64,000 bases of DNA from Leifsonia sp. 466MF (GTDB lineage Bacteria; Actinomycetota; Actinomycetes; Actinomycetales; Microbacteriaceae), in assembly GCF_900100265.1 (NCBI RefSeq), contig NZ_LT629696.1, positions 62,001 to 126,000 on the forward strand, given 5' to 3'. The notes beneath the pieces were generated by a model. It ran no database searches, was not told the DNA's origin, and saw only the letters and a program-made list of their open reading frames with translations. The translations under genes were made by a program, and so were the position numbers. Shown in pieces: positions 1 to 64,000 of this stretch (positions within the stretch are counted from its first letter, which is position 1; every line of letters begins with the position of its first letter).

Positions 1-444
1 GAACATGGATGCGGTGACCAGCACCACGACGCCGGTGTTGACCCCCAGCCACAGCTTGCGGCGTCCCGACCCGTCCGTGCGCTGGCCGAGCACGGGAGCG
101 AGCAGGGCCACGACCGCGCCGGCGATGCCGACGCCCCACGCCAGCCCGCTCGACAGCACGGCGACAGCGGCGTCGTACGCGGCATGCGCCGGTCCTGATG
201 TACTGGCCTCGGCATCCCGAGCCGCCACGATCGAGGGCGAGACGAAGAGGCTGCTGGTCAGGTAGACGGTGAACACGAAGGTCGTGATGACCGCGTTGAA
301 GGCGGCTCCGCCCCAGTCCCAGGCCGCCCAGGCGACCACCCACCCGCGGGGGATGCGGCGGTCGGTCGCGCTGTCGGCGAAGAGCGGGCTCGCGGTCGTC
401 ACCAGGGCGTCGCCGTCGACGCCGCGGGGTTCGGCACCTGTCAT
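1..444 (-). CDS. MFS transporter, UMF1 (Atg22-like) type, N-terminal part
   Basis: The gene runs off the left edge, so only the first 148 codons are present. The reverse-strand frame reads MTGAEPRGVDGD followed by RGWVVAWAAWDWGGAAFN and a hydrophobic first helix. The WAxWDWGxxAFN motif at about residues 37-48 is typical of UMF1-type major facilitator proteins. A second helix and the loop GQRTDGSGRRKLW (cytoplasmic loop 2-3 motif) follow. There is no Shine-Dalgarno sequence; a -10-like TACGCT lies 6 nt before the ATG, so the mRNA is probably leaderless. The substrate cannot be told. The family call is secure, the exact function is not. Confidence 0.8.
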   Translation of the reverse strand, partial: MTGAEPRGVDGDALVTTASPLFADSATDRRIPRGWVVAWAAWDWGGAAFNAVITTFVFTVYLTSSLFVSPSIVAARDAEASTSGPAHAAYDAAVAVLSSGLAWGVGIAGAVVALLAPVLGQRTDGSGRRKLWLGVNTGVVVLVTASMF

Positions 445-590
445 AGCCACAGCGTAGGGCGTGGCGGGGAACGGCCGGTGAACGGCGCGGCTCCGCGACC
501 GCACGGTGGCCTTTTGGGTGGCCGCACGGATTCAGCCCACCGCTGGGCCACCGGTATCGTGACGAGCACCCGACCCGTGGAGGTTCCATC

Positions 591-1556
591 GTGAGTACCG
601 CCTCGTCCGCCCCGAACCCGTACGCCTGGGTGCGGCACCTGCTGCCCCGCGTGGTGATCGGCGCGCTGATCGCCGCCGCCCTCGTCGGCGTCTACGCCGT
701 CATCCTCGGCCGGTTCGACGACACCTGCTGGCGGCTGATCGGCACCATCGCCCTGTTCGTCTTCTTCGCCCTGATCTCCTGGTACGACGCCGACGTCTCG
801 GCGCGGCGGGCGTCGTGGTTCGGCGCGGTCAGCGTCGTCACGTCGGTGTACCTGTTCGGGATCGGGCTGTGGAAGGTGTGGGTCCCCGACGTGCAGCCGG
901 TCGACGGCCTGTACGGGTCCGACGGCTACGACCCGTGGTGGCAGCCGTTCTCCTGGTTCCTGCTCGTGCTGGTGACGCGGATCGGCCTGCTCCACATCCA
1001 CCTGGTGCTGAACACGCAGCGCCGGTTCACCGGGCCGATCATGAGCAAGGTGACGGTGGCGACCCTCGTGCTCGTCGGGCTGCTCACCGCCGGACTGTCG
1101 CTGCCGCTGATCTGGACGCACGTCGACTTCGGCGAGACGTACTGGCGTCTGGTGGCCGTGGTGGCGATTCTGGATGCGCTCGGCACGGTGCTCATCCCGC
1201 TCACGTACTCGCTGTTCGGGCCGAAGGCGGTGCGCCCTGCGCCGGCACCCTATGCCGGTCCGGGCGCGATGCCGTACGCGCCGCCGCCCGTGCAGGCTCC
1301 CGCCCAGGGTCCGACGTTCGCGCCGGCCGCGGCGCCGGCTGCTACTCCCGGCTGGACGCCGACCGCTCCGCCCACGCCCGTTGCGGCACCGGCACCCGCC
1401 GCCGCGCCTGCCTCCGCCGCGGCGCCCGTCTCCGCATATCCGCGCCTCGACGCCTCGGCGGGACTCCGGCTCGAATGGCCGCGCTACATCAACGGCCAGC
1501 CGCTCCCCGCGCGTCCCGACGGCTCGCCGGACTTCACCGGGGTGGTCGGCTACTGA
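591..1556 (+). CDS. Hypothetical four-helix membrane protein with Pro/Ala-rich tail
   Basis: The product has 321 residues. Residues about 15-215 hold four or more hydrophobic segments (for example VVIGALIAAALVGVYAVILG and VTVATLVLVGLLTAGLSLPL). A low-complexity tail rich in Pro and Ala covers about 215-290. A short ordered end (LRLEWPRYINGQPLPARPDG) closes the protein. The GTG start is supported by GGAGG about 8 nt upstream at 579-583. The gene stands alone, divergent from the transporter on its left and convergent with the alarmone synthetase on its right. I recognise no family; a cell-envelope role is only an inference from the membrane topology. Confidence 0.75.
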   Translation: MSTASSAPNPYAWVRHLLPRVVIGALIAAALVGVYAVILGRFDDTCWRLIGTIALFVFFALISWYDADVSARRASWFGAVSVVTSVYLFGIGLWKVWVPDVQPVDGLYGSDGYDPWWQPFSWFLLVLVTRIGLLHIHLVLNTQRRFTGPIMSKVTVATLVLVGLLTAGLSLPLIWTHVDFGETYWRLVAVVAILDALGTVLIPLTYSLFGPKAVRPAPAPYAGPGAMPYAPPPVQAPAQGPTFAPAAAPAATPGWTPTAPPTPVAAPAPAAAPASAAAPVSAYPRLDASAGLRLEWPRYINGQPLPARPDGSPDFTGVVGY

Positions 1557-1560
1557 CCGC

Positions 1561-2292
1561 TCAGCGCGACGCGGGGAGGCTGTAGACCGTTCCCCGGTCG
1601 TCGCCGCGCACCTGCCGGTGCAGGTCCTCCATCGTGAGGTCGAGCTGGCTGGCCGTGCCTGCCGCTGCGGTCAGATCGCGCAGCAGACCGGCCGGCACCT
1701 CGCCGTCGTACTTGTAATAGATCTTGTGCTCGAGGCTGGCCCAGAAGTCCATCGCGACCGTCCGCAGCTGGATCTCCACCGGCACCAGCACCGGCCCGTC
1801 GCTGAGGAAGACGGGAACCTCGACGATCACGTGCAGGCTCTTGTACCCGTTCGACTTCGGATGCGCGATGTAGTCCTTCACGCGCAGCACCCGGACGTCG
1901 TCCTGCGCGGTCAGCAGGTCGAACACCCGGTACACGTCGGAGACGAAGCTGCACACGATCCGGATGCCGGCGATGTCGGTGATCGCCTCGCGGATCGCAT
2001 CGAAGCTCGGCTCGCAGTTCTTGCGGATGACCTTCTGCTCGATGCTCTCGGGCGACTTGAGGCGGCTCGAGAGGTGCTCGATCGGGTTGTAGTCGTGGAG
2101 CTCGGCGAACTCCTCGCGGAGGATGCTCACCTTGGTCGAGATCTCGTCGATGCCGAACTTGTACGGCATGATGAACCGCGCGAAATCGTCCCGGAACGCC
2201 TGCACCTCGCTGAGCGTCGCGGGGTCGATGTTCTGCAGCGCCTCGATGGCGCGCGTGGAGAGGAGCGGGGCTGCGGCGGGATCCGTTTCCAT
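1561..2292 (-). CDS. Small alarmone synthetase (RelA/SpoT synthetase domain only)
   Basis: The 243-residue protein contains only the (p)ppGpp synthetase fold, with no HD hydrolase, TGS or ACT domain, which fits the small alarmone synthetase group (RelQ/YjbM-like). Visible family motifs are DIAGIR (106-111), PKSNGYKSLH (145-154), EIQLRT (173-178) and the following HK near 189-190. Such enzymes transfer pyrophosphate from ATP to GDP or GTP in the stringent response. The ATG at 2292 has no ribosome-binding site; TAGCGT lies 7 nt upstream, so the transcript is probably leaderless. It converges with the preceding membrane-protein gene, with only 4 bp between the stops. Confidence 0.9.
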   Translation of the reverse strand: METDPAAAPLLSTRAIEALQNIDPATLSEVQAFRDDFARFIMPYKFGIDEISTKVSILREEFAELHDYNPIEHLSSRLKSPESIEQKVIRKNCEPSFDAIREAITDIAGIRIVCSFVSDVYRVFDLLTAQDDVRVLRVKDYIAHPKSNGYKSLHVIVEVPVFLSDGPVLVPVEIQLRTVAMDFWASLEHKIYYKYDGEVPAGLLRDLTAAAGTASQLDLTMEDLHRQVRGDDRGTVYSLPASR

Positions 2293-2372
2293 GATCCCGA
2301 CGCTATCGACGGTGCTTGTGCGGCCGGTGTGAATCGCACCGGGCCGCGCGGTGCCGGGCCTATGGTGACGCT

Positions 2373-3002
2373 ATGGCCCACACGCTCACCGGAGACGCCG
2401 ATCTGTTCCTGCCGGAGTTCGACGACCCGCCTGCCGAGCCGGGTGGACTGCTCGAGGAGTGGGTCCGCCGCGCGAAGGAGCGCGGAGTGCGCGAGGCGCT
2501 CGCGGCGACGCTCGCGACCACCGACGAGGACGGCGCGCCGGATGCGCGCACCGTCGCTCTGAGGCGCCTCACGGCCGACGGCGTCGAGTTCGGCACGTCG
2601 TCGGACAGCCGGAAGGGACGACAGCTCGCGGCCGATCCGCGCGCCGCCGTCGTGCTCTACTGGCGAGAGCTCCTGCAGCAGGTACGGGTGACCGGCCGGG
2701 TGGAGCGGCTCGGCGACGACGAGTCCGACGACCTGTTCGCGCGCAGGACGCGTGAGGCGCAGGCCGCGACGACGGTGAGCGAGCAGGATGCGCCCCTCGA
2801 CGACCTCGACCTGCTGCGCGGGGCTGCCCGCGACATCCTGGCCGCGGAGGGTCCGATCGGCCGGCCGGAGCACTGGTACGCGTACCGCGTGGTGCCCGAC
2901 CTCATCGAGTTCTGGCACGGCAGCCCGGACCGCCTGCACCGTCGCCTCCGCTACGTGCGGGTCGACGGCGGCGCGTGGACGGTCTCGCGCGTCCAGCCGT
3001 AG
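2373..3002 (+). CDS. pdxH: Pyridoxamine 5'-phosphate oxidase family protein (PdxH-like)
   Basis: The 209-residue product fits the PdxH family, FMN enzymes that oxidise pyridoxine or pyridoxamine 5'-phosphate to pyridoxal phosphate. Family features in order: LATTDEDGAPDARTVALR (about 47-64), SRKGRQLAADPRAA (about 79-92), YWRELLQQVRVTGRVERL (96-113) and the C-terminal WYAYRVVPDLIEFWHG with LHRRLRY. The family's usual P-R-S-Q segment is altered here to TVSEQDAPL, so exact substrate use is uncertain. An in-frame upstream extension exists, but the ATG at 2373 is preferred: TATGGT lies exactly 6 nt upstream, giving a leaderless start. The next gene begins 35 nt after the stop. Confidence 0.82.
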   Translation: MAHTLTGDADLFLPEFDDPPAEPGGLLEEWVRRAKERGVREALAATLATTDEDGAPDARTVALRRLTADGVEFGTSSDSRKGRQLAADPRAAVVLYWRELLQQVRVTGRVERLGDDESDDLFARRTREAQAATTVSEQDAPLDDLDLLRGAARDILAAEGPIGRPEHWYAYRVVPDLIEFWHGSPDRLHRRLRYVRVDGGAWTVSRVQP

Positions 3003-3037
3003 TGGGCGGGGACGAAGCGGTGGTCGGGGAGGAAACC

Positions 3038-3562
3038 GTGGATGCGACGGCCCGGCCGGTCCTCATCCTGTATTGCGCGCTGCCGGGCGCGGGCAAGACG
3101 ACGGCGGCGCGCGAGCGGGCGCGGGAGATCGGCGCCATCGGGTTCAGCGCCATCCGGTTCAGCCCCATCCGTTTCAGCACCGACGAGTGGATGGCCGACC
3201 TGGGTCTCGACTACTTCGATCCGCTGCGCGACCGGGTGCAGGCGCGGCTCGACCGGCTGTGGCGGGAGCTGCTCGAACACGGGCAGAGCGTGATCCTCGA
3301 GGACGGGTCGTGGACACGGGCAGAGCGCGACGAGCTCCGGCGGGTCGCGCGGGGTTTCGGGGCGACCACCGAGCTGCACGTCTTCGACATCCCCGTCGAG
3401 GAGCTGTGGCGACGACTCGAAGGCAGGAATACGCGTCCGGGTCACGGAGAGGTTCCGATCACGCGAGAGCTGCTCGACGAGTCGCTGCAGAGGTTCGAGG
3501 CTCCCGATGCCGCGGAACTCGCGCTGTTCGACCGCTGGATCGTGCACACGGGTGGATCGTGA
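3038..3562 (+). CDS. P-loop ATP-binding kinase-like protein (zeta-toxin/AAA_33 type)
   Basis: The 174-residue protein opens with a hydrophobic strand and the Walker A motif ALPGAGKTTAARE. The segment FSTDEWMADLG at about residue 50 matches the D-E substrate-side motif of small AAA_33 kinases, followed by VILEDGSWTRAERDELR and a lid-like region ending VEELWRRLEGRN. This pattern is seen in small-molecule or nucleotide kinases and zeta-toxin relatives; the substrate is unknown. The start is set by GGGGAGG at 3026-3032, 5 nt before the GTG; an alternative GTG at 3002 overlaps the pdxH stop but has a poor ribosome-binding site. The repeated IGFSAIRFSPIRFS is a small internal duplication. No antitoxin gene is adjacent. 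Confidence 0.72.
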   Translation: MDATARPVLILYCALPGAGKTTAARERAREIGAIGFSAIRFSPIRFSTDEWMADLGLDYFDPLRDRVQARLDRLWRELLEHGQSVILEDGSWTRAERDELRRVARGFGATTELHVFDIPVEELWRRLEGRNTRPGHGEVPITRELLDESLQRFEAPDAAELALFDRWIVHTGGS

Positions 3563-3575
3563 TCATCGCGCCAGA

Positions 3576-3594
3576 TAAGGTAAGGCTTACCTAA
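3576..3594 (+). promoter_or_regulatory. DtxR/IdeR-type iron box
   Basis: The 19-bp site reads TAAGGTAAG, a central G, then CTTACCTAA. This is a near-perfect dyad that fits the known TTAGGTTAGSCTAACCTAA class of iron boxes. The symmetry continues outward to 3571 and 3599 with one mismatch. It lies 20 bp upstream of the siderophore-interacting protein start, so iron-dependent repression of that gene is expected. Confidence 0.85.
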
Positions 3595-3613
3595 TCTGGC
3601 GACGGGAGCTCCG

Positions 3614-4459
3614 ATGGCACGAACCAACATGCAGGCGACGCGCGTGAAGCCGGAGCGCTCCGAGTTGCTCGTCCTGCACGTTCTGCGCCGCGAACGGATC
3701 TCGTCCGGGTTCGTCCGCGTGACGCTCGGCGGCGGAGACATCGAGCGGTTCGTGCCGCTGGGATACGACCAGTGGTTCCGGCTGTTCATCCCGGTGGGTG
3801 ACGACTCGACCCTCGACCGGCTGCCCACGAAGCTCGACACCCTGGCCTACGCCCGCTACCTCGCCATCTCGAAGGCCGTGCGGCCGGTGCTGCGCAACTA
3901 CACCGTCCGGGCCTTCCGGCCGGACGGTCCCGAAGGGCCGGAGCTCGACGTGGACTTCGTCCTGCACCGGGCGGCCGACGGCTCCAGCGGTCCGGCCGCA
4001 TCCTGGGCGGAGGGATGCGCGCGCGGCGATGCGGTCGCCATCATCGACGAGGGCCGCACCTTCGCTCCGGCCGCGGAGATCGCGCACCTGCGGATCGTCG
4101 CCGACGAGACCGGACTTCCCGCCGTGGCCGGAATCCTGGCCTCTCTCGCCGAGCGCTCCAGCGTCTCGCCGGGGCTGGAGGGCACCGCGGTCATCGAGGT
4201 GCCGAACCCGGACGACGTGCAGGAGCTCATCGCGCCGGCCGGGATGGATGTGCGCTGGGCTGTCCGGGGCGAGCGCGGTGGCGTGCCGGGCGCGCTCGCC
4301 GCCGATGCCGCGCGGTCGCTCGCCGTCCCCGCGGTGCGCTCGTACGGCTGGGCTGTGGGCGAGTCGGAGCTGGCGGTCGGGATGCGCAGGCACTGGCTCT
4401 CCACCGGCACGGCGAAGGCCGACATCGTGTTCTGCGGATACTGGAAATCGCGGCACTGA
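3614..4459 (+). CDS. Siderophore-interacting protein (FAD-dependent ferric-siderophore reductase)
   Basis: The 281-residue protein matches the SIP/ViuB family, cytosolic flavoproteins that release iron from imported ferric siderophores by reduction. The FAD-binding motif RNYTVRAF is at about residues 94-101, followed by DVDFVLHR. The C-terminal domain contains ADETGLPAVAGIL and ends in ADIVFCGYWKSRH, the family's NAD(P)H-side signature. The ATG is preceded by GGGAG 5 nt upstream. The DtxR-type box in its promoter directly supports an iron-starvation role. No siderophore transporter or biosynthesis gene is adjacent, so it is a stand-alone iron-responsive unit. Confidence 0.92.
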   Translation: MARTNMQATRVKPERSELLVLHVLRRERISSGFVRVTLGGGDIERFVPLGYDQWFRLFIPVGDDSTLDRLPTKLDTLAYARYLAISKAVRPVLRNYTVRAFRPDGPEGPELDVDFVLHRAADGSSGPAASWAEGCARGDAVAIIDEGRTFAPAAEIAHLRIVADETGLPAVAGILASLAERSSVSPGLEGTAVIEVPNPDDVQELIAPAGMDVRWAVRGERGGVPGALAADAARSLAVPAVRSYGWAVGESELAVGMRRHWLSTGTAKADIVFCGYWKSRH

Positions 4460-4485
4460 CGGGGAATACGCATCCCCCCTCCAAA

Positions 4486-4506
4486 GTTGAGTCTGGTGTA
4501 CTCAAG
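4486..4506 (+). promoter_or_regulatory. HAIR operator 1 upstream of dnaK
   Basis: The site reads GTTGAGT, seven bases, ACTCAAG. This matches the HspR-associated inverted repeat consensus CTTGAGT-N7-ACTCAAG except for the first base. It is the distal of two HAIR copies before dnaK and resembles the copy before clpB at 28453. Confidence 0.9.
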
Positions 4507-4522
4507 TTTTGGGCTTGACGTC

Positions 4523-4551
4523 TTGACACCATCCCTTGTGGATGACAGTCT
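4523..4551 (+). promoter_or_regulatory. Probable sigma-A promoter of the dnaK operon
   Basis: TTGACA at 4523-4528 is a perfect -35 box. A 17-bp spacer leads to CAGTCT at 4546-4551, a weak -10. HAIR operator 2 begins at 4550 and would cover the transcription start, consistent with repression by HspR. The -10 assignment is inferred. Confidence 0.5.
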
Positions 4552-4570
4552 TGAGCCGTCGAGGCTCAAG
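4550..4570 (+). promoter_or_regulatory. HAIR operator 2 upstream of dnaK
   Basis: CTTGAGC, seven bases, GCTCAAG: the two arms are perfectly complementary. It lies 54 bp before the dnaK ATG and overlaps the predicted promoter start region, the usual position for HspR repression. Confidence 0.9.
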
Positions 4571-4576
4571 TCTTGA

Positions 4577-6487
<1,911 letters not shown>

Positions 6488-6489
6488 TC

Positions 6490-7155
6490 ATGTCGGACCA
6501 GAACGGCGGCTCCCCGGAGCCAGAACACGAGGAGCCGATCATCCGCGACAAGCGGAGGATCGACCCCGAGACCGGGAAGGTCCGGCAGCCCGAGGGTGAG
6601 CAGAAGGCGGACGACGCCGGCGAGCACGACCTCGCGCACGAGGAGCTCGTCGACGTCGGACCGGCCGAGAACCAGGAGGAGGGTCCCATCCTGAGCGATG
6701 ACGACCTCGACATCCTGTCCGGCCAGACGACCGCCGAGCAGCTCGCGGCCGAGCGTCTCGCCGACCTCCAGCGGGTGACCGCGGAGTACGCGAACTACCG
6801 CAAGCGCACCGAGGCCAACCGTGAGATCGAGCGCGAGCGTGCGGTCGGCGATGCGGTGAAGGGGCTCATCCCCGTGCTCGACGACCTCGAGCGCGCGGAG
6901 AAGCACGGCGATCTGGGGGAGGGCAGCGCGTTCTTCACCATCGCCGCCAAGCTCCGGACCGCGGTCGAGCGTCTCGGCCTCACCCCGTACGGCGAGAAGG
7001 GCGAGCCCTTCGACCCGCAGATCCACGAGGCGATCTTCCAGCAGCCCACCCCCGGCGTGACGGCGGACACCGTCGCCGAGGTGGTCGAGACCGGCTACCG
7101 GCTGGGCTCCACCACCGTCCGGGTGGCGAAGGTCGTCGTCGCGGTGCCGGCCTGA
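6490..7155 (+). CDS. grpE: Nucleotide exchange factor GrpE
   Basis: The gene starts 2 bp after the dnaK stop, so the two are translationally linked. The 221-residue protein has a long charged N-terminal segment (about 1-75) that is expected to be disordered. The GrpE core follows, with the coiled-coil region LADLQRVTAEYANYRKRTEA and the beta-domain ending in ETGYRLGSTTVRVAKVVVAV, the family signature region. It releases ADP from DnaK and acts as dimeric thermosensor. The acidic N-terminal extension is common in actinobacterial GrpE. Confidence 0.97.
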   Translation: MSDQNGGSPEPEHEEPIIRDKRRIDPETGKVRQPEGEQKADDAGEHDLAHEELVDVGPAENQEEGPILSDDDLDILSGQTTAEQLAAERLADLQRVTAEYANYRKRTEANREIERERAVGDAVKGLIPVLDDLERAEKHGDLGEGSAFFTIAAKLRTAVERLGLTPYGEKGEPFDPQIHEAIFQQPTPGVTADTVAEVVETGYRLGSTTVRVAKVVVAVPA

Positions 7156-7287
7156 CCCGGCGACACGGCGCACGGCATGGCGGAGCGGCGGGGAACGGTT
7201 CCCGCCGCTCCGCTCGGCCTGTGCGCGCACGATTTTTCATGCAGACTTCATCCACGAACACCGACAACGACTTGAGAGGAGGCGCCC

Positions 7288-8280
7288 GTGGCTAGCCAAG
7301 ACTGGTTCGACAAGGACTTCTACAAGGTCCTTGGCGTCTCCAAGGACGTCAGCGAGGCGGACCTCAAGAAGACCTACCGCAAGCTCGCCCGCAAGTACCA
7401 TCCCGACTCCAACCCCGGCGATGCCGCCGCGGAGGCGAAGTTCAAGGAGATCAGCGAGGCCTACTCGGTGCTCAGCGATCCGGAGGAGCGCAAGGAGTAC
7501 GACCAGATCCGCGCCATGGGGACCGGTGCCCGGTTCACGGCTCCGGGATCTGGCGCCCAGGGCGGCTTCGACGACGTCTTCGGCGGGATGTTCGGCCAGG
7601 GCGGAGCGGGCGGCCAGCGCTACACGTTCCAGCAGGGCGGCGGCGACTTCGACGACGTCTTCGGCGGGCTCTTCGGCAACGGCCGGTTCGGCACGACGAC
7701 CGGCGGGTTCCGCGGCTACGGCGGCCCGACGCGCGGCCGCGACGTGACCGCACACACCACCATCGACTTCGTGACCGCGACGCGCGGCGAGACCATCACG
7801 CTGCAGGCGTCCGACGGCAAGCCCATCAAGGTCAAGATCCCCGCCGGCGTCGCCGACGGGCAGAAGATCAAGCTGCGCGGCAAGGGCCAGCCGAGCCCGG
7901 ACGGCGGGGAGGCGGGCGACATCGTGCTCACCGTCTCTGTGCGCAAGCACCCCGTCTTCGAGCGCGACGGCCTGAATCTCCGCGTCAACGTCCCGGTCAC
8001 CTTCGCGGAGGCCGCGCTCGGCGCGACCATCGAGGTGCCGACGCTCGGCGGCGACCCCGTCAAGCTGCGCGTCGCCCCCGGAACCCCGAGCGGCCGCGTG
8101 CTGCGCGTGAAGGGCCGCGGCGTCGAGACCAGCAAGGGCACCGGCGACCTGCTCGCCGTGGTCCAGGTCGCCGTGCCGTCGCACCTGTCCGCTGACGCCA
8201 AGGAGGCGCTCGAGGCGTTCGCCGCGAAGCTTCCCGACGAGAACCCGCGCGACGACATCCTGGCCAAGGCCCGGAGCTGA
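7288..8280 (+). CDS. dnaJ: DnaJ/CbpA-type co-chaperone without zinc finger
   Basis: The 330-residue J-protein has an N-terminal J domain with the HPD motif (YHPDSNPG, about residue 38). A Gly/Phe-rich segment follows (about 90-150). The two C-terminal beta domains include [26 protein letters not shown]. No cysteine-rich CxxCxGxG repeats are present; the protein has no Cys in that region, so it is class B (CbpA-like), although it sits in the dnaK operon where actinobacteria usually carry a zinc-finger DnaJ of nearly 400 residues. The GTG start is supported by GAGAGGAGG. It is followed 2 bp later by hspR. Confidence 0.95.
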
Positions 8281-8282
8281 CG

Positions 8283-8696
8283 ATGGACGAGCACAGCCAG
8301 GTCTTCGTGATCTCGATCGCGGCGGAGCTCGCGGGCATGCACCCGCAGACGCTCCGCCAGTACGACCGGCTCGGACTCGTCAGCCCCAGCCGCACGGCCG
8401 GCAAGTCGCGCCGCTATTCGATGCGCGACATCGAGAAGCTCCAGGAGATCGCCCGCCTCGGCTCGGAGGGCGTCAGCCTGGAGGGCATCCGCCGCATCCT
8501 CGAACTGGAGGATCAGGTGGGCGAACTTCGCGGCCGCGTCCGGGAGCTGGAGAGCGCCCTCGCCGACGAGCTCCTGAACCGTCCGGGCCGCCGCGTGTTC
8601 GCGGCGGGCTCGGAGGGCGAGGTCGTCTCGATGCGCGCAGGCACCCGCGTGCGCCGCAGCAACCAGCTCGTCGTCTGGCGCCCCCTCGAGCGCTGA
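8283..8696 (+). CDS. hspR: Heat shock repressor HspR (MerR family)
   Basis: The 137-residue protein starts 2 bp after dnaJ. A MerR-type winged helix covers about 8-80 (ISIAAELAGMHPQTLRQYDRLGLV, then RRYSMRDIEKLQEI). A short coiled coil follows (EDQVGELRGRVRELESALADE), and a basic tail ends RRSNQLVVWRPLER. The family binds HAIR sequences; three are present in this window, two before dnaK and one before clpB. It therefore closes a local feedback loop on its own operon and acts in trans on clpB. The long inverted repeat at 8733-8795 lies just downstream and may terminate the operon. Confidence 0.97.
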   Translation: MDEHSQVFVISIAAELAGMHPQTLRQYDRLGLVSPSRTAGKSRRYSMRDIEKLQEIARLGSEGVSLEGIRRILELEDQVGELRGRVRELESALADELLNRPGRRVFAAGSEGEVVSMRAGTRVRRSNQLVVWRPLER

Positions 8697-8732
8697 CCGC
8701 TCGACCGCTCGCGTCCCCCGAGTCCCATCTTC

Positions 8733-8795
8733 CGTCGAAGTGCACGTCGTGGCTGCCAAATCCCCGAAATAGCCGCCACAACGTGCGCTTCGGCG
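8733..8795. repeat. Long imperfect inverted repeat between convergent genes (element A)
   Basis: A 21-nt left arm (8733-8753, CGTCGAAGTGCACGTCGTGG...) pairs with 8775-8795 with three mismatches; the loop is 21 nt. It lies between the convergent hspR and isochorismatase genes and can form a hairpin for both transcripts. Its arm is nearly the same sequence as the arm at 37929-37950, so it is a dispersed element. No T-run follows. Confidence 0.75.
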
Positions 8796-8800
8796 CCGTG

Positions 8801-9538
8801 TCAGAGCGACGAGACGCCCTGGCCGACGTAGAGGGTGTTCTGGATGTTGTGCGCCTCGGTCGCGGCGATGTCGTCGTCGATCCCGGCCCGCACCTCGCGC
8901 ATGAGCTTGTGCAGTTCGGCGTGCTTCTCCGGGAGCCGTGCGTGGCCGGTGCTGTCCCACAGGTTCGACACCGGCAGCGTGTCGCCCGCCTCGACCGCGA
9001 GCGTCCACTCCTCCGTTGTGGCGACGGCGGCGAACTCCGACTGCATCGTCACCAGCACGCTGCGGTGGAGGGCGTCCGCCGAGATCGCGCCGGCCTCGTT
9101 GACGAGGTCGAGCGTGCCCGTGGCATCCGACAGGAACTCGACGGTGAAGCCGAGCTCGGACGCATCTCGAGCCGTCCCCGCGCAGCAGTGCTGCGTCATG
9201 TAACCGGCGATGGTGACCGTGTCGACGTCGTTGGCCCGCAGCCAGCTCTCGAGATCGGTGCCGGGGAACGCGGAGACGCTCCCCTTGGTCACCACGTGCG
9301 CGGGCGTGCGATCGATGATCGTCTCGTGCAGCGCGGCGCCGTCCGAGCCGCGCGCGAAGACCGGCGACCCTTCGTCCTCGATGTGCTGGACGACGACGAC
9401 CGGAACGCCGTGGTCGTCGGCCGCGTCCCACGCGACCTCGATGTTGGGGATGGACGTCATCAGATCCGGGTAGCAGATCTTCAGGTTGCCGGTGACGTAC
9501 TCGTTCTGCAGGTCGATCACGATCAGCGCGCGCTTCAT
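8801..9538 (-). CDS. Isochorismatase-family cysteine hydrolase
   Basis: The 245-residue protein has the isochorismatase-like fold. The catalytic triad is visible as Asp9 (LIVIDLQNEY), Lys85 (VVTKGSVSAF) and Cys118 in YMTQHCCAGTARDA; the nucleophile is doubled by a second Cys. Family members hydrolyse isochorismate, nicotinamide, N-carbamoyl compounds or similar amides. The C-terminal 50 residues extend beyond the minimal domain. The ATG has no Shine-Dalgarno sequence; TAGAGT lies 6 nt upstream, so it is leaderless. It is a monocistronic gene and nothing adjacent reveals its substrate. Confidence 0.87.
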   Translation of the reverse strand: MKRALIVIDLQNEYVTGNLKICYPDLMTSIPNIEVAWDAADDHGVPVVVVQHIEDEGSPVFARGSDGAALHETIIDRTPAHVVTKGSVSAFPGTDLESWLRANDVDTVTIAGYMTQHCCAGTARDASELGFTVEFLSDATGTLDLVNEAGAISADALHRSVLVTMQSEFAAVATTEEWTLAVEAGDTLPVSNLWDSTGHARLPEKHAELHKLMREVRAGIDDDIAATEAHNIQNTLYVGQGVSSL

Positions 9539-9655
9539 GGCTGAACTCTAAAGGTCTCGCCGTCGCGTCGACAGCGCATCTCGACAATATGCTCCTGGCC
9601 GAACGTCGGGGGTCCATGTCAGGCTGGGTGCTACCACCTCACATTGGAGCCCAGA

Positions 9656-10552
9656 GTGCGAAATGTCTCTCGTCAGTACCGAACAATCGCGGCGGCGGCG
9701 ATCATGGCCTTCACCGGGGCCGGCTTGCTCATGCCAGCCGAGCCGGCAGCAGCATCGGCCGCCGACCTGTCCAGCCGGGTCAGCGCGCAGGTGCAGGAGG
9801 TCGGGCATGTGACTGCGCGAGCAGAGTTGGTGGATCCTGGATGGACCACCTCGAACCCGGCGCGTGTGGGCGACGCCGTCACCATCCGCACGACGATCGC
9901 CAACACCGGAAGTGTCGCGCTCAACGGCACGCGCTGGAACAGAGCCGACGACCCCGGCTCTCCGTGGGGCGTCCGAGAAGACCCGCTTCAGCCCGGGGAG
10001 CAGTTCGTCGCGACGCTGAAGCACGTCGTCACGCCCCTCGATCTCCGAGTCGGCTACATCGACTACACCGTGGAAGTGAGCGCCTATTGGGAGGCGTCCC
10101 AGGGCGGCTACCGGGTACTGTCGGCCCGCTCGCAGGTCGTGACCGTGCTGCCCGCGGCGGTGGTCGGCGATGTCCAGCTGGTCGCGCAGGTCAACGGACT
10201 GTACGTGACGGCGGAAGACGAGGGCGAGCGGCCGCTGATGGCGAACCGGTCGCAGGCCGGGCTGTGGGAGCAGTTCACCGTGCTCAACAATGGCGACGGA
10301 ACCGTCAGCCTCCGCGCCGGCGCCAACGGCAAGTACGTCGTCGCAGAAGATGAGGGCGCCAGCGCGCTCATCGCGAATCGCACCGCGATCGGTCCCTGGG
10401 AGAAGTTCACGGTCGTCCCCAACAGGGACGGCACGATCAGCCTGCTGGCGGTCGCCAACGGAAAGTACGTGAGTGCCGACAACGCGGGTACGGGGGCGCT
10501 CATCGCCAACCGGACGACCATCGGCGTGGGGGAGAAGTTCCTGATGCAGTGA
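9656..10552 (+). CDS. Secreted protein with fascin-like (beta-trefoil) repeats
   Basis: The 298-residue product begins with a signal peptide (AAAAIMAFTGAGLLMPAEPAAASA). An immunoglobulin-like region at about 45-160 contains VTIRTTIANTGSVALNGTRW and resembles DUF11/CARDB adhesion modules. The last 130 residues hold nearly three copies of a 44-residue unit built on NGKYVxAEDxGxxALIANR followed by WEKFTV and DGTxSLxA, the fascin/RICIN-like trefoil pattern found attached to secreted glycosidases. No catalytic domain is present. It is probably a surface or sugar-binding protein. The GTG is chosen because TTGGAGC sits 6 nt upstream. A TTG 12 nt earlier is possible. Confidence 0.72.
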   Translation: MRNVSRQYRTIAAAAIMAFTGAGLLMPAEPAAASAADLSSRVSAQVQEVGHVTARAELVDPGWTTSNPARVGDAVTIRTTIANTGSVALNGTRWNRADDPGSPWGVREDPLQPGEQFVATLKHVVTPLDLRVGYIDYTVEVSAYWEASQGGYRVLSARSQVVTVLPAAVVGDVQLVAQVNGLYVTAEDEGERPLMANRSQAGLWEQFTVLNNGDGTVSLRAGANGKYVVAEDEGASALIANRTAIGPWEKFTVVPNRDGTISLLAVANGKYVSADNAGTGALIANRTTIGVGEKFLMQ

Positions 10553-10620
10553 CAACTCGAGGTGGTCGGCGCCATCGTCGTCATCGACGACTCACCCGAT
10601 GCTGCGAGGACTAGGCTTTT

Positions 10621-10661
10621 GCTCGGCCGCCCCCGCCCACAAGGCGCACCGGCGGCCGAGC
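10621..10661. terminator. GC-rich hairpin between the fascin-like gene and tdh
   Basis: GCTCGGCCGCC (10621-10631) pairs perfectly with GGCGGCCGAGC (10651-10661), loop 19 nt. It probably terminates the upstream gene. It could also lie in the tdh leader, since a TAGGCT -10-like box precedes it at 10612. Confidence 0.55.
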
Positions 10662-10695
10662 GATGAAGCACCCCGACTCCCACGAGGAAGCGACG

Positions 10696-11739
10696 ATGAG
10701 AGCCCTGTTCAAGAGCGAGGCCGGGCCCGGCCTCGAACTGGTGGATGTCCCCGAGCCCGAGATGGGTCCGGAAGATGTCCGGATCCGCGTTCTGCGCACC
10801 GGCATCTGCGGCACCGACCTGCACATCCAGCGCTGGGACGACTGGGCGGCGTCTGCCGTGAAGGCCCCGCTCATCCCCGGCCACGAGTTCTTCGGCGAGG
10901 TGGTCGAGGTCGGACCGCTGGTCCGCGATGTCGAGGTCGGCGACCTGGTGTCCGGCGAAGGGCACATCGTCTGCGGCACCTGCCGCAACTGCCGAGCCGG
11001 CCGCCGTCAGATGTGCATCCGCACCCAGGGTGTGGGGGTGCAGCGCGACGGCGCCTTCGCCGAGCAGCTCGTCCTCCCCGCGACGAACGTGTGGGTGCAC
11101 CACAGCGCCATCGAGCCGGAGGTCGGCGCCTTGTTCGACCCGCTCGGCAACGCCGTCCACACCGCGCTCGCCTTCCCGGTCGTCGGCGAGGACGTCCTGG
11201 TCACGGGATGCGGACCCATCGGCCTGATGGCCATCGCGGTCGCCCGCCACGTCGGCGCCCGCTTCATCGTCGGCACCGACATCAGCGCACAGCGGCTCGA
11301 ACTCGCGCGCGGGATGGGCGCCGACTTCACCGTGGATGTGTCGCAGCACGACATCCATGAGGCGCAGAAGGCGCTCGGGATGCGCGAAGGCTTCGACGTC
11401 GGCTTCGAGATGAGCGGCGCCCCCACCGCGCTGCCGTCGATGATCGAGAACATGAACCACGGCGGCCGCATCGCCATGCTCGGGCTGCCGTCGAAACAGA
11501 TCGCCGTCGACTGGGGCATCGTGGTCACCCACATGCTGACCCTCAAGGGCATCTACGGCCGCGAGATGTTCGAGACCTGGAATGCTATGGGCGCGATGCT
11601 GCAGACCTCTGTCGAGCTGCACGACGCGATCGCGTCGATCGTCTCCGACCGGTTCCCCGCCCGCGATTGGGAGAAGGGGTTCGCCGCCGCCGCGTCCGCG
11701 GGCGGGGGCAAGGTCATCCTCGACTGGACGGAGGTCTGA
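10696..11739 (+). CDS. tdh: L-threonine 3-dehydrogenase
   Basis: The 347-residue zinc-dependent medium-chain dehydrogenase oxidises L-threonine to 2-amino-3-ketobutyrate with NAD. Catalytic zinc ligands are Cys38 (GICGTDLHI) and His63-Glu64 (PGHEFFGEV). Structural zinc cysteines are 93, 96, 99 and 107. The cofactor fold shows [12 protein letters not shown]. Length matches the family. The ATG at 10696 has GAGGAAG upstream; an earlier in-frame ATG at 10663 would add 11 unconserved residues. The next gene, kbl, starts 2 bp after the stop, which completes the two-step threonine-to-glycine route. Confidence 0.96.
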
Positions 11740-11741
11740 AT

Positions 11742-12929
11742 ATGTACGGGAGCTTCCGGGAGCACATCGCGACACAGCTGCAGGAGATCGAGGAGGCCGG
11801 CCTCACCAAGCGCGAGCGCAGCATCCACGGCCCCCAGTCGTCGCTGATCACCGCCGACGGCCAGGAGGTGCTCAACTTCTGCGCCAACAACTACCTCGGG
11901 CTCGCCGATCATCCGGCCCTCCGCGACGCCGCCAAGACGGCGCTCGACGACTGGGGCTACGGGATGGCCAGCGTGCGCTTCATCTGCGGCACCCAGGAGC
12001 AGCACCTCGAGCTGGAGCGGCGGGTGTCGCGGTTCCTCGGCACGGAGGCGACCATCCTGTTCTCCTCCTGCTTCGACGCCAACGGCGGCGTGTTCGAGAC
12101 GCTGTTCGGTCCGGAGGACGCCATCGTCTCCGACGAGCTGAACCACGCATCCATCATTGACGGCATCCGCCTGTCGAAGGCCCAGCGGTACCGCTACAAG
12201 AACCGCGACCTGGCCGATCTGCGGGCGCAGCTGGAGGCGGCGCGGGATGCGGGAGCTCGCTTTACCGTCATCGTCACTGACGGCGTCTTCTCGATGGACG
12301 GATACATCGCCCCGCTCGCGGAGATCTGCGACCTGGCGGACGAGTTCGGCGCCCTGGTCTTCGTCGACGACTCGCACGCGGTCGGTTTCGTCGGGGAGCA
12401 CGGCCGCGGCACGCCCGAGTTCTGCGGGGTGTCCGACCGCGTCGACATCTACACGGGCACCTTCGGCAAGGCGCTCGGCGGCGCCTCCGGCGGCTACGTC
12501 TCGAGCCGTCGCGAGATCGTCGACCTGCTGCGGCAGCGCTCGCGGCCGTACCTGTTCTCGAACACCCTCGCGCCGTCGATCGTCGCGGGAACCCTCGCTG
12601 CGCTCGACCTGCTGGAGCAGTCCGACCATCTGCGGGCGCAGCTCGTCACCAACGCGGAACTGTTCCGGCGGCTGATGACCGAGGCGGGATTCGAACTGCT
12701 GCCTGGGGCGCATCCCATCGTCCCTGTCATGTTCGGGGATGCCGCGCTCACCGCGCGCATGGCCGACGAGATGCAGCGCCAGGGCGTCTACGTGACGGCG
12801 TTCTCCTACCCCGTGGTGCCGAAGGGCCGCGCGCGCATCCGCGTGCAGCTGTCGGCCGCGCACACGGAGGAGGAGATCCGCCGCTGCCTGGATGCGTTCG
12901 TCGCGTCGCGGGAGGCCGTCGCCGCGTAG
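11742..12929 (+). CDS. kbl: Glycine C-acetyltransferase (2-amino-3-ketobutyrate CoA ligase)
   Basis: The 395-residue PLP enzyme of the alpha-oxoamine synthase family cleaves 2-amino-3-ketobutyrate with CoA into glycine and acetyl-CoA. Visible features are the N-terminal [24 protein letters not shown], the PLP-contacting [18 protein letters not shown] (about 207-223) and the Schiff-base lysine Lys243 in [15 protein letters not shown]. It begins 2 bp after tdh with GGAGG within the tdh end as ribosome-binding site, so the pair is one operon. A 23-bp hairpin follows at once. Confidence 0.97.
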
Positions 12930-12934
12930 GACGA

Positions 12935-12989
12935 GATTTGCGCCAAATCTCCGTTATGAGCGACGGATAACCGAGATTTGGCGCAAATC
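12935..12989. repeat. Long inverted repeat after kbl (element B)
   Basis: GATTTGCGCCAAATCT (12935-12950) is perfectly complementary to 12974-12989. The stem continues inward for 7 more pairs with one mismatch, leaving a 9-nt loop, for about 23 bp in all. It lies between convergent genes (kbl and the esterase). Each arm is itself partly palindromic (ATTTGCGCCAAAT). It is a likely bidirectional terminator. Confidence 0.75.
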
Positions 12990-13003
12990 GTGAGGGGGTG
13001 GAC

Positions 13004-14386
13004 TCAGTCGTCGAGGGACGCGCGCGGCCGGCGCAGCGTCACACCGCGGCGGGCGAAGAACAGGCCGAGCGTGATGATCAGGAACACCGCGAGCACCGAC
13101 AGGTCGACCATCGCGACCGTCCCGCCGACCGCCGCCGCCTGCGTCAGGCCGCACGCCCGGCCGGTCTGGTCCGCGGCACACAGGAACCGGTCTCCCTGGC
13201 CTGTCGCGCCCGTCTTCACCCACGATCCGATCAGCTGGTTGTAGCCGGTGGCCAGACCTTTCACCAGGGTCGGACCGGAGTGGCCTTCGCCGGGGACGGC
13301 CCAGTAGGTGACCTTCCAGCCGGCGTTCTCGGCGGCGGTCGCCGTGTCCTCGACCTGCTGGCGGAAGTGCGGGTCCTCCGCGCCGGCGACGAAGATCCCG
13401 ACCGTCGGCCGGGGGTAGTCGTTCGCGGCGAGGACGTTCGCCGGCCAGGTCTTCTCGTACGCCGCCTGATCGCCGCCGAAGTAGCGGTCGCGGGTGACGG
13501 TCGGCCGGTACTCGCCCGGCTTGTCGGGCCCGGAGACGTCGATGACAGCTCCCCAGGTGTCCGGGTACTTCGCGCCCAGGTACGCAGCGCACTCGCCGCC
13601 GTGCGAGAAGCCCGCGATCACGCGGTCGGCGCGGTCCGGTGACGCCGGGAGGTTCGCGTCGATCCAGGCGGGGACATCCTGCGACAGGTACGTGTCGAGC
13701 TTGCCCGCGGAGGTGTCGGCGCACGGCGGGTTCTTGTCGACGGCGCCGAGCTGGTCGACGACGAGCACGAACGGCGCCTGGTCGAGCCGCTGCTGCCCGA
13801 GGCTGTGCAGGGCGTCGAGAGTGGCTCCGAGCGTCGGGTTGCCGGGCTGCCCCATCATCATCTCGACGACCGGACGCGTGCCCGACGGGTCGCGCAGCCA
13901 CCCGGGCGGCACGAACAGGTGCGCGGCCCGCGCCTCGAAGCCGGAGCGGGTGGCCGGGATGCGCACCGCCAGCTGGTAGCCCTCGGCGAGGGTCTTCGCC
14001 GTGACGGGGATGCTGCGGCCGGCGACGATGGGCCGGGCCAACGCCGGCTGCGCGGTGACACCGACCACTCCGACCGTCAGCACGGCTGCGACCGCGGCGA
14101 CAGCGATGCGCGCACCCCGCTGCCCGGCCGACTGCAGCACGTCCCCGATCGCCAGCGGCAGCACGGTCGCGGCGAGCAGCACCGCGAACCAGCCGGCCCC
14201 GGTCAGATCCGGGCGGGGCAGCAGTACGACGCCGAGCACGACGAGGGCGAGTCCGACGAGCTGCCCGGCGATCACCGCGATGACCGTCGCGGTCGCACGG
14301 AACCGCCAGGCCCGGCGGGCGAACCGGTACGCCGGGTACGCGCCCACCACGACGAGGGCGGCGGCGAGCCAGGCGAGCGCGGACAT
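13004..14386 (-). CDS. Membrane-anchored esterase-family alpha/beta hydrolase
   Basis: The 460-residue protein has three or four N-terminal membrane segments (about 1-120), then an extracytoplasmic alpha/beta-hydrolase domain of the putative-esterase/mycolyltransferase-like type, and a final membrane segment (VDLSVLAVFLIITLGLFFA). The nucleophile is Ser261 in GFSHGGE; the likely acid and base are Asp338 (AGAEDPHF) and His369 (GEGHSG). Two Cys near 222 and 416 may form disulfides. The start at 14386 is leaderless, with TAGACT 7 nt upstream. It could act on cell-envelope lipids or lysyl-phospholipids; the substrate is unknown. Confidence 0.78.
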   Translation of the reverse strand: MSALAWLAAALVVVGAYPAYRFARRAWRFRATATVIAVIAGQLVGLALVVLGVVLLPRPDLTGAGWFAVLLAATVLPLAIGDVLQSAGQRGARIAVAAVAAVLTVGVVGVTAQPALARPIVAGRSIPVTAKTLAEGYQLAVRIPATRSGFEARAAHLFVPPGWLRDPSGTRPVVEMMMGQPGNPTLGATLDALHSLGQQRLDQAPFVLVVDQLGAVDKNPPCADTSAGKLDTYLSQDVPAWIDANLPASPDRADRVIAGFSHGGECAAYLGAKYPDTWGAVIDVSGPDKPGEYRPTVTRDRYFGGDQAAYEKTWPANVLAANDYPRPTVGIFVAGAEDPHFRQQVEDTATAAENAGWKVTYWAVPGEGHSGPTLVKGLATGYNQLIGSWVKTGATGQGDRFLCAADQTGRACGLTQAAAVGGTVAMVDLSVLAVFLIITLGLFFARRGVTLRRPRASLDD

Positions 14387-14467
14387 CGTTGTCAGTCTAG
14401 GTGCGCCCGTGTCCGTGGTCCGGGAGGAGCCTGCGTCGGGCGTACGGTTGCTCAAGAAGGAGGCGCG

Positions 14468-15436
14468 ATGATCGTCGACAACGCCGTGTACGTGGACGGC
14501 GTCCGCACCGAACCGCCGTCGCTCGAGGAGACCAGCGAGACGGTGCGCGACCGCGGAGGCTTCGCCTGGATCGGGCTGTACCGGCCGAGCGAGAGCGAGC
14601 TGTCCGCCGTGGCGAAGGAGTTCGACCTGCCGGCGCTCGCCGTCGAGGACGCCCTCTCCGGTCACCAGCGCGCCAAGATCGAGAAGTACAGCGACATGCT
14701 CTTCGTCGTACTGCGGCCGGCGAGCTACGTGGACGAGACGGAGAAGGTCGAGTTCGGCGAGGTGCACGTCTTCCTCGGCGACGACTTCGTCATCACCGTC
14801 CGGCACTTCGAGACCCCCGACCTGGCGCGGGTCCGCAAACGGCTCGAGGGGGATGCCGCGCTGCTGGCGCACGGTCCGATCGCGGCGCTGTACGGCATCC
14901 TCGACGAGATCGTGGACGAGTACGCGCCCGTCGTCGCTGGCCTCGAGGACGACATCGACGAGATCGAGGACCAGCTGTTCTCGGGCGACCGCGGGGTGAC
15001 GCGGCGAATCTACGAGCTGTCGACCGAGGTGATGCATTTCCAGCGCGCCGTGGACCCGCTGAAGGATGTGCTGCGCAGCCTGCGCGAGGGCCTAATCGCC
15101 CACGAGGCGGACGAGGGCCTGCGGGATAGGTTCCGCGACGTCGAGGATCACGTGATCCGCGTCACCGAACGCGCGGACGGCTTCCGTCAGATCCTGCAGA
15201 ACGCGCTCACCGTGCACACGGCGCTCGTGGGCCGGCAGCAGAACGACGAGGTGAAGAAGATCTCCGGCTGGGCGGCGATCCTGTTCGCCCCGACCCTCGT
15301 CGGCACGATCTACGGCATGAACTTCCGCGTCATGCCGGAACTGCACTGGGCCTTCGGTTACCCGTTCGCGCTCCTGCTGATGCTCGGGATGGGCGTCGGG
15401 CTATACGTCGTCTTCAAGCGGAAGGGCTGGATCTAG
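14468..15436 (+). CDS. corA: CorA-family magnesium/cobalt transport protein
   Basis: The 322-residue protein has the long soluble N-terminal funnel domain and two C-terminal membrane helices (ISGWAAILFAPTLVGTI and a second near the end). The signature is YGMNF at the mouth of helix 1 (about 281-285). The family forms pentameric channels for Mg2+ or Co2+. The ATG is preceded by AAGGAGG, a strong ribosome-binding site. The protein ends in a basic FKRKGWI tail. The gene is divergent from the esterase and convergent with the tetR gene. Confidence 0.93.
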   Translation: MIVDNAVYVDGVRTEPPSLEETSETVRDRGGFAWIGLYRPSESELSAVAKEFDLPALAVEDALSGHQRAKIEKYSDMLFVVLRPASYVDETEKVEFGEVHVFLGDDFVITVRHFETPDLARVRKRLEGDAALLAHGPIAALYGILDEIVDEYAPVVAGLEDDIDEIEDQLFSGDRGVTRRIYELSTEVMHFQRAVDPLKDVLRSLREGLIAHEADEGLRDRFRDVEDHVIRVTERADGFRQILQNALTVHTALVGRQQNDEVKKISGWAAILFAPTLVGTIYGMNFRVMPELHWAFGYPFALLLMLGMGVGLYVVFKRKGWI

Positions 15437-15443
15437 CCCCGCG

Positions 15444-16124
15444 TCATCCCACCGGCATGCGCACGCGCTGGTAGCGCACACGCAGGCCGTCGAGCAGGGC
15501 GGTGAGCCCGATCTCGAACGCCGCATCCGCGGGCGCCGTCGCGCCGAGCGCCCGGTCGCGCGCCGCGTAGGCCGAGGCGAACGACGGAACCTGGTCCTCC
15601 GCTCCGGACGGGTCGAACATGTCGGCGGGTGCGATCGCGTCGAGCGCCGAGCCCAGGATGAACGACTCGACCGCGACGATCGTCGGCAGCACCTCGGGTT
15701 CCGGCCACCCGGCGCGCACCATCGCCTGGACGACCGTGTCGTACATGTGCATCGTGCGCAGCGCGCCGGTCAGCGGCAGGGTGGCGAGCAAGGCGATCGT
15801 CGGGGGATGCGTCGCGAAGGCGAGGCGATACGAGTGCGCCCAGTCGAGCATCGCGGCATCCCACGGCAGGGTCGCGAACGCGCTGACGTCGATGCGGTCG
15901 GAGATGAGCTCCCGGACGCCGGCGATGACGTCCTCCTTGCCGTCGACGTGGTTGTACAGGGCGCTGGGCCGCACGCGGAGGGCCTGCGCGAGCCGCGCCA
16001 TCGTGAAGCCCTCGGCGCCCGATTCGTCGAGCAGGCGGAGGGCGGCCTCGGCGATGAGATCGCGGGTCAGCACCGTCGTCTTCGGGCGCCCCACCCGACG
16101 CGCCGGGCGATCGATCTCGGCCAT
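15444..16124 (-). CDS. TetR-family transcriptional regulator
   Basis: The 226-residue protein has an N-terminal TetR helix-turn-helix at about 15-65 (LIAEAALRLLDESGAEGFTM, then LRVRPSALYNHVDGKEDV). The ligand-binding C-terminal domain is helical. The start at 16124 is preferred over 16148 because GGAGGGGAAG lies just upstream. It is divergent from the amidohydrolase-permease pair and the 83-bp gap contains a palindrome, so it most likely represses those genes and itself. The ligand is probably the amidohydrolase substrate; that is inference. Confidence 0.88.
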   Translation of the reverse strand: MAEIDRPARRVGRPKTTVLTRDLIAEAALRLLDESGAEGFTMARLAQALRVRPSALYNHVDGKEDVIAGVRELISDRIDVSAFATLPWDAAMLDWAHSYRLAFATHPPTIALLATLPLTGALRTMHMYDTVVQAMVRAGWPEPEVLPTIVAVESFILGSALDAIAPADMFDPSGAEDQVPSFASAYAARDRALGATAPADAAFEIGLTALLDGLRVRYQRVRMPVG

Positions 16125-16167
16125 GCTCTTCCCCTCCGGCTCGATCACACCCTAGTATCTGACGAAA

Positions 16168-16190
16168 TAAAAGAACGCCGTTCATTTTTC
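16168..16190. promoter_or_regulatory. Probable TetR operator in the divergent promoter
   Basis: GAACGCCGTTC (16173-16183) is a perfect 11-bp dyad. It is extended by AT-rich flanks that are also roughly symmetric (AAAA on the left, TTTTT on the right). It is the only clear palindrome in this AT-rich gap between tetR and the amidohydrolase gene. Confidence 0.65.
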
Positions 16191-16207
16191 TGTAACACGG
16201 AGGCTGT

Positions 16208-17830
16208 ATGAGCACGACCGTCTTCACCGGTGGCACCATCCTGAGCAGCTATCGCTCCGACGCCGTCGAGCACACCGCGGTCGCGGTGGAGGACGGTCGG
16301 ATCATCGCCATCGACGCCGAGGCCCGCGCCCTGAGCGCCACGGCGGATGAGACGGTCGACCTGCTCGGCGGTGTGCTCGCTCCTGCCTTCGGCGACGGTC
16401 ACGCGCATCCCCTGCAAGGCGGGCTGGAGAAGCTCGGCCCCCAGGTGCGGAGCTGCACATCGGTCGAGGAGATCGTCGGCTGCGTCACGGCGTGGGCGGA
16501 CGCGCATCCCGAGCAGGAGTGGATCTACGGCGGAAGCTACGACGCGACCCTGGCGCCCGACGGGATGTTCGACGCGCGCTGGCTGGACGCCGCCATCCCG
16601 GACCGCCCGGTCGTGCTGCGGGCGTGGGACTACCACACGGTGTGGGTGAACTCGGAGGCGCTTCGGAGGGCCGGGATCGACGCGAGCACGCCCGAGCCGG
16701 CGCTGGGCCGCATCCCGCGCCGGTCCGATGGATCTCCGCTCGGCATCCTGCAGGAGCCCGGAGCGGTCGACCTCCTGATCCCGGCCGAGCCCGGGCGGAC
16801 GCACGACGAGCGTGTCGAGGCCCTGCGGCTCGCGACCGCCGAGTACGCGGAGCTCGGGATCGCGTGGGTGCAGGATGCCTGGGTCGAGCCGGCCGAGGTC
16901 GAGGCGTACCTCGAGGCGTCCACGCGAGGTCTGCTGTCGACGCGGGTGAATCTGGCCCTCCGCGCCGACCCCGTGCGCTGGCATGACCAGGTGCCCGAGT
17001 TCGTCGAGTCGCGCCGCCGCGTCGAGGAGCTCGGCGATCCGCTGCTGACCGCCGCCACCGTGAAAGTGTTCGTGGACGGCGTGATCGAGAACCACACGGC
17101 GGCCATGCTCGCCGACTACACCGACACCCCCGGCGACCGCGGACTCCCCAACTGGGATGCGGCCGAACTCACCGCGGCGGCCGTCACCTTCGACAAGCTC
17201 GGCTTCCAGCTGCACCTGCACGCGATCGGCGACGCCGCGACGCGCACCGCCCTCGACGTCTTCGAGGCGGTCGAGAGCGCCAACGGCGCGCGCGACCGCC
17301 GTCCGGTGATCGCGCACGTCCAGGTCGTCGACCCGGTCGACCTGCCCCGCTTCGAGCGCCTCGGCGTCATCGCCAACTTCGAGCCGCTCTGGGCGCAGCT
17401 CGATCCGATGATGCTCGACCTGACCATCCCGCGCCTCGGCCCCGAGCGCGAACGACTGCAGTACCCCATCCGCACCCTGCTCGAGTCGGCGAGCGTCTCC
17501 TTCGGGAGCGACTGGCCGGTCAGCAGCGCCGACTGGCGCCCCGGAGTCGCGACGGCGGTCACCCGCCAGACCGAGCAGCGGGTTCCGGAGGCCGGATGGA
17601 CCCCCGCCGAGCGCATCCCGCTCACCGACGCGCTGGAGGCCTACTCCTCCGGCGTCGCCCGCCAGGCCTTCGCGCAGCGTGCGCGCAGCGAGCTGCGTCC
17701 GGGGTCGTCCCCGGACCTGGTCTGGCTCGACACCGACCCGCGCCACGTGGACCCGCACGACCTGCGATCCGTCCGCGTGCTCGGAACCTGGGTCGCCGGC
17801 GTCCGCCGCGCGACCACCGTACGGAGCTGA
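16208..17830 (+). CDS. YtcJ-like amidohydrolase (amidohydrolase family 3)
   Basis: The 540-residue protein is a metal-dependent amidohydrolase of the YtcJ group, a TIM barrel flanked by a beta-sandwich. Visible motifs are TGGTILSS near the N-terminus, DGHAHPLQGG (the HxH metal pair, about residues 62-71), the late LHLHAIGDAATR and IAHVQVVD, and SFGSDWPVSSADW near the end. Such enzymes hydrolyse exocyclic amide or formamide bonds. GGAGG precedes the ATG. It is followed 46 bp later by an APC permease, suggesting uptake and hydrolysis of one amide compound under the divergent TetR regulator. Confidence 0.88.
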   Translation: MSTTVFTGGTILSSYRSDAVEHTAVAVEDGRIIAIDAEARALSATADETVDLLGGVLAPAFGDGHAHPLQGGLEKLGPQVRSCTSVEEIVGCVTAWADAHPEQEWIYGGSYDATLAPDGMFDARWLDAAIPDRPVVLRAWDYHTVWVNSEALRRAGIDASTPEPALGRIPRRSDGSPLGILQEPGAVDLLIPAEPGRTHDERVEALRLATAEYAELGIAWVQDAWVEPAEVEAYLEASTRGLLSTRVNLALRADPVRWHDQVPEFVESRRRVEELGDPLLTAATVKVFVDGVIENHTAAMLADYTDTPGDRGLPNWDAAELTAAAVTFDKLGFQLHLHAIGDAATRTALDVFEAVESANGARDRRPVIAHVQVVDPVDLPRFERLGVIANFEPLWAQLDPMMLDLTIPRLGPERERLQYPIRTLLESASVSFGSDWPVSSADWRPGVATAVTRQTEQRVPEAGWTPAERIPLTDALEAYSSGVARQAFAQRARSELRPGSSPDLVWLDTDPRHVDPHDLRSVRVLGTWVAGVRRATTVRS

Positions 17831-17876
17831 TACCCACCCCCGATTGCACCACTCCATCCCAGAGAGGCAGCACCAC

Positions 17877-19268
17877 ATGACCACGACCGACCTGCCGCCC
17901 CAGCCGCGGCTCAAGAGGGCGCTCGGCCCGACAGCCCTCGTGCTGTTCGGCCTCACCTACCTCGCCCCTGTCACCGTCTTCACGACCTACGGCATCGTGA
18001 CCCAGTCGACCGACAACCACCTGCCGTCCGCCTACGTCGTCGCGCTGGTCGCGATGCTCTTCACGGCACTCAGCTACGGCGCGATGGCGCGCGCGTTCCC
18101 GGTGTCCGGTTCGGCGTACACGTACACCCAGCAGACATTCGGCGGCCACATCGGCTTCCTGACCGGGTGGACGCTGATGCTCGACTACCTCTTCCTGCCG
18201 ATGATCAACTTCCTGCTGATCGGGCTGTACCTCAACACCCAGTTCCCGGACATCCCGGGCTGGGTGTTCGCGTTGGCGTCGCTGCTGCTCGTGCTGCTCT
18301 TCAACGTGCTCGGCATCACCCTGGTCAACCGGCTCAACGTCGCGATCGTGGCCCTGTCGGTGCTTCTCGTCGTCGTGTTCGCGGTGCTCGCCATCAAGGA
18401 GCTGCTCACCAACCCGTCGTCCGAGACACCGAGCCTGATCGAGCCGTTCCTGCCCGGGAAGGGCGGCCTGGGGCCGATCTTCGCGGGCGCCGCCGTGCTC
18501 GCCCTGTCGTTCCTCGGCTTCGACGCGGTCTCGACCCTGTCGGAGGAGGCGAAGAACCCGAAGCGCGACATCCCGCGCGCCATCCTCCTGACCACTCTCA
18601 TCGGCGGTGCGATCTTCATCGTCGTCTCCTGGCTCGGCGCCCTGGTGTACCCGGACTGGCGCGACTTCGCCCAGGTCGACTCGGCCGGGGTCGACCTGAT
18701 GGCCAAGGTGGGCGGCACGTTCCTGACGTCGTTCTTCGTCGCCGTCTATGTGGTCGGCGCGTTCGGATCGGGGATGACGACCCAGGTCAGCGTCTCGCGC
18801 ATCATCTACTCGATGGGCCGGGATGGCGTGCTCCCGCGCATCTTCGGCACGCTCCATTCGCGGTTCCGCACCCCGTGGGTGGCGGCGCTCGCGGTCTCCG
18901 TCGTGTCACTGCTGGCCCTGGTACTGACGCTGGATCAGGCCGCGACGATGATCTCGTTCGGCGCGCTGGCGGCCTTCTCGATGGTCAACCTCTCGGTGAT
19001 CAAGCACCACCTCTTCCCGAAGGGCGGCCGTACCGCGCCCTCGGCCGGGGAGTGGGTGCGCTACGGCGTGCTGCCCGCGATCGGGTTCGTCCTCACCGTC
19101 TGGCTGTGGACGTCGCTCACGGCCACCACGTTCATCGTCGGGCTCTCGTGGATGCTCGTCGGGGTGATCTACCTCGCCGTCCTGACGCGCGGATTCCGTC
19201 GCAAGCCGCCGACGATGGACTTCTCGGAGAAGGAGGAACTGGAGCAGGAGGCCGCCCGGGCCTCGTGA
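17877..19268 (+). CDS. APC-family amino acid/amine permease
   Basis: The 463-residue protein has about twelve membrane segments. The family start LKRALGPTALVLFGLTYLAPVTVF and the motif GFDAVSTLSEEAKNPKRDIPRAI in the middle identify the amino acid-polyamine-organocation superfamily. It ends in a charged cytoplasmic tail. AGAGAGG precedes the ATG at 17877. It is the second gene behind the TetR-controlled promoter and probably imports the substrate of the amidohydrolase. Confidence 0.92.
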   Translation: MTTTDLPPQPRLKRALGPTALVLFGLTYLAPVTVFTTYGIVTQSTDNHLPSAYVVALVAMLFTALSYGAMARAFPVSGSAYTYTQQTFGGHIGFLTGWTLMLDYLFLPMINFLLIGLYLNTQFPDIPGWVFALASLLLVLLFNVLGITLVNRLNVAIVALSVLLVVVFAVLAIKELLTNPSSETPSLIEPFLPGKGGLGPIFAGAAVLALSFLGFDAVSTLSEEAKNPKRDIPRAILLTTLIGGAIFIVVSWLGALVYPDWRDFAQVDSAGVDLMAKVGGTFLTSFFVAVYVVGAFGSGMTTQVSVSRIIYSMGRDGVLPRIFGTLHSRFRTPWVAALAVSVVSLLALVLTLDQAATMISFGALAAFSMVNLSVIKHHLFPKGGRTAPSAGEWVRYGVLPAIGFVLTVWLWTSLTATTFIVGLSWMLVGVIYLAVLTRGFRRKPPTMDFSEKEELEQEAARAS

Positions 19269-19327
19269 GGCCCTTCCTCTGATCCATGCGGGGTCACGCC
19301 CTCCGTCGCCTCTGATTGACTGGGGGC

Positions 19328-20464
19328 GTGACCTTCGCAACGCCCGACTTCCCGTACGACCGCCTCCGGCGGCGTCCGGACGTCGAGGCGCCGAACCTGT
19401 TCGCCGCGGACGCCGCCGACCGCCTGCTGGCCGACATCGCCGGCGATGCGGTGCAGCAACCGGGTCTCGTGGTGATCGGCGACGGCTACGGAGCGCTGAC
19501 CCTCGCGGCCGCCGCCCGCGGTGCGCGCGACATCCGCGTGCACCAGGACGCCCTGACTGGCGAGCGTGCCCTCGACGCGAACGCCGCCGAGCTGGGACTC
19601 GCCGGCACGTACGAGCACCGGCCGCTCGACGAGACGCTCGTGCGCGGTGCGCGTACCGTCCTGCTCCGGCTGCCCCGCAGCCTGGACGCCCTGCAGGAGA
19701 TCGCGACACTGATCGCGGAGCACGCGAGGGCCGATGTCGTCGTCTACGCGGGCGGGATGCTGAAGCACATGACGACGGCGATGAACGACGTGCTCGGCGA
19801 GGTCTTCGGCTCGGTGGAGGCGTCCCTCGCGCGGCAGAAGGCGCGCGTGCTGACCGTGCGCGACCCGCACCCCGCCGCCGCCACCGTGCTCGACCGCTGG
19901 CCGGAGCGCGCCCGCGACACCGCCACCGGGCTGTGGGTGTGCGCGCACGGCGCGGCGTTCGCGGGGACGTCCATCGACATCGGAACGCGTTTCCTGCTCG
20001 GCGTTCTCGATGCGGCCGTCCCGGAGGCGCGCACGGCGATCGACCTCGGCTGCGGGACGGGCGTGATCGCGTCGGCGCTCGCCGTGGCGCGTCCCGGCCT
20101 CCGCGTCATCGCCACCGACCAGTCGGCGGCCGCGGTCGCCTCGGCCGCTGCGACCGCGACGGCCAACGGCGTCGCGGAGCGGGTCACCGTCGTCCGGGAT
20201 GACGGGCTGTCGTCGCAGCCCGACGCGTCCGCGGACCTCGTGGTGCTGAATCCGCCGTTCCACATCGGGGGAGCCGTCCACACGGGGATCGCGCACCGGC
20301 TCTTCGCCGACGCCGGCCGGGTGCTGGCCCCGGGCGGGGAGCTGTGGACGGTGTGGAACTCGCACCTCGGCTACCGCGCGGCGCTCGAGCGTGTGGTCGG
20401 CCCCACGCGGCAGATCGCCCGCAACCCGAAGTTCACGGTCACCGCGTCGCGCAAGCCGGCCTGA
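19328..20464 (+). CDS. RsmC/RlmG-like class I methyltransferase
   Basis: The 378-residue protein has two half-domains, as in RsmC/RlmG rRNA guanine-N2 methyltransferases. The N-terminal half is degenerate in its SAM-binding site (LVVIGDGYGALTLAA). The C-terminal half has DLGCGTG (Asp239) and the catalytic NPPFH (Asn308 on). The latter signature is typical of base N-methyltransferases. The GTG start follows TGGGGGC. The gene converges with the GDPD-like gene with only 9 bp between stops. The exact target (16S G1207 or 23S G1835) cannot be told from sequence alone. Confidence 0.85.
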   Translation: MTFATPDFPYDRLRRRPDVEAPNLFAADAADRLLADIAGDAVQQPGLVVIGDGYGALTLAAAARGARDIRVHQDALTGERALDANAAELGLAGTYEHRPLDETLVRGARTVLLRLPRSLDALQEIATLIAEHARADVVVYAGGMLKHMTTAMNDVLGEVFGSVEASLARQKARVLTVRDPHPAAATVLDRWPERARDTATGLWVCAHGAAFAGTSIDIGTRFLLGVLDAAVPEARTAIDLGCGTGVIASALAVARPGLRVIATDQSAAAVASAAATATANGVAERVTVVRDDGLSSQPDASADLVVLNPPFHIGGAVHTGIAHRLFADAGRVLAPGGELWTVWNSHLGYRAALERVVGPTRQIARNPKFTVTASRKPA

Positions 20465-20473
20465 CGGGACGAC

Positions 20474-21373
20474 TCAGCTGCGCAGGACCTCGCGCACGCC
20501 GGAGACGACCATCCCCCCGGCGCCCAATCCGAGGGCCTTGTCGGCGGCCGCACGCGACGGGACGATGTGCGCGAGCACCGGCTTGCCGCTCCCGGTGAAG
20601 GTCCGCCAGGCATCCTCGCCGCCGTTGTAGTCGAGCCCGAGCCAGCTCCAGCGCTCGGCGGTGGAGGCGAACAGCTGCGGGTCGGAGGCGAGTTCCGCCC
20701 CGTAGTAGTACCCCCAGGTGCGGAAACCGCGGCCGCGCGCATCCACGGGCCACTCGCGGGCGGTGCAGTAGCCCTTGGCGACGAACGTGTTGGTCGGGTG
20801 GTCGACCGTCGCCATGAGCGCGAACAGCTCGCCGAAGTGCTCGACGGGGACCACTTTCGGGTCGACGAAGATCGTGTGCGTCGCGGCGTAAGCGGCGATG
20901 AGCTCCTCGAAGCGGAGATACGGCTGGGCAGGCTGGCGTGGATCGTTCGTCTCGGCGGCCGAGATGCGGTGCTGCCGGACCTCCTTCCAGGTGTGCTCCG
21001 CCGCGACGAATCCCGAGGTGCCGGAGGTGCGGTCGAGCGTCTCGTCGTGCAGCCCGAACCAGACGCCGTCCGACGTGCGGGCCAGCGAGATCTCCAGGGC
21101 GTTGACCCCGGCCGCCACCGAGTTGCGGTACGCCTCCATCGACATCTCCGGCCAGTCGAGGGAGCCGCCGCGGTGGGCGACGGTGAAGCCCTTCCGGTCG
21201 GTGAGACGGTCGACCAGGAGGCCGTCCTCCGATCCGCGGAGGATCCGCGGCACGACATACGCACCGCCCGCGACGGCCGCCGCGCCGAGGATGCCGCCGG
21301 CGACCCCGCCGATGAGGGCTCGCCGTGAGATGCGTCGGGCAGGCGGGGCGGCGGTCTCCTCGTCGTCGGGCAT
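20474..21373 (-). CDS. Glycerophosphodiester phosphodiesterase-like exported protein
   Basis: The 299-residue protein begins with a twin-arginine-type signal (RRISRRALIGGVAGGILG). The GDPD TIM-barrel then shows TVAHRGGSLDWPEMSMEAY, NALEISLARTSDGVWFGLHDETLDRTSG and a C-terminal KPVLAHIVPS. Family enzymes split glycerophosphodiesters. Two departures are visible: the usual PENT is PEMS, and the metal-binding ExD pair is E-I-S. Activity or substrate may therefore differ. The start is the ATG with TAGGGT 5 nt upstream, consistent with a leaderless transcript. Confidence 0.82.
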   Translation of the reverse strand: MPDDEETAAPPARRISRRALIGGVAGGILGAAAVAGGAYVVPRILRGSEDGLLVDRLTDRKGFTVAHRGGSLDWPEMSMEAYRNSVAAGVNALEISLARTSDGVWFGLHDETLDRTSGTSGFVAAEHTWKEVRQHRISAAETNDPRQPAQPYLRFEELIAAYAATHTIFVDPKVVPVEHFGELFALMATVDHPTNTFVAKGYCTAREWPVDARGRGFRTWGYYYGAELASDPQLFASTAERWSWLGLDYNGGEDAWRTFTGSGKPVLAHIVPSRAAADKALGLGAGGMVVSGVREVLRS

Positions 21374-21460
21374 GCGCAACCCTAGGCATCCCGGTCGTCG
21401 TCGATCAAGCGACCCGCTCGGGGGTGGAGCGTGGCGTCCGGCATGCACGGCAACCCGTTC

Positions 21461-21486
21461 CGTTGTGGATATGGATATTCACAACG
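21461..21486. promoter_or_regulatory. 26-bp imperfect palindrome upstream of the APC permease
   Basis: The dyad runs CGTTGTG, then GATAT/GGATATT, then CACAACG, with only two mismatched base-pair positions. It lies about 75 bp upstream of a good promoter for the permease and 88 bp from the divergent GDPD start. A GntR- or LacI-like regulator encoded elsewhere is a plausible binder. Confidence 0.55.
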
Positions 21487-21535
21487 TTTTCAGGGTGCAA
21501 TCAGTAAATCGGCAACCGAATCCGTCGTCATTCGC

Positions 21536-21564
21536 TTGTCCTTCAGGCCGGATGTTGCTAACGT
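21536..21564 (+). promoter_or_regulatory. Probable promoter of the APC permease
   Basis: TTGTCC at 21536-21541 and TAACGT at 21559-21564 are separated by 17 bp. The predicted start gives a leader of about 60 nt before the ATG at 21632. Confidence 0.45.
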
Positions 21565-21631
21565 CCCCCTGTCGCACACCGACGTCGCGCCCCCGCCCGT
21601 CGACCAGCGAACCTCGAAGCCAGGGAGAGCA

Positions 21632-23155
21632 ATGACGCAGACCAGTTCCCGGCCGGACGCCTCGCACGAAGGCGGCGCCGACCAGCACCGGGGAGACCAC
21701 CACGGCCTTGCGGCCGATGGTGTGAGCGCCGCCGGGTCCATCGTGATGGCCGTCGCGGGCAGTGCGCCGGCGTACTCGATCGCGGCCACCACCGCGACGC
21801 TCGTGGGAGCAGCCGCGCTCGGCGCGCCCGCCGCGCTGCTGTGGTGCGGCATCCCGATGCTCGGCATCGCCTGGGCGTTCCTGTACCTCGGACGGCTCGA
21901 CGTGAACGCGGGCGCCGCCTACTCGTGGGTCGCGCGGGCGCTCCACCCCATCCTCGGCTTCCTCTCCGGCTGGGCGCTGGTCATCTCGGCGACGATCTTC
22001 ATGGTCGCGGGCGCCCTGCCCGCCGGGGCCATGACGGTCACGCTGTTCGCTCCGGAGCAGGCCGAGAACGTTCCGCTCATCACCGGTGTCGGCGCGCTCT
22101 GGTTCCTCGTCATGGCGGCGTGCGTGCTGTTCGGCGTGCACGTCACCGCGCGGGCGCAGTGGATCATGTCGGTCATCGAGGTCGGCATCCTCGTGCTCTT
22201 CGCCGTGCTGATGATCGTGCGGGCGGCGACGTCCGCCCACGCAGGGCCGTCGTTCTCGTGGGATTGGCTGGGCTTCCAGCACCTCACCGGTCAGGGGGTC
22301 TTCGTGTCGGCGGCGCTGGTCGCGGCGTTCTACTTCTGGGGCTGGGATGTGTCCGCCAACCTCAACGAGGAGACGAAGGACGGCCACAAGAACGCCGGGT
22401 CGGCGGGCATCATCGGCGTCATCATCGTCTTCCTGCTGTTCGAGATCTTCACGATCGCGACGCTGGTGATCCTGCCGCAGAGGACGATCGAGGAGCACAG
22501 CGCCAACGTGCTGTCCGTGCTCGGCGACGCCGTGTGGCCCGGCATCGGCGGAAAAGTGCTGGTGATCGCCGTCGCGCTGTCGACCATCGCGACGCTGGAG
22601 ACGACGCTCATCCAGGTCACCCGGACGCTGTTCTCGATGGGACGCGACAACACCATCCCGAAGGCCTTCGGCCGCATCCACCCGAAGTGGCGCACGCCGG
22701 CCTTCGCGACGCTCGTCGTCGTCGGGGTGTCGATCGTGCTCTTCGTCGGATCGAACTTCGTCGGCAACGTCGGCGAGATCATGAACAACGCCATCCTGTC
22801 CATCGGCATCCAGATCGCGTTCTACTACACGCTCGCCGGAGTGGCCGTGGTGGTCGCCTACCGGAAGGTGCTGCTGAAGTCGGTGAAGAACTTCCTCCTC
22901 ATCGGGCTCTGGCCGGCGGCTGGTGCGGTGTTCATGGGGGTGATGTTCGTGATGGGGATCGTGCAGAACTTCCAGGACGACGCGATCGTCGTCAACATCC
23001 TCGGGCTCGGGCTGATCGTCCTCGGTGTCGTGCCGATCGCGCTCTTCTACCGCAAGGCGCGCGGGTACTACACGCGCCGCCCGCTTGAGCTCCCCGACGA
23101 GCTCGACGCCGCCGCCCCCGCGAACGTCGACGACCGCGACCCCGCCGCCCGCTGA
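21632..23155 (+). CDS. APC-family amino acid permease
   Basis: The 507-residue protein has a hydrophilic His/Asp-rich N-terminus (about 1-30) and roughly twelve membrane segments. SIVMAVAGSAPAYSIAATTA and the central FYFWGWDVSANLNEETKDGHKNAG identify the APC superfamily. A final acidic tail ends DDRDPAAR. GGGAGAG precedes the ATG. The gene is monocistronic, closed by the long hairpin at 23175-23243. No catabolic gene is adjacent to reveal the substrate. Confidence 0.9.
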   Translation: MTQTSSRPDASHEGGADQHRGDHHGLAADGVSAAGSIVMAVAGSAPAYSIAATTATLVGAAALGAPAALLWCGIPMLGIAWAFLYLGRLDVNAGAAYSWVARALHPILGFLSGWALVISATIFMVAGALPAGAMTVTLFAPEQAENVPLITGVGALWFLVMAACVLFGVHVTARAQWIMSVIEVGILVLFAVLMIVRAATSAHAGPSFSWDWLGFQHLTGQGVFVSAALVAAFYFWGWDVSANLNEETKDGHKNAGSAGIIGVIIVFLLFEIFTIATLVILPQRTIEEHSANVLSVLGDAVWPGIGGKVLVIAVALSTIATLETTLIQVTRTLFSMGRDNTIPKAFGRIHPKWRTPAFATLVVVGVSIVLFVGSNFVGNVGEIMNNAILSIGIQIAFYYTLAGVAVVVAYRKVLLKSVKNFLLIGLWPAAGAVFMGVMFVMGIVQNFQDDAIVVNILGLGLIVLGVVPIALFYRKARGYYTRRPLELPDELDAAAPANVDDRDPAAR

Positions 23156-23174
23156 CCCCCGGGCTCGCCACCCC

Positions 23175-23243
23175 AGCCAACAGCTCCTGAGTTTTTCCGC
23201 CCTTTGGCCGCCAAATGGGCGAAAAACTCAGGAGCTGTTGGCT
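23175..23243. repeat. Very long inverted repeat between convergent genes (element C)
   Basis: The left arm 23175-23202 (AGCCAACAGCTCCTGAGTTT...) pairs with 23217-23243. There are 22 perfect pairs, a one-base C bulge, then 5 more pairs. The loop itself pairs (TTTGG with CCAAA). The whole structure is over 30 bp. A TTTTT run lies inside the stem. It separates the APC permease from the membrane protein on the opposite strand and should stop both transcripts. Confidence 0.82.
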
Positions 23244-23255
23244 TGGTAGGGGAGG

Positions 23256-24197
23256 TTAGGCGGGGGCGACGGTGGGGGACGGGAGGGGACGCGGGCGGAA
23301 GGTGAGGATGGCGGCCGCGGCCAGAAGTGCCGCGAGGGTGATCGTCCAGCCGGCGGCGAGGAAGACGCCGTCCGGGCGGACGATCGACTGGCCCGCGAGC
23401 GCCTGCACGGTGACGAGCGCGAGCACGGCCCCATAGGCGGCGGTCGCCACGACGACGAGGCGCGTGCGCACCCGGTCGTCGGCCAGCGGGCGCCAGCGCC
23501 GGCCCAGCCAGCCGAGCATCACCGCGAGCAGCGGCAGCAGCTGCAGGGCGTGCATCCCGATGAAGTGCGGGATGCGGAGGTCGCCGCCGACGGTGCTCCA
23601 CCCCAGCACCGGGAGACCCGGTCCGCCGTCGGCGAGACCGACCGTGTGGGCGCCGGCGATGCCGCGGAAGTCGGCCAGCTGCGCCGCCGTCGGCCCGGTC
23701 ATCAGGTATGCGAGCCCCATCCCCGCCAGCGCGATCACGGCGCCGGCGCGCACGGCGAGGGTCGTCGACCGCGTGCTCAGCCGCAGGAAGAACACGGCGA
23801 TCGTCGTGAGGAAGGTGCACACGTAGAGCGCGGTGATCGAGATCGCCATGACGCCCCAGACCGCGCTCGCGAGCGGGGACGAGACGTTGAAGTGGCTGGT
23901 CGTCCCCGCGGCCGCGGCACCGATGATCAGCACCTGCTCGACGATGAGGGCGACGGCGACGACGGTCCCCGCAGCGTGGGCGATCCGGCGCCATTTCGGC
24001 AGGTGGGCGATGAGCCACGCCCAGGTCACGCTGTACAGCAGGATGGACAGGGAGAACTTGAGCGGCTTGGCCCACGCCTCCATGCCCGTGATCTGACGCG
24101 GGTCGACCAGCAGTCCGACCAGGCAGACGATCGTGCTGACGATCATCAGGGCGGCGACCGTCATCAACGGACGGTGCCAGGCGAAGACGGTCTTCAT
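23256..24197 (-). CDS. Polytopic membrane protein of unknown function
   Basis: The 313-residue protein has eight or so hydrophobic segments, starting MTVAALMIVSTIVCLVGLLV. The N-terminal third contains DPRQITGMEAWAKPLKFSLS. A later segment is RIPHFIGMHALQLLPLLAVMLGWLGRRW; the conserved histidines are notable for a membrane protein but no named domain is recognised. Its ATG overlaps the stop of the MerR gene (ATGA), so translation is coupled and the regulator probably controls it. Confidence 0.78.
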   Translation of the reverse strand: MKTVFAWHRPLMTVAALMIVSTIVCLVGLLVDPRQITGMEAWAKPLKFSLSILLYSVTWAWLIAHLPKWRRIAHAAGTVVAVALIVEQVLIIGAAAAGTTSHFNVSSPLASAVWGVMAISITALYVCTFLTTIAVFFLRLSTRSTTLAVRAGAVIALAGMGLAYLMTGPTAAQLADFRGIAGAHTVGLADGGPGLPVLGWSTVGGDLRIPHFIGMHALQLLPLLAVMLGWLGRRWRPLADDRVRTRLVVVATAAYGAVLALVTVQALAGQSIVRPDGVFLAAGWTITLAALLAAAAILTFRPRPLPSPTVAPA

Positions 24198-24823
24198 GAG
24201 CTTCTTCTTCTTTCTTCGGTGACGACGGCCTGAGCCATGCGTCGCAGTCCGAGCGAGAGGGTGTCGCCGAGCACGGTGCCGATCACCATGAGCTCGGTCA
24301 TGCGCGACGGGTCGGGCAGGGTGGCGACCGCGCCCAGGTCGGCTTCGGCGTGGATGCGCGCGGCGGCGGCGTAGCGGTCGAGATAGTCGTCCGGGAGGGG
24401 GAACCCCGAGCCGGCGAACGCGTCGATCACGCGCGCGGCGATCTCGCGGCCGATGTTGTCGTCGCAGTCGGTCCATCCGGCGCGGGCGGCCACCGCATCC
24501 ACTCGCGCAAGTGCCTCGGGTGTCGGTTCGGCGACGTCCGAGACGGCGGAGCGCGAGAGCGCCTGCTGCGCGACGTCGAACGTGTGGGCGATGGGGGCGC
24601 CCGGCTCATCCAGTGCGTTCAGGATGGTCTTGACGGAGGCGATGGACAGCTTGCCCACCTCGAGCATGGCGCGGATCAGCCGCAGCCGACGCTCGTGCTC
24701 TTCGCTGTAGATGGTGCGGTTGCCGCCCACGCGTTCGCCCGCGGGCAGCAGGCCTTCCCGCACGTAGTACTTGATCGTGGCGGCGGGAGTCGAGGAGCGT
24801 TCGGCGAGTTCGGTGATCAGCAC
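24194..24823 (-). CDS. MerR-family transcriptional regulator
   Basis: The 209-residue protein has an N-terminal MerR winged helix (LITELAERSSTPAATIKYYVREGLL, then RTIYSEEHERRLRLIRAMLEVGKLS). The longer effector part (about 80-209) has one Cys and resembles no metal-binding MerR. The GTG start at 24823 has no ribosome-binding site and lies 6 nt after a TACTAT -10 box, so it is leaderless. The promoter has a 19-bp spacer holding a palindrome, the classical MerR arrangement. Its stop overlaps the next gene's start. Confidence 0.87.
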   Translation of the reverse strand: MLITELAERSSTPAATIKYYVREGLLPAGERVGGNRTIYSEEHERRLRLIRAMLEVGKLSIASVKTILNALDEPGAPIAHTFDVAQQALSRSAVSDVAEPTPEALARVDAVAARAGWTDCDDNIGREIAARVIDAFAGSGFPLPDDYLDRYAAAARIHAEADLGAVATLPDPSRMTELMVIGTVLGDTLSLGLRRMAQAVVTEERRRSS

Positions 24824-24829
24824 GCGCTG

Positions 24830-24860
24830 ATAGTAACACTACCGGTAGCGTCGCTACCAG
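24830..24860 (-). promoter_or_regulatory. MerR-type promoter with operator in a 19-bp spacer
   Basis: On the minus strand CTGGTA and TACTAT are 19 bp apart. A perfect dyad GGTAGCG-T-CGCTACC (24844-24858 on the plus strand) sits at and inside the -35/spacer. Lengthened spacers with central operators are the hallmark of MerR-activated promoters, so autoregulation is expected. Confidence 0.65.
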
Positions 24861-24912
24861 TGCTTTGTCTGCTCGACCGCTAGCGTGAGGGCAGCGAAAG
24901 AGGAGGGGCATC

Positions 24913-25494
24913 GTGGGCAAGACCGTGCTGTACGCATCCGTGTCGGTGGACGGCTTCATCGCCGATGACGGCGACCAGCCCGGTCCGCTGTTCGACTGGC
25001 TGCTCGGCGGCGACGTGCCGCTGGACGACAGCGGCGTGCTGAAGGTGTCGCAGGCCTCGTACGACTACGTCCGGCCCTACTGGGATGGGATCGGGGTGAC
25101 GATCGTCGGTCGCCACGTCTTCGACATGACCGACGGGTGGGACGGGACGCCCCCGGCCGGCGTCGAGCACGTCGTCGTCGTGACCCACCGGGGCAGGCCG
25201 GAGGGCTGGTTCCCCGACGCTCCGTTCACGTTCGTCGACGGCATCGAGGCCGCGATGCGCACTGCTCAGGAGCTCGCGGGCGACCGCGTGGTCGAGGTCG
25301 CAGCGGGAGATGTCGGCGGCCAGGCGCTCGCCGCGGGTCTGATCGACGAGGTCCGGATGGATGTGGCACCTGTCGTGCTCGGCGCCGGGAAGCGCTTCTT
25401 CGGGTCCGTCGCAGCGCAGCACCTCCTCGAGGGGCCGGAGGAGATCGTCCAGGGGGACGGCGTGCTCCACCTGCGCTACCGCGTGCGTCGGTGA
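24913..25494 (+). CDS. Dihydrofolate reductase-like (RibD C-terminal domain) protein
   Basis: The 193-residue protein fits the dihydrofolate-reductase-like/RibD_C family (YyaP/YwjB-type). It begins VLYASVSVDGFIADDGDQPGP. It contains TIVGRHVFDMTDGWDG and the dinucleotide-binding stretch VVEVAAGDVGGQALAAGLIDEVRM. It ends in the family APVVLGAGKRFF and a final beta strand. It probably uses NADPH; the substrate is unknown. GAGGAGGGG precedes the GTG start. It is divergent from the MerR gene with 89 bp between starts and could share its regulation. Confidence 0.85.
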   Translation: MGKTVLYASVSVDGFIADDGDQPGPLFDWLLGGDVPLDDSGVLKVSQASYDYVRPYWDGIGVTIVGRHVFDMTDGWDGTPPAGVEHVVVVTHRGRPEGWFPDAPFTFVDGIEAAMRTAQELAGDRVVEVAAGDVGGQALAAGLIDEVRMDVAPVVLGAGKRFFGSVAAQHLLEGPEEIVQGDGVLHLRYRVRR

Positions 25495-25506
25495 TGCTGC
25501 GCTGAC

Positions 25507-25547
25507 CCGGAGCCGGAGCGAGACGAGCGCCTTCGCTCGAGCTCCGG
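25507..25547. terminator. Hairpin after the DHFR-like gene
   Basis: CCGGAGC (25507-25513) pairs with GCTCCGG (25541-25547). After a 2x2 internal loop, GAGCG (25516-25520) pairs with CGCTC (25534-25538). It is 12 nt after the stop codon and GC-rich. It is a likely terminator, without a T-run. Confidence 0.5.
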
Positions 25548-25854
25548 CAGGTGCGTGCGTTGGGCGTCCTCTCGATGTCCGCTATTGCGGGTGTCGCAGA
25601 CGCTGCGAGCTCTGCCTTCTGCGCGCTGCCACGGCGCATCGATTCCCTGGTGAAGCCTGGTTTCGAAGCGATGAATGTGGCAGTCGCTCGCTGCTTCACG
25701 ACCTCGCGGTCGAAAGGATCACGTATGGCCGAGTTTCCTTCTTCGCGATCGACGCAGCCAGTGTGGAGCGAGGAATCGTTGACGCGACGCGCGGGCCTCC
25801 AGGGCTGCAGCGAACTCGCGATCGACGTCCTTTCAACGACGAGAGGAACGTGAG
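25548..25854. other. Intergenic stretch with unusual composition; no gene supported
   Basis: This 307-base stretch has visibly lower GC than its surroundings. The only plus-strand frame of note (25551-25853) has poor third-position G/C bias and resembles nothing, although its stop lies 1 nt before the next ATG. GAGAGGAA near the end is the ribosome-binding site of the following secreted-protein gene. I see no other signal. Confidence 0.5.
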
Positions 25855-26553
25855 ATGCGCTTTCGAGGATTGCGGTCTATGAGCCGGCGCGCAGCTTTTG
25901 CTGCAGCCGTAACTGTGATGGCGATGGGTTTCGTTGCTGCCGTAGCAGCTCCCGCCGATGCGTCTCCCAGCGCCGCGCGCGCAGTCGGATCCGATTCCGG
26001 CACGACAGTCCCCGTCATCCCCGACGCCGAGTCCGCGGCCTCACTACCGTCGGCGCAGCAGGCCGAGCTGGCTGCTCTGTCACCCAGCAGCGCAGCGATC
26101 GAAGAGGCCACGGCGAACGGAGAGTTCGATTACGCTCTCGCCGTGCGGAGCGGTGCCGACGAGACCGTGGCCCGGGAATGGGCGCAGGGCGTACAGCTCG
26201 CTGGAGGCGTAGTCCGGAATGCGCCGAATCCGACATCCCTGACACAAATGCCCATTCGGATCGCCGCCTTGGCTACCTGCCGCGGTCAGAACAGGATCTG
26301 GACCGACTATTTGGGCGGACATGCGCGTTTCAGCTCCTGCGTCGTCCCGAAAGCCGTCGCTGCCCTTCAAGCTGGTGTCGGCGCGACGGCATTGGCAGCG
26401 ACCATCGCCACGGCGGCCTCCATGGGCGTCGCAGCAGTGTCGGCCATTGTGCCTGCCCTCCTCCAATACAGCGTGTGGTCGATCGATGCCTGTAGCAAGA
26501 ACGGGACCGGCGTAGAACTGGCGTTCGCCGGATTCGTATGCTGGGCCCAGTAG
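25855..26553 (+). CDS. Secreted four-cysteine protein of unknown function
   Basis: The 232-residue product has a signal peptide (AAFAAAVTVMAMGFVAAVAAPADASP). A polar middle follows (about 45-125). The C-terminal module (about 137-232) has four cysteines (TCRGQ, SSCVV, DACSK, FVCWAQ) around a hydrophobic Ala/Gly-rich stretch, LAATIATAASMGVAAV. The layout (leader, spacer, compact Cys-bearing hydrophobic end) could suit a secreted toxin or bacteriocin-like effector, but I recognise no family. Codon use is less GC-biased than in neighbours, which hints at transfer. A tiny membrane protein follows directly. GAGAGGAA precedes the ATG. Confidence 0.62.
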   Translation: MRFRGLRSMSRRAAFAAAVTVMAMGFVAAVAAPADASPSAARAVGSDSGTTVPVIPDAESAASLPSAQQAELAALSPSSAAIEEATANGEFDYALAVRSGADETVAREWAQGVQLAGGVVRNAPNPTSLTQMPIRIAALATCRGQNRIWTDYLGGHARFSSCVVPKAVAALQAGVGATALAATIATAASMGVAAVSAIVPALLQYSVWSIDACSKNGTGVELAFAGFVCWAQ

Positions 26554-26567
26554 AGAGGGCGGTGACT

Positions 26568-26774
26568 GTGCCCATGATCGATCGGCTTACGCTGCTGCTG
26601 GTCGGGATCCTCACCGGGTCGGCGGCCACGCTCCTGGTGATCGGAATCTCGCAGATCGGAAGCGACCCCGACCTCACCGGACAACTCTCCAGCGCCGGGA
26701 CTGTTCTCGCGGCTTTCGCCCTGGCTGTCACCGTGGCGTGGGTCAGCTACAGAAGGCGGCATCAGTCCCGATGA
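26568..26774 (+). CDS. Small two-helix membrane protein
   Basis: The 68-residue protein has two membrane segments (LTLLLVGILTGSAATLLVIGI and a second ending in AFALAVTVAWVSYRRR) and a basic tail. The GTG at 26568 is chosen because GAGAGGG lies 8 nt upstream; the ribosome-binding site overlaps the stop of the upstream secreted-protein gene, so both are one operon. It could be an immunity-like or anchoring partner of that protein; this rests only on position and size. Confidence 0.55.
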   Translation: MPMIDRLTLLLVGILTGSAATLLVIGISQIGSDPDLTGQLSSAGTVLAAFALAVTVAWVSYRRRHQSR

Positions 26775-26805
26775 GCGCAGCGTCGGCGGCTCGGCGACGC
26801 CCCCG

Positions 26806-27150
26806 TCACGCCTCGTCGTGCTTGCGGCGCGACGGCGAGTCGAGCAGGGAGAGGACGAAGAGCAGCGCCAGCAGGGCGAAGATGCTGAGTGCTGCGATGA
26901 GGTCGCTCCAGGTGAAGGGGATGAGCGCCCCGTCGATCGAGAGGACGAACACCGTCTCGACGACGCCGAACGCGACGAAGAACAGGCCGAGCAGCACGCG
27001 GGTCGTCCGGACGTTGTGGCCGCGGCGGTGCACCTCCACGCGCCGCAGCTCCACCATCAGGGTCAGCAGCAGGAGCGGCAGCACCTGGGCCAGGGTCGCG
27101 GCCGTCTGGCTGTCCATCAGCACCACGCGCAGGTCGGCCGGATCCACCAT
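26806..27150 (-). CDS. Small membrane protein
   Basis: The 114-residue protein has three membrane segments: TLAQVLPLLLLTLMVEL, VLLGLFFVAFGVVETVFVLS and LIAALSIFALLALLFVLSLL. It ends in a charged tail, DSPSRRKHDEA. The ATG lacks a ribosome-binding site, and TAGCCT lies exactly 6 nt upstream, overlapping the end of the HNH gene, so it has its own leaderless promoter. I do not recognise the family. Confidence 0.7.
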   Translation of the reverse strand: MVDPADLRVVLMDSQTAATLAQVLPLLLLTLMVELRRVEVHRRGHNVRTTRVLLGLFFVAFGVVETVFVLSIDGALIPFTWSDLIAALSIFALLALLFVLSLLDSPSRRKHDEA

Positions 27151-27159
27151 GGCGACAGG

Positions 27160-27924
27160 CTACCGCTCCGTGGGCGTCGCGGCGCCGGGCTGAGGCACCA
27201 TCACGGGCGCGCATCCCGCCAGGATGCGATCGATCGCGTCGTGCTCGGCGGGCGCGACCCACAGGTGGTACCGCGCCTTGACGGCGACCTGCGCCGCCAC
27301 GTACTCGCATCGGTACGGCTTCACCGGCGGCAGCCAGGTGGCGGCATCCCCGTCGGACTTCTTCGCGTTCGTCGGGCCGTCGACGGCGACGAGGTTCAGC
27401 GGGTCGTTCGCGAACTGCCGGCGTTGCTCGAACGTGAGCTGCTGCGCGCCGGTCTGCCAGGCGTTCGCGAGCGGGACGCGGTGGTCGATCTGCACCTCGG
27501 CCGAGGTCGCGACGCCGCGGCGGAAGCTGATCGTCTTCCCGGTGTACGGGTCGTGGAGGGTGCCGGAGGTGACCTTGCAGGGGCCGTCCCGGACGATGTC
27601 GGTCAGGTCGCGGGCGAGGATGAGGTCCCGCGTCGAGCAGGCCTGCCCGGGCAGATCCCACGCCGGGCCGAAGTCGCCGACCCGGTCGTAGCCGGTCTTC
27701 GGCGCCTTTCCCTTGACCGGGAGCGTGGCCAGCAGGGCTCGGGCGTCGATCGAGCCGGCCGGTGCCGCGGACGCTGGCACGGCCGCCGACGGAGTCGCAA
27801 TCGTGCCCGCCGGCTCCGCGGCGCTCACGACGACGGAGCATCCGGCCAGGAGCAACGCGGCGGCCACAAGTGCGGCGGAGGCGGACAGCCTCCGCCTCGT
27901 CCGATCCTGATCCGTCTGGCGCAC
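27160..27924 (-). CDS. HNH-type nuclease-like lipoprotein (DUF1524/GmrSD C-terminal type)
   Basis: The 254-residue protein begins with a basic segment, a hydrophobic stretch and the lipobox LLLAGC, so it should be lipid-anchored outside the membrane. The C-terminal domain shows the DUF1524 pattern: DRVGDFGPAWDLPGQACSTRD, then VQIDHRVPLANAWQTGA with the catalytic DH pair, then RRQFANDPLNLVAVDGP and the Asn/Lys segment TNAKKSDGD. Such secreted HNH proteins are common in actinobacteria and may degrade extracellular DNA. The GTG start lies 8 nt after TAGGAT. Confidence 0.83.
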   Translation of the reverse strand: MRQTDQDRTRRRLSASAALVAAALLLAGCSVVVSAAEPAGTIATPSAAVPASAAPAGSIDARALLATLPVKGKAPKTGYDRVGDFGPAWDLPGQACSTRDLILARDLTDIVRDGPCKVTSGTLHDPYTGKTISFRRGVATSAEVQIDHRVPLANAWQTGAQQLTFEQRRQFANDPLNLVAVDGPTNAKKSDGDAATWLPPVKPYRCEYVAAQVAVKARYHLWVAPAEHDAIDRILAGCAPVMVPQPGAATPTER

Positions 27925-28003
27925 GAGATGCGATCCTATGCGCCGCCTCCGACACCGGGCGGAGGCACGCCAGGGGCGGACGCGAAGCGTTCACCGTGCC
28001 AGA

Positions 28004-28426
28004 ATGCGCGGCATGGATGCCGAACCAGCAGACGACCGCGCGGCCGTCGAGGAGCGCTACCGGCAGTACCTCGACCGCTGCAACGAGCACCGCTTCGGCG
28101 AGTTGGATGCGTTCGTCGCGCCGGACGTTCACGTCAACGGCGTGCGCGTCGGCATCCACGAGTACGGCGCGGGGCTGGCCGGGGTCGTCGAGCTGTTCCC
28201 CGACTTCCGGTGGACGCTCGAGGAGCTCGTGGTCGACGGGGACCGCATCGCCGCCCGTCTCACCGACACCGCCACGTCGGCCGATGGCGAGCGCCGCATC
28301 CGCATCCAGGAGTTCGCCCAGTACCGGCTGGCCGGCGGACTCATCGCGGAGGCCTGGGGAGACCTCGACTGGTGGCGCCTGGACGCGGCCCCGGATGCCG
28401 GTGAACCGGCGAAAACAGCCTCCTGA
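28004..28426 (+). CDS. SnoaL-like/NTF2-fold protein
   Basis: The product has about 140 residues and a single NTF2-like alpha+beta domain: [32 protein letters not shown], then [22 protein letters not shown] and [22 protein letters not shown]. This is the SnoaL polyketide-cyclase-like pattern found in many small-molecule isomerases and hydratases. No ribosome-binding site precedes either ATG (28004 or 28013). CACCGT lies 6 nt before 28004, weakly favouring the first. The function is unknown. Confidence 0.75.
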
Positions 28427-28452
28427 ACCGGAATATCCCCTCGCCAATCAAA

Positions 28453-28473
28453 GTTGAGCCTAGTAGACTCAAG
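28453..28473 (+). promoter_or_regulatory. HAIR operator upstream of clpB
   Basis: GTTGAGC, seven bases, ACTCAAG: one arm matches the HspR consensus exactly, the other with two differences. It lies 31 bp before the clpB ATG and is preceded by CAAA as is HAIR 1 of dnaK. TAGACT inside it could be the -10 box. Confidence 0.9.
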
Positions 28474-28504
28474 TTTGCCCACAGAGAAATGGGAAAGGAA
28501 CCAG

Positions 28505-30658
28505 ATGGCGAACATGCAGGGCGCGCCCTCCACGCAGGAGGAGGCGAAGAGCGCTCTCGAACAGTACGGTGTGAACCTCACGGAGATCGCCAAGAGCGGC
28601 AAGCTCGACCCGGTCATCGGGCGGGATGCCGAGATCCGTCGTGTCAGCCAGGTGCTGACCCGGCGCACCAAGAACAACCCCGTGCTCATCGGCGAGCCCG
28701 GCGTCGGAAAGACCGCGGTCGTCGAAGGCCTCGCCCAGCGCATCGTCGCGGGGGACGTGGCCGACTCCCTGAAGGGGAAGCAGCTGGTCGCGCTCGACCT
28801 GTCCGCGCTCGTCGCCGGCGCGATGTACCGCGGCCAGTTCGAGGAGCGGCTGAAGGCCGTCCTCAAGGAGATCAACGACGCCGAGGGCCAGATCATCACC
28901 TTCGTCGACGAGCTGCACATCCTGATGGGCGCAGGCGGCGGGGAAGGGTCGGTCGCGGCCTCCAACATGCTGAAGCCGATGCTCGCTCGCGGTGAGCTGC
29001 GCCTGATCGGCGCGACGACGCTCAACGAGTACCGCGAGTTCATCGAGAAGGATGCGGCCCTCGAGCGCCGCTTCCAGCAGGTCTACGTCGGCGAGCCGTC
29101 CGTGGAGGACACCGTCGCGATCCTCCGCGGTCTGAAGGGCCGCTACGAAGCCCACCATGGGGTGACCATCGAGGACTCCGCGCTCGTCGCCGCGGCATCC
29201 CTCTCGAACCGGTACATCACCGCCCGGCAGCTGCCGGACAAGGCGATCGACTTGATCGACGAGGCCGCCTCCCGGCTGAAGATGGAGATCGACTCGGCCC
29301 CGGTCGAGATCGACACCCTGCAGCGCCAGGTCGAGCGCATGAAGCTGGAGGAGTTCGCCCTCAAGAAGGAGAAGGACGACGCCAGCAAGGAGCGCCTCGC
29401 GCAACTGCGTGAGCGCCTCCATCAGCAGGAGGACCAGCTGGAGGAGCTGCAGGCGCGGTGGCGTGCCGAGAAGGCGTCGCTCAACCGCGTCGGCGAACTG
29501 CGGTCGCAGCTGGAGGAGGCCAAGACCCGGCGTGACGTCGCGCTGCGCGACGGCCGGTACCAGGAGGCGTCGCGGATCGAGTACGAGACCATCCCGGGCA
29601 TCGAGCGGGAGCTGGCGGAGGCCGAGCAGGCCGAGCACGAGCACCCGCGCATGGTGAACGAGCAGGTCACGGCCGACGACATCGCCGCCGTGGTGGCGGC
29701 GTGGACCGGCATCCCCGTCGACCGTCTCACCCAGGGCGAGACCGAGAAGCTGCTCAACCTGGAGCACGAGCTGGGTCGCCGCATCATCGGCCAGAAGAAG
29801 GCCGTGCAGGCGGTGGCGGATGCGGTCCGCCGCACCCGGGCCGGCATCTCCGACCCGGGTCGCCCGACCGGCTCCTTCCTGTTCCTCGGGCCGACCGGCG
29901 TCGGCAAGACGGAGCTCGCGAAGGCCCTCGCGGCGTTCCTGTTCGACGACGAGAAGGCCATGGTCCGCATCGACATGAGCGAGTACGGCGAGAAGTTCTC
30001 CGTCTCGCGCCTCGTCGGTGCGCCTCCCGGGTACGTCGGCTACGAGCAGGGCGGTCAGCTGACCGAGGCCGTTCGTCGCCGTCCGTACTCGGTGATCCTG
30101 CTCGACGAGGTCGAGAAGGCGCACCCGGAGGTCTTCGACGTGCTCCTGCAGGTGCTCGACGACGGCCGGCTGACCGACGGCCAGGGCCGCACGGTCGACT
30201 TCCGCAACACCATCCTGGTACTCACCTCGAACCTCGGCAGCCAATTCCTCGTCGACCCGACGCTGACCCCGACCGAGCGCGAGGAGGCGGTGCTGCAGAT
30301 GGTGCGGCAGGCGTTCAAGCCGGAGTTCGTCAACCGTCTCGACGACATCGTCGTGTTCTCCGCGCTCACGCAGGAGGAGCTGGGCGAGATCGTCGAGCTG
30401 GGCATCGACCACCTGATGCAGCGCCTCACGGAGCGACGGCTGGAGCTGGCGGTCACCCCGGACGCCCGGGCGTGGCTGGCCGAGCGCGGGTACGACCCGA
30501 TCTACGGTGCGCGCCCGCTCCGCCGGCTGATGCAGCGCGAGATCGAGGACCGTCTCGCCACCGCTCTGCTCGCCGGCGAGATTCGTGACGGCGACCTGGT
30601 CCGGGTCGACCTGGACCGCGAGGCCGACCACCTGACGGTCGCCGCCGTCCGCGAGTAG
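28505..30658 (+). CDS. clpB: ATP-dependent chaperone ClpB, short form without N-terminal domain
   Basis: The 717-residue AAA+ disaggregase starts directly before the first nucleotide-binding domain. Walker A1 GEPGVGKT is at 63-70. A complete coiled-coil M domain (about 265-390, including [20 protein letters not shown]) marks it as ClpB rather than ClpC or ClpA. Walker A2 GPTGVGKT is at 462-469. The C-terminal oligomerisation region carries [19 protein letters not shown]. The roughly 150-residue double-Clp N domain of usual ClpB (about 860 residues) is absent, with only about 30 residues before the AAA module. GAAAGGAACC precedes the ATG; no longer frame with N-domain similarity exists upstream. 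HspR control is expected. Confidence 0.95.
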
Positions 30659-30667
30659 TCCGCAGGA

Positions 30668-30711
30668 CGAAGGGCCGCCACCCGATCCGACGATCGGGTG
30701 GGGGCCCTTCG
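30668..30711. terminator. Terminator hairpin after clpB
   Basis: CGAAGGGCC (30668-30676) pairs with 30703-30711. A 2x2 internal loop leads to a second 9-bp stem, CACCCGATC (30679-30687) with 30692-30700. The loop is 4 nt. It is a very stable structure 10 nt after the stop. Confidence 0.8.
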
Positions 30712-30725
30712 CGTAGGCTCGAAGC

Positions 30726-31790
30726 ATGCGTGCTGCTGTCATCCACGGAGAGCGCGATGTGCGCCTCGAAGACGTCCCCACTCCCACCCTCTACACCGGC
30801 TCAGGATCCGACGGTCTCGATGCCGTGGTCCGCGTCGTCGCCGCGTGCGTCTGCGGCAGTGACCTGTGGCCGTACCGGGGTGTGACCCCGACCGACGAGC
30901 CGCGGCGGATCGGCCACGAGTTCGTCGGTGTGGTGGAGCAGGTGGGCGAGAACGTCCGCACAATCCGGCCCGGCGACTTCGTCATCGCCCCGTTCTACGA
31001 CTGCGACATGACGTGCGTGAACTGCCGCAACGGCGTCAGCACGTCGTGCCTGCACGGCGGCTGGTGGGGTTCGCAGGACCGCATCGGCGGCTTCGCCGAC
31101 GGCGGCCAGGGCGAGTACGTGCGCGTTCCGCACGCCGACGGCTCCCTCGTCGCCACCCCGGAGTACCCGCGCGCCGAGCTCATCCCGAGCCTGCTGACGC
31201 TGTCGGATGTGATGGGCACCGGCCACCACGCCGCGGTCTCCGCCGGGGTCACCGAGGGGAGCACGGTCGTCGTGGTCGGCGACGGCGCGGTCGGACTGTG
31301 CGCTGTGCTGGCCTCCGCCCGGCTGGGGGCGTCGCGGATCGTGGCCATGTCGCGGCACGAGACGCGCCAGGCGCTCGCCCGCGAGTTCGGCGCGACGGAC
31401 ATCGTCGCCGAGCGCGGCGACGCGGGTGTCGCGGCCGTGAAGGAGCTGTTCGACGGGATCGGAGCGGACTGCGTGCTCGAGGCCGTCGGAACCAAGGAGT
31501 CGATGGACCAGGCGATCCGCTCGGCCCGCCCCGGCGGCACGGTCGGCTACGTGGGCGTGCCGAACGGCGGCCCGGAGCTGCCGGTCCGCCCGCTGTTCCA
31601 GAGCAACATCGGCGTCAACGGCGGGGTCGCGCCCGTGCGGAACTACGTGGAGGACCTGCTGCAGGACGTCTGGTCGGGCGCCATCGAGCCGGGTCGCGTG
31701 TTCGACCTCGAGGTGCCGCTGACCGACATCGCCGAGGCGTATGCGGCGATGGACGAGCGCCGCGCCATCAAGACGCTCGTGCGGCCGTAA
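30726..31790 (+). CDS. Zinc-dependent medium-chain alcohol dehydrogenase
   Basis: The 354-residue protein has the zinc-ADH layout. Catalytic zinc ligands sit in CVCGSDLWPYRG and RRIGHEFVGVVEQVG. The structural zinc lobe is CDMTCVNCRNGVSTSC. The nucleotide-binding fold is VVVVGDGAVGLCAVLASARLGA. An aromatic/Gly insert (HGGWWGSQDRIGGFADGGQGEYV) resembles glutathione- or aldehyde-type relatives often called zinc-dependent IMP-dehydrogenase-like ADH; the substrate is uncertain. The ATG is leaderless, with TAGGCT exactly 6 nt upstream, directly after the clpB terminator. Confidence 0.9.
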   Translation: MRAAVIHGERDVRLEDVPTPTLYTGSGSDGLDAVVRVVAACVCGSDLWPYRGVTPTDEPRRIGHEFVGVVEQVGENVRTIRPGDFVIAPFYDCDMTCVNCRNGVSTSCLHGGWWGSQDRIGGFADGGQGEYVRVPHADGSLVATPEYPRAELIPSLLTLSDVMGTGHHAAVSAGVTEGSTVVVVGDGAVGLCAVLASARLGASRIVAMSRHETRQALAREFGATDIVAERGDAGVAAVKELFDGIGADCVLEAVGTKESMDQAIRSARPGGTVGYVGVPNGGPELPVRPLFQSNIGVNGGVAPVRNYVEDLLQDVWSGAIEPGRVFDLEVPLTDIAEAYAAMDERRAIKTLVRP

Positions 31791-31807
31791 GCGTCGACGC
31801 AGACAGA

Positions 31808-31849
31808 ACGGCGCCCGCCGGGGGATGAACACATCCCGGCGGGCGCCGT
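31808..31849. terminator. Bidirectional terminator between ADH and nitroreductase
   Basis: ACGGCGCCCGCCGGG (31808-31822) pairs perfectly with 31835-31849; the 12-nt loop can add more pairs. It lies between convergent genes. Confidence 0.8.
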
Positions 31850-31871
31850 GTCGATTGCGGTCCGGAGCGGA

Positions 31872-32462
31872 TCAGCCGTGCACTTCGGCGATCTCGTCGA
31901 GCGGGCGGCGGGTGCGCGGCGCGGCCTCGCGCGTCCGCAGCGGCTCAGGCAGCGTCTCGGCGTCGCCGAGCACTCCCAGTGCGGTGACGGAGACCGGCAC
32001 GAAGCGCTCGCCGAGCTGGAAGGCCTCACGCAGTGCGTCGGCGTCGAATCCGCCCATCTGGTGCGCGTGGAGCCCGTCGTGGTGCGCCTGGATCGTCAGG
32101 TGCGCGACGGCCTGACCGAGGTCGTAGGTCGCCCACCGGCGCTCCTTGCCCTCCTCGTCGACGACCTCGGCGGCCGCGACGATCAGGACGGAAGCGGATC
32201 CGGCCCACACGGTGTTGAAGCCGGCCAGGTTGGCGACGATCGTGTCAAAGGCCTCGGTGCCGCGCCGGGCGACGATGAAGCGCCACGGCTGCGTGTTCGC
32301 GGCCGACGGCGACCAGCGCGCTGCCTCGAGGGCGGAGCGCAGCGTGATGTCGTCGATCCCGATCGACGGGTCGAAGGCACGAGGGCTCCAGCGCTCGGCG
32401 AGCGCGGGCAGCAGCGGGGCGGACGTCTCGGCGACGCGCGCAGTGGCTTCGGCGATGGACAT
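31872..32462 (-). CDS. Nitroreductase-family oxidoreductase
   Basis: The 196-residue FMN-type protein carries ERWSPRAFDP near the N-terminus (the family's R-x-R-x-F region), ALEAARWSPSAANTQPWRFIVARRG at about 45-70 and AHLTIQAHHDGLHAHQMGGFD at about 130, and ends with a short tail. Family members reduce nitroaromatics, quinones or enones with NAD(P)H. The ATG is supported by GGAGGAG just upstream. An in-frame extension to 32531 is not needed. Confidence 0.88.
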   Translation of the reverse strand: MSIAEATARVAETSAPLLPALAERWSPRAFDPSIGIDDITLRSALEAARWSPSAANTQPWRFIVARRGTEAFDTIVANLAGFNTVWAGSASVLIVAAAEVVDEEGKERRWATYDLGQAVAHLTIQAHHDGLHAHQMGGFDADALREAFQLGERFVPVSVTALGVLGDAETLPEPLRTREAAPRTRRPLDEIAEVHG

Positions 32463-32631
32463 GGAACTCCTCCGGGGTGTTGGTACGGGGTCTACCGGCT
32501 CCATTGCCTGGCTATACGCATGTAAACGCATCGGATTCGAGGAAATTCCCGCTGTCTATCCGCGACGACGCAGCGCACGCGATGCTGTGCTCGACCGCAG
32601 GTTGGGTGGTCCAGATCGAGAGGTGGATGCG

Positions 32632-33033
32632 ATGTCCGAGGTGCAAGTCCGTTCCGGATGGGTGGGATGGGCGCTGTTCGCAGCGGTGCTCCTGCTCATC
32701 GCCGCGATCCTCGATGTGTTCTACGGGATCGTCGCGCTGCTCGGCCCCTCGACCGGCTATTTCGTGTCGTCGTCGGGCATCCAGACGTTCAGTCTCACGG
32801 CGTGGGGCTGGTGGTCGATCGTGCTCGGTCTGCTGATGCTGATCGCCGGCCTGTCCCTGATGCGCGGTGCCCTGTGGGCCCGCATCTTCGCGGTGTTCGT
32901 CGCGGCGCTGCACGCCATCGGTCAGCTGATCGCGTTCCCGGCCCAGCCGTGGTGGTCGATCGCGATGGTGACCGTCGACCTCCTCATCATTTACGCGGTG
33001 ACGGTCCACGGCAGGGAGCTGCGGCGCGACTGA
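32632..33033 (+). CDS. Four-helix membrane protein (DUF7144-like)
   Basis: The 133-residue protein has four membrane segments: GWALFAAVLLLIAAILDVFYG, WGWWSIVLGLLMLIAGLSLM, IFAVFVAALHAIGQLI and MVTVDLLIIYAVTVHG. The arrangement, with FYGIVAL and PWWSIAMV, matches small actinobacterial membrane proteins annotated as DUF7144. The function is unknown. GAGAGGTGG lies upstream of the ATG. A strong terminator follows 19 nt after the stop. Confidence 0.75.
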   Translation: MSEVQVRSGWVGWALFAAVLLLIAAILDVFYGIVALLGPSTGYFVSSSGIQTFSLTAWGWWSIVLGLLMLIAGLSLMRGALWARIFAVFVAALHAIGQLIAFPAQPWWSIAMVTVDLLIIYAVTVHGRELRRD

Positions 33034-33052
33034 CCCGGGGGAGACAGGGGGC

Positions 33053-33088
33053 GAACGCCCGTCGGCACACAGGTGCCGACGGGCGTTC
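33053..33088. terminator. Terminator hairpin, 16-bp perfect stem
   Basis: GAACGCCCGTCGGCAC (33053-33068) pairs exactly with 33073-33088 around a 4-nt ACAG loop. It closes the small membrane-protein gene. Confidence 0.85.
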
Positions 33089-33474
33089 CGTGTGAACGGC
33101 ACATGTCGCACGTGTAAAAGTTCGTAACATTCAGAGTGCCCCCCGACGCCCCTCCTCCGGGGTACAAGATTCGAGCATCCCGGGCGTGCCGCGCTTCACC
33201 CTGGGGTGAAGTCGAGTTGCATGCATTTCTGTCCGCTGATCGGCCTCTCTGCCTCACGCCCTCCGTCGAGAGGTGCTCATCCCGCATGCCATTTCGGCTG
33301 TCCGCGTGTCTGCGGACACCACCCCGAGGGGGACGGCGCGACACGCTGAGGATGCCCGTTCCACCCCCACTTGCGGGGGCGCTCCCACGCCCCGTAGAAC
33401 TGACCTCACCCGAACCCGACCAGATCCCCAGTGCTGTGGATGCCACCCCCACCCCACCGTGAGAGGTCCCGTCC
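33089..33474 (+). promoter_or_regulatory. Long leader/promoter region of the polysaccharide operon
   Basis: The 386 bases before the GT2 gene hold no convincing gene. TAACAT at 33125-33130 is a candidate -10 box; no good -35 is seen. Downstream are several stable hairpins: CTTCACCC/GGGTGAAG (33194-33211), GTGTC-TGCG-GACAC (about 33306-33319) and a CCCCC/GGGGG stem (about 33364-33380). If transcription starts near 33137, the mRNA has a structured leader of over 300 nt, which could be a cis-acting RNA. I could not match it to a known riboswitch. GAGAGG at 33461 is the ribosome-binding site. Confidence 0.45.
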
Positions 33475-35007
33475 GTGTTCATCTTCCTGTTGCAGCTCCG
33501 CCACATGCTGGGCGGGCACCCCGAGTTCTACCTCTTCGCGATCTACTCGGCACTGATCTGGGTCATCTGGATCGTCAAAGTGCTCATGTCCCGCCGCTAC
33601 CGCGCCTACACCGGCGAGTTCCACGGGACGACCAGCGTGGTCGTCCCGGTCGTGGACGAGCCGCTCGACCTGTTCCGCGACGTCCTCGGCCGCATGGTCG
33701 AGCAGAAGCCCGGCGAGATCATCGTCGTCATCAACGGCGCCCCCAACCCCGAGCTCGCCGAGGTGTGCGAGGAGTTCGCGCCGCTGGTGCGCTGGGTCCA
33801 CACGCCCATCCCGGGCAAGCGCAACGCCGTCATGATCGGCACCAAGATGTCGACCGGCGAGATCACGGTCCTCGTCGACTCCGACACGATCTGGACCGAG
33901 GGAACGCTGGCGGAGCTGGTCAAGCCGTTCGCGGACGACCGCGTCGGCGGCGTGACCACGAAGCAGCGCATCCTGGAGCCCACCCGCAGCTGGATCACCC
34001 GCTGGGCGGACTGGCTGGAGAACTCGCGGGCGCTCTATTCGATGCCCGCGCAGAGCGTCGTCGGCCAGATCGGCTGCCTCCCCGGCCGGACCATCGCCTT
34101 CCGCCGCTCGATCCTGATGCGGGTCATGGACAAGTTCATGACCGAGAAGTTCCTCGGCGTCTTCCTCGAGGTCTCCGACGACCGGACGCTGACGAACCTC
34201 ACGCTGAAGGAGGGCTACCGCACCGTCTACCAGCACACCAGCCTCGTCTACACGGACGCCCCGCTGAAGGTGAAGAAGCTCTTCAAGCAGCAGCTCCGCT
34301 GGGCGCGCGGCAGCCAGTACAACACCCTCCGCATGCTCCCGTGGATGCTCGGGCATGCCCCGGTGCTGGCGTTCTTCTTCGTGATGGACATCATCCTTCC
34401 GTTCATGCTGGCCGGCGTCATCGGCGGCTGGATCTACCGCTCGATCACCGGTGGCGGCTACAACTTCTACGAGGGCTTCCTGAAGTCCTACGGGATCGAG
34501 GGCGGCATCCTCACCGTCGTGGCCCTGATGGTCGCGTCCTCGGTGATCAGCATGTCCATCCGGCAGATCCGCCACCTCTCCGAGAAGCCCAGCGACTTCT
34601 TCCGCCTGCCGGTGTTCATCATCGTGTCGACGTTCTTCCTCATGCCGATCCGCCTGATCGGGTTCTTCCGGATGGCGCACGCCAGTGGATGGGGCACCCG
34701 CGCCGGCGCCTACGCCGGCGGCCCGGGCGAGATCAGCTCCGAGGAGGAGATCGCGGCGCACGCCACCGCGGGCGCTCCGTCGGGTCACACGCCCGCCGTG
34801 CTGCCGGACTCCGTCGGCGGCATGACCACCGCGACCGCGCTGGCCACCCGAACGCAGCTCGCGACGCGGGCCGAGGTCAAGGCGGCAGCCACCGCTCCCG
34901 CCGCCAAGCCCAAGAAGGCCAGCCGCCGCAAGCTCAACCCGCTCGCCGCCATCCCGTATCTGATCGGAATCGCGATCCTGACCCTGGAGGCTCTCTTCCT
35001 TGTCTGA
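33475..35007 (+). CDS. Processive GT2 glycosyltransferase (hyaluronan/chitin synthase-like)
   Basis: The 510-residue membrane enzyme has an N-terminal helix pair, a GT-A catalytic domain and C-terminal membrane helices (about 300-430), then an Ala-rich linker and one last helix. Processive GT2 signatures are present: DSDT (Asp135, Asp137), GRTIAFRR acceptor loop, SDDRTLTN (Asp235-Asp236) and QQLRW (272-276). SDDRxLTN with QxxRW is the pattern of hyaluronan and chitin synthases, which polymerise and export a chain from UDP-sugars. The operon supplies UDP-glucose and UDP-glucuronate through GalU and UDP-glucose dehydrogenase. The GTG has GAGAGG 8 nt upstream. The polymer formed is unknown. Confidence 0.9.
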   Translation: MFIFLLQLRHMLGGHPEFYLFAIYSALIWVIWIVKVLMSRRYRAYTGEFHGTTSVVVPVVDEPLDLFRDVLGRMVEQKPGEIIVVINGAPNPELAEVCEEFAPLVRWVHTPIPGKRNAVMIGTKMSTGEITVLVDSDTIWTEGTLAELVKPFADDRVGGVTTKQRILEPTRSWITRWADWLENSRALYSMPAQSVVGQIGCLPGRTIAFRRSILMRVMDKFMTEKFLGVFLEVSDDRTLTNLTLKEGYRTVYQHTSLVYTDAPLKVKKLFKQQLRWARGSQYNTLRMLPWMLGHAPVLAFFFVMDIILPFMLAGVIGGWIYRSITGGGYNFYEGFLKSYGIEGGILTVVALMVASSVISMSIRQIRHLSEKPSDFFRLPVFIIVSTFFLMPIRLIGFFRMAHASGWGTRAGAYAGGPGEISSEEEIAAHATAGAPSGHTPAVLPDSVGGMTTATALATRTQLATRAEVKAAATAPAAKPKKASRRKLNPLAAIPYLIGIAILTLEALFLV

Positions 35008-36487
35008 CCAGACCGCCCCCGCACGGGCCGCCGCCTGGTGGTCCCAGTCCAAGTCCCGCTCGCAGGCGACCGCCGTGGCCGCCCTCGTGCTCACGGCCGT
35101 CCTCGTCGGGATCTCCGCCTACGTCTGGGTCTCGCCGACCGGTGCTCCGCTCCGCAAGGCCGTCGACCAGGCGGCAACGGCCGTGACGCCCTTCGCGGCT
35201 CAGAACGCCGAACTCAAGCGCAACCTCGACAAGGCCACCGAGACGATCGCCTCGCAGAAGGGCAAGCTGACCGCGCTGCAGAAGGCGACGCTGGCGGCCC
35301 AGGCCGCTGCAGCCAAGCAGCTCGCCACCGCGCAGCAGAAGGCCGCCGCGGCCGAGAGCCAGCTCGCCAGCGTGAAGGCGCAGCTGTCCGCGGCCCAGGC
35401 GAAGGGCACCTCGGGCTCGACGGCGTCGGGCTCGACCGCATCCGGCCACAGCGGCTCCGGTTCGTCCGGGTCGTCCGGCGGGGATGCCGCCGCGCCGATC
35501 ACCGCGCCGGCCCGCGCCGACCTGCTCAATCCCGCCAAGCGCTACTACGGCATGTACACCGAGCAGGCTCCGTTCAACTGGGCCACCTTCGACGCCACCA
35601 GCTCGAAGGTCGGCGTCTCGCCCAACATGGTCGGCTACTTCAGCGGCTGGGATGAGACCTTCCGGGCCAACGCGGTCACCCGTTCCTGGCAGCAGGGCCG
35701 GATGCCGATGATGACGTGGGAGTCGCGTCCCATCGACGCGGGCAACGACACCGTCAATGCTCCGGCGTACTCGCTGCCGAACATCATCCGCGGCGACTTC
35801 GACTCGTACCTGCACCAGTACGCCAAGGACATCGTGGCCACCGGACTGCCGCTGGCGATCCGCCTCGACCATGAGATGAACGGCGTCTGGTATCCCTGGT
35901 CCGAGACCGACGGCCAGGGCAACTCGATCAACGGCAACAGCGCGGGCGACTACGTGAAGATGTGGCGTCACGTCCACGACGTCTTCCAGCAGGAGGGCGC
36001 CAACAACCTGGTCGTCTGGGTCTGGGCGCCGAACATCGTCAACAACCTGCCCGCCACGCACAAGGCGCCCGGCTACCTCGAGTCGCTGTACCCGGGCGAC
36101 GCGTACGTCGACTGGGTCGGACTCTCCGGCTACCTGCGCCCGCCGTACAAGCCCGACAACGACTTCAGCTTCGACTACACGTTCAAAGCGAGCCTGAACG
36201 AGCTGCGCTCCATCACGAGCAAGCCGATCATCCTCGCCGAGGTCGGGGCGTCGGAGACGGAAGGCCACAAGGCCGCCTGGATCACGTCCTTCTTCCAGGC
36301 GCTCGCGAAACCGGAGAACGACGACATCATCGGCTTCTCCTGGTTCAACCTCGCTGTGACCAGTTACGTCGAAGGCGTCCGCGCCACCAACGACTGGCGC
36401 ATCGACTCCCGGGCGGACTCGCTCTCCGCCTTCATCACCGGCCTGACCAGACCTGAGGACGACTTCGCCCTCACTCCCGCTCCCTGA
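35000..36487 (+). CDS. Membrane-anchored GH26-like glycoside hydrolase with coiled coil
   Basis: The 495-residue protein has one N-terminal membrane segment (VAALVLTAVLVGISAYVWV), an Ala/Gln/Lys coiled coil (about 65-135), a Ser/Gly linker (about 136-165) and a GH26-type TIM barrel. The likely acid/base is Glu292 in RLDHEMNGVWYPW; the likely nucleophile is Glu414 in ILAEVGASE. GH26 members cleave beta-mannan, beta-1,3-xylan or mixed beta-glucans. The TTG start overlaps the end of the GT2 gene by 8 bp and has GGAGG at 34985. Such a hydrolase beside a synthase may trim or release the exported chain, as BcsZ does for cellulose. Confidence 0.82.
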   Translation: MSDQTAPARAAAWWSQSKSRSQATAVAALVLTAVLVGISAYVWVSPTGAPLRKAVDQAATAVTPFAAQNAELKRNLDKATETIASQKGKLTALQKATLAAQAAAAKQLATAQQKAAAAESQLASVKAQLSAAQAKGTSGSTASGSTASGHSGSGSSGSSGGDAAAPITAPARADLLNPAKRYYGMYTEQAPFNWATFDATSSKVGVSPNMVGYFSGWDETFRANAVTRSWQQGRMPMMTWESRPIDAGNDTVNAPAYSLPNIIRGDFDSYLHQYAKDIVATGLPLAIRLDHEMNGVWYPWSETDGQGNSINGNSAGDYVKMWRHVHDVFQQEGANNLVVWVWAPNIVNNLPATHKAPGYLESLYPGDAYVDWVGLSGYLRPPYKPDNDFSFDYTFKASLNELRSITSKPIILAEVGASETEGHKAAWITSFFQALAKPENDDIIGFSWFNLAVTSYVEGVRATNDWRIDSRADSLSAFITGLTRPEDDFALTPAP

Positions 36488-36508
36488 CCACCAGAAAGGA
36501 CGATCGCC

Positions 36509-37909
36509 ATGACCGCTCCCAAGAAGTCCAAGGACCAGCCCGCTCCCCGCATCAGCGTGATCGGCACCGGCTACCTCGGCGCCACCCACGCGGCCGCCAT
36601 GGCCGAGCTCGGCTTCGACGTCGTCGGCGTCGACACCGACCCGCGCAAGGTCGAGGAGCTGAAGGAGGGACGCGCTCCGTTCTTCGAGCCCGGCCTGCCG
36701 GAGCTCATCCGCCGGAACGTCGCCGCAGGGCGCCTCACGTTCACGACCGACCTCGCCGAGGCCGTCGCCGTCTCCGATGTGCACTTCATCTGCGTCGGAA
36801 CGCCCCAGCAGTCGGGCTCGTTCGCGGCCAACCTCTCCTACGTGGAGGCTGCGGCCCGCGGCATCGCCGAGAACCTCACGCACGATGGGCTGATCGTGGG
36901 CAAGTCGACGGTGCCGGTCGGGACGGGCGCGCGGCTCCGCGCGATCATCGCGGACGCCGTGCCCGCGGGGATCGACGTCGAGCTCGTCTGGAATCCCGAG
37001 TTCCTGCGCGAAGGCAAGGCGGTGGACGACACCCTCTCGCCCGACCGTCTCGTGTTCGGAGGAACCTCCGCGAAGGCCGAGGCCACCCTCCGCCGCATCT
37101 ACGAGAAGCCGATCTCCGAGGGCTGCCCGGTCCTCGTGGCCGACCTGCCGACGGCGGAGCTGGTGAAGGTCAGCGCCAACGCCTTCCTCGCCACGAAGAT
37201 CTCGTTCATCAACGCGATCGCCGAGGTGTGCGACGCAGCCGGCGCGGACGTCTCGCTGCTCGCGGACGCCCTCGGCCACGATGTGCGGATCGGGCGCCAG
37301 TTCCTCAACGCCGGCCTCGGCTTCGGCGGCGGGTGCCTTCCGAAGGACATCCGTGCTCTCATGTACCGCTCCAACGAGCTGGGAGCGCACGCCGCGGTCG
37401 GCCTGCTGCAGCAGGTGGACGAGATCAACATGGGTCGCCGTCAGCGGGTCATCGACCTGGCGCTGAAGGCGCTCGGCGGTTCGGTGCTCAACCGCCGTAT
37501 CGGCGTGCTGGGTGCGGCCTTCAAGCCGCACACGGACGACGTGCGCGATTCGCCCGCCCTCAACGTCGCCGCCGCCCTGCACCTCCGCGGTGCGCAGGTC
37601 GTCGTCTACGACCCGCAGGCCCGCGAGACCGCGCAGCGGCTCTATCCCACCCTCGGGTATGCCGACTCGATGGAGGAGGCGCTCACCGGAGCCGATCTGA
37701 CGGTCGTGCTGACCGAATGGGACGAGTTCACGACCGCCGACCCGGCCGCCCTGCGTGAGCTGGTCCGGGGCCGGACGGTCATCGACGGCCGCAACTGCCT
37801 CGACGCCGCCGCCTGGAACCGCGCCGGGTGGAGCGTGCTCGCGATGGGCACCGTGCCCGAGCTCGCCCCGCTGGCCGACGACCTCGCCGCCCTCGCCCCC
37901 GTCCGCTGA
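36509..37909 (+). CDS. UDP-glucose 6-dehydrogenase
   Basis: The 466-residue protein is a UDP-glucose/GDP-mannose dehydrogenase. It has the N-terminal NAD fold (SVIGTGYLGATHAAAMAELG), VPVGTGARLRAII, the catalytic Cys276 in FGGGCLPKDIRAL, and the C-terminal GAAFKPHTDDVRDSPAL with a last domain binding UDP. It converts UDP-glucose to UDP-glucuronate with two NAD+. The ATG follows AGAAAGGA. Its place between the synthase/hydrolase pair and galU shows that UDP-glucuronate is meant for the same polymer or for another envelope glycan. Confidence 0.94.
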   Translation: MTAPKKSKDQPAPRISVIGTGYLGATHAAAMAELGFDVVGVDTDPRKVEELKEGRAPFFEPGLPELIRRNVAAGRLTFTTDLAEAVAVSDVHFICVGTPQQSGSFAANLSYVEAAARGIAENLTHDGLIVGKSTVPVGTGARLRAIIADAVPAGIDVELVWNPEFLREGKAVDDTLSPDRLVFGGTSAKAEATLRRIYEKPISEGCPVLVADLPTAELVKVSANAFLATKISFINAIAEVCDAAGADVSLLADALGHDVRIGRQFLNAGLGFGGGCLPKDIRALMYRSNELGAHAAVGLLQQVDEINMGRRQRVIDLALKALGGSVLNRRIGVLGAAFKPHTDDVRDSPALNVAAALHLRGAQVVVYDPQARETAQRLYPTLGYADSMEEALTGADLTVVLTEWDEFTTADPAALRELVRGRTVIDGRNCLDAAAWNRAGWSVLAMGTVPELAPLADDLAALAPVR

Positions 37910-37928
37910 CCCGACCTCGCCCCCACCT

Positions 37929-37996
37929 TTCGTCGAGGTGCACGTTGTTGCGCAGTCGCACGGCGTGTCGGCCACAACAACGTGCACCTCGGCGAA
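37929..37996. repeat. Long inverted repeat inside the operon (element D, sister of A)
   Basis: The 22-nt arm 37929-37950 (TTCGTCGAGGTGCACGTTGT...) pairs with 37975-37996 with a single T/G-type mismatch. The loop is 24 nt. It lies between UDP-glucose dehydrogenase and galU, two genes on the same strand, so it may attenuate galU or stabilise the upstream mRNA. The arm is almost the same sequence as that at 8733-8753. Confidence 0.78.
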
Positions 37997-38016
37997 GAAG
38001 ACAAGGAGAACGACCA

Positions 38017-39066
38017 ATGACCAGTTATGTCACGAAGGCGGTTATTCCGGCGGCGGGATTGGGAACGCGCTTCCTGCCCGCGACCAAGGCCATGCCGAAG
38101 GAGATGCTCCCGGTGGTCGACAAGCCGGCCATCCAGTACGTCGTCGAGGAGGCCGTCACCTCGGGCCTCAACGACGTGCTCCTCATCACCGGCCGCAACA
38201 AGAACGCGCTCGAGAACCACTTCGACCGCAACGCGGAGCTGGAGGACGCCCTCGAGAAGAAGGGCGACCGCGACAAGCTCCTCAAGGTCAGCTACTCGAC
38301 CTCACTCGCCGACATGCACTACGTGCGGCAGGGCGATCCGAAGGGCCTCGGTCACGCGGTGCTCCGCGCCAAGATGCACATCGGGCACGAGCCGTTCGCC
38401 GTGCTCCTCGGCGACGACATCATCGACGCGCGCGACCCGCTGCTCGCGCGGATGCTCGAAGTGCAGCACGCGCTCAACACGACCGTCGTCGCCCTGATGG
38501 AGGTGCCGCCGGAGTCCATCCACCTCTACGGCGCCGCCGCGGTGGTCGAGACGGACGATGACGACGTGGTGCGGATCACCGGCCTCGTCGAGAAACCCAG
38601 TCGCGAGAACGCGCCGTCGAACTACGCGGTCATCGGGCGGTACGTCCTGCGGCCCGAGATCTTCGACATCCTGGAGAAGACGGAGCCGGGCAAGGGCGGC
38701 GAGATCCAGCTGACGGATGCGCTCGAAGGGCTCGCGACCGCTCCCGCCTGGACGGGCGGCGTGCACGGCGTCATCTTCCGCGGCCGCCGTTACGACACCG
38801 GCGACCGGCTCGACTACCTGAAGGCGATCGTGCAGATGGCCGTCGCCCGCGAGGATCTCGGACCCGAGCTCCTGCCGTGGCTCAAGGAGTTCGCCACGAA
38901 CGCAGGGCCGGCCGAGACCGCGCCGATCCCGACGTTCCCCGCGCTCCCGGTCGCCGTCCCGGCACCCGCCGCGGCCGCCGCAGCCGCGACGCCCAAGCCG
39001 CGGGTGAAGACCGCGGCCGCCAAGGTCGCGCCGACGCGCGAACTGGTCCCCGCTCCCGTCGCCTGA
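38017..39066 (+). CDS. galU: UTP-glucose-1-phosphate uridylyltransferase
   Basis: The 349-residue nucleotidyltransferase makes UDP-glucose from UTP and glucose-1-phosphate. It shows VIPAAGLGTRFLPATKAMPKEM at the N-terminus, VDKPAIQYVVEEAV, GLGHAVLRAK, the metal site FAVLLGDDIIDA and VEKPSRENAPSNYAVIGRYV. A Pro/Ala-rich tail of about 50 residues (about 300-349) extends past the usual end. The ATG follows AAGGAG at 38003. It provides the substrate for the dehydrogenase encoded just upstream. Confidence 0.94.
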   Translation: MTSYVTKAVIPAAGLGTRFLPATKAMPKEMLPVVDKPAIQYVVEEAVTSGLNDVLLITGRNKNALENHFDRNAELEDALEKKGDRDKLLKVSYSTSLADMHYVRQGDPKGLGHAVLRAKMHIGHEPFAVLLGDDIIDARDPLLARMLEVQHALNTTVVALMEVPPESIHLYGAAAVVETDDDDVVRITGLVEKPSRENAPSNYAVIGRYVLRPEIFDILEKTEPGKGGEIQLTDALEGLATAPAWTGGVHGVIFRGRRYDTGDRLDYLKAIVQMAVAREDLGPELLPWLKEFATNAGPAETAPIPTFPALPVAVPAPAAAAAAATPKPRVKTAAAKVAPTRELVPAPVA

Positions 39067-39088
39067 CGACCGAGCGCGCTTTCGTACC

Positions 39089-39123
39089 GGCCCGAGTCGT
39101 GACCAGCTGTCACGACTCGGGCC
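39089..39123. terminator. Hairpin after galU
   Basis: GGCCCGAGTCGTGA (39089-39102) pairs perfectly with 39110-39123; one more C-G pair closes a 5-nt loop. A third partial copy, GCCGAGTCGCGAC, follows. It probably ends the polysaccharide operon. Confidence 0.72.
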
Positions 39124-39149
39124 GAGTCGCGACGGGGGTCGTACTTCGG

Positions 39150-39482
39150 CTAGTCGAGGCCGAGCCGCTTGAGCGTGTGCTTCTCGCTGTGCCCCGGGTC
39201 GGTCTCGATCTCGTCGATCGCGATCGGGATGCTGGGCCCGACGGCCAACCAGACGAATCCGTCGCGGTGCACCAGCGGGACGAGATCCGTCGTCCCGTCG
39301 CGAAGCAGGGTGCGGACGCGCTTGAGCAGCGCATAGCCTTCGGACGGCTTGGTCACGTAGGTCTTCCGCCGGTAGTGGATGACGTGGGCGACGGTCTTCG
39401 CGCTCAGCCCGGCGATCTCGCTCTCGGTGAGTGGTTCCGCGGCCGGGCTGTCGGCCGGGGTCTCGGTTCGGGTGTCGGTCAT
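39150..39482 (-). CDS. Hypothetical protein
   Basis: The 110-residue protein has a polar N-terminal third and a compact domain, KTVAHVIHYRRKTYVTKPSEGYALLKRVRTLL, then LVPLVHRDGFVWLAVGPSIPIAI. It has no membrane segment and no motif I recognise. The ATG at 39482 is preferred over a GTG at 39491. It is divergent from the GNAT gene with a 37-bp gap. Confidence 0.6.
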   Translation of the reverse strand: MTDTRTETPADSPAAEPLTESEIAGLSAKTVAHVIHYRRKTYVTKPSEGYALLKRVRTLLRDGTTDLVPLVHRDGFVWLAVGPSIPIAIDEIETDPGHSEKHTLKRLGLD

Positions 39483-39519
39483 GCGACGCACGGTACGCCG
39501 CCTGCGCTAGCGTCGACAG

Positions 39520-40254
39520 GTGCTCCTGCCTGACGCCGCCACCCTCGACCGCTTCGCCGACCGCGGCTGGCCGGCGCTCGAGCGCGAGCAGCTGGACGGG
39601 TGGACGCTGCGCGCCTCCTCCGGCGTCACCAACCGAGCGAACTCGGTGCTGACCTCCGGTCCCGTCGGCGATCTCGACTCCGCGGTGGATGCTGCCGAGC
39701 GCTGGTACGCCGCGCGGTCCCTGCCTCCGGTGTTCCAAGTGAGCCCCGCCTCGTCTCCCGCGCTGACCGATGCACTCGGTCGACGCGGGTATCGCGACCA
39801 CTCGCCGACCGACATCCTCGTCGCCGACCGTGCCGCCGCCGCGGTGGCCGCGGTCGATCCCGCGGTGCGGATCACCGACCGTCCGGACGACGCGTGGCTC
39901 GACACCTGGTGGTCCGTCGACGGCCGGGGCGGGGCCGCCGAGCGCGATGTCGCCGCGCGCATCCTCCGCGGCGGACCGGCGCTGTACGCCGCCCACGGCG
40001 ACCCGGCCGCGCCGGACGCCGTGGCCCGGCTCGCGCTCGTGGGCGAGTGGGGAGGGCTCTACGCCGTCGCGACGCGCCCGGAGGCCCGGCGCCGCGGGCT
40101 CGCCCGCGCGCTCGTCCAGACGCTCGCCACTGCATCCGCCGAGCACGGCGTCAGCGGCCTATGGCTGCAGGTGCTCGCGGACAACGCCGCGGCTCACGGC
40201 CTGTACGCGTCGCTCGGCTTCCGGCCGGCGTCGCACTACTCCTACTGGTCCTGA
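39520..40254 (+). CDS. GNAT-family N-acetyltransferase
   Basis: The 244-residue protein has an N-terminal region (about 1-115) of a degenerate GNAT fold and a C-terminal GNAT domain. The acetyl-CoA loop is TRPEARRRGLARALVQTLA, followed by VSGLWLQVLADNAAAHGLYASLGFRP. Two-domain GNATs of this size are frequent in actinobacteria; the substrate is unknown. The GTG start is leaderless, with TAGCGT exactly 6 nt upstream. Confidence 0.85.
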   Translation: MLLPDAATLDRFADRGWPALEREQLDGWTLRASSGVTNRANSVLTSGPVGDLDSAVDAAERWYAARSLPPVFQVSPASSPALTDALGRRGYRDHSPTDILVADRAAAAVAAVDPAVRITDRPDDAWLDTWWSVDGRGGAAERDVAARILRGGPALYAAHGDPAAPDAVARLALVGEWGGLYAVATRPEARRRGLARALVQTLATASAEHGVSGLWLQVLADNAAAHGLYASLGFRPASHYSYWS

Positions 40255-40260
40255 CCCGAA

Positions 40261-40315
40261 GATTCGGCACGAATGTGCGGTATGGCCGCGGCTAACCGCA
40301 CATTCGGCACGAATC
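40261..40315. repeat. Inverted repeat between convergent genes (element E)
   Basis: The 21-nt arm 40261-40281 (GATTCGGCACGAATGTGCGG...) pairs with 40295-40315 at 18 of 21 positions, loop 13 nt. The core CGGCACGAAT occurs in direct orientation in both arms, which causes the three central mismatches. It is a likely terminator for both flanking genes. Confidence 0.7.
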
Positions 40316-40334
40316 TGCAGGGGCAGGGGAGGTG

Positions 40335-40760
40335 CTACACCTCCGCCGCGCGCTCCGGGCGGTAGGAGGCCAGGAAGGTCCCGGCGTACAGCGCGGCCGC
40401 GACGAGGAAGCCGACGGCCATCACGTACGAGGCCCAATCGCTGCCGATCGCGATCGTGAGGACACCGGCGAGGAACGTGATCACCATCACGATCAAGCCC
40501 CACAGCGCGAGACGCTCGCCGACGCCGGCCGCCCGGGCCGCGAGGAGGACGCGGATGCTCACGACGACGAGTCCGATCGCGATCAGGATGTGCAGGATGA
40601 CGATGATCGTGTCGACCACACGGACGAAGGTGCTGTCCGGCTCGCCGATCAGGTTGGCCGCCATGCCGAGCAGGTACTGAACGGCGAGGGCCGTCAGTGC
40701 CTCGCGGGAACGGCGGCGGAGGTGCGCGGCGGGAGTCACCGCTGCGGCGGATTCGGACAT
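40335..40760 (-). CDS. Four-helix membrane protein
   Basis: The 141-residue protein has four membrane segments, including FVRVVDTIIVILHILIAIGLV and LALWGLIVMVITFLAGVLTIAI. A short basic segment, HLRRRSREALTAL, precedes the first. The start is supported by CGAGGAGC upstream of the ATG. I recognise no family. It follows the GH2 gene's 3' side but is in the same orientation 76 bp downstream of it, and may be co-transcribed. Confidence 0.7.
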   Translation of the reverse strand: MSESAAAVTPAAHLRRRSREALTALAVQYLLGMAANLIGEPDSTFVRVVDTIIVILHILIAIGLVVVSIRVLLAARAAGVGERLALWGLIVMVITFLAGVLTIAIGSDWASYVMAVGFLVAAALYAGTFLASYRPERAAEV

Positions 40761-40836
40761 GAGCGCTCCTCGAGGAGAGACGGTTACGGCGTCGGCGTCA
40801 TTCTGCTCTTTCCCGGCCCCGCGGCACCAGGGGCGG

Positions 40837-42624
40837 TCACGCGCCGAAGATCGCCCGCAGCTCCTCGACCGGCGCCTTCGGCCGGCGGTCCTCGAAGACC
40901 AGCCCGTTCGTCTCCTGACCGGTGTCGGCCAGTTGCGTGTAGCAGTAGCCTGCGAGGGGAGCGGACGACCGCACCGCGCCGACGAGGGCGCGCAGCCGCT
41001 CCACCAGGTCCGCCGCGCTGGTCGCCGTCGAGTAGCCCCAGGCGTCCTCCGGCCCGTTCTCGGTGTACGAGATGCCGCCGAACTCCGTCAGCATGATGGG
41101 GGCGTCGAGCCGCTGCTCAGCGTCGACCACCAGGCGACGGCCCGGGAGGGTGAACGGCGCGCCGAGGATGCCCTCGCGCGTCGCATACCGCTCGCGGACC
41201 CGCTCCGGATCGTGGTCGTAGTCGTGGATGGACAGGATGTCGGACGCCGCGTGCTCCCAGCCGTCGTTGGAGATGACCGGCCGGCTCGGGTCGACCGTCT
41301 TCGTGAGGTGCACGAGCGCCTTCGCGTACGACACCATCCGGGGGTCGTGGGCGAGGTGCTGCACGCCCCAGCTCTCGTTGAGCGGCACCCAGGTGACGAT
41401 CGAGGGATGCGACCGGTCGCGGTCGAGGATCGCCGACCATTCGGCGACACTGCGCCGCACGGCCTCCGGGCTGAACGCGTACGCCGCCGGCGCCTCGCCC
41501 CAGACGAGAAGACCGAGCTTGTCGGCCCAGAACAGGAAGCGGGGGTCCTCGTACTTCTGGTGCAGGCGCGCCGCGTTGAAGCCGAGGTCGAGGATGAGCT
41601 GGGCCTCTGCCCGCAGGGCGTCCGCGCTCGGCGCGGCCGAGTGCGACTCCGGCCAGTAGCCCTGGTTCAGCACGGAGCGCAGATAGAGGGGACGGTCGTT
41701 GAGCAGGAACCGGCCGCCCTCGACGGCGGTCGAGCGCAGACCGAAGTACGACGCGACAACGTCGCCCGCGCCCTCCGCGCCGTTCAGCGCGACGGTCGCA
41801 TCCAGCAGCGTGGGATGCGCCGGCGACCACAGCAGCTCCTCGTAGGCCTGCCCGTTGGTCTGGCGGTGGATGCGGAACGGGATCTCCACCTCCCGCCCCG
41901 CGATCGCGGTCTCGACGCTCGCGAGCGGTTCGCCGCCCAGCTGCACGGTTATCCGCGCGGTCGTGCCCGCAGGCGCCGACCGGCTCAGGCGGAGCTGCGC
42001 CGTGACCTCGCCGGCCGGCACGTCGGTCAGCCAGTGCAGCTGCTCGACCCGTAGCGCGGGCGCGGCTTCCAGCCACACCGGCTGCCAGATCCCGGTGGTG
42101 CGGTGGTACCAGATGGAATGCGGGTGATGCCGCCAATCCTGCTTGCCGCGCGGCTGCGCCACGTCGGCGGGGTCGTCCTGCGCGCGGACGGTGATGGAGA
42201 AGTCGCCGTCGCCGACGAGGTCGGTGATGTCGAGGGCGAAGGGGGTCGAGCCGCCTTCGTGTCGTCCGGCCGAGCGTCCGTCGATCCAGACCTCGCAGGC
42301 GTGGTCGACCGCGCCGAAGTTCAGCAGCAGGCGCTCGCCGGCCGGGACCTCGTCGCGCAGGACGGTGCGCTGGTACCAGACGACCGGATGGAAGCCGGTG
42401 TCGCCGACGCCCGAAGCGTCCGACTCGAACGGGAACGGCACCTGGATGACACCGGCCAGCGACCGGGACGACTCCCAGTGCTCGCGCAGCCCGCGGTCGT
42501 CGTCGTCGAATGCGAACGTCCACGGACCGGAGAGGTCGAGCCAGTCGGCCCGGACGAGCTGCGGCCGCGGGTAGCGGCCGTCCTGGGCGGTGGCCGCATC
42601 CGTGCGGCGTTCCTCGGTGAGCAT
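40837..42624 (-). CDS. GH2-family glycoside hydrolase
   Basis: The 595-residue protein has the GH2 order: sugar-binding jelly roll (LSGPWTFAFDDDDRG, HACEVWIDGRSAGRHEGGSTPF), immunoglobulin-like domain, and a TIM barrel. The acid/base is in VPLNESWG and the nucleophile in MLTEFGG. The length and the sequence DWRHHPHSIWYHRTTGIWQPVWLE fit the beta-glucuronidase/beta-galactosidase group. No signal peptide, so it acts on imported oligosaccharides. The ATG is leaderless, with CATGCT 6 nt upstream and TTTACA 17 bp further. It is divergent from the importer operon and shares its operator motif, so both belong to one regulon. Confidence 0.88.
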   Translation of the reverse strand: MLTEERRTDAATAQDGRYPRPQLVRADWLDLSGPWTFAFDDDDRGLREHWESSRSLAGVIQVPFPFESDASGVGDTGFHPVVWYQRTVLRDEVPAGERLLLNFGAVDHACEVWIDGRSAGRHEGGSTPFALDITDLVGDGDFSITVRAQDDPADVAQPRGKQDWRHHPHSIWYHRTTGIWQPVWLEAAPALRVEQLHWLTDVPAGEVTAQLRLSRSAPAGTTARITVQLGGEPLASVETAIAGREVEIPFRIHRQTNGQAYEELLWSPAHPTLLDATVALNGAEGAGDVVASYFGLRSTAVEGGRFLLNDRPLYLRSVLNQGYWPESHSAAPSADALRAEAQLILDLGFNAARLHQKYEDPRFLFWADKLGLLVWGEAPAAYAFSPEAVRRSVAEWSAILDRDRSHPSIVTWVPLNESWGVQHLAHDPRMVSYAKALVHLTKTVDPSRPVISNDGWEHAASDILSIHDYDHDPERVRERYATREGILGAPFTLPGRRLVVDAEQRLDAPIMLTEFGGISYTENGPEDAWGYSTATSAADLVERLRALVGAVRSSAPLAGYCYTQLADTGQETNGLVFEDRRPKAPVEELRAIFGA

Positions 42625-42630
42625 CCCATT

Positions 42631-42659
42631 AGCATGCACGATTCGTGCAGCGCTGTAAA
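42631..42659 (-). promoter_or_regulatory. GH2 promoter with two overlapping operator motifs
   Basis: On the minus strand TTTACA and CATGCT are 17 bp apart, and the start codon follows 6 nt later. The -35 overlaps the motif CAGCGCTGTAAA (42648-42659, plus strand), which recurs in the importer promoter. The spacer holds the perfect dyad TGCACGATTCGTGCA (42635-42649). Confidence 0.65.
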
Positions 42660-42676
42660 GTCGGAAATCCGCTGCC

Positions 42677-43687
42677 TCAGGGGAGAGCCGGCGCGCTCTC
42701 GCGGGTGACCAGCGAGAAGGGCGCGAGCTCATGCCGGCCCATGCCGTCGAATCCGCCGACGCGCTCCAGGAGCATCTCCACCGCGCGCGACGCGAGCCCG
42801 CGCATGTCCGGCGCGACCGAGGTGATCGACGGGTAGGTGACCGCCGTCATCGGCGTGTTGTCCCATCCCGTCACCGCGACGTCGTCTGGCACGTGGATGC
42901 CGCGCTCCTGCAGGGCGCGCAGGGCGCCGATGGCGGCGAGGTCGTCGCGGCAGACCAGGCCGTCGAACCGCAGTCCGGCGTCGAGGGCGGCGCCGACCGC
43001 GCGCACCGCGTTGCCCGCCGACACGGCGATGCTCGAGATCAGCAGCTCCGGCTCGGGGGTGATGCCCGCGTCCTCGAGCGCCTGCTGGTATCCGGCGATG
43101 CGGAGCTTCGACGTCCGCGTCGGGCGCGCGCTCTCGTGGCCGGCGAACGCGATCCGCTTCCGGCCGAGCGACAGCAGGTGCTCCGTCGCCGTCCTGGCGG
43201 CCTCCACGTTGTCGATCATGATGCGGTCGACGGTCAGCGGGGCGGCGTTCTCGCCCAGGACGACCAGGGGGATGTCGGTGCGCGACTGCGCCAGCTCGGC
43301 GGAGTTCATGACGCTCGGCTGGAAGATCATTCCGTCGACCAGGCCGGACTCGCCCGCGGAGACGACCGCACGCTCACCCTCGATCGTCCCCTCGGTCTGC
43401 TCCAGCAGCACGCGGTAGCCGCGACGTTCCGCCTCGTCGGCGACCACACGCGCGAGCTCGGCGAAGTAGGGCAGCGTCACGTCGGCGAACGCCAGGGCCA
43501 GAAGCCCGGTCCGGCCCGTCGCGAGGCGGCGTCCCATGATGTTGGGGCGGTAGCCGAGCTCGTCGATCGCGCGCTGCACACGCTCCCGCATCGCCGGGCT
43601 GACGTGCGCGTAGTTGCGGACCACGTTCGAGACGGTCTTCATGGACACGCCCGCGTGCTCCGCCACATCCTGAAGCCTGACGGCCAT
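42677..43687 (-). CDS. LacI-family transcriptional regulator
   Basis: The 336-residue protein has the N-terminal LacI helix-turn-helix (RLQDVAEHAGVSMKTVSNVV) and hinge (RPNIMGRRLATGRTG). The periplasmic-binding-like sugar domain includes DGMIFQPSV, RKRIAFAGHES and VTGWDNTPMTAV. It lies between the GH2 gene and the importer-GH43 operon and is expected to repress both in the absence of an oligosaccharide. AAGGAGG precedes the ATG. A CAATG-caga-CATTG dyad at 43747-43760 may serve its own promoter. Confidence 0.93.
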   Translation of the reverse strand: MAVRLQDVAEHAGVSMKTVSNVVRNYAHVSPAMRERVQRAIDELGYRPNIMGRRLATGRTGLLALAFADVTLPYFAELARVVADEAERRGYRVLLEQTEGTIEGERAVVSAGESGLVDGMIFQPSVMNSAELAQSRTDIPLVVLGENAAPLTVDRIMIDNVEAARTATEHLLSLGRKRIAFAGHESARPTRTSKLRIAGYQQALEDAGITPEPELLISSIAVSAGNAVRAVGAALDAGLRFDGLVCRDDLAAIGALRALQERGIHVPDDVAVTGWDNTPMTAVTYPSITSVAPDMRGLASRAVEMLLERVGGFDGMGRHELAPFSLVTRESAPALP

Positions 43688-43765
43688 GGCGCCTCCTTCC
43701 GCGTCATCGATCGGGTGCCTGCGGGGTCACTCTACAGGGAGCCAACCAATGCAGACATTGTGAGG

Positions 43766-43794
43766 TTGACACGCTCTGTTCAGCGCTGTAAATT
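43766..43794 (+). promoter_or_regulatory. Importer operon promoter with LacI-type operator in the spacer
   Basis: TTGACA (43766-43771), a 17-bp spacer and TAAATT (43789-43794) make a near-consensus promoter. The motif CAGCGCTGTAAA (43781-43792) overlaps the spacer and -10 and is the same 12 bases as in the GH2 promoter. Repression by the neighbouring LacI protein is the likely use. Confidence 0.75.
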
Positions 43795-43892
43795 CGCCAA
43801 GCATGCCGAGTGTATCCGGCTCCAGCACCACCGATCACGCCGCCGGCCCGATGGAAGGGCTGCGTGAAAGGCTCACTCAAGGGAGAGATCAC

Positions 43893-45206
43893 ATGAAGAA
43901 GCGATTCGCCGCACGTGCGATCGCAGTGGCGGTCACCGCGGGCCTCGGGCTCGCGCTGACGGCCTGCGGAAGCAGCAGCTCCGGGGGTGGCGGAGACGTC
44001 TCCTCCGCCGACTACACCGGACCGAAGGTCACCATCAGCTTCTGGAACGGCTGGACCGGCGGCGCCGCTCCCGTGCTCGTGCCGAAGCTGATCGACAAGT
44101 TCAACTCCGAGCACAAGAACATCGTCGTCAAGGATGTTCCGATGGAGTGGGCGGACATCGCCCGCAAGATGCCCCTGGCCGTGAAGGCGGGCAAGGGGCC
44201 GGACGTCGCGGTCGGCCACGGCGACGACATCGCCACCTACGCGGCCCAGGGTCTCGTGCTCAAGGCGGACAGCATCGTGAAGTCCCTCGGCTACAAGGCC
44301 GACGACTTCCCGGAGGGGCTGCTCGACGCCGGCAAGTACAACGGCAGCCAGTACGCGGTGCCGTGGAGCATCACTCCGCTCGGCCTGTACGTCAACAAGG
44401 ACGTGCTGCAGGCGGCCGGGGTCGACCCGAACAGCATCCCGCAGGACAAGGACTCCTACCTGGCGGCGCTCGAGAAGCTGAAGGCCGCGGGCGTCCAGGG
44501 CGAGTGGGTCGACGGTTACGTCTTCACCGGGACCTTCGAGTTCGAGAGCCTCCTCTGGCAGTACGGCGGAGACCTCTTCAACAAGGACGTCTCGAAGGCG
44601 ACATTCAACTCGGACGCGGGCGTCAAGGCGCTCACCTGGATGACCGACCTCATCAAGAAGGGCTACAGCCCGGCCGACGTGGCGCAGGACGGCAACATCA
44701 ACGCCCTCATCGCCGGCAAGACCGCCTTCAACTGGAACGGTGTCTGGCAGACCACCAACACCGCGTTCGACAAGCTGAAGTGGCAGGCGGTCGCCGTACC
44801 GCAGATCGGTGACGAGAAGGCCGTCTGGTCGAGCTCCACCCACTGGATGTTCATGAACAACAAGGGCCAGGACAAGAACAAGACCGCCGCCGCGGCGACG
44901 TTCGTCAAGTGGATGAACGACAACTCGGCCGACTGGCCGAAGACCGGTGAGCTGCCCGCCAAGAACTCGGTTCGCGATGACCCGAAGCTGGTGCAGACCT
45001 ACCCGAACCTGAAGCCGTTCCTCGACGAGCTGCCCTACGCGCACTACGAGCCCATCGCACCGGGCATCACCACGGTGGAGGCGACGATCACCGTCGCGGT
45101 GAACGAGGCCATCACCGGCAAGAAGGACCCGAAGCAGGCTCTGGATGACGCGGCCGCCAAGGCCGACACCCTGCTGAAGCAGAACAAAGAGAAGTACGGT
45201 GACTGA
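43893..45206 (+). CDS. ABC sugar importer, substrate-binding lipoprotein
   Basis: The 437-residue family-1 solute-binding protein has a lipoprotein signal ending in LGLALTACGSSSSGGGG. The domain starts VTISFWNGWTGGAAPVLVPKLIDKFN and shows GKGPDVAVGHGDDIATYA and the aromatic-rich TAFNWNGVWQTTN typical of oligosaccharide binders. GGGAGAG precedes the ATG. The upstream leader is about 90 nt. Together with the two permeases and two GH43 enzymes it should import an arabinose-, xylose- or galactose-containing oligosaccharide. Confidence 0.92.
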   Translation: MKKRFAARAIAVAVTAGLGLALTACGSSSSGGGGDVSSADYTGPKVTISFWNGWTGGAAPVLVPKLIDKFNSEHKNIVVKDVPMEWADIARKMPLAVKAGKGPDVAVGHGDDIATYAAQGLVLKADSIVKSLGYKADDFPEGLLDAGKYNGSQYAVPWSITPLGLYVNKDVLQAAGVDPNSIPQDKDSYLAALEKLKAAGVQGEWVDGYVFTGTFEFESLLWQYGGDLFNKDVSKATFNSDAGVKALTWMTDLIKKGYSPADVAQDGNINALIAGKTAFNWNGVWQTTNTAFDKLKWQAVAVPQIGDEKAVWSSSTHWMFMNNKGQDKNKTAAAATFVKWMNDNSADWPKTGELPAKNSVRDDPKLVQTYPNLKPFLDELPYAHYEPIAPGITTVEATITVAVNEAITGKKDPKQALDDAAAKADTLLKQNKEKYGD

Positions 45207-46182
45207 CACCGCTTCGATCGTGGCGCCCCGGGAGACCGGGGCGCCACGCCCGTCCCGCTCCGGCAGGAAGGCCGGCCGGCGTCCCGGCGCACCCCGGCGC
45301 ACCGGCGTCGCCTACATCTTCCTGGCGCCGTTCCTCATCCTCTTCATCGTGTTCGTGCTGGCGCCCGCGGTGTTCGGCCTGTGGATCAGCCTCACGAACT
45401 GGAGCCCGTTCCGGGCCACCCAGAAGTTCATCGGGCTGCAGAACTACATCGACCTGTTCACCCCCGGCAGTGCGACGTCGGGCGACTTCTGGCAGTCGAT
45501 GGCCGCCACCGGCATCTTCACGCTCGCGAGCGTCCCCTTCCTCCTGATCATCCCGCTGCTGATCGCGGTGCTGCTCAACCAGAGGATCCGCGCCGGCTCG
45601 TTCTTCCGCGGCGTCTTCTTCGCCCCGTACGTGCTCGGTGTCGCCGTCATCAGCGTCATCTGGAAGTACCTCCTCGACACCCAGTCCGGCATCATCAACC
45701 ACCTGCTGGGGGTGATCGGCCTGCCCGACAACCTGCCCTGGACAGTCGACGTGCCGTGGGTGTGGGTCACGCTGGCCGGCGTCACCGTGTGGTGGACCAT
45801 GGGCTTCAACACCGTCATCATCCTGGCCGGCTTGAAGGGCATCAGCCCGGACCTCTACGAAGCCGCCGCGCTCGACGGAGCAGGCGCCTGGCGCCAGTTC
45901 ATCAGCGTGACGCTGCCGGGCCTCCGCCAGGTCATGACCTTCGTCATCACGATCACCATCCTCGCGAGCGCGAACATGTTCGGTCAGGCGTTCCTCATCA
46001 CGAAGGGCGGTCCGGGCAACACGACACGCACGGCGATCATGTACATCGCCGACCAGGGCCTGTCGCAGAACAACCTGGCCGCCGCGGCGGCGATGAGCTA
46101 CGTGCTGTTCGCCTTCCTCGCGATCATCAGCATCATCAACTTCCGCCTCCAGCGGGAGCGGGCAGAGAAGAGCGCCTCATGA
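45199..46182 (+). CDS. ABC sugar importer permease (MalF type)
   Basis: The 327-residue permease has six membrane segments, a basic N-terminus rich in Arg and Pro, and the EAA loop PDLYEAAALDGAGAWRQFISVTLPGL. It begins at GTG 45199, overlapping the binding-protein stop by 8 bp. It pairs with the next gene. No ATPase gene is in the operon, so a shared MsmK-type ATPase is presumed. Confidence 0.93.
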   Translation: MTDTASIVAPRETGAPRPSRSGRKAGRRPGAPRRTGVAYIFLAPFLILFIVFVLAPAVFGLWISLTNWSPFRATQKFIGLQNYIDLFTPGSATSGDFWQSMAATGIFTLASVPFLLIIPLLIAVLLNQRIRAGSFFRGVFFAPYVLGVAVISVIWKYLLDTQSGIINHLLGVIGLPDNLPWTVDVPWVWVTLAGVTVWWTMGFNTVIILAGLKGISPDLYEAAALDGAGAWRQFISVTLPGLRQVMTFVITITILASANMFGQAFLITKGGPGNTTRTAIMYIADQGLSQNNLAAAAAMSYVLFAFLAIISIINFRLQRERAEKSAS

Positions 46183-47069
46183 CGACGACGGCCCCCGAGA
46201 AGACCGAGACGCCCCGGACCATCCGCGCGCGGCGCAAGCAGACGCCGCAGGCGGCAGCCCGCAAGACCCTGCTCTACGCCGTGCTGATCGTGCTGGCGCT
46301 GGTGGTCATCCTGCCGCTGGCGTGGATCCTGCTGACCTCGTTCAAGACGGACGGCGACGCCATCCGCAACCCGTACTCGGCGTTCCCGAACCCGTTCTCG
46401 ACCGAGGCGTACACGACGCTGTCGAGCGGTCAGCAGCCGGTGTTCCGCTGGTTCCTGAACAGCCTCGCGGCAGCCGCCCTGCAGACGGTGCTCATTCTGG
46501 TCACGGCGAGCATGGCCGCCTATGCGCTCGCCCGCCTGGAGTTCTGGGGCAAGCGGATCGTCTTCGGCCTGATCATCTCCACCCTGCTCGTCCCGCCGGT
46601 CATCTTCCTCATCCCGAACTACCTGATCGTGCAGAACCTCGGCTGGCTCGACACGATCTGGGCGATCACCATCCCGGGTGCGGCGAGTGCGTTCGGCGTG
46701 TTCTTCCTCCGGCAGTTCTTCGTGGGCCTTCCGGCGGAGATCGAGGAGGCGGCGCGGATCGACGGCGCCGGCGACTTCCGGATCTTCCTCCAGATCGTGC
46801 TGCCGCTGGCCCGCCCGGCGCTCGCGACGCTCGCGGTGCTGAGCTTCCTCGCCAACTGGAACGACTTCCTGTGGCCGGTCTACGTGCTGCTCAGCCCGGA
46901 GAACCTGACGCTCCAGCCCGGTCTGTCGCAGCTGCAGGGCGCATACTCCACGCACTACGCCATCGTGATGGCGGGCGCCGTGATCGCGTCGGTGCCGGTG
47001 CTCATCCTGTTCTTCTTCGCCCAGAAGCAGATCGTCGAGAGCGTCGCCACCAGCGGGGTCAAGGGGTGA
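46179..47069 (+). CDS. ABC sugar importer permease (MalG type)
   Basis: The 296-residue permease has six membrane segments and the EAA loop PAEIEEAARIDGAGDFRIFLQIVLPLARP. Its ATG overlaps the upstream stop (ATGA), so the two permeases are made in equal amounts. The N-terminal 25 residues are basic and hydrophilic. AGAGAAGAG serves as ribosome-binding site. Confidence 0.93.
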   Translation: MTTTAPEKTETPRTIRARRKQTPQAAARKTLLYAVLIVLALVVILPLAWILLTSFKTDGDAIRNPYSAFPNPFSTEAYTTLSSGQQPVFRWFLNSLAAAALQTVLILVTASMAAYALARLEFWGKRIVFGLIISTLLVPPVIFLIPNYLIVQNLGWLDTIWAITIPGAASAFGVFFLRQFFVGLPAEIEEAARIDGAGDFRIFLQIVLPLARPALATLAVLSFLANWNDFLWPVYVLLSPENLTLQPGLSQLQGAYSTHYAIVMAGAVIASVPVLILFFFAQKQIVESVATSGVKG

Positions 47070-47071
47070 GG

Positions 47072-48040
47072 ATGCGCCGCACGGCCGCTGTCACGGCGAC
47101 GGCCATCGCTCTGGCGGCGGCGCTGGCGGGATGCTCGGCCGGCTCGGAGCCCAGCGCGTCGCCGTCGACCGAGGTCGCGCCCTTCCAGATCGACAGCGAC
47201 TTCCCCGATCCCGGCGCGCTGGTCGTCGGCGACCGGGTGTACGCGTACGCGACCAACACCGCCGCCGTGAACGTGCAGGTCGCCACCTCCGACGACATGA
47301 AGACGTGGACGCTGAGCGACGAGGATGCGATGCCCGAGTTGCCGTCGTGGGCGGTGAAGGGCAAGACCTGGGCCCCCGGCCCGGCGGAGCTCGCCGACGG
47401 CCGGTTCGCCCTGTACTTCACCGCGTCGGACGCCGCCAGCAAGTTCCAGTGCATCGGCGTCGCGTTCGCCGACCGGCCGGAGGGGCCGTTCACCTCGACG
47501 GCGGACAAGCCCCTGGTCTGCCCGGAAGACGAAGGCGGTGCGATCGACGCCAGCGTGACCGCCGACGAGAGCGGCCAGCGTTACCTGGTCTGGAAGAACG
47601 ATGGCAACTGCTGCGGCTACGACACCTGGATCTCCGCTCAGCCGCTGTCGGCCGACGGCGCCTCGCTGACCGGGCAGCCGACCCGGCTGATCAAGCAGAC
47701 CGAGTCGTGGGAGGGCACGCTCGTCGAGGCGCCGGTGATCGTGCGCCACGACGACGAATACGTGCTGCTCTATTCGGCCAACGACTACGCCAACTCCTCC
47801 TACGTGACCGGTGTCGCGACGGCGAAGGGCCTGCTCGGGCCGTACACCAAGGAGAAGGAGCCGCTGCTCTCGACCCCCGGCTCGAAGGGACGGTACCTCG
47901 GGCCCGGCGGCGAGGACCTCGTGACCTTCCAGGGCAAGGACTGGATGCTCTTCCACTCGTGGGACGAGGCGTTCGCCTACCGTGGCATGCACGCCGTCCA
48001 AGTGACGTGGAAGGGCGGCCTGCCGGAGCTCGCGCCGTGA
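47072..48040 (+). CDS. GH43-like lipoprotein glycosidase
   Basis: The 322-residue protein has a lipoprotein signal (ATAIALAAALAGCSAGSEPS), so it acts outside the membrane. The five-bladed fold starts FQIDSDFPDPGALVVGDRVYAYAT, with the first catalytic Asp in FPDPG. KTWAPGPAELADGRFALYFT and SWEGTLVEAPVIVRHDDEYVLLYSA carry the pKa-modulating Asp and acid Glu regions. This resembles GH43 arabinanases and xylosidases. It starts 2 bp after the permease stop. Extracellular trimming before import is likely. Confidence 0.85.
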   Translation: MRRTAAVTATAIALAAALAGCSAGSEPSASPSTEVAPFQIDSDFPDPGALVVGDRVYAYATNTAAVNVQVATSDDMKTWTLSDEDAMPELPSWAVKGKTWAPGPAELADGRFALYFTASDAASKFQCIGVAFADRPEGPFTSTADKPLVCPEDEGGAIDASVTADESGQRYLVWKNDGNCCGYDTWISAQPLSADGASLTGQPTRLIKQTESWEGTLVEAPVIVRHDDEYVLLYSANDYANSSYVTGVATAKGLLGPYTKEKEPLLSTPGSKGRYLGPGGEDLVTFQGKDWMLFHSWDEAFAYRGMHAVQVTWKGGLPELAP

Positions 48041-48990
48041 CCGGTGCCCTCCTCCACGTGGACCGGCATTGGGGTCCGGTCTGGGAGGGGTACTTCGCCG
48101 ACCCGTTCGTGCTGCGTCTGCCCGACGGCGGGTACGTCGCCTACGGCACCCATCCGGGCAGCGAAGGCGACCGCGTGTTCGAGGCGCTGCGCTCGCCCGA
48201 CCTGGTGCAGTGGGAGAGCGCCGGGGCCGTGCTGGAACGCGTGGACGACACTCTCGGGGCGGACTACTGGGCGCCCGAGGTGGCCTACGCGCACGGCGCC
48301 TACTGGATGTACTACTCGGTCGGCCGCGGCATCGAGGGCCACCACCTGCGGGTGGCGCGCTCCGACTCCCCGGTCGGACCCTTCCGCGACCTCGGCGTCG
48401 ACCTGACCCCGGGCGAGGTCTTCGCGATCGACGCGCACCCGTTCCAGGACGTCGATGGCCGCTGGTACCTCTACTTCGCGCATGACGTACTCGACCACGA
48501 GCGCCCGGGCACCCACCTCGCCGTCGCCCCGCTCGACGAGGGGATGACGACCCTGGACGGACCGCCGGTCCCGGTGCTCGCCCCCGACGCCGACTGGCAG
48601 CTGTATGAACGCGACCGGCTCATCCACGGTCGACGGTTCGACTGGCACACGCTCGAAGGGCCTGCCGTGCTGCACCGCGGCGGGCAGTACTGGCTGACGT
48701 ACTCCGGCGGCGCCTGGACGGGGCCCGGGTACGCCGTCGGCGTCGCCGCTGCCGAGCATCCGCTCGGACCTTGGAGCCATGTGGACCAGCCGGCGCTGCT
48801 GAAGAGCGGAGGCGACCTGCGCGGTCCCGGCCACAACTCGCTCACCGTCGCGCCGGACGGCACGGACGTGATCGCGTTCCACTCCTGGAACGCGGACGCG
48901 ACCGCACGTCAGCTGCACCTGGGCGCCCTGCGCATCCGCCGTGCTGTGCTTCCGCCGTTAAACCACGATGCCGGGCTGTGGGAAGACTAG
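48037..48990 (+). CDS. GH43-family glycosidase, cytoplasmic
   Basis: The 317-residue protein lacks a signal. The fold starts EGYFADPFVLRLPDGGYVAYGT with catalytic Asp in FADPF. It has YWAPEVAYAHGAYWMYYS, FAIDAHPFQDVDGRWYLYFAHD, and LEGPAVLHRGGQYWLTYSGG, the usual GH43 series. Its GTG overlaps the previous stop (GTGA). It should hydrolyse imported arabino- or xylo-oligosaccharides. The terminator hairpin starts inside the last codons. Confidence 0.88.
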   Translation: MTGALLHVDRHWGPVWEGYFADPFVLRLPDGGYVAYGTHPGSEGDRVFEALRSPDLVQWESAGAVLERVDDTLGADYWAPEVAYAHGAYWMYYSVGRGIEGHHLRVARSDSPVGPFRDLGVDLTPGEVFAIDAHPFQDVDGRWYLYFAHDVLDHERPGTHLAVAPLDEGMTTLDGPPVPVLAPDADWQLYERDRLIHGRRFDWHTLEGPAVLHRGGQYWLTYSGGAWTGPGYAVGVAAAEHPLGPWSHVDQPALLKSGGDLRGPGHNSLTVAPDGTDVIAFHSWNADATARQLHLGALRIRRAVLPPLNHDAGLWED

Positions 48991-49010
48991 GGTTTCTTCA
49001 CACGGCCCGG
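48971..49010. terminator. Terminator overlapping the end of the GH43 gene
   Basis: CCGGGCTGTGGGAAGA (48971-48986) pairs with 48995-49010 at 14 of 16 positions. The stop codon TAG is in the loop. It ends the importer operon. Confidence 0.68.
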
Positions 49011-49152
49011 CATACGTTTCGGGGTTACGCCGGATGGATATTCGGGTTCCTCCGCCGCTCTTTGAGACTACAGGAAAAGTCCCCATTGTGTAGGTTGAAT
49101 GGAGGACAATTTTGTACCCCGGTCTGGCCCCAGTGCGAGGGGTAAGCGTCGC
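49011..49152. other. AT-richer gap without a gene
   Basis: About 140 bases between the terminator and the threonine aldolase 3' end are visibly richer in A and T (AGGAAAAG, GGACAATTTTGTACC). No gene, ribosome-binding site with frame, or strong hairpin is found. It might be the relic of a deleted or inserted segment. Confidence 0.4.
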
Positions 49153-50223
49153 TCAGGCCTTCAGTTCCTGCGCGAGCGCGGCCACGAAGGCGTCGATGTC
49201 CTCTTCCGTGGTGTCGAATGCGCACATCCAGCGCACTTCGTTGTTGGCCGCATCCCAGTCGTAGAACCGGAAGTGCTGCCGCAGCCGGTCGGCGACGCCG
49301 CTCGGGAGGGTCGCGAAGACTCCGTTCGCCTGTGTCTTCTGGCTGAAGCCGACGCCCTGGATGCTGCCGTCGGCGATGCCCGCCTCCAGCGCCGTGCGCA
49401 GCCGGGTCGCCATCGCGTTGGCGTGCGAGGCGGAGCGCAGGTACAGGTCGTCGGTGAGCAGCGCGATGAGCTGTGCCGAGATGAACCGCATCTTCGACGC
49501 CAGCTGCATGTTCAGCTTGCGGAGGTAGATCATCCCCTCAGACGCCTGCGGGTTGAGCACGACGACGGCCTCGCCGTACAGCATGCCGTTCTTGGTCCCG
49601 CCGAAGCTGAGCACATCCACGCCGGCATCCGTCGTGAAGGCCCGCAGCGGAACGCCGAGGGTGGCCGCCGCGTTGGCGATGCGGGAGCCGTCCATGTGCA
49701 GCTTCATGCCGAGCGCGTGGACGTGGTCGGCGATCGCGCGGACCTCCTCCACCGTGTACGCGGTGCCCAGTTCGGTCGTCTGCGTGATCGACACGACCAG
49801 CGGCTGAGCGCGGTGCTCGTCGCCCCAGCCCCACGCCTCGCGGTCGATGAGCTCCGGCGTCAGCTTGCCGTCGGGCGTCTCGACCGGGAGCAGCTTGATG
49901 CCGGCCACCTTCTCGGGCGCACCGGCCTCGTCGGTGTTGATGTGCGCGGTCTTCGCGCACACGACCGCGCCCCAGCGCGGCAGCATCGACTGCAGGCCGA
50001 CCACGTTCGCCGCGGTCCCGTTGAACACCGGATACACCTCGACGCCCTCGCCGAAATGCTCGGCGAACACCTCGTGCAGGCGGGCCGTGTAGACGTCCTC
50101 GCCGTACGCGATCTGGTGGCCGTTGTTCGCGGCCGCGATGGCGTCGAGGATCTCGGGGTGCACACCCGCATAGTTGTCGGAGGCGAAGCCGCGGAGGGTG
50201 AGGTCGTGGAGTTGAAGCGTCAC
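49153..50223 (-). CDS. Threonine aldolase-family PLP enzyme
   Basis: The 356-residue beta-eliminating lyase-type protein shows FASDNYAGVHPEILDAIAAAN at the N-terminus, FNGTAANVVGLQSML, AHINTDEAGAPE, KLHMDGSRIANAA and the Schiff-base lysine in LSFGGTKNGMLYGEAVV. This matches low-specificity L-threonine aldolases, which split threonine into glycine and acetaldehyde. Its GTG overlaps the SDR stop (GTGA), so it is the third gene of the DUF6421 operon. With tdh-kbl at 10696 the cell has two routes from threonine to glycine. Confidence 0.9.
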   Translation of the reverse strand: MTLQLHDLTLRGFASDNYAGVHPEILDAIAAANNGHQIAYGEDVYTARLHEVFAEHFGEGVEVYPVFNGTAANVVGLQSMLPRWGAVVCAKTAHINTDEAGAPEKVAGIKLLPVETPDGKLTPELIDREAWGWGDEHRAQPLVVSITQTTELGTAYTVEEVRAIADHVHALGMKLHMDGSRIANAAATLGVPLRAFTTDAGVDVLSFGGTKNGMLYGEAVVVLNPQASEGMIYLRKLNMQLASKMRFISAQLIALLTDDLYLRSASHANAMATRLRTALEAGIADGSIQGVGFSQKTQANGVFATLPSGVADRLRQHFRFYDWDAANNEVRWMCAFDTTEEDIDAFVAALAQELKA

Positions 50224-50951
50224 TCGTCCATCTTCCCAGGCTCGAGGGGGATGCGTCGGCCGTTGACCGCCGCCGCATCCTGCTCCCACAGGCGCACGAC
50301 CTCGTCTCCGAGCTGCGGCTCGAGGCCCTCCAGGGTCTTCACGACGAAGACGGTCGCCGCCGACTGGGGCGCCTGCTTGGCGAAGCCTTGCGCGATGGCG
50401 CGCACCCAGGCGTCGGCTGCCGCCTTCGCTGCAGCGTAGTTCGCGCCGCCCGGGTACGGTTTCTCGACCGCGGTCGACGAGACGATCGCCAGCCGGCCGG
50501 CGGGTGAGGTGACGAGGTCGTCGAAGAAGATGCGGGTGGTGTTGCGGAGGGTGCGGAAGGCCCGCTCCAGGAACTCCCAGTCCTCGTCGCTCTGGCCCGC
50601 GATCCCGCCGCCGCCGCGCCAGCCGCCCACGAGGTGGATCAGGCCGTCGATGTGGCCGAACTTCAGGTGGATGCGCATGGCCAGCTCGGCCACTGCATCC
50701 CGGTCGGACAGATCGCAGGGACGCGTCTCGACGCCCGGGACCGCCGCGGCCAGCGCATCCAGCGCCTCCTGCCGGGTCCCGACCGCCAGGACGGTCGCGC
50801 CGGCCGCGACCAGCGCGCGGGCGACCGCTTCGCCCGACGCGCTGGTCGCGCCGGCGATCAGGACGAGCCGGCCGCGGACGGTGTCCGCGCCGAGCGGCCC
50901 GGCCTCCGAGGAGGGCCGGGCCGCCTGGTCCGCCGAGGGGGCGTCCGTCAT
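50220..50951 (-). CDS. Short-chain dehydrogenase/reductase
   Basis: The 243-residue SDR begins with about 25 disordered residues. The cofactor motif LVLIAGATSASGEAVARALV is at about 29-48 (family TGxxxGxG, here AGATSASG). VGGWRGGGGIAG, IVSSTAVEKP and the catalytic YAAAK follow. Its ATG overlaps the upstream DUF6421 stop (ATGA), and its own stop overlaps the threonine aldolase start. The substrate is unknown. Confidence 0.86.
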   Translation of the reverse strand: MTDAPSADQAARPSSEAGPLGADTVRGRLVLIAGATSASGEAVARALVAAGATVLAVGTRQEALDALAAAVPGVETRPCDLSDRDAVAELAMRIHLKFGHIDGLIHLVGGWRGGGGIAGQSDEDWEFLERAFRTLRNTTRIFFDDLVTSPAGRLAIVSSTAVEKPYPGGANYAAAKAAADAWVRAIAQGFAKQAPQSAATVFVVKTLEGLEPQLGDEVVRLWEQDAAAVNGRRIPLEPGKMDE

Positions 50952-52393
50952 GCCGCGTCCGTCGTCCCGGTGATGCCGGCCGTCGACTCGATGACGGTCG
51001 CCATCTTCTTGTTCAGCGCCTCGTAGAACATCGAGAGCGGGAACTCGTCGTCCAGCACCTGGTCGGTGTAGCCCTTCGGCGGTCCGGCCAGGACCTCGTC
51101 CGACAGCCCGCGCGCCCAGTTGGAGGCGGGGTGCGGGGTGAGGGTCTCGGTGAGCATCTCGTAGGCCGCCAGCCAGTGCGCCACCTTCGGCCGGTCGATC
51201 GAACGCCAGTACAGGTCGTTGATCCGGTCGCTGAGGGCGATGACCACGTCGGAGACGTTCTCCCAGTCGATGGTGAGCTGGGTGTCCGTCCAGTGCAGCA
51301 CGTCGTGCTGGTGCATCCACGCGAACAGCAGCTGGCCGCCGAGTCCGTCGTAGTTGCGCACGCGGCTGCCGGTGATCGCGAACCGGAAGATGCGGTCGAA
51401 GATCACCGCGTACTGCACCAGGTGCGCGTGGTCGCGGATGGCGCGCTGCGCCTCCGAGAGCTCGGCGTCGGGCAGGGCGCTGAGCTCGCGCTCCAGCTTC
51501 ACCGACTCGCGGAAGGCGGTCAGGTCGCACCGCAGCTCCTCCAGCGAGTAGAGGAAGAACGGCATCCGCTGCTTGATCATGAACGGGTCGAACGGCAGGT
51601 CGCCGCGCATGTGGCTGCGGTCGTGGATGATGTCCCACATCACGAAGGTCTCCTCCGTGAGGTGCTGGTCGTCCAGCATCGCAGCCGCGTCGTCCGGCAG
51701 CTCCAGCTTGGTGATCTCGGCGGCGGCGCGCACCACCCGGCGGTACCGGGCGGCCTCGCGGTCCTGGAAGATGGCACCCCAGGTGAACGCGGGGATCTCG
51801 CGCATGGCCACGGTCTCGGGGAACAGCACCGCCGAGTTGGTGTCGTAACCGGGCGTGAAGTCCACGAACCGCAGGGCGACGAACAGCTTGTTGCCGTAGT
51901 CGCCGGCCTCCAGCTCCGCCACGAACTCCGGCCAGATCACCTCGACCAGCAGGGCCTCGACGTGACGGTCGGGGCTGCCGTTCTGCGTGTACATGGGGAA
52001 CACGACCAGGTGGCCGAGCCCATCCACGCGGTGCTGCTGCGGCTGGAACTCGTTCAGCGCGTCGAGGAAGTCGGGAACGCCGAAGCCCTCGTCCGCCCAG
52101 CGCGTGAAGTCGCGCTGCAGCGCGGCCAGGTAGGACGCGTCGTGCGGGAACGCCGGTGCGAGTGCGGCGATCGAGTCGACGATGGTGCGGACGTGCTCTG
52201 CGGCGGCCGGGCGGTCGGACTCCTGCTCGACCGAGCCGTCCTTCACCTGGAGGGCCTGCAGCGCGACGGCGGCGTCCTTGAGGCGCAGCCAGGCGGGGTC
52301 GTTCGCGACCTCGCGGACCGGGCGGCCGTCCTCGACGACCTCGGGCTCCCCGACAATGGCGTCTGCGGTGAAGTGCTGGACGAATTGAGACAT
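50948..52393 (-). CDS. DUF6421 family protein
   Basis: The 481-residue soluble protein is recognised as the actinobacterial DUF6421 family. Conserved-looking parts include LVVFPMYTQNGSPDRHVEAL, MWDIIHDRSHMRGDLPFDPFM with a striking HDRSH motif that could bind a metal, and LFAWMHQHDVLHWTDTQLTIDW. No known catalytic domain is assigned. GGGAGG precedes the ATG, and TAGGCT upstream may be the -10. It leads a tightly coupled three-gene operon with an SDR and a threonine aldolase, suggesting a shared metabolic path on an amino or carbonyl compound. Confidence 0.88.
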   Translation of the reverse strand: MSQFVQHFTADAIVGEPEVVEDGRPVREVANDPAWLRLKDAAVALQALQVKDGSVEQESDRPAAAEHVRTIVDSIAALAPAFPHDASYLAALQRDFTRWADEGFGVPDFLDALNEFQPQQHRVDGLGHLVVFPMYTQNGSPDRHVEALLVEVIWPEFVAELEAGDYGNKLFVALRFVDFTPGYDTNSAVLFPETVAMREIPAFTWGAIFQDREAARYRRVVRAAAEITKLELPDDAAAMLDDQHLTEETFVMWDIIHDRSHMRGDLPFDPFMIKQRMPFFLYSLEELRCDLTAFRESVKLERELSALPDAELSEAQRAIRDHAHLVQYAVIFDRIFRFAITGSRVRNYDGLGGQLLFAWMHQHDVLHWTDTQLTIDWENVSDVVIALSDRINDLYWRSIDRPKVAHWLAAYEMLTETLTPHPASNWARGLSDEVLAGPPKGYTDQVLDDEFPLSMFYEALNKKMATVIESTAGITGTTDAA

Positions 52394-52557
52394 GACGAAC
52401 CTCCCGTCGTTGGTCGGCCGCTCGCACGCGGCAGGGTGTGGATGTGACGAGCCTATCCGGGGATCGCGAGCGTTTTGTTGTCTCTTCCGGCGGAAAACTG
52501 CGCCGTCCCGCTGCGATGCGCAACAAACCCTTCCGTCACCCCGGCTAGCGTGACGCC

Positions 52558-53019
52558 ATGGAAATCGAGGTGTCAGCGGCGCGCGCGGAGGACGTGCCCG
52601 CAGTGGAACAACTGGTCCGCGAGGCGTACGAGCCGTACGTCGAGCGCATCGGCCGGAAGCCGGGGCCGCTTCTGGATGACTACGCCACGATCGTCGGACA
52701 GGGCCGAGCGCTCGTCGCTCGGGACCGAGGGCGGATCGTCGGGCTGCTCATCACCTCCGTTCGCCCGGACCATCTGCTCGTGGAGAACGTCGCCGTAGCC
52801 GACAGCGTCCGCGGCACGGGTCTAGGTGCGCGGCTGCTCGGGATCGCCGAGAAGCAGGCCCGCGCCGAGGGGCTCGACGAGATCCGCCTCTACACGCACG
52901 AGTTGATGACCGAGAACGTGGCCTACTACCCTCGCCACGGCTTCGTCGAGACGCACCGCCGGACCGACAACGGCTTCCCGCGCGTCTTCTTCTCCCGCCG
53001 ACTCCCCCCGCGCCCCTGA
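52558..53019 (+). CDS. GNAT-family N-acetyltransferase
   Basis: The 153-residue protein is a compact GNAT: VSAARAEDVPAVEQLVREAYEPYVERIG, then LLVENVAVADSVRGTGLGARLLGIAEKQA with the acetyl-CoA loop, and IRLYTHELMTENVAYYPRHGF. It resembles GNATs that act on small molecules. The ATG is leaderless, with TAGCGT exactly 6 nt upstream, and is divergent from the DUF6421 operon. Confidence 0.9.
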   Translation: MEIEVSAARAEDVPAVEQLVREAYEPYVERIGRKPGPLLDDYATIVGQGRALVARDRGRIVGLLITSVRPDHLLVENVAVADSVRGTGLGARLLGIAEKQARAEGLDEIRLYTHELMTENVAYYPRHGFVETHRRTDNGFPRVFFSRRLPPRP

Positions 53020-53038
53020 CCCCCCTCGCTCCTGCCCT

Positions 53039-53126
53039 CACCGTCGAGTCCGCCCCCACCATCGAGTCCGCACAAATTGCACACGAAACGCCGCACGGGC
53101 GTGCAAAGTTTGCGGACTCGACGGTG
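53039..53126. repeat. Compound inverted and direct repeat (element G)
   Basis: Two direct copies of CACCRTCGAGTCCGC (53039-53053 and 53058-53072) both match the inverse of 53112-53126; the first is perfect over 15 nt. The second extends to a 26-nt arm (53058-53083 with 53101-53126) with few mismatches. It separates the GNAT gene from the SDR gene. Confidence 0.72.
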
Positions 53127-53175
53127 GGCGGAGGCCGGAGGCGACGGGAGGGACCGACGCTGCGATGATGGGGGG

Positions 53176-54072
53176 ATGGCGAGAACGGTTCGCGGGGCGC
53201 GTGTACTCATCACCGGCGCGGCCTCGGGCATGGGGCGTCTGTACGCCGAACGCGCCGTGCTCGAAGGCGCGCGAGCGGTCGTGCTCTGGGACCGGGACGA
53301 GGCCGCGCTCACCGAACTGACGCACCGGTTGCGGCGCGAAGTGCTCGCCGGACGCACCGCCGCTGCCTGGGGAGCGCCGCCACGGTCACCGAGCTCGGCG
53401 GCCGGGAAGGCATCCACCAGTGTGCTGCCCTACGTCGTCGACCTAGCGGAGCTCGGCGCGATCGCGCAGAGTGCGCAGGCGGTGCGCAAGGAGCTCGGCG
53501 GGATCGACGTGCTCATCAACAACGCGGGCATCGTGCGGGGGAAGTACTTCTGGGAGCACGACAACGGCGACGACACCCGCCCGACCATGCAGGTCAACGC
53601 TCTCGCCCCGATGTACGTGACGCGGGAGTTTCTGCCCGGGATGCAGCAGAGCCCCCGCGAGGCCCGCATCGTCAACATCGCCTCGGCTGCCGGGACGATC
53701 TCCAACCCGCGCATGAGTGTCTACGCCGCAAGCAAGTGGGCGGTGATCGGCTGGAGCGACAGCGTCCGCCTCGAACTGCAGCAGCAGGGCTACGGCCACG
53801 TGAAGGTCACGACGGTCGCGCCGAGCTACATCGACACGGGGATGTTCGAGGGCGCCCGCGGGCCGCTCCTGACCCCGGTGATGAGCCCCGAGTACGTGGT
53901 CGACCGGGTCTGGCGGGCGATGCTCGCGGGCCGTCCGATGCTGATGCTCCCCTGGACGGTCGGGCTGGCCCGGACCCTCCGCGGCGTGCTCCCTACCCGT
54001 GCGTGGGACGCCGTCGCCGGCCGCGTCTTCGGCGTCTACGACTCGATGGAGGGGTTCACGGGCCGCCAATAG
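53176..54072 (+). CDS. Short-chain dehydrogenase/reductase
   Basis: The 298-residue classical SDR shows VLITGAASGMGRLYAERAV, VLINNAGIVRGKYF, catalytic Ser in IVNIASAAGTIS, and YAASKWAVIGWSDSVRLEL. A poorly ordered insert at about 60-82 (GAPPRSPSSAAGKAS) is unusual. The C-terminus has PWTVGLARTLRGVLPTRAWD, a membrane-associating pattern seen in lipid-acting SDRs. GGGGGG precedes the ATG. The last codons and stop lie inside the first copy of the 27-bp repeat. Confidence 0.88.
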   Translation: MARTVRGARVLITGAASGMGRLYAERAVLEGARAVVLWDRDEAALTELTHRLRREVLAGRTAAAWGAPPRSPSSAAGKASTSVLPYVVDLAELGAIAQSAQAVRKELGGIDVLINNAGIVRGKYFWEHDNGDDTRPTMQVNALAPMYVTREFLPGMQQSPREARIVNIASAAGTISNPRMSVYAASKWAVIGWSDSVRLELQQQGYGHVKVTTVAPSYIDTGMFEGARGPLLTPVMSPEYVVDRVWRAMLAGRPMLMLPWTVGLARTLRGVLPTRAWDAVAGRVFGVYDSMEGFTGRQ

Positions 54073-54085
54073 CCCGCGTCGGTAC
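54059..54085 (+). repeat. 27-bp direct repeat, left copy
   Basis: The sequence starts CGGGCCGCCAATAGCCCG and continues to 54085. It is identical base for base to 55605-55631. This copy contains the last codons and stop of the SDR gene. The two copies flank the MFS gene, 1546 bp apart, as left by insertion or integration. Confidence 0.92.
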
Positions 54086-54285
54086 GGTCCGTTCACATCC
54101 GTGTGACTGGCGTGATGGTGGCCGCAATCGGCGCAGCGTGAATCTGCCCGTTGGAGCCGAGAGTCCCCGGAATCGGCCGCAGCTCGCATCGATCTTCGGG
54201 GTCGGTCGACTTGTCCCCGGACGGGCCGCTGGCTAGTTTTCGAGCGCGCGCATCGCGCGCTTTCGCATGGGAGGGGCAACAGGTT
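54086..54285. other. Leader region of the MFS gene
   Basis: The 200 bases between the left repeat and the GTG at 54286 contain no supported gene. Composition is more mixed than in flanking genes. A GAGCGCGCG/CGCGCGCTTT self-complementary stretch lies at about 54243-54263. GGGAGGGG at 54269 is the ribosome-binding site. An in-frame upstream extension (from 54151) is not needed. Confidence 0.45.
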
Positions 54286-55563
54286 GTGACCGACGTAACC
54301 CCGGTTCCTCCGGGGCTATGGAACCGTGATTTCAAGCGCCTCTGGTGGAGCGAAGCGATCTCGTTTTTTGGAAGCCAGCTCACGCTGTTCGCGATTCCGA
54401 TCGTCGCGCTCGAGTACCTGCATGCGTCCGCCTCCGAGGTCGCATGGATCACCACCGCGGCGGGCATCGGGACGCTCGTGTTTCTCGGATTTCTAGCACC
54501 CTGGACCGACAGGGGTCGAAGGACGCGGTTCCTGTTCCTGATGTCCGTGCTCCGGGCCGCCGTGCTGGGAGTCATCGGGCTCCTGTTCTTTGCTGACCAC
54601 CTTTCGCTTCTCGTGCTCGCCCTCGCGGCCGGCCTGATCTCCGGTCTCACAGGTTTGTATGACAGCGCATTCTCGGCTCTTGTGCCGGGCATCGTGCACC
54701 GGTCCAGGTTGCCGGCGGCGAATACCTGGGTCGCGGGCATCCGCTCCGCCGGAGACATCGGCGCAGGCGCGACCGCCGGCATTCTCCTGCAGATATTCTC
54801 GCCACTGGCGTTGTTCCTGGCGGACGCTGTCACGTACGTCATCTCCGCTTTCTCGGTGCGTCGCGTTAGCGAGGCGGAGCCGGAGCCGGAGGAACGCCTC
54901 ACGGTGAGGCGCTATGCATCGTCCATCGTCGCTGGGTTTCGGATGCTCTATCGGAGCACGGTGCTCTGGCCGCTGACCCTGGCCATCGCGCACTTCAATC
55001 TCTTCACCGCAGCGATTCAGGCGATCTACATCACTCATGCACTTCGGTCGGGATCGATGAGCCCGGCGGAAGTCGGAGTTGCAGGCGCTCTGGGCGGGGT
55101 GCTCGGGCTCCTTTCGATGGCGGCCGCTCCGCGTATCTGGGATCGCCTGCGACCGATCACTGCGCTGGCCCTGACCTTCGCTCTTCCCGCTGTGGCGGGT
55201 ATCGGGATGCTCGCGCTCGTTCCAGGTCGCACCGTCCTCAACGTGGCCCTTCTTGCGCTCTCGCTGGGTCTGTGGGCAGCGAGCGTCATGACGAACGTGA
55301 CCGGCACGGAGACACTGAAACAGGTACTGGTGCCGGAGCGTGCGTTGGGCTCTTATTCCGCGGCCAGCCGCATCGTCACCTGGGGGATCGACCCGCTGGG
55401 GGCCGCTCTTGCGGCGGTCCTGACCCTGGTGTTTCCGACCGGCGTTGTCCTCGCTCTGGCCAGTCTGGGGATCCTCACCTCCGCAGCATGGGTGCTCGCC
55501 TCACGAGCCGTTCGCCGTTTGCCTCGCCTGGCCAGCATTTCGGCGTCTGACGCGGCAGGGTGA
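54286..55563 (+). CDS. MFS exporter (EntS/MFS_3-like)
   Basis: The 425-residue protein has about twelve membrane segments. LWNRDFKRLWWSEAISFFGSQ at the start is typical of MFS_3-type drug or siderophore exporters. APWTDRGRRTRFLFLMSVLRAAVLG is the loop 2-3 motif, and a central charged loop contains EAEPEPEERLTVRRYASSI. The GTG has GGGAGGGG 9 nt upstream. Codon use is less GC-biased than in neighbours (more TTT, TCT, TTG). It lies between exact 27-bp repeats, so the cassette was probably acquired. It may export a drug or siderophore. Confidence 0.88.
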   Translation: MTDVTPVPPGLWNRDFKRLWWSEAISFFGSQLTLFAIPIVALEYLHASASEVAWITTAAGIGTLVFLGFLAPWTDRGRRTRFLFLMSVLRAAVLGVIGLLFFADHLSLLVLALAAGLISGLTGLYDSAFSALVPGIVHRSRLPAANTWVAGIRSAGDIGAGATAGILLQIFSPLALFLADAVTYVISAFSVRRVSEAEPEPEERLTVRRYASSIVAGFRMLYRSTVLWPLTLAIAHFNLFTAAIQAIYITHALRSGSMSPAEVGVAGALGGVLGLLSMAAAPRIWDRLRPITALALTFALPAVAGIGMLALVPGRTVLNVALLALSLGLWAASVMTNVTGTETLKQVLVPERALGSYSAASRIVTWGIDPLGAALAAVLTLVFPTGVVLALASLGILTSAAWVLASRAVRRLPRLASISASDAAG

Positions 55564-55604
55564 CCGGCGTGAGGGCCGCGATAAGGCTTTGCACTTCGGG
55601 GCAT

Positions 55605-55631
55605 CGGGCCGCCAATAGCCCGCGTCGGTAC
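55605..55631 (+). repeat. 27-bp direct repeat, right copy
   Basis: It is identical to 54059-54085 and carries a useless copy of the SDR gene's last codons and TAG. The sequence just right of it (promoter of the APC permease) is presumably what followed the SDR gene before insertion. Confidence 0.92.
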
Positions 55632-55640
55632 TCCCATTTC

Positions 55641-55654
55641 TGTGAGAACTCACA
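55641..55654. promoter_or_regulatory. Palindrome in the APC permease promoter
   Basis: TGTGAG-AA-CTCACA is a perfect dyad. A -10-like TACAGT follows directly at 55655-55660, so a bound protein would block transcription of the permease at 55694. The regulator is unknown. Confidence 0.55.
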
Positions 55655-55693
55655 TACAGTGGCTCCCCGAGCGAACGTCGAAGGGAGCCGACC

Positions 55694-57121
55694 GTGAGCG
55701 ATCCGTCGTGGACCCAGGTGGTCAAGACCGTCGAGCCGGAACAGCCGGAGCTGAAACGAGCCCTCGGGCCGGGTCTGCTGCTGCTGTTCATCGTCGGCGA
55801 CATTCTCGGCACGGGCGTGTACGCCCTGACCGGTCAGGTCGCCGCGGAGGTGGGAGGCGCGGCGTGGCTGCCGTTCCTGCTGGCGTTCGCCGTGGCGACC
55901 GTGACCGCCTTCTCCTACCTGGAGCTGGTCACCAAGTATCCGCAAGCCGCGGGCGCCGCTCTGTATACGCATAAAGCGTTCGGCATCCACTTCTTCACGT
56001 TCATCGTGTGCTTCATCGTCATGACGTCCGGCATCACGTCGGCATCGACGGCGTCGCGCGCATTCGCGGTGAACCTCACCGTCGGCTTCGGCATCCCGGA
56101 TGACAACGTGACGACCCTGCTCATCGCCCTCGCCTTCATCGTGCTCATCATGCTGGTGAACCTTCGCGGCGTCTCCGAGAGCGTGTGGCTCAACGTCGTG
56201 CTCACCCTCGTGGAGCTCTCCGGTCTGCTGCTGGTGATCTTCATCGGGCTCTGGGCGATCGGCGGCGGCAACGCGGACTGGTCGCAGGTGGTGGCGTTCG
56301 AGACGCCGGAGGACAAGGGCGTTCTGCTGGCCGTGAGCACGGCGACCTCGCTGGCGTTCTTCGCCATGGTCGGCTTCGAGGATTCGGTCAACATGGCCGA
56401 GGAGACGAAGGAACCGAGCCGGATCTTCCCGAAGATGATGTTGAGCGGGCTCGGCATCGCGGCGGTCATCTACGTGCTGGTGTCGATCACCGTCGTCGCG
56501 CTGGTCCCGATCGGCCAGCTGGCCGGGAGCGAGACGCCGCTGGTGCTGGCCGTCGAGGCGGCGGCGCCGGGCTTCCCGATCAACGACCTGCTGCCGTTCA
56601 TCTCGATGTTCGCCGTGGCAAACACCGCTCTCATCAACATGATGATGGCGAGCCGCCTGCTCTACGGCATGAGCCGCCAGAACGTGCTTCCGCCGTTCTT
56701 GGCGAAGGTGTCGCCGAAGCGCCGGACGCCGTGGACGGCCATCCTGTTCACCACGGCGCTCGCCGTCGCCCTGATCATCTACGTGTCGCTCGACCCGAAG
56801 GGCTCGATCGTCGCGCTGCTCGGAGGCACGACATCCCTGCTTCTGCTGGCGGTGTTCGCGGTCGTCAACGTGGCCGTGCTGGTGCTGCGCAAGCAGCCGG
56901 TGGACCACAAGCACTTCCGGTCGCCGACCGTGCTGCCGATCATCGGCGCGATCACCTGCCTGTATCTGGTGTTCCCATGGACCTCCGGCCGCCCGGTCGG
57001 CCAGTACACGATCGCGCTCGGGCTCCTCGGCATCGGCATCCTGCTGTGGATCGTCGAGCGGATCTACTCCGCGGTCGCCCGCCGGCGCTCGACACAAGAG
57101 AAGGTCGACTCGGCCCGCTGA
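55694..57121 (+). CDS. APC-family amino acid permease
   Basis: The 475-residue protein has about twelve membrane segments. LKRALGPGLLLLFIVGDILGTGVYALTG matches the cationic/basic amino acid permease group. The central motif is FFAMVGFEDSVNMAEETKEPSRIFP, and YGMSRQNVLPPFL lies in the second half. AAGGGAG precedes the GTG. It is the third APC permease in the window and has its own operator-like palindrome. Confidence 0.91.
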   Translation: MSDPSWTQVVKTVEPEQPELKRALGPGLLLLFIVGDILGTGVYALTGQVAAEVGGAAWLPFLLAFAVATVTAFSYLELVTKYPQAAGAALYTHKAFGIHFFTFIVCFIVMTSGITSASTASRAFAVNLTVGFGIPDDNVTTLLIALAFIVLIMLVNLRGVSESVWLNVVLTLVELSGLLLVIFIGLWAIGGGNADWSQVVAFETPEDKGVLLAVSTATSLAFFAMVGFEDSVNMAEETKEPSRIFPKMMLSGLGIAAVIYVLVSITVVALVPIGQLAGSETPLVLAVEAAAPGFPINDLLPFISMFAVANTALINMMMASRLLYGMSRQNVLPPFLAKVSPKRRTPWTAILFTTALAVALIIYVSLDPKGSIVALLGGTTSLLLLAVFAVVNVAVLVLRKQPVDHKHFRSPTVLPIIGAITCLYLVFPWTSGRPVGQYTIALGLLGIGILLWIVERIYSAVARRRSTQEKVDSAR

Positions 57122-57130
57122 CCCGCGTGC

Positions 57131-57160
57131 GACGCCTGATCGCCTGCGCGGTCAGGCGTC
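57131..57160. terminator. Hairpin between convergent genes
   Basis: GACGCCTGA (57131-57139) pairs with TCAGGCGTC (57152-57160), loop 12 nt. It overlaps the stop codon of the minus-strand gene and can end both transcripts. Confidence 0.6.
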
Positions 57161-57403
57161 GCCGGCGCGGTGACCCGGGTCGCCGCGCTCGACGATCGCG
57201 GCGGGGTCGAGGTCGTCCTCCGGCGGCACGGGGATGTCTCCCACGTCGTCGGGGCCGCCGGTGCCCGGGCGCACGGCGGCGCCGTCCGACTCCTCCTGCT
57301 TGACCTCCGTCTCGCGCTCGCTCGCTGGGCTGTACGAGCGGTCCTTCGCGGTCTGGTCGGCGTCGCTCTGGTGCTCGTCGGGGGCATCCGGTGTCGCGTT
57401 CAT
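57152..57403 (-). CDS. Small acidic protein, unknown function
   Basis: The 83-residue product is hydrophilic and acidic (DAPDEHQSDADQTAKDRSYS, then DDVGDIPVPPEDDLDPA) with no membrane segment, and is probably disordered. Similar small acidic proteins accompany stress genes in Microbacteriaceae, but I recognise no family. The ATG has TACCGT 7 nt upstream, so it is probably leaderless. It is divergent from the stress-type SDR. Confidence 0.6.
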   Translation of the reverse strand: MNATPDAPDEHQSDADQTAKDRSYSPASERETEVKQEESDGAAVRPGTGGPDDVGDIPVPPEDDLDPAAIVERGDPGHRAGDA

Positions 57404-57498
57404 TGGAGGGACGGTACGCGCACATCCCGAGCCGCCCAAGCCCCTGACGTGGTGCGGAAGCGGGTGTTCCGTGGAGGTACACGAATGGAGGTCGATGG

Positions 57499-58338
57499 AT
57501 GTCTTTCCCTGAACAGCAGCAGCAGCCGCCCGGTACCACCGACGCGATGGACCCGCGCCCTGACCACGGCGAGCAGAGCTACCGCGGCAGCGGCAAACTG
57601 ACCGGCAAGGTCGCGCTCATCACCGGCGCGGACAGCGGCATCGGCAAGGCGGTCGCCATCGCCTACGCCCGCGAGGGAGCCGATGTCGCCATCTCGTACC
57701 TGAGCGAGGACGACGACGCCGAGGACACCGCGAAGTGGGTGCGCGAGGCCGGACGGAAGGCCCTGCTGCTGCCCGGCGACGTCTCCGACCCGCAGCACTG
57801 CCGGGACATCGTCGCGAAGACCGTGGAGGAGCTCGGCGGCATCGACGTTCTCGTCAGCAACGCGGCGTACCAGATGACGCACGAGTCGCTGGAGGAGATC
57901 CCGGACGAGGAGTGGGATCACACCATCGCGACGAACGTCTCCGCCTTCTTCCACCTGGCGAAGGCATCCGTGCCGCACATGAAGCCGGGCGCGAGCATCA
58001 TCGGCTCGTCGTCGGTGAACTCCGACATGCCCTCTCCGACACTGCTTCCGTACGCGGCGACGAAGGCGGCCATCGCCAACATGACGGCATCGCTCGCGCA
58101 GCTGCTCGGTGAGAAGGGCATCCGGGCCAACAGCGTCGCGCCGGGTCCCATCTGGACGCCGCTCATCCCCTCCACCATGCCGGTGGAGAAGGTGAGCCAG
58201 TTCGGGAGCGACACCCCGTTCGGGCGGGCGGGCCAGCCGGCCGAGCTGGCGTCGGTCTACGTGCTGCTGGCGTCCGACGAGGGCTCGTACATCTCGGGCG
58301 CGCGGATCGCCGTCACCGGCGGGCGTCCCATCCTGTAG
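57499..58338 (+). CDS. SDR oxidoreductase, general-stress type (YdaD/GSP39-like)
   Basis: The 279-residue SDR has a Gln/Pro-rich N-terminal extension (MSFPEQQQQPPGTTDAMDPR and more), characteristic of stress SDRs such as B. subtilis GSP39. The core shows ALITGADSGIGKAVAIAYAREGADVA, VLVSNAAYQMTHESL, SIIGSSSVNS and YAATKAA. AVTGGRPIL ends the protein. GGAGG precedes the ATG. A perfect 17-bp terminator follows. Confidence 0.9.
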   Translation: MSFPEQQQQPPGTTDAMDPRPDHGEQSYRGSGKLTGKVALITGADSGIGKAVAIAYAREGADVAISYLSEDDDAEDTAKWVREAGRKALLLPGDVSDPQHCRDIVAKTVEELGGIDVLVSNAAYQMTHESLEEIPDEEWDHTIATNVSAFFHLAKASVPHMKPGASIIGSSSVNSDMPSPTLLPYAATKAAIANMTASLAQLLGEKGIRANSVAPGPIWTPLIPSTMPVEKVSQFGSDTPFGRAGQPAELASVYVLLASDEGSYISGARIAVTGGRPIL

Positions 58339-58350
58339 TCGGCGGATACG

Positions 58351-58389
58351 GAGAACGGCGCCGGTGCAGATCGCACCGGCGCCGTTCTC
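58351..58389. terminator. Bidirectional terminator, 17-bp perfect stem
   Basis: GAGAACGGCGCCGGTGC (58351-58367) pairs exactly with 58373-58389; the loop is 5 nt. It lies between the convergent SDR and SRPBCC genes. Confidence 0.88.
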
Positions 58390-58415
58390 GTCGCTCCAGG
58401 GGAGGAGCGGACGGA

Positions 58416-58883
58416 TCAGACCGTGTCGCCGCGGTCCACCTCGCCGCGCCAGGCACCCGTCTCGGTGCCCTGCGACTCGATGAACTTCTTGAAGTTCTCC
58501 AGGTCCTTCTTCACGGCGTGGTCGTCGAGGCCGAACACGGACCCGATCTTCTCGAGCGCGTCGGACGGCGCCCACTCCAGCTGCACCGTCACCTTGGTCT
58601 CGGTGTCGGAGAGCCGGTGGAAAGTCACGACGCCCGCGTGCTCCGTGTCACCGGCGACGGACTTCCACGCCACCCGCTCGTCCGGAAGCTGCTCGGTGAT
58701 GACCGTGTCGAACTGCCGCTCCGCGCCGCCGATCTTCACGCGCCAGTGGTTGGTGGTGTCGTCGACCTGGCGGATCTCCTCGACCTCGTCGAGGAAGTGC
58801 GGGAAGGACTCGAACTGGGTCCACTGGTTGTACGCCGTCGAGACCGGCACGTTGACGTCGATGGACTTGGTCACTGCAGCCAT
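58416..58883 (-). CDS. SRPBCC-family (START/polyketide cyclase-like) protein
   Basis: The 155-residue protein is a single helix-grip domain: TKSIDVNVPVSTAYNQWTQFESFPHFLDEVEEI, then HWRVKIGGAERQFDTVITEQLPDERVAWKS, and a final helix LEKIGSVFGLDDHAVKKDLENFKKFIE. This matches cyclase/dehydrase-type SRPBCC proteins that bind hydrophobic ligands. AAAGGAG precedes the ATG at 58883. The function is unknown; its position next to the stress SDR suggests a stress role. Confidence 0.85.
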   Translation of the reverse strand: MAAVTKSIDVNVPVSTAYNQWTQFESFPHFLDEVEEIRQVDDTTNHWRVKIGGAERQFDTVITEQLPDERVAWKSVAGDTEHAGVVTFHRLSDTETKVTVQLEWAPSDALEKIGSVFGLDDHAVKKDLENFKKFIESQGTETGAWRGEVDRGDTV

Positions 58884-58984
58884 TACGGCTCCTTTCGCTG
58901 TCATCTGGGTTCCGGGACGACGGTAGGCCCGGCAGCGAATGGGTATAGACCCTGGACTTCACAGGTGGATCGTGCGACGAGCGC

Positions 58985-59797
58985 TCAGCCCCAGCGGCGG
59001 GCCGTCCACCGTTCGAACAGACCGAGCAGCGAGTCGGTGATGATGCCCAGGATCGCCAGCAGGATGATCGCCAGGAAGAGGCGGTCGGTCCGGCCGTTGT
59101 TCTGCGAGTCGATGAGCAGGAAGCCGAGTCCCATCGACGACGCGATCAGCTCGGCGGCGACGAGGAACAACCACGCCTGCGCCATGGCGAGTCGGAGACC
59201 GGAGATCACCGACGGCAGCACGGCGGGGAGTTGGACGGTCGTCAAGAGCCGGACGCCGTTCAGCCCGAACGCGCGTCCCGCCTCCACCAGCTGACGGTCG
59301 ACGTGCTTGAGCGCAGCGCCGACCGTCGTGTAGACGGGGAAGAACGCGCCGATCGCGATCAGGATGATCTTCGAGTCCTCGCCGATCTTGAACCACAGGA
59401 TCAGCAGGGGCACCCAGGCGAGCGACGGAACCGCCCGGATGGCGGCGAGCGTCGGGCTGAACAGCACATCCGACCAGCGCGACAGACCCACCAGAGCCCC
59501 GAGCAGGAGGCCGAGGCCCGCGCCGAAAGCGAAGCCGATGAGCACCCGCTGGGTCGAGATCGCCACGAACTGCCCCAGCAATCCACGCTGGGCGAGGTCG
59601 ACCGCGGCCTCCCACACCATCGCCGGCGACGGCAGCTGCGACGACGTGAACGCACCGGAGGTCGACGCCACCTGCCACACGGCGAGCAGCACGACGGGGA
59701 TGACGAACCCCGCGGCGATCCTCACCCCGCGGCGCGACAGCACGGACGTGCGTGCGGCCGCCGTCGTGACGACCTCCGGTGCGCTCTGGACGGTCAT
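58985..59797 (-). CDS. ABC transporter permease, SsuC/TauC type
   Basis: The 270-residue permease has six membrane segments: RIAAGFVIPVVLLAVWQVAST first, AGLGLLLGALVGLSRWSDVL, and the EAA-like loop LVEAGRAFGLNGVRLLTTVQLPAVLPSVISGLR. It is the last gene of the ATPase-binding protein-permease operon, 8 bp after the binding protein. Likely imports aliphatic sulfonates or similar anions; no sulfonate monooxygenase is adjacent. Confidence 0.91.
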   Translation of the reverse strand: MTVQSAPEVVTTAAARTSVLSRRGVRIAAGFVIPVVLLAVWQVASTSGAFTSSQLPSPAMVWEAAVDLAQRGLLGQFVAISTQRVLIGFAFGAGLGLLLGALVGLSRWSDVLFSPTLAAIRAVPSLAWVPLLILWFKIGEDSKIILIAIGAFFPVYTTVGAALKHVDRQLVEAGRAFGLNGVRLLTTVQLPAVLPSVISGLRLAMAQAWLFLVAAELIASSMGLGFLLIDSQNNGRTDRLFLAIILLAILGIITDSLLGLFERWTARRWG

Positions 59798-59805
59798 GGG
59801 ATGCG

Positions 59806-60843
59806 TCAGCCTCCGATGGCGCTCGGGTCGGCCTTCTTCGCGAAGGTCGGGTCGAGCAGCGAGTCGAGCGCCTTGTCGATGTCGGTCTGGGACTTCACGT
59901 CGCCGGACTCGACGAAGATCGGGCCGACCTTCTTCAGCACGGCCAGCTGCGCCTTGCCGGGGATGTTCGACACGTCGAGGTTGGTGCGCTCGGTGATCAC
60001 CGTGGTGGCGACGGCGGGATCGATGCCGGCGACGTCGGACAGGATCTTGGCCGTCTCGTCCGGGTGCTTCTCGGCCCAGGCCCGGGCGTACTCGTAGGTG
60101 TTCACGACGGTCTGCGCGACATCCGGCTTCGAGTCGAGGAACGACTCCGTGGCGTTGAGGAAGCCGTAGGTGTTGAACTTCACGTTGCGGTAGATGAGCT
60201 TCGCGCCCGACTTCTCGGCGTTGGCCATGATCGGGTCGAGGCCGCTCCATGCGTCGACCGAGCCGTTCTGCAGGGCCGCCCAGCCGTCGGCGTGCTGGAG
60301 GTTCTGGATGGTGACATCCTTGGCCGAGAGACCGTTCGCCTCGAGCGCCTGCAGCAGGAAGAAGTACGGGTCGGTGCCCTTCGTGGCCGCGACCTGCTTG
60401 CCCTTGAGGTCCTTCACCGACGTGATGGTCGAGTTCGGGCCGACGACGATGGCCGACCACTCGGGCTGCGAGAAGATGTCGATGGTCTTGATCTGCGATC
60501 CGTTCGAGCGGGCCAGCAGCGCGGCCGAGCCCGCGGTCGAGCCGACGTCGATCGCGCCCGAGCGGAGCGCCTCGTTCGCCTTGTTGGAGCCGGCGGACTG
60601 CACCCAGTTGACCGTGATGTCCTGCTTCTTCAGGGCCTTCTCCAGCCAGCCCTCCTTCTTGATGACGAGGCTGAGCGGGTTGTAGGTCGCGAAGTCGATG
60701 TTGAGCGTTCCGCCCTTCGTCACTCCGGCGGAGTTGGTGGCGCCGGAGGCGGAGCCCTCGCCGGCGACGCAGCCGGTCAGCAGCAGGCTGGCGGCCGCGA
60801 CGATACCGGCGGCGGCGGTCAGGATGGTGGGTCTGCGGCGCAT
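59806..60843 (-). CDS. ABC transporter substrate-binding lipoprotein, SsuA type
   Basis: The 345-residue protein has a lipoprotein signal (AAAGIVAAASLLLTGC). The NMT1/SsuA-type domain shows LNIDFATYNPLSLVIKKEGWLEKALKK, VNWVQSAGSNKANEALRSGAIDVGSTAGSAAL and KQVAATKGTDPYFFLLQAL. Family members bind sulfonates, taurine or thiamine precursors. GAGAGAGG precedes the ATG. A purine/GTG-rich spacer of 73 bp separates it from the ATPase gene. Confidence 0.92.
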   Translation of the reverse strand: MRRRPTILTAAAGIVAAASLLLTGCVAGEGSASGATNSAGVTKGGTLNIDFATYNPLSLVIKKEGWLEKALKKQDITVNWVQSAGSNKANEALRSGAIDVGSTAGSAALLARSNGSQIKTIDIFSQPEWSAIVVGPNSTITSVKDLKGKQVAATKGTDPYFFLLQALEANGLSAKDVTIQNLQHADGWAALQNGSVDAWSGLDPIMANAEKSGAKLIYRNVKFNTYGFLNATESFLDSKPDVAQTVVNTYEYARAWAEKHPDETAKILSDVAGIDPAVATTVITERTNLDVSNIPGKAQLAVLKKVGPIFVESGDVKSQTDIDKALDSLLDPTFAKKADPSAIGG

Positions 60844-60869
60844 GATGCCTCTCTCGGGGGTGTGTGGGG

Positions 60870-60915
60870 GAGCGGGTGGTGCGGCTGTGGTGGTGCTGTG
60901 GTGCGGGTGGTGCGG
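60870..60915. repeat. Short GTG-rich tandem-like repeat in the ABC operon spacer
   Basis: On the plus strand GTGGTGCGG occurs several times in slightly varied form (GGGTGGTGCGG, TGTGGTGGTGC, GGGTGGTGCGG). It is in the untranslated gap between the ATPase and the binding-protein genes. No function is evident. Confidence 0.5.
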
Positions 60916-60916
60916 T

Positions 60917-61798
60917 TCAGTACGGGAAGACGGGGACGGTCGCCCGCTGCTCGTCGCGGGCGCGGCCGTGGCGGTCGATGCCGAGCCCGTCGAGCAGCTC
61001 GGCCCGCAGCTGGGCGAGCTCGGCGGAGCCGCGGTCGCGCGGTCGGGTGCCGGGCACGGTCGTGACGCTGCGGATCGTCGAGCCCGGCCGGCCGTCCTCT
61101 GCGCCGAGCAGCACGACGCGGTCCGCGAGCTGCAGAGCTTCGTCGACGTCGTGCGTGACCAGCAGGATGGTGGCGGGCGCCGCAGCGTGGATGTCGAGCA
61201 GGAGGTCCTGCATCTTCAGGCGGGTGAGGGCGTCGAGAGCGCCGAACGGCTCGTCGAGCAGGAGGACGCCCGGGTTGCGGGCCAGGGCACGGGCGAGCGA
61301 CGCACGCTGCGCCATGCCTCCGGAGACCTCACGGGGCCGGAGCGTCGCGGAACCGGTCAGTCCGACGAGCTCGAGCAGCTGCGCGACCCGCTGCTGCCCG
61401 GCGGCGCGTTCGAGGCCGCGCGGCAGACCGAGCGCGACGTTGTCGGCGAGCGAACGCCACGGCAGCAGCCGCGGCTCCTGGAATCCGACGGCGCAGCGGG
61501 CGTCGAATCCGGTGACCGCGGTTCCGTCGATGAGGGCGGCTCCGCCGGTGGGCGCATCGAGGCCGCCGGCGATGCGCAGGAGGGTCGACTTGCCGCATCC
61601 ACTCGGGCCGAGGATCGCGACGACCTCGCCCGCGCGGATCCGGAGGGACACATCCCGAAGCACCGTGCGCGTGGTGGGGGCCGACGCCTCGCGCCCGCGA
61701 TCGCCCTGGGTGCGCTTCCCGGAGCGCCGGTTCGGCGCCGGAAACGAGCGCGCGACGCCGGAGAACTCGACGGGGTAGGCGGAGGACGAGGCGGTCAT
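60917..61798 (-). CDS. ABC transporter ATP-binding protein, SsuB type
   Basis: The 293-residue ATPase has Walker A GPSGCGKST (about 64-72), Q-loop GFQEPRLLPWRSL, signature VSGGMAQRASLARAL, Walker B GVLLLDEPFGALD and the switch VTHDVDEAL. This fits the nitrate/sulfonate/taurine class. The N-terminal 45 residues include a polar insert (RRSGKRTQGDRGREASAPTT). It leads the operon. TAGCGT lies 9 nt before the ATG, giving a very short leader. Confidence 0.93.
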   Translation of the reverse strand: MTASSSAYPVEFSGVARSFPAPNRRSGKRTQGDRGREASAPTTRTVLRDVSLRIRAGEVVAILGPSGCGKSTLLRIAGGLDAPTGGAALIDGTAVTGFDARCAVGFQEPRLLPWRSLADNVALGLPRGLERAAGQQRVAQLLELVGLTGSATLRPREVSGGMAQRASLARALARNPGVLLLDEPFGALDALTRLKMQDLLLDIHAAAPATILLVTHDVDEALQLADRVVLLGAEDGRPGSTIRSVTTVPGTRPRDRGSAELAQLRAELLDGLGIDRHGRARDEQRATVPVFPY

Positions 61799-61901
61799 GG
61801 TGCTCTGACGCTACCGACGCGGGCGCTGCGCCCGCTGGCCCGGCGCAACGCTTCGTAACGAAAGTTGGCGCGGCCGGTCCGGATGCGGTGGAGGAACGCG
61901 A

Positions 61902-62318
61902 CTAGAGGGAGGCGCCAGGCACACCGGAGATGACGAGCGCCGCGCCGCCGACCCACGCGCCGACGGCGAGCAGGATGCCCGCGATCGGAACCCAGAAGCT
62001 GATGCGCCGGACGATCAGCAGCACCACGGTGACGACCACCGTGATCAGGGTGACGACGCCGGGTCCGAAGAGCGCGATGACGAAGCCGATGCCCATGCGA
62101 TCGGTGTCGCACACCGTCGACGCCCCGCAGGGGTCGCTCGCGAACGCGAGGAAGAACGCGGCGAACGTGAGGATGGCGGCGACGACGACCGCGAACACCA
62201 GCAGGATGATCGAGGTCACCAGATCCCAGACGACCACCGGCCGGCGTGCAGGAGCGGGCGGCGGGTAACCCGGCTGAACCGGGTATCCGGAATAACCGGG
62301 CGGAGGCGGCGTGCTCAT
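61902..62318 (-). CDS. DUF6264-like membrane protein
   Basis: The 138-residue protein has a Pro/Gly/Tyr-rich N-terminus (STPPPPGYSGYPVQPGYPPP) and three membrane segments (VTSIILLVFAVVVAAILTFAAFFL, VIALFGPGVVTLITVVVTVVLLIV and the last). Two cysteines flank the outer loop (DPCGASTVCDTD). This resembles small Microbacteriaceae proteins called DUF6264. It begins 10 bp after the exonuclease III stop, so the two are co-transcribed. Confidence 0.78.
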   Translation of the reverse strand: MSTPPPPGYSGYPVQPGYPPPAPARRPVVVWDLVTSIILLVFAVVVAAILTFAAFFLAFASDPCGASTVCDTDRMGIGFVIALFGPGVVTLITVVVTVVLLIVRRISFWVPIAGILLAVGAWVGGAALVISGVPGASL

Positions 62319-62328
62319 CGTGCGTTCG

Positions 62329-63177
62329 TCAGCCGAAGATCATCGGTCGGTCGTCGTCGTCGTCGGCCGCGGCGATGGGCGCCAGTTCGACGAGCACGGG
62401 CACGTGGTCGCTGGGGGCGTCGCCCTTGCGCTCGTTGCGGTGGATGCTCGCATCCACCACCCGGTCGGCGAACGCGCGGGAGCCGAGGATGAAGTCGATG
62501 CGGAGCCCCTCATTGCGTGGGAACCGCAGCTGCTTGTAGTCCCAGTACGTGTAGCCGTCCGGCACGATCGGCCGGACGACATCGGTCAGCCCGGCCTTCT
62601 CGAAGGCCGCGAAGGCGGTACGCTCCGGCGGCGAGATGTGCGTCGAGATGCCGGGCACCAGGCTCGGGTCGCCGACGTCGGAATCGAGCGGCGCGACGTT
62701 CCAGTCGCCCATGAGCGCCAGCTGGAGGGTGGGATCGTCGGCGAGCCAGCGCTGCGTGTCGGCGGCCAAGGCGGCCAGCCAGTCGAGCTTGTAGACGTAG
62801 TGCGGGTCGGCGAGCGATCGGCCGTTGGGCACGTACAAACTCCACAGCCGGATGCCCTCGACCGTCGCGCCGATCGCGCGCGCCTCTTTCGGGAGGTCCG
62901 GCCCGTCATGGTCTTTGAGGAATCCCGGCATGTCGGGGAACCCGATGGTCACGTCCTCCAGCGGCAGGCGGCTGGCGATGGCGACGCCGTTCCACTGGTT
63001 CAGACCGTGCAGTACGACCTCGTAACCCGCGTCTTCGAACGGCTGGTACGGGAACTGCTCGGGCTTGCACTTGATCTCCTGCATGGCGAGCACATCCACG
63101 TCTTCGCGGACCATCCAGTCGACGACGCGGCCCACGCGGGTGCGGATCGAGTTCACATTCCAGGTCGCGACGCGCAT
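62329..63177 (-). CDS. xth: Exonuclease III (AP endonuclease)
   Basis: The 282-residue protein of the EEP superfamily repairs abasic sites. It begins MRVATWNVNSIRTRVGRVVDW (Asn8 of the active site), contains LAMQEIKCKPEQFP (metal Glu), LWSLYVPNGRS (Tyr/Asn), LMGDWNVAPLDSDV (Asp, Asn) and SDHVPVLVEL (catalytic His). An acidic ADDDDD run precedes the end. The ATG is leaderless, with TACGAT exactly 6 nt upstream. A longer in-frame reading exists but is unneeded. Confidence 0.95.
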   Translation of the reverse strand: MRVATWNVNSIRTRVGRVVDWMVREDVDVLAMQEIKCKPEQFPYQPFEDAGYEVVLHGLNQWNGVAIASRLPLEDVTIGFPDMPGFLKDHDGPDLPKEARAIGATVEGIRLWSLYVPNGRSLADPHYVYKLDWLAALAADTQRWLADDPTLQLALMGDWNVAPLDSDVGDPSLVPGISTHISPPERTAFAAFEKAGLTDVVRPIVPDGYTYWDYKQLRFPRNEGLRIDFILGSRAFADRVVDASIHRNERKGDAPSDHVPVLVELAPIAAADDDDDRPMIFG

Positions 63178-63292
63178 GCTCCGATCGTATCGGCCGCCGC
63201 CGACGTCGCCCGAGTCCGGAGGCGTCCGTGGAACAGGGACGCCCTGTGGAGAACTCCCGGGGTCCGGCGGGTTCCCCTCTAGAATCATGGAT

Positions 63293-63841
63293 GTGACCGA
63301 CGCACGACAGCAGCTCATCGACTACATCGCCGCCGAGGCCGTGTTCCACGGCGACTTCACGCTCACCAGCGGCAAGAAGGCGAGCTACTACGTCGACCTG
63401 CGCAAGGTGAGCCTCGACCACCGCGTCGCGCCGCTCATCGGCCGCGTCATGATCGACCTCATCCGCGACATCCCGGACGTCTTCGCCGTCGGCGGCATGA
63501 CCATGGGCGCCGACCCCGTCGCCGCGGCGATCCTCCACCAGGGCGCCGCTCAGGGTCTCACCTACGACGCGTTCGTCGTGCGCAAGGAGCCGAAGGACCA
63601 CGGCCGCGGCAAGCAGGTCGAGGGCCCCGACCTCGAGGGCAAGCGCGTGATCGTGCTCGAGGACACCTCAACGACCGGCGGTTCCCCGCTCAAGGCCGCG
63701 GAGGCGCTGCGCAAGGTCGGCGCCGAGATCGCCGCCGTCGCCGTCGTGGTCGACCGCGACACCGGCGCCCGTGAGGCCATCGAGGCCGCCGGCTACCCCT
63801 ACTACGCCGCCATCGGCCTGAAGGACCTGGGGCTGGCATAG
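63293..63841 (+). CDS. pyrE: Orotate phosphoribosyltransferase
   Basis: The 182-residue enzyme makes OMP from orotate and PRPP in pyrimidine synthesis. It shows FTLTSGKKASYYVDLRKVSL, VGGMTMGADPVAAAIL, FVVRKEPKDHGRGKQVEGP and the PRPP motif VIVLEDTSTTGGSPLKAAEAL. The GTG at 63293 is preferred: TAGAAT ends 7 nt upstream and would start the mRNA about there. The in-frame ATG at 63287 is then too close to the -10. The stop overlaps the next GTG. Confidence 0.95.
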   Translation: MTDARQQLIDYIAAEAVFHGDFTLTSGKKASYYVDLRKVSLDHRVAPLIGRVMIDLIRDIPDVFAVGGMTMGADPVAAAILHQGAAQGLTYDAFVVRKEPKDHGRGKQVEGPDLEGKRVIVLEDTSTTGGSPLKAAEALRKVGAEIAAVAVVVDRDTGAREAIEAAGYPYYAAIGLKDLGLA

Positions 63842-64000
63842 TGTCCGACGAGCGCGGGCGGGGCGCTGCGGACGACGAACGTCCGTACGAACGACGGGAT
63901 GCGCCCGAGGTCCCGGCCGAACAGCCGGAGGCGGAGGAGCCCGAGTTCGGCAGCGCCGACTGGCTGCTGCAGCAGCTGACCGGCGGGCGCCACGTCGATC
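63841..64000 (+). CDS. Acidic protein of unknown function, N-terminal part
   Basis: The frame begins at GTG 63841, overlapping the pyrE stop by one base, and runs off the right edge after 53 codons. The visible part is acidic and disordered (MSDERGRGAADDERPYERRD, then EAEEPEFGSADWLLQQLTGG). Coupling to pyrE indicates one operon. The family cannot be told from this fragment. Confidence 0.65.
   Translation, partial: MSDERGRGAADDERPYERRDAPEVPAEQPEAEEPEFGSADWLLQQLTGGRHVD

Follow-up and report, generated by a model that had tools for sequence, protein, structure and literature searches.

How did a single MFS exporter gene come to stand between an SDR-family oxidoreductase gene and an amino-acid permease gene in Leifsonia sp. 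466MF, and why is it framed by two identical stretches of DNA? The window, that is, the whole 64,000-nucleotide stretch analysed, contains the same 27 bases twice in direct orientation, at a spacing of 1546 bp (Table 1). The left copy covers the last codons of the SDR gene with its TAG stop (54070–54072), and the right copy is situated outside both the MFS and the permease genes, before the upstream region of the latter. Both features had been described in an earlier sequence-only reading and were confirmed in the sequence. The same reading had noted one MFS gene and no recombinase between the repeats, and this also held: there is a single open MFS gene, and neither a recombinase nor a transposase was found by open-frame and Pfam analysis of this gene and its two neighbours, the scan of the insert for element genes covering its long (MFS) frame. 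In the complete genome of 4.14 Mb, the 27-mer occurs exactly twice with up to three mismatches allowed, both times at this locus. Upstream of the SDR gene (window 53024–53141), an inverted repeat with 30-nt arms, 80% complementary, was observed; the gap before the gene in which it lies differs in the relative G013.

Table 1. Features of the SDR–MFS–permease locus (window positions)
Feature	Position	Strand	Basis
SDR-family oxidoreductase gene	53176..54072	+	Pfam adh_short; open frame, GC3 0.90
Left copy of the 27-bp target duplication	54059..54085	+	Exact repeat; single 26/27 copy in G013
Inserted DNA, 1519 bp	54086..55604	+	Not found at the site in 27 other genus genomes; gap-free empty-site alignment
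MFS exporter gene, GTG start, 425 aa	54286..55563	+	Pfam MFS_1 and MFS_3
Right copy of the 27-bp target duplication	55605..55631	+	Exact repeat
Amino-acid permease gene, right neighbour	55694..57121	+	Pfam AA_permease_2

The empty site and the genus comparison

Direct repeats of such length at gene-scale distance are not rare in this genome. In 1.246 Mb of it, exact pairs spaced 300–5000 bp apart number 35 at a length of at least 20 bp and 19 at a length of at least 24 bp; the real test of an insertion is therefore provided by the relatives. The 27-bp repeat stands out because a relative has the empty site with a single copy. In genome G013, which is about 94% identical to that of strain 466MF (designated G000 hereafter), the matches to the SDR and permease genes overlap by 25 bases and meet over one repeat copy, identical to the window copy in 26 of 27 positions. 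After removal of the insert and one copy from the window sequence, 232 of 234 bases could be aligned with G013 at 95.7% identity with no gap. The sequence-only reading had proposed entry at the 3′ end of the SDR gene with duplication of the site and had predicted one 27-bp copy in a relative lacking the MFS gene; the G013 junction agrees with both. The two observations that it had named as contrary to its proposal did not appear. No other genus genome, of 27 compared, was found to have the MFS gene at the SDR–permease site, and the 27-mer is not a common intergenic repeat, being present (up to three mismatches) in two of the 398 genomes of the family, namely G000 and, with one mismatch, the empty site of G013.

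An SDR match was obtained in 26 of the 27 other genus genomes, G018 being without any match. The SDR and permease matches are at most 175 bp apart in 11 relatives, while ten have no permease match inside the 1.5 kb examined beside the SDR gene. In five others (G001, G002, G011, G016 and G021), the two matches are separated by 1015–5614 bp. Both window copies of the repeat share one base at which G013, G014 and G025 differ, as would be expected if one site was copied. An insertion accompanied by a 27-bp target duplication is shown by the comparison of these sequences. The SDR–permease junction is a variable spot, with other DNA in these five relatives (L204–L208). In the junctions of G002 and G016, the arginase family was matched in the two frames tested; an Ig-like surface protein was recognised by eye in that of G001.

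The reverse history, in which an ancestral MFS gene was lost elsewhere through recombination between the two repeats, is extremely unlikely. Direct repeats readily delete, but the absence of the gene in 27 relatives would take many losses. In addition, the SDR and permease genes of G014 and G025 are adjacent with different sequence after the stop codon, and the codon use of the MFS gene is atypical, as described below.

Long end repeats among indels and signals of mobile elements

The frequency of such events was assessed by comparison of 1.246 Mb of G000 with 1.305 Mb of G013, which yielded an aligned chain of 947 kb with 93.6% identity. The clean indels that are 100 bp or longer number 64 (G000, 35; G013, 29), and a further 25 are complex. 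An end-repeat score of 20 or higher was reached by 4 of the 64 clean indels, and the remaining 60 score 11 or less; for 400 random pairs (from the first 846 kb of G000 and the first 905 kb of G013), the end-repeat score did not exceed 13. Three clean indels have long end repeats that are not REP-like: the MFS insert (27/27), a second insert in G000 (27/28) and one in G013 (20/20). The fourth long-repeat case, a 56-bp stretch in G013, was considered as a target duplication and rejected; it is a REP-like array repeat and was not counted. Among the complex indels, one carries a 30-bp repeat formed by the end of a tRNA-Ser gene, one further locus scores 24 and 18 and appears REP-like by eye, and the others score 12 or less. 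A segment of 1.29 kb in the window (25511–26801), which includes a secreted-protein-like frame (by eye), is missing from G013 and has no end repeats.

The second G000 insert is located at about G000:C1 37385–38666 (L101 17385–18666), and G013 has one copy of its end repeat. One of its frames matches Excalibur and PASTA, and the other is lipoprotein-like with no Pfam family. Among the matches listed, no third genome has the two flanks next to each other. The ends of the two G000 inserts were compared by eye. In the 20-bp case of G013, a small gene, with no Pfam match for its approximate frame, follows a gene end; in G019 and G027, a similar gene comes directly after that host gene. Among the three long-repeat cases, the direction of change, a gain, is clear from the sequence comparison for the MFS insert alone.

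The G013 case could be an example of another process. Homology-facilitated illegitimate recombination can bring in DNA when one joint is formed by homology and the other illegitimately. For the MFS insert, the donor would be a relative with the gene already past the SDR end, and the right joint would be illegitimate. The variable gap in the five relatives named above would fit such transfers. On the other side, the MFS gene was not found beside the SDR gene in any of the 27 other genus genomes, and the base shared by the two copies differs from that of G013, G014 and G025. Homology-driven transfer is decidedly improbable as the origin of this insert.

Att-like repeats around small inserts occur in G000 too, where 1.85 kb are enclosed by a 30-bp repeat taken from the 3′ end of a tRNA-Ser gene (L109 13433–15343; G000:C1 about 4034780–4036690). 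Three frames scanned inside this segment matched no Pfam or PHROG family. In G013, a 29-kb segment beside a tRNA-Gly gene (G013:C1:508637–537654) is missing from G000. Both tRNA cases are assumed to be integrase-type islands. The repeat at the SDR gene is similar to that of the tRNA-Ser case in length (30 bp in the latter) and in its position at a gene 3′ end, whereas neither a tRNA nor an integrase was found at the SDR gene.

An analogous site-specific integration would require a small element with a 27-bp attP matching the SDR 3′ end and a tyrosine or serine recombinase, either acting in trans or deleted since. The location at the 3′ end of a gene that is left whole resembles that of att sites, the genome has four tyrosine-integrase matches and the 27-mer contains a CGGGC-8-GCCCG inverted pair (5-bp self-match). 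In G013, however, one base interrupts this pair, and such pairs are estimated to be fairly frequent in GC-rich DNA. The att-like site or mobile cassette envisaged by the sequence-only reading found no support in the sequences compared: the 27-mer is limited to G000 and the G013 empty site and adjoins no other cargo in the 398 family genomes, the insert has no inverted ends beyond chance, no tRNA was found at 50000–60000, the MFS gene and its two neighbours encode no recognisable recombinase and the nearest tyrosine-integrase match lies at a distance of about 330 kb. An att-type event with a recombinase lost or acting in trans is possible, and we rate site-specific integration as rather unlikely.

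Insertion sequences usually produce target duplications shorter than 27 bp, and a few, such as IS1549, make long ones. A non-autonomous element could have been moved in trans by a transposase of the latter type, and the 27/28 repeat of the second insert would suit a fixed stagger. The ends of the MFS insert do not favour this. Their terminal inverted-repeat score of 9.3 is inside the shuffled range, being equalled by 14% of 300 shuffles. A direct motif of 13 bp, GTGACYGGCGTGA, near both insert ends gives a stronger signal, its score being reached by 2 of 300 shuffles. These two are the sole exact copies within the window, but once up to two mismatches are allowed there are 9 window matches vs. 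7.8 expected. Transposition in trans is very improbable on this evidence. The insert showed neither mark of an IS element or transposon in its own right: no transposase gene was found in the frames scanned, and there are no inverted ends beyond chance. Searches of 52500–57500 for Rfam families and of 53000–56000 for a consensus promoter gave no match.

The MFS gene, its codon use and its relatives

The predicted protein matches Pfam MFS_1 with an E-value of 1.4e-25 (90.4 bits, cut-off 33.4), and MFS_3 was also matched. The PHROG match of the long gene of the insert is a family of unknown function, and no solved structure matched the protein at E 0.001. Directly before the start codon (window 54230–54285), the sequence folded into a GC-rich hairpin, a possible leader structure.

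Codon use was compared with that of 695 approximate genes, selected for an open frame and for base periodicity. The GC3 of the MFS gene, 0.763 compared with a mean of 0.859, is in the 15th percentile of this set. For codon adaptation the gene falls in the 7th percentile, and among 47 genes of similar hydrophobicity it ranks at the bottom (1 of 47 as low). The codon use is thus moderately atypical, not extreme, and the less GC-biased usage noted in the sequence-only reading stands to that moderate degree.

Relatives of the protein are scarce. At E 1e-40, matches were found in 3 of the 28 genus genomes, including that of strain 466MF; the other two, G017 and G023, have the gene far from the SDR gene, and the G023 protein is 63% identical in the genus search. 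Across the 398 genomes of the family, the threshold of E ≤ 1e-60 was reached in three: G000, G017 (62%) and G152 (70%). A protein with 98% identity (P0001) is encoded on a metagenome contig of 1817 bp. The scan of genome contigs gave one close relative (L039, Diaminobutyricibacter tongyongensis) and one distant match (21%). Plasmid matches to the protein are at most 33% identical among the best 15 of 77, and the best 5 of 86 matches in a plasmid DNA search with 53900–55900 all fall on the permease part. On viral contigs, the MFS gene was not found.

Two of the relatives have a distinct gene context. In L039 (2629–7278), four genes encode a ThiF protein, a solute-binding-like protein, a JmjC-type protein and, last, the MFS relative. 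The gene order in G023 (L042 2429–7007) is the same, the second gene being without a Pfam match. The L039 ThiF protein matched G023 (50%) and, weakly, G009 (35%), and at E 1e-15 it had no match in G000, so no ThiF partner of the MFS gene was found there. The four-gene ThiF/JmjC/MFS operon may, by analogy, be a peptide-antibiotic cluster. The MFS gene of strain 466MF is probably an orphan export or self-protection (immunity) gene of the kind found in such ThiF-type operons, to judge from these relatives. ThiF-type RiPP clusters, such as that of pantocin A, as described in the available passages of PMC12250964, offer a parallel in that the two MFS relatives end operons with ThiF and JmjC-type genes. 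The exporter of strain 466MF, in contrast, is solitary, and the pantocin transporter PaaC, which confers resistance when expressed in E. coli, belongs to the EamA family, not to MFS (same passages of PMC12250964).

Probable repair of a staggered break and comparison with known systems

We consider it probable that a foreign fragment of about 1.5 kb, bearing a single MFS exporter gene, was taken up into the SDR–permease gap with duplication of the target, break repair by Ku/LigD being the most likely route. The incoming DNA would have been a linear piece. A chromosomal break with a long stagger may have arisen between the two genes and been filled in, and the filled-in ends would then have been joined to the incoming DNA by Ku/LigD end joining. 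Fill-in of a staggered break followed by end joining would give a long duplication without a transposase, terminal repeats or an att site. Ku was found in all 28 genus genomes, and G000 has three LigD-polymerase matches, one of them close beside Ku; since both proteins are encoded, such repair is available to the host. The presence of Ku and LigD is compatible with the repair step, not proof of it. Against end joining stands the fact that no donor locus was found, so that the formation of the junctions is inferred. The att-like repeat at the tRNA-Ser gene and the 13-bp direct motif near both insert ends also count against it.

The near-equal length of the 27- and 28-bp repeats is not predicted by break repair, which leaves room for a dedicated enzyme. 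Gene capture in Leifsonia might be a recurring process with a near-fixed stagger of 27–28 bp and no recombinase or terminal signals, carried out by a dedicated nuclease together with Ku/LigD or by a recombinase acting wholly in trans, and the two G000 inserts would be its first traces. We regard this as distinctly unlikely.

The locus provides a clean natural record of how a chromosome can acquire and keep a single foreign gene, no mobile-element machinery having been found. The empty site in G013 and a second, similar insert in G000 make it testable, in a lineage that bears Ku and LigD, whether long target duplications arise by end-joining repair.

The locus combines an empty site with one repeat copy, a 27-bp repeat longer than the usual duplications of IS elements and a long gene that is neither an IS gene nor an integrase gene. 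The MFS insert belongs to the class of insertion with long target duplication; such events have been described before, and the cargo and the host differ here. The class was named for Helicobacter pylori by Nobusato et al. 2000 (cited in PMC1643837 and PMC3154945), and an association with restriction-modification genes is frequent and not defining, according to the available text of PMC1643837. The H. pylori cases, as far as they are described in the passages of PMC1643837 and PMC3154945, are likewise polymorphic gene insertions whose target shows a long direct repeat. Their cargo is restriction-modification genes, whereas that of the present insert is an MFS exporter in an actinobacterial host, detected by comparison between species. 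Transposed genes of Arabidopsis, in the available part of PMC2869330, are also non-transposon genes flanked by direct repeats, often with the repeat present at the orthologous empty site; that host, however, is a plant, repeats longer than 30 bp are stressed and a circle-and-recombination model is proposed there.
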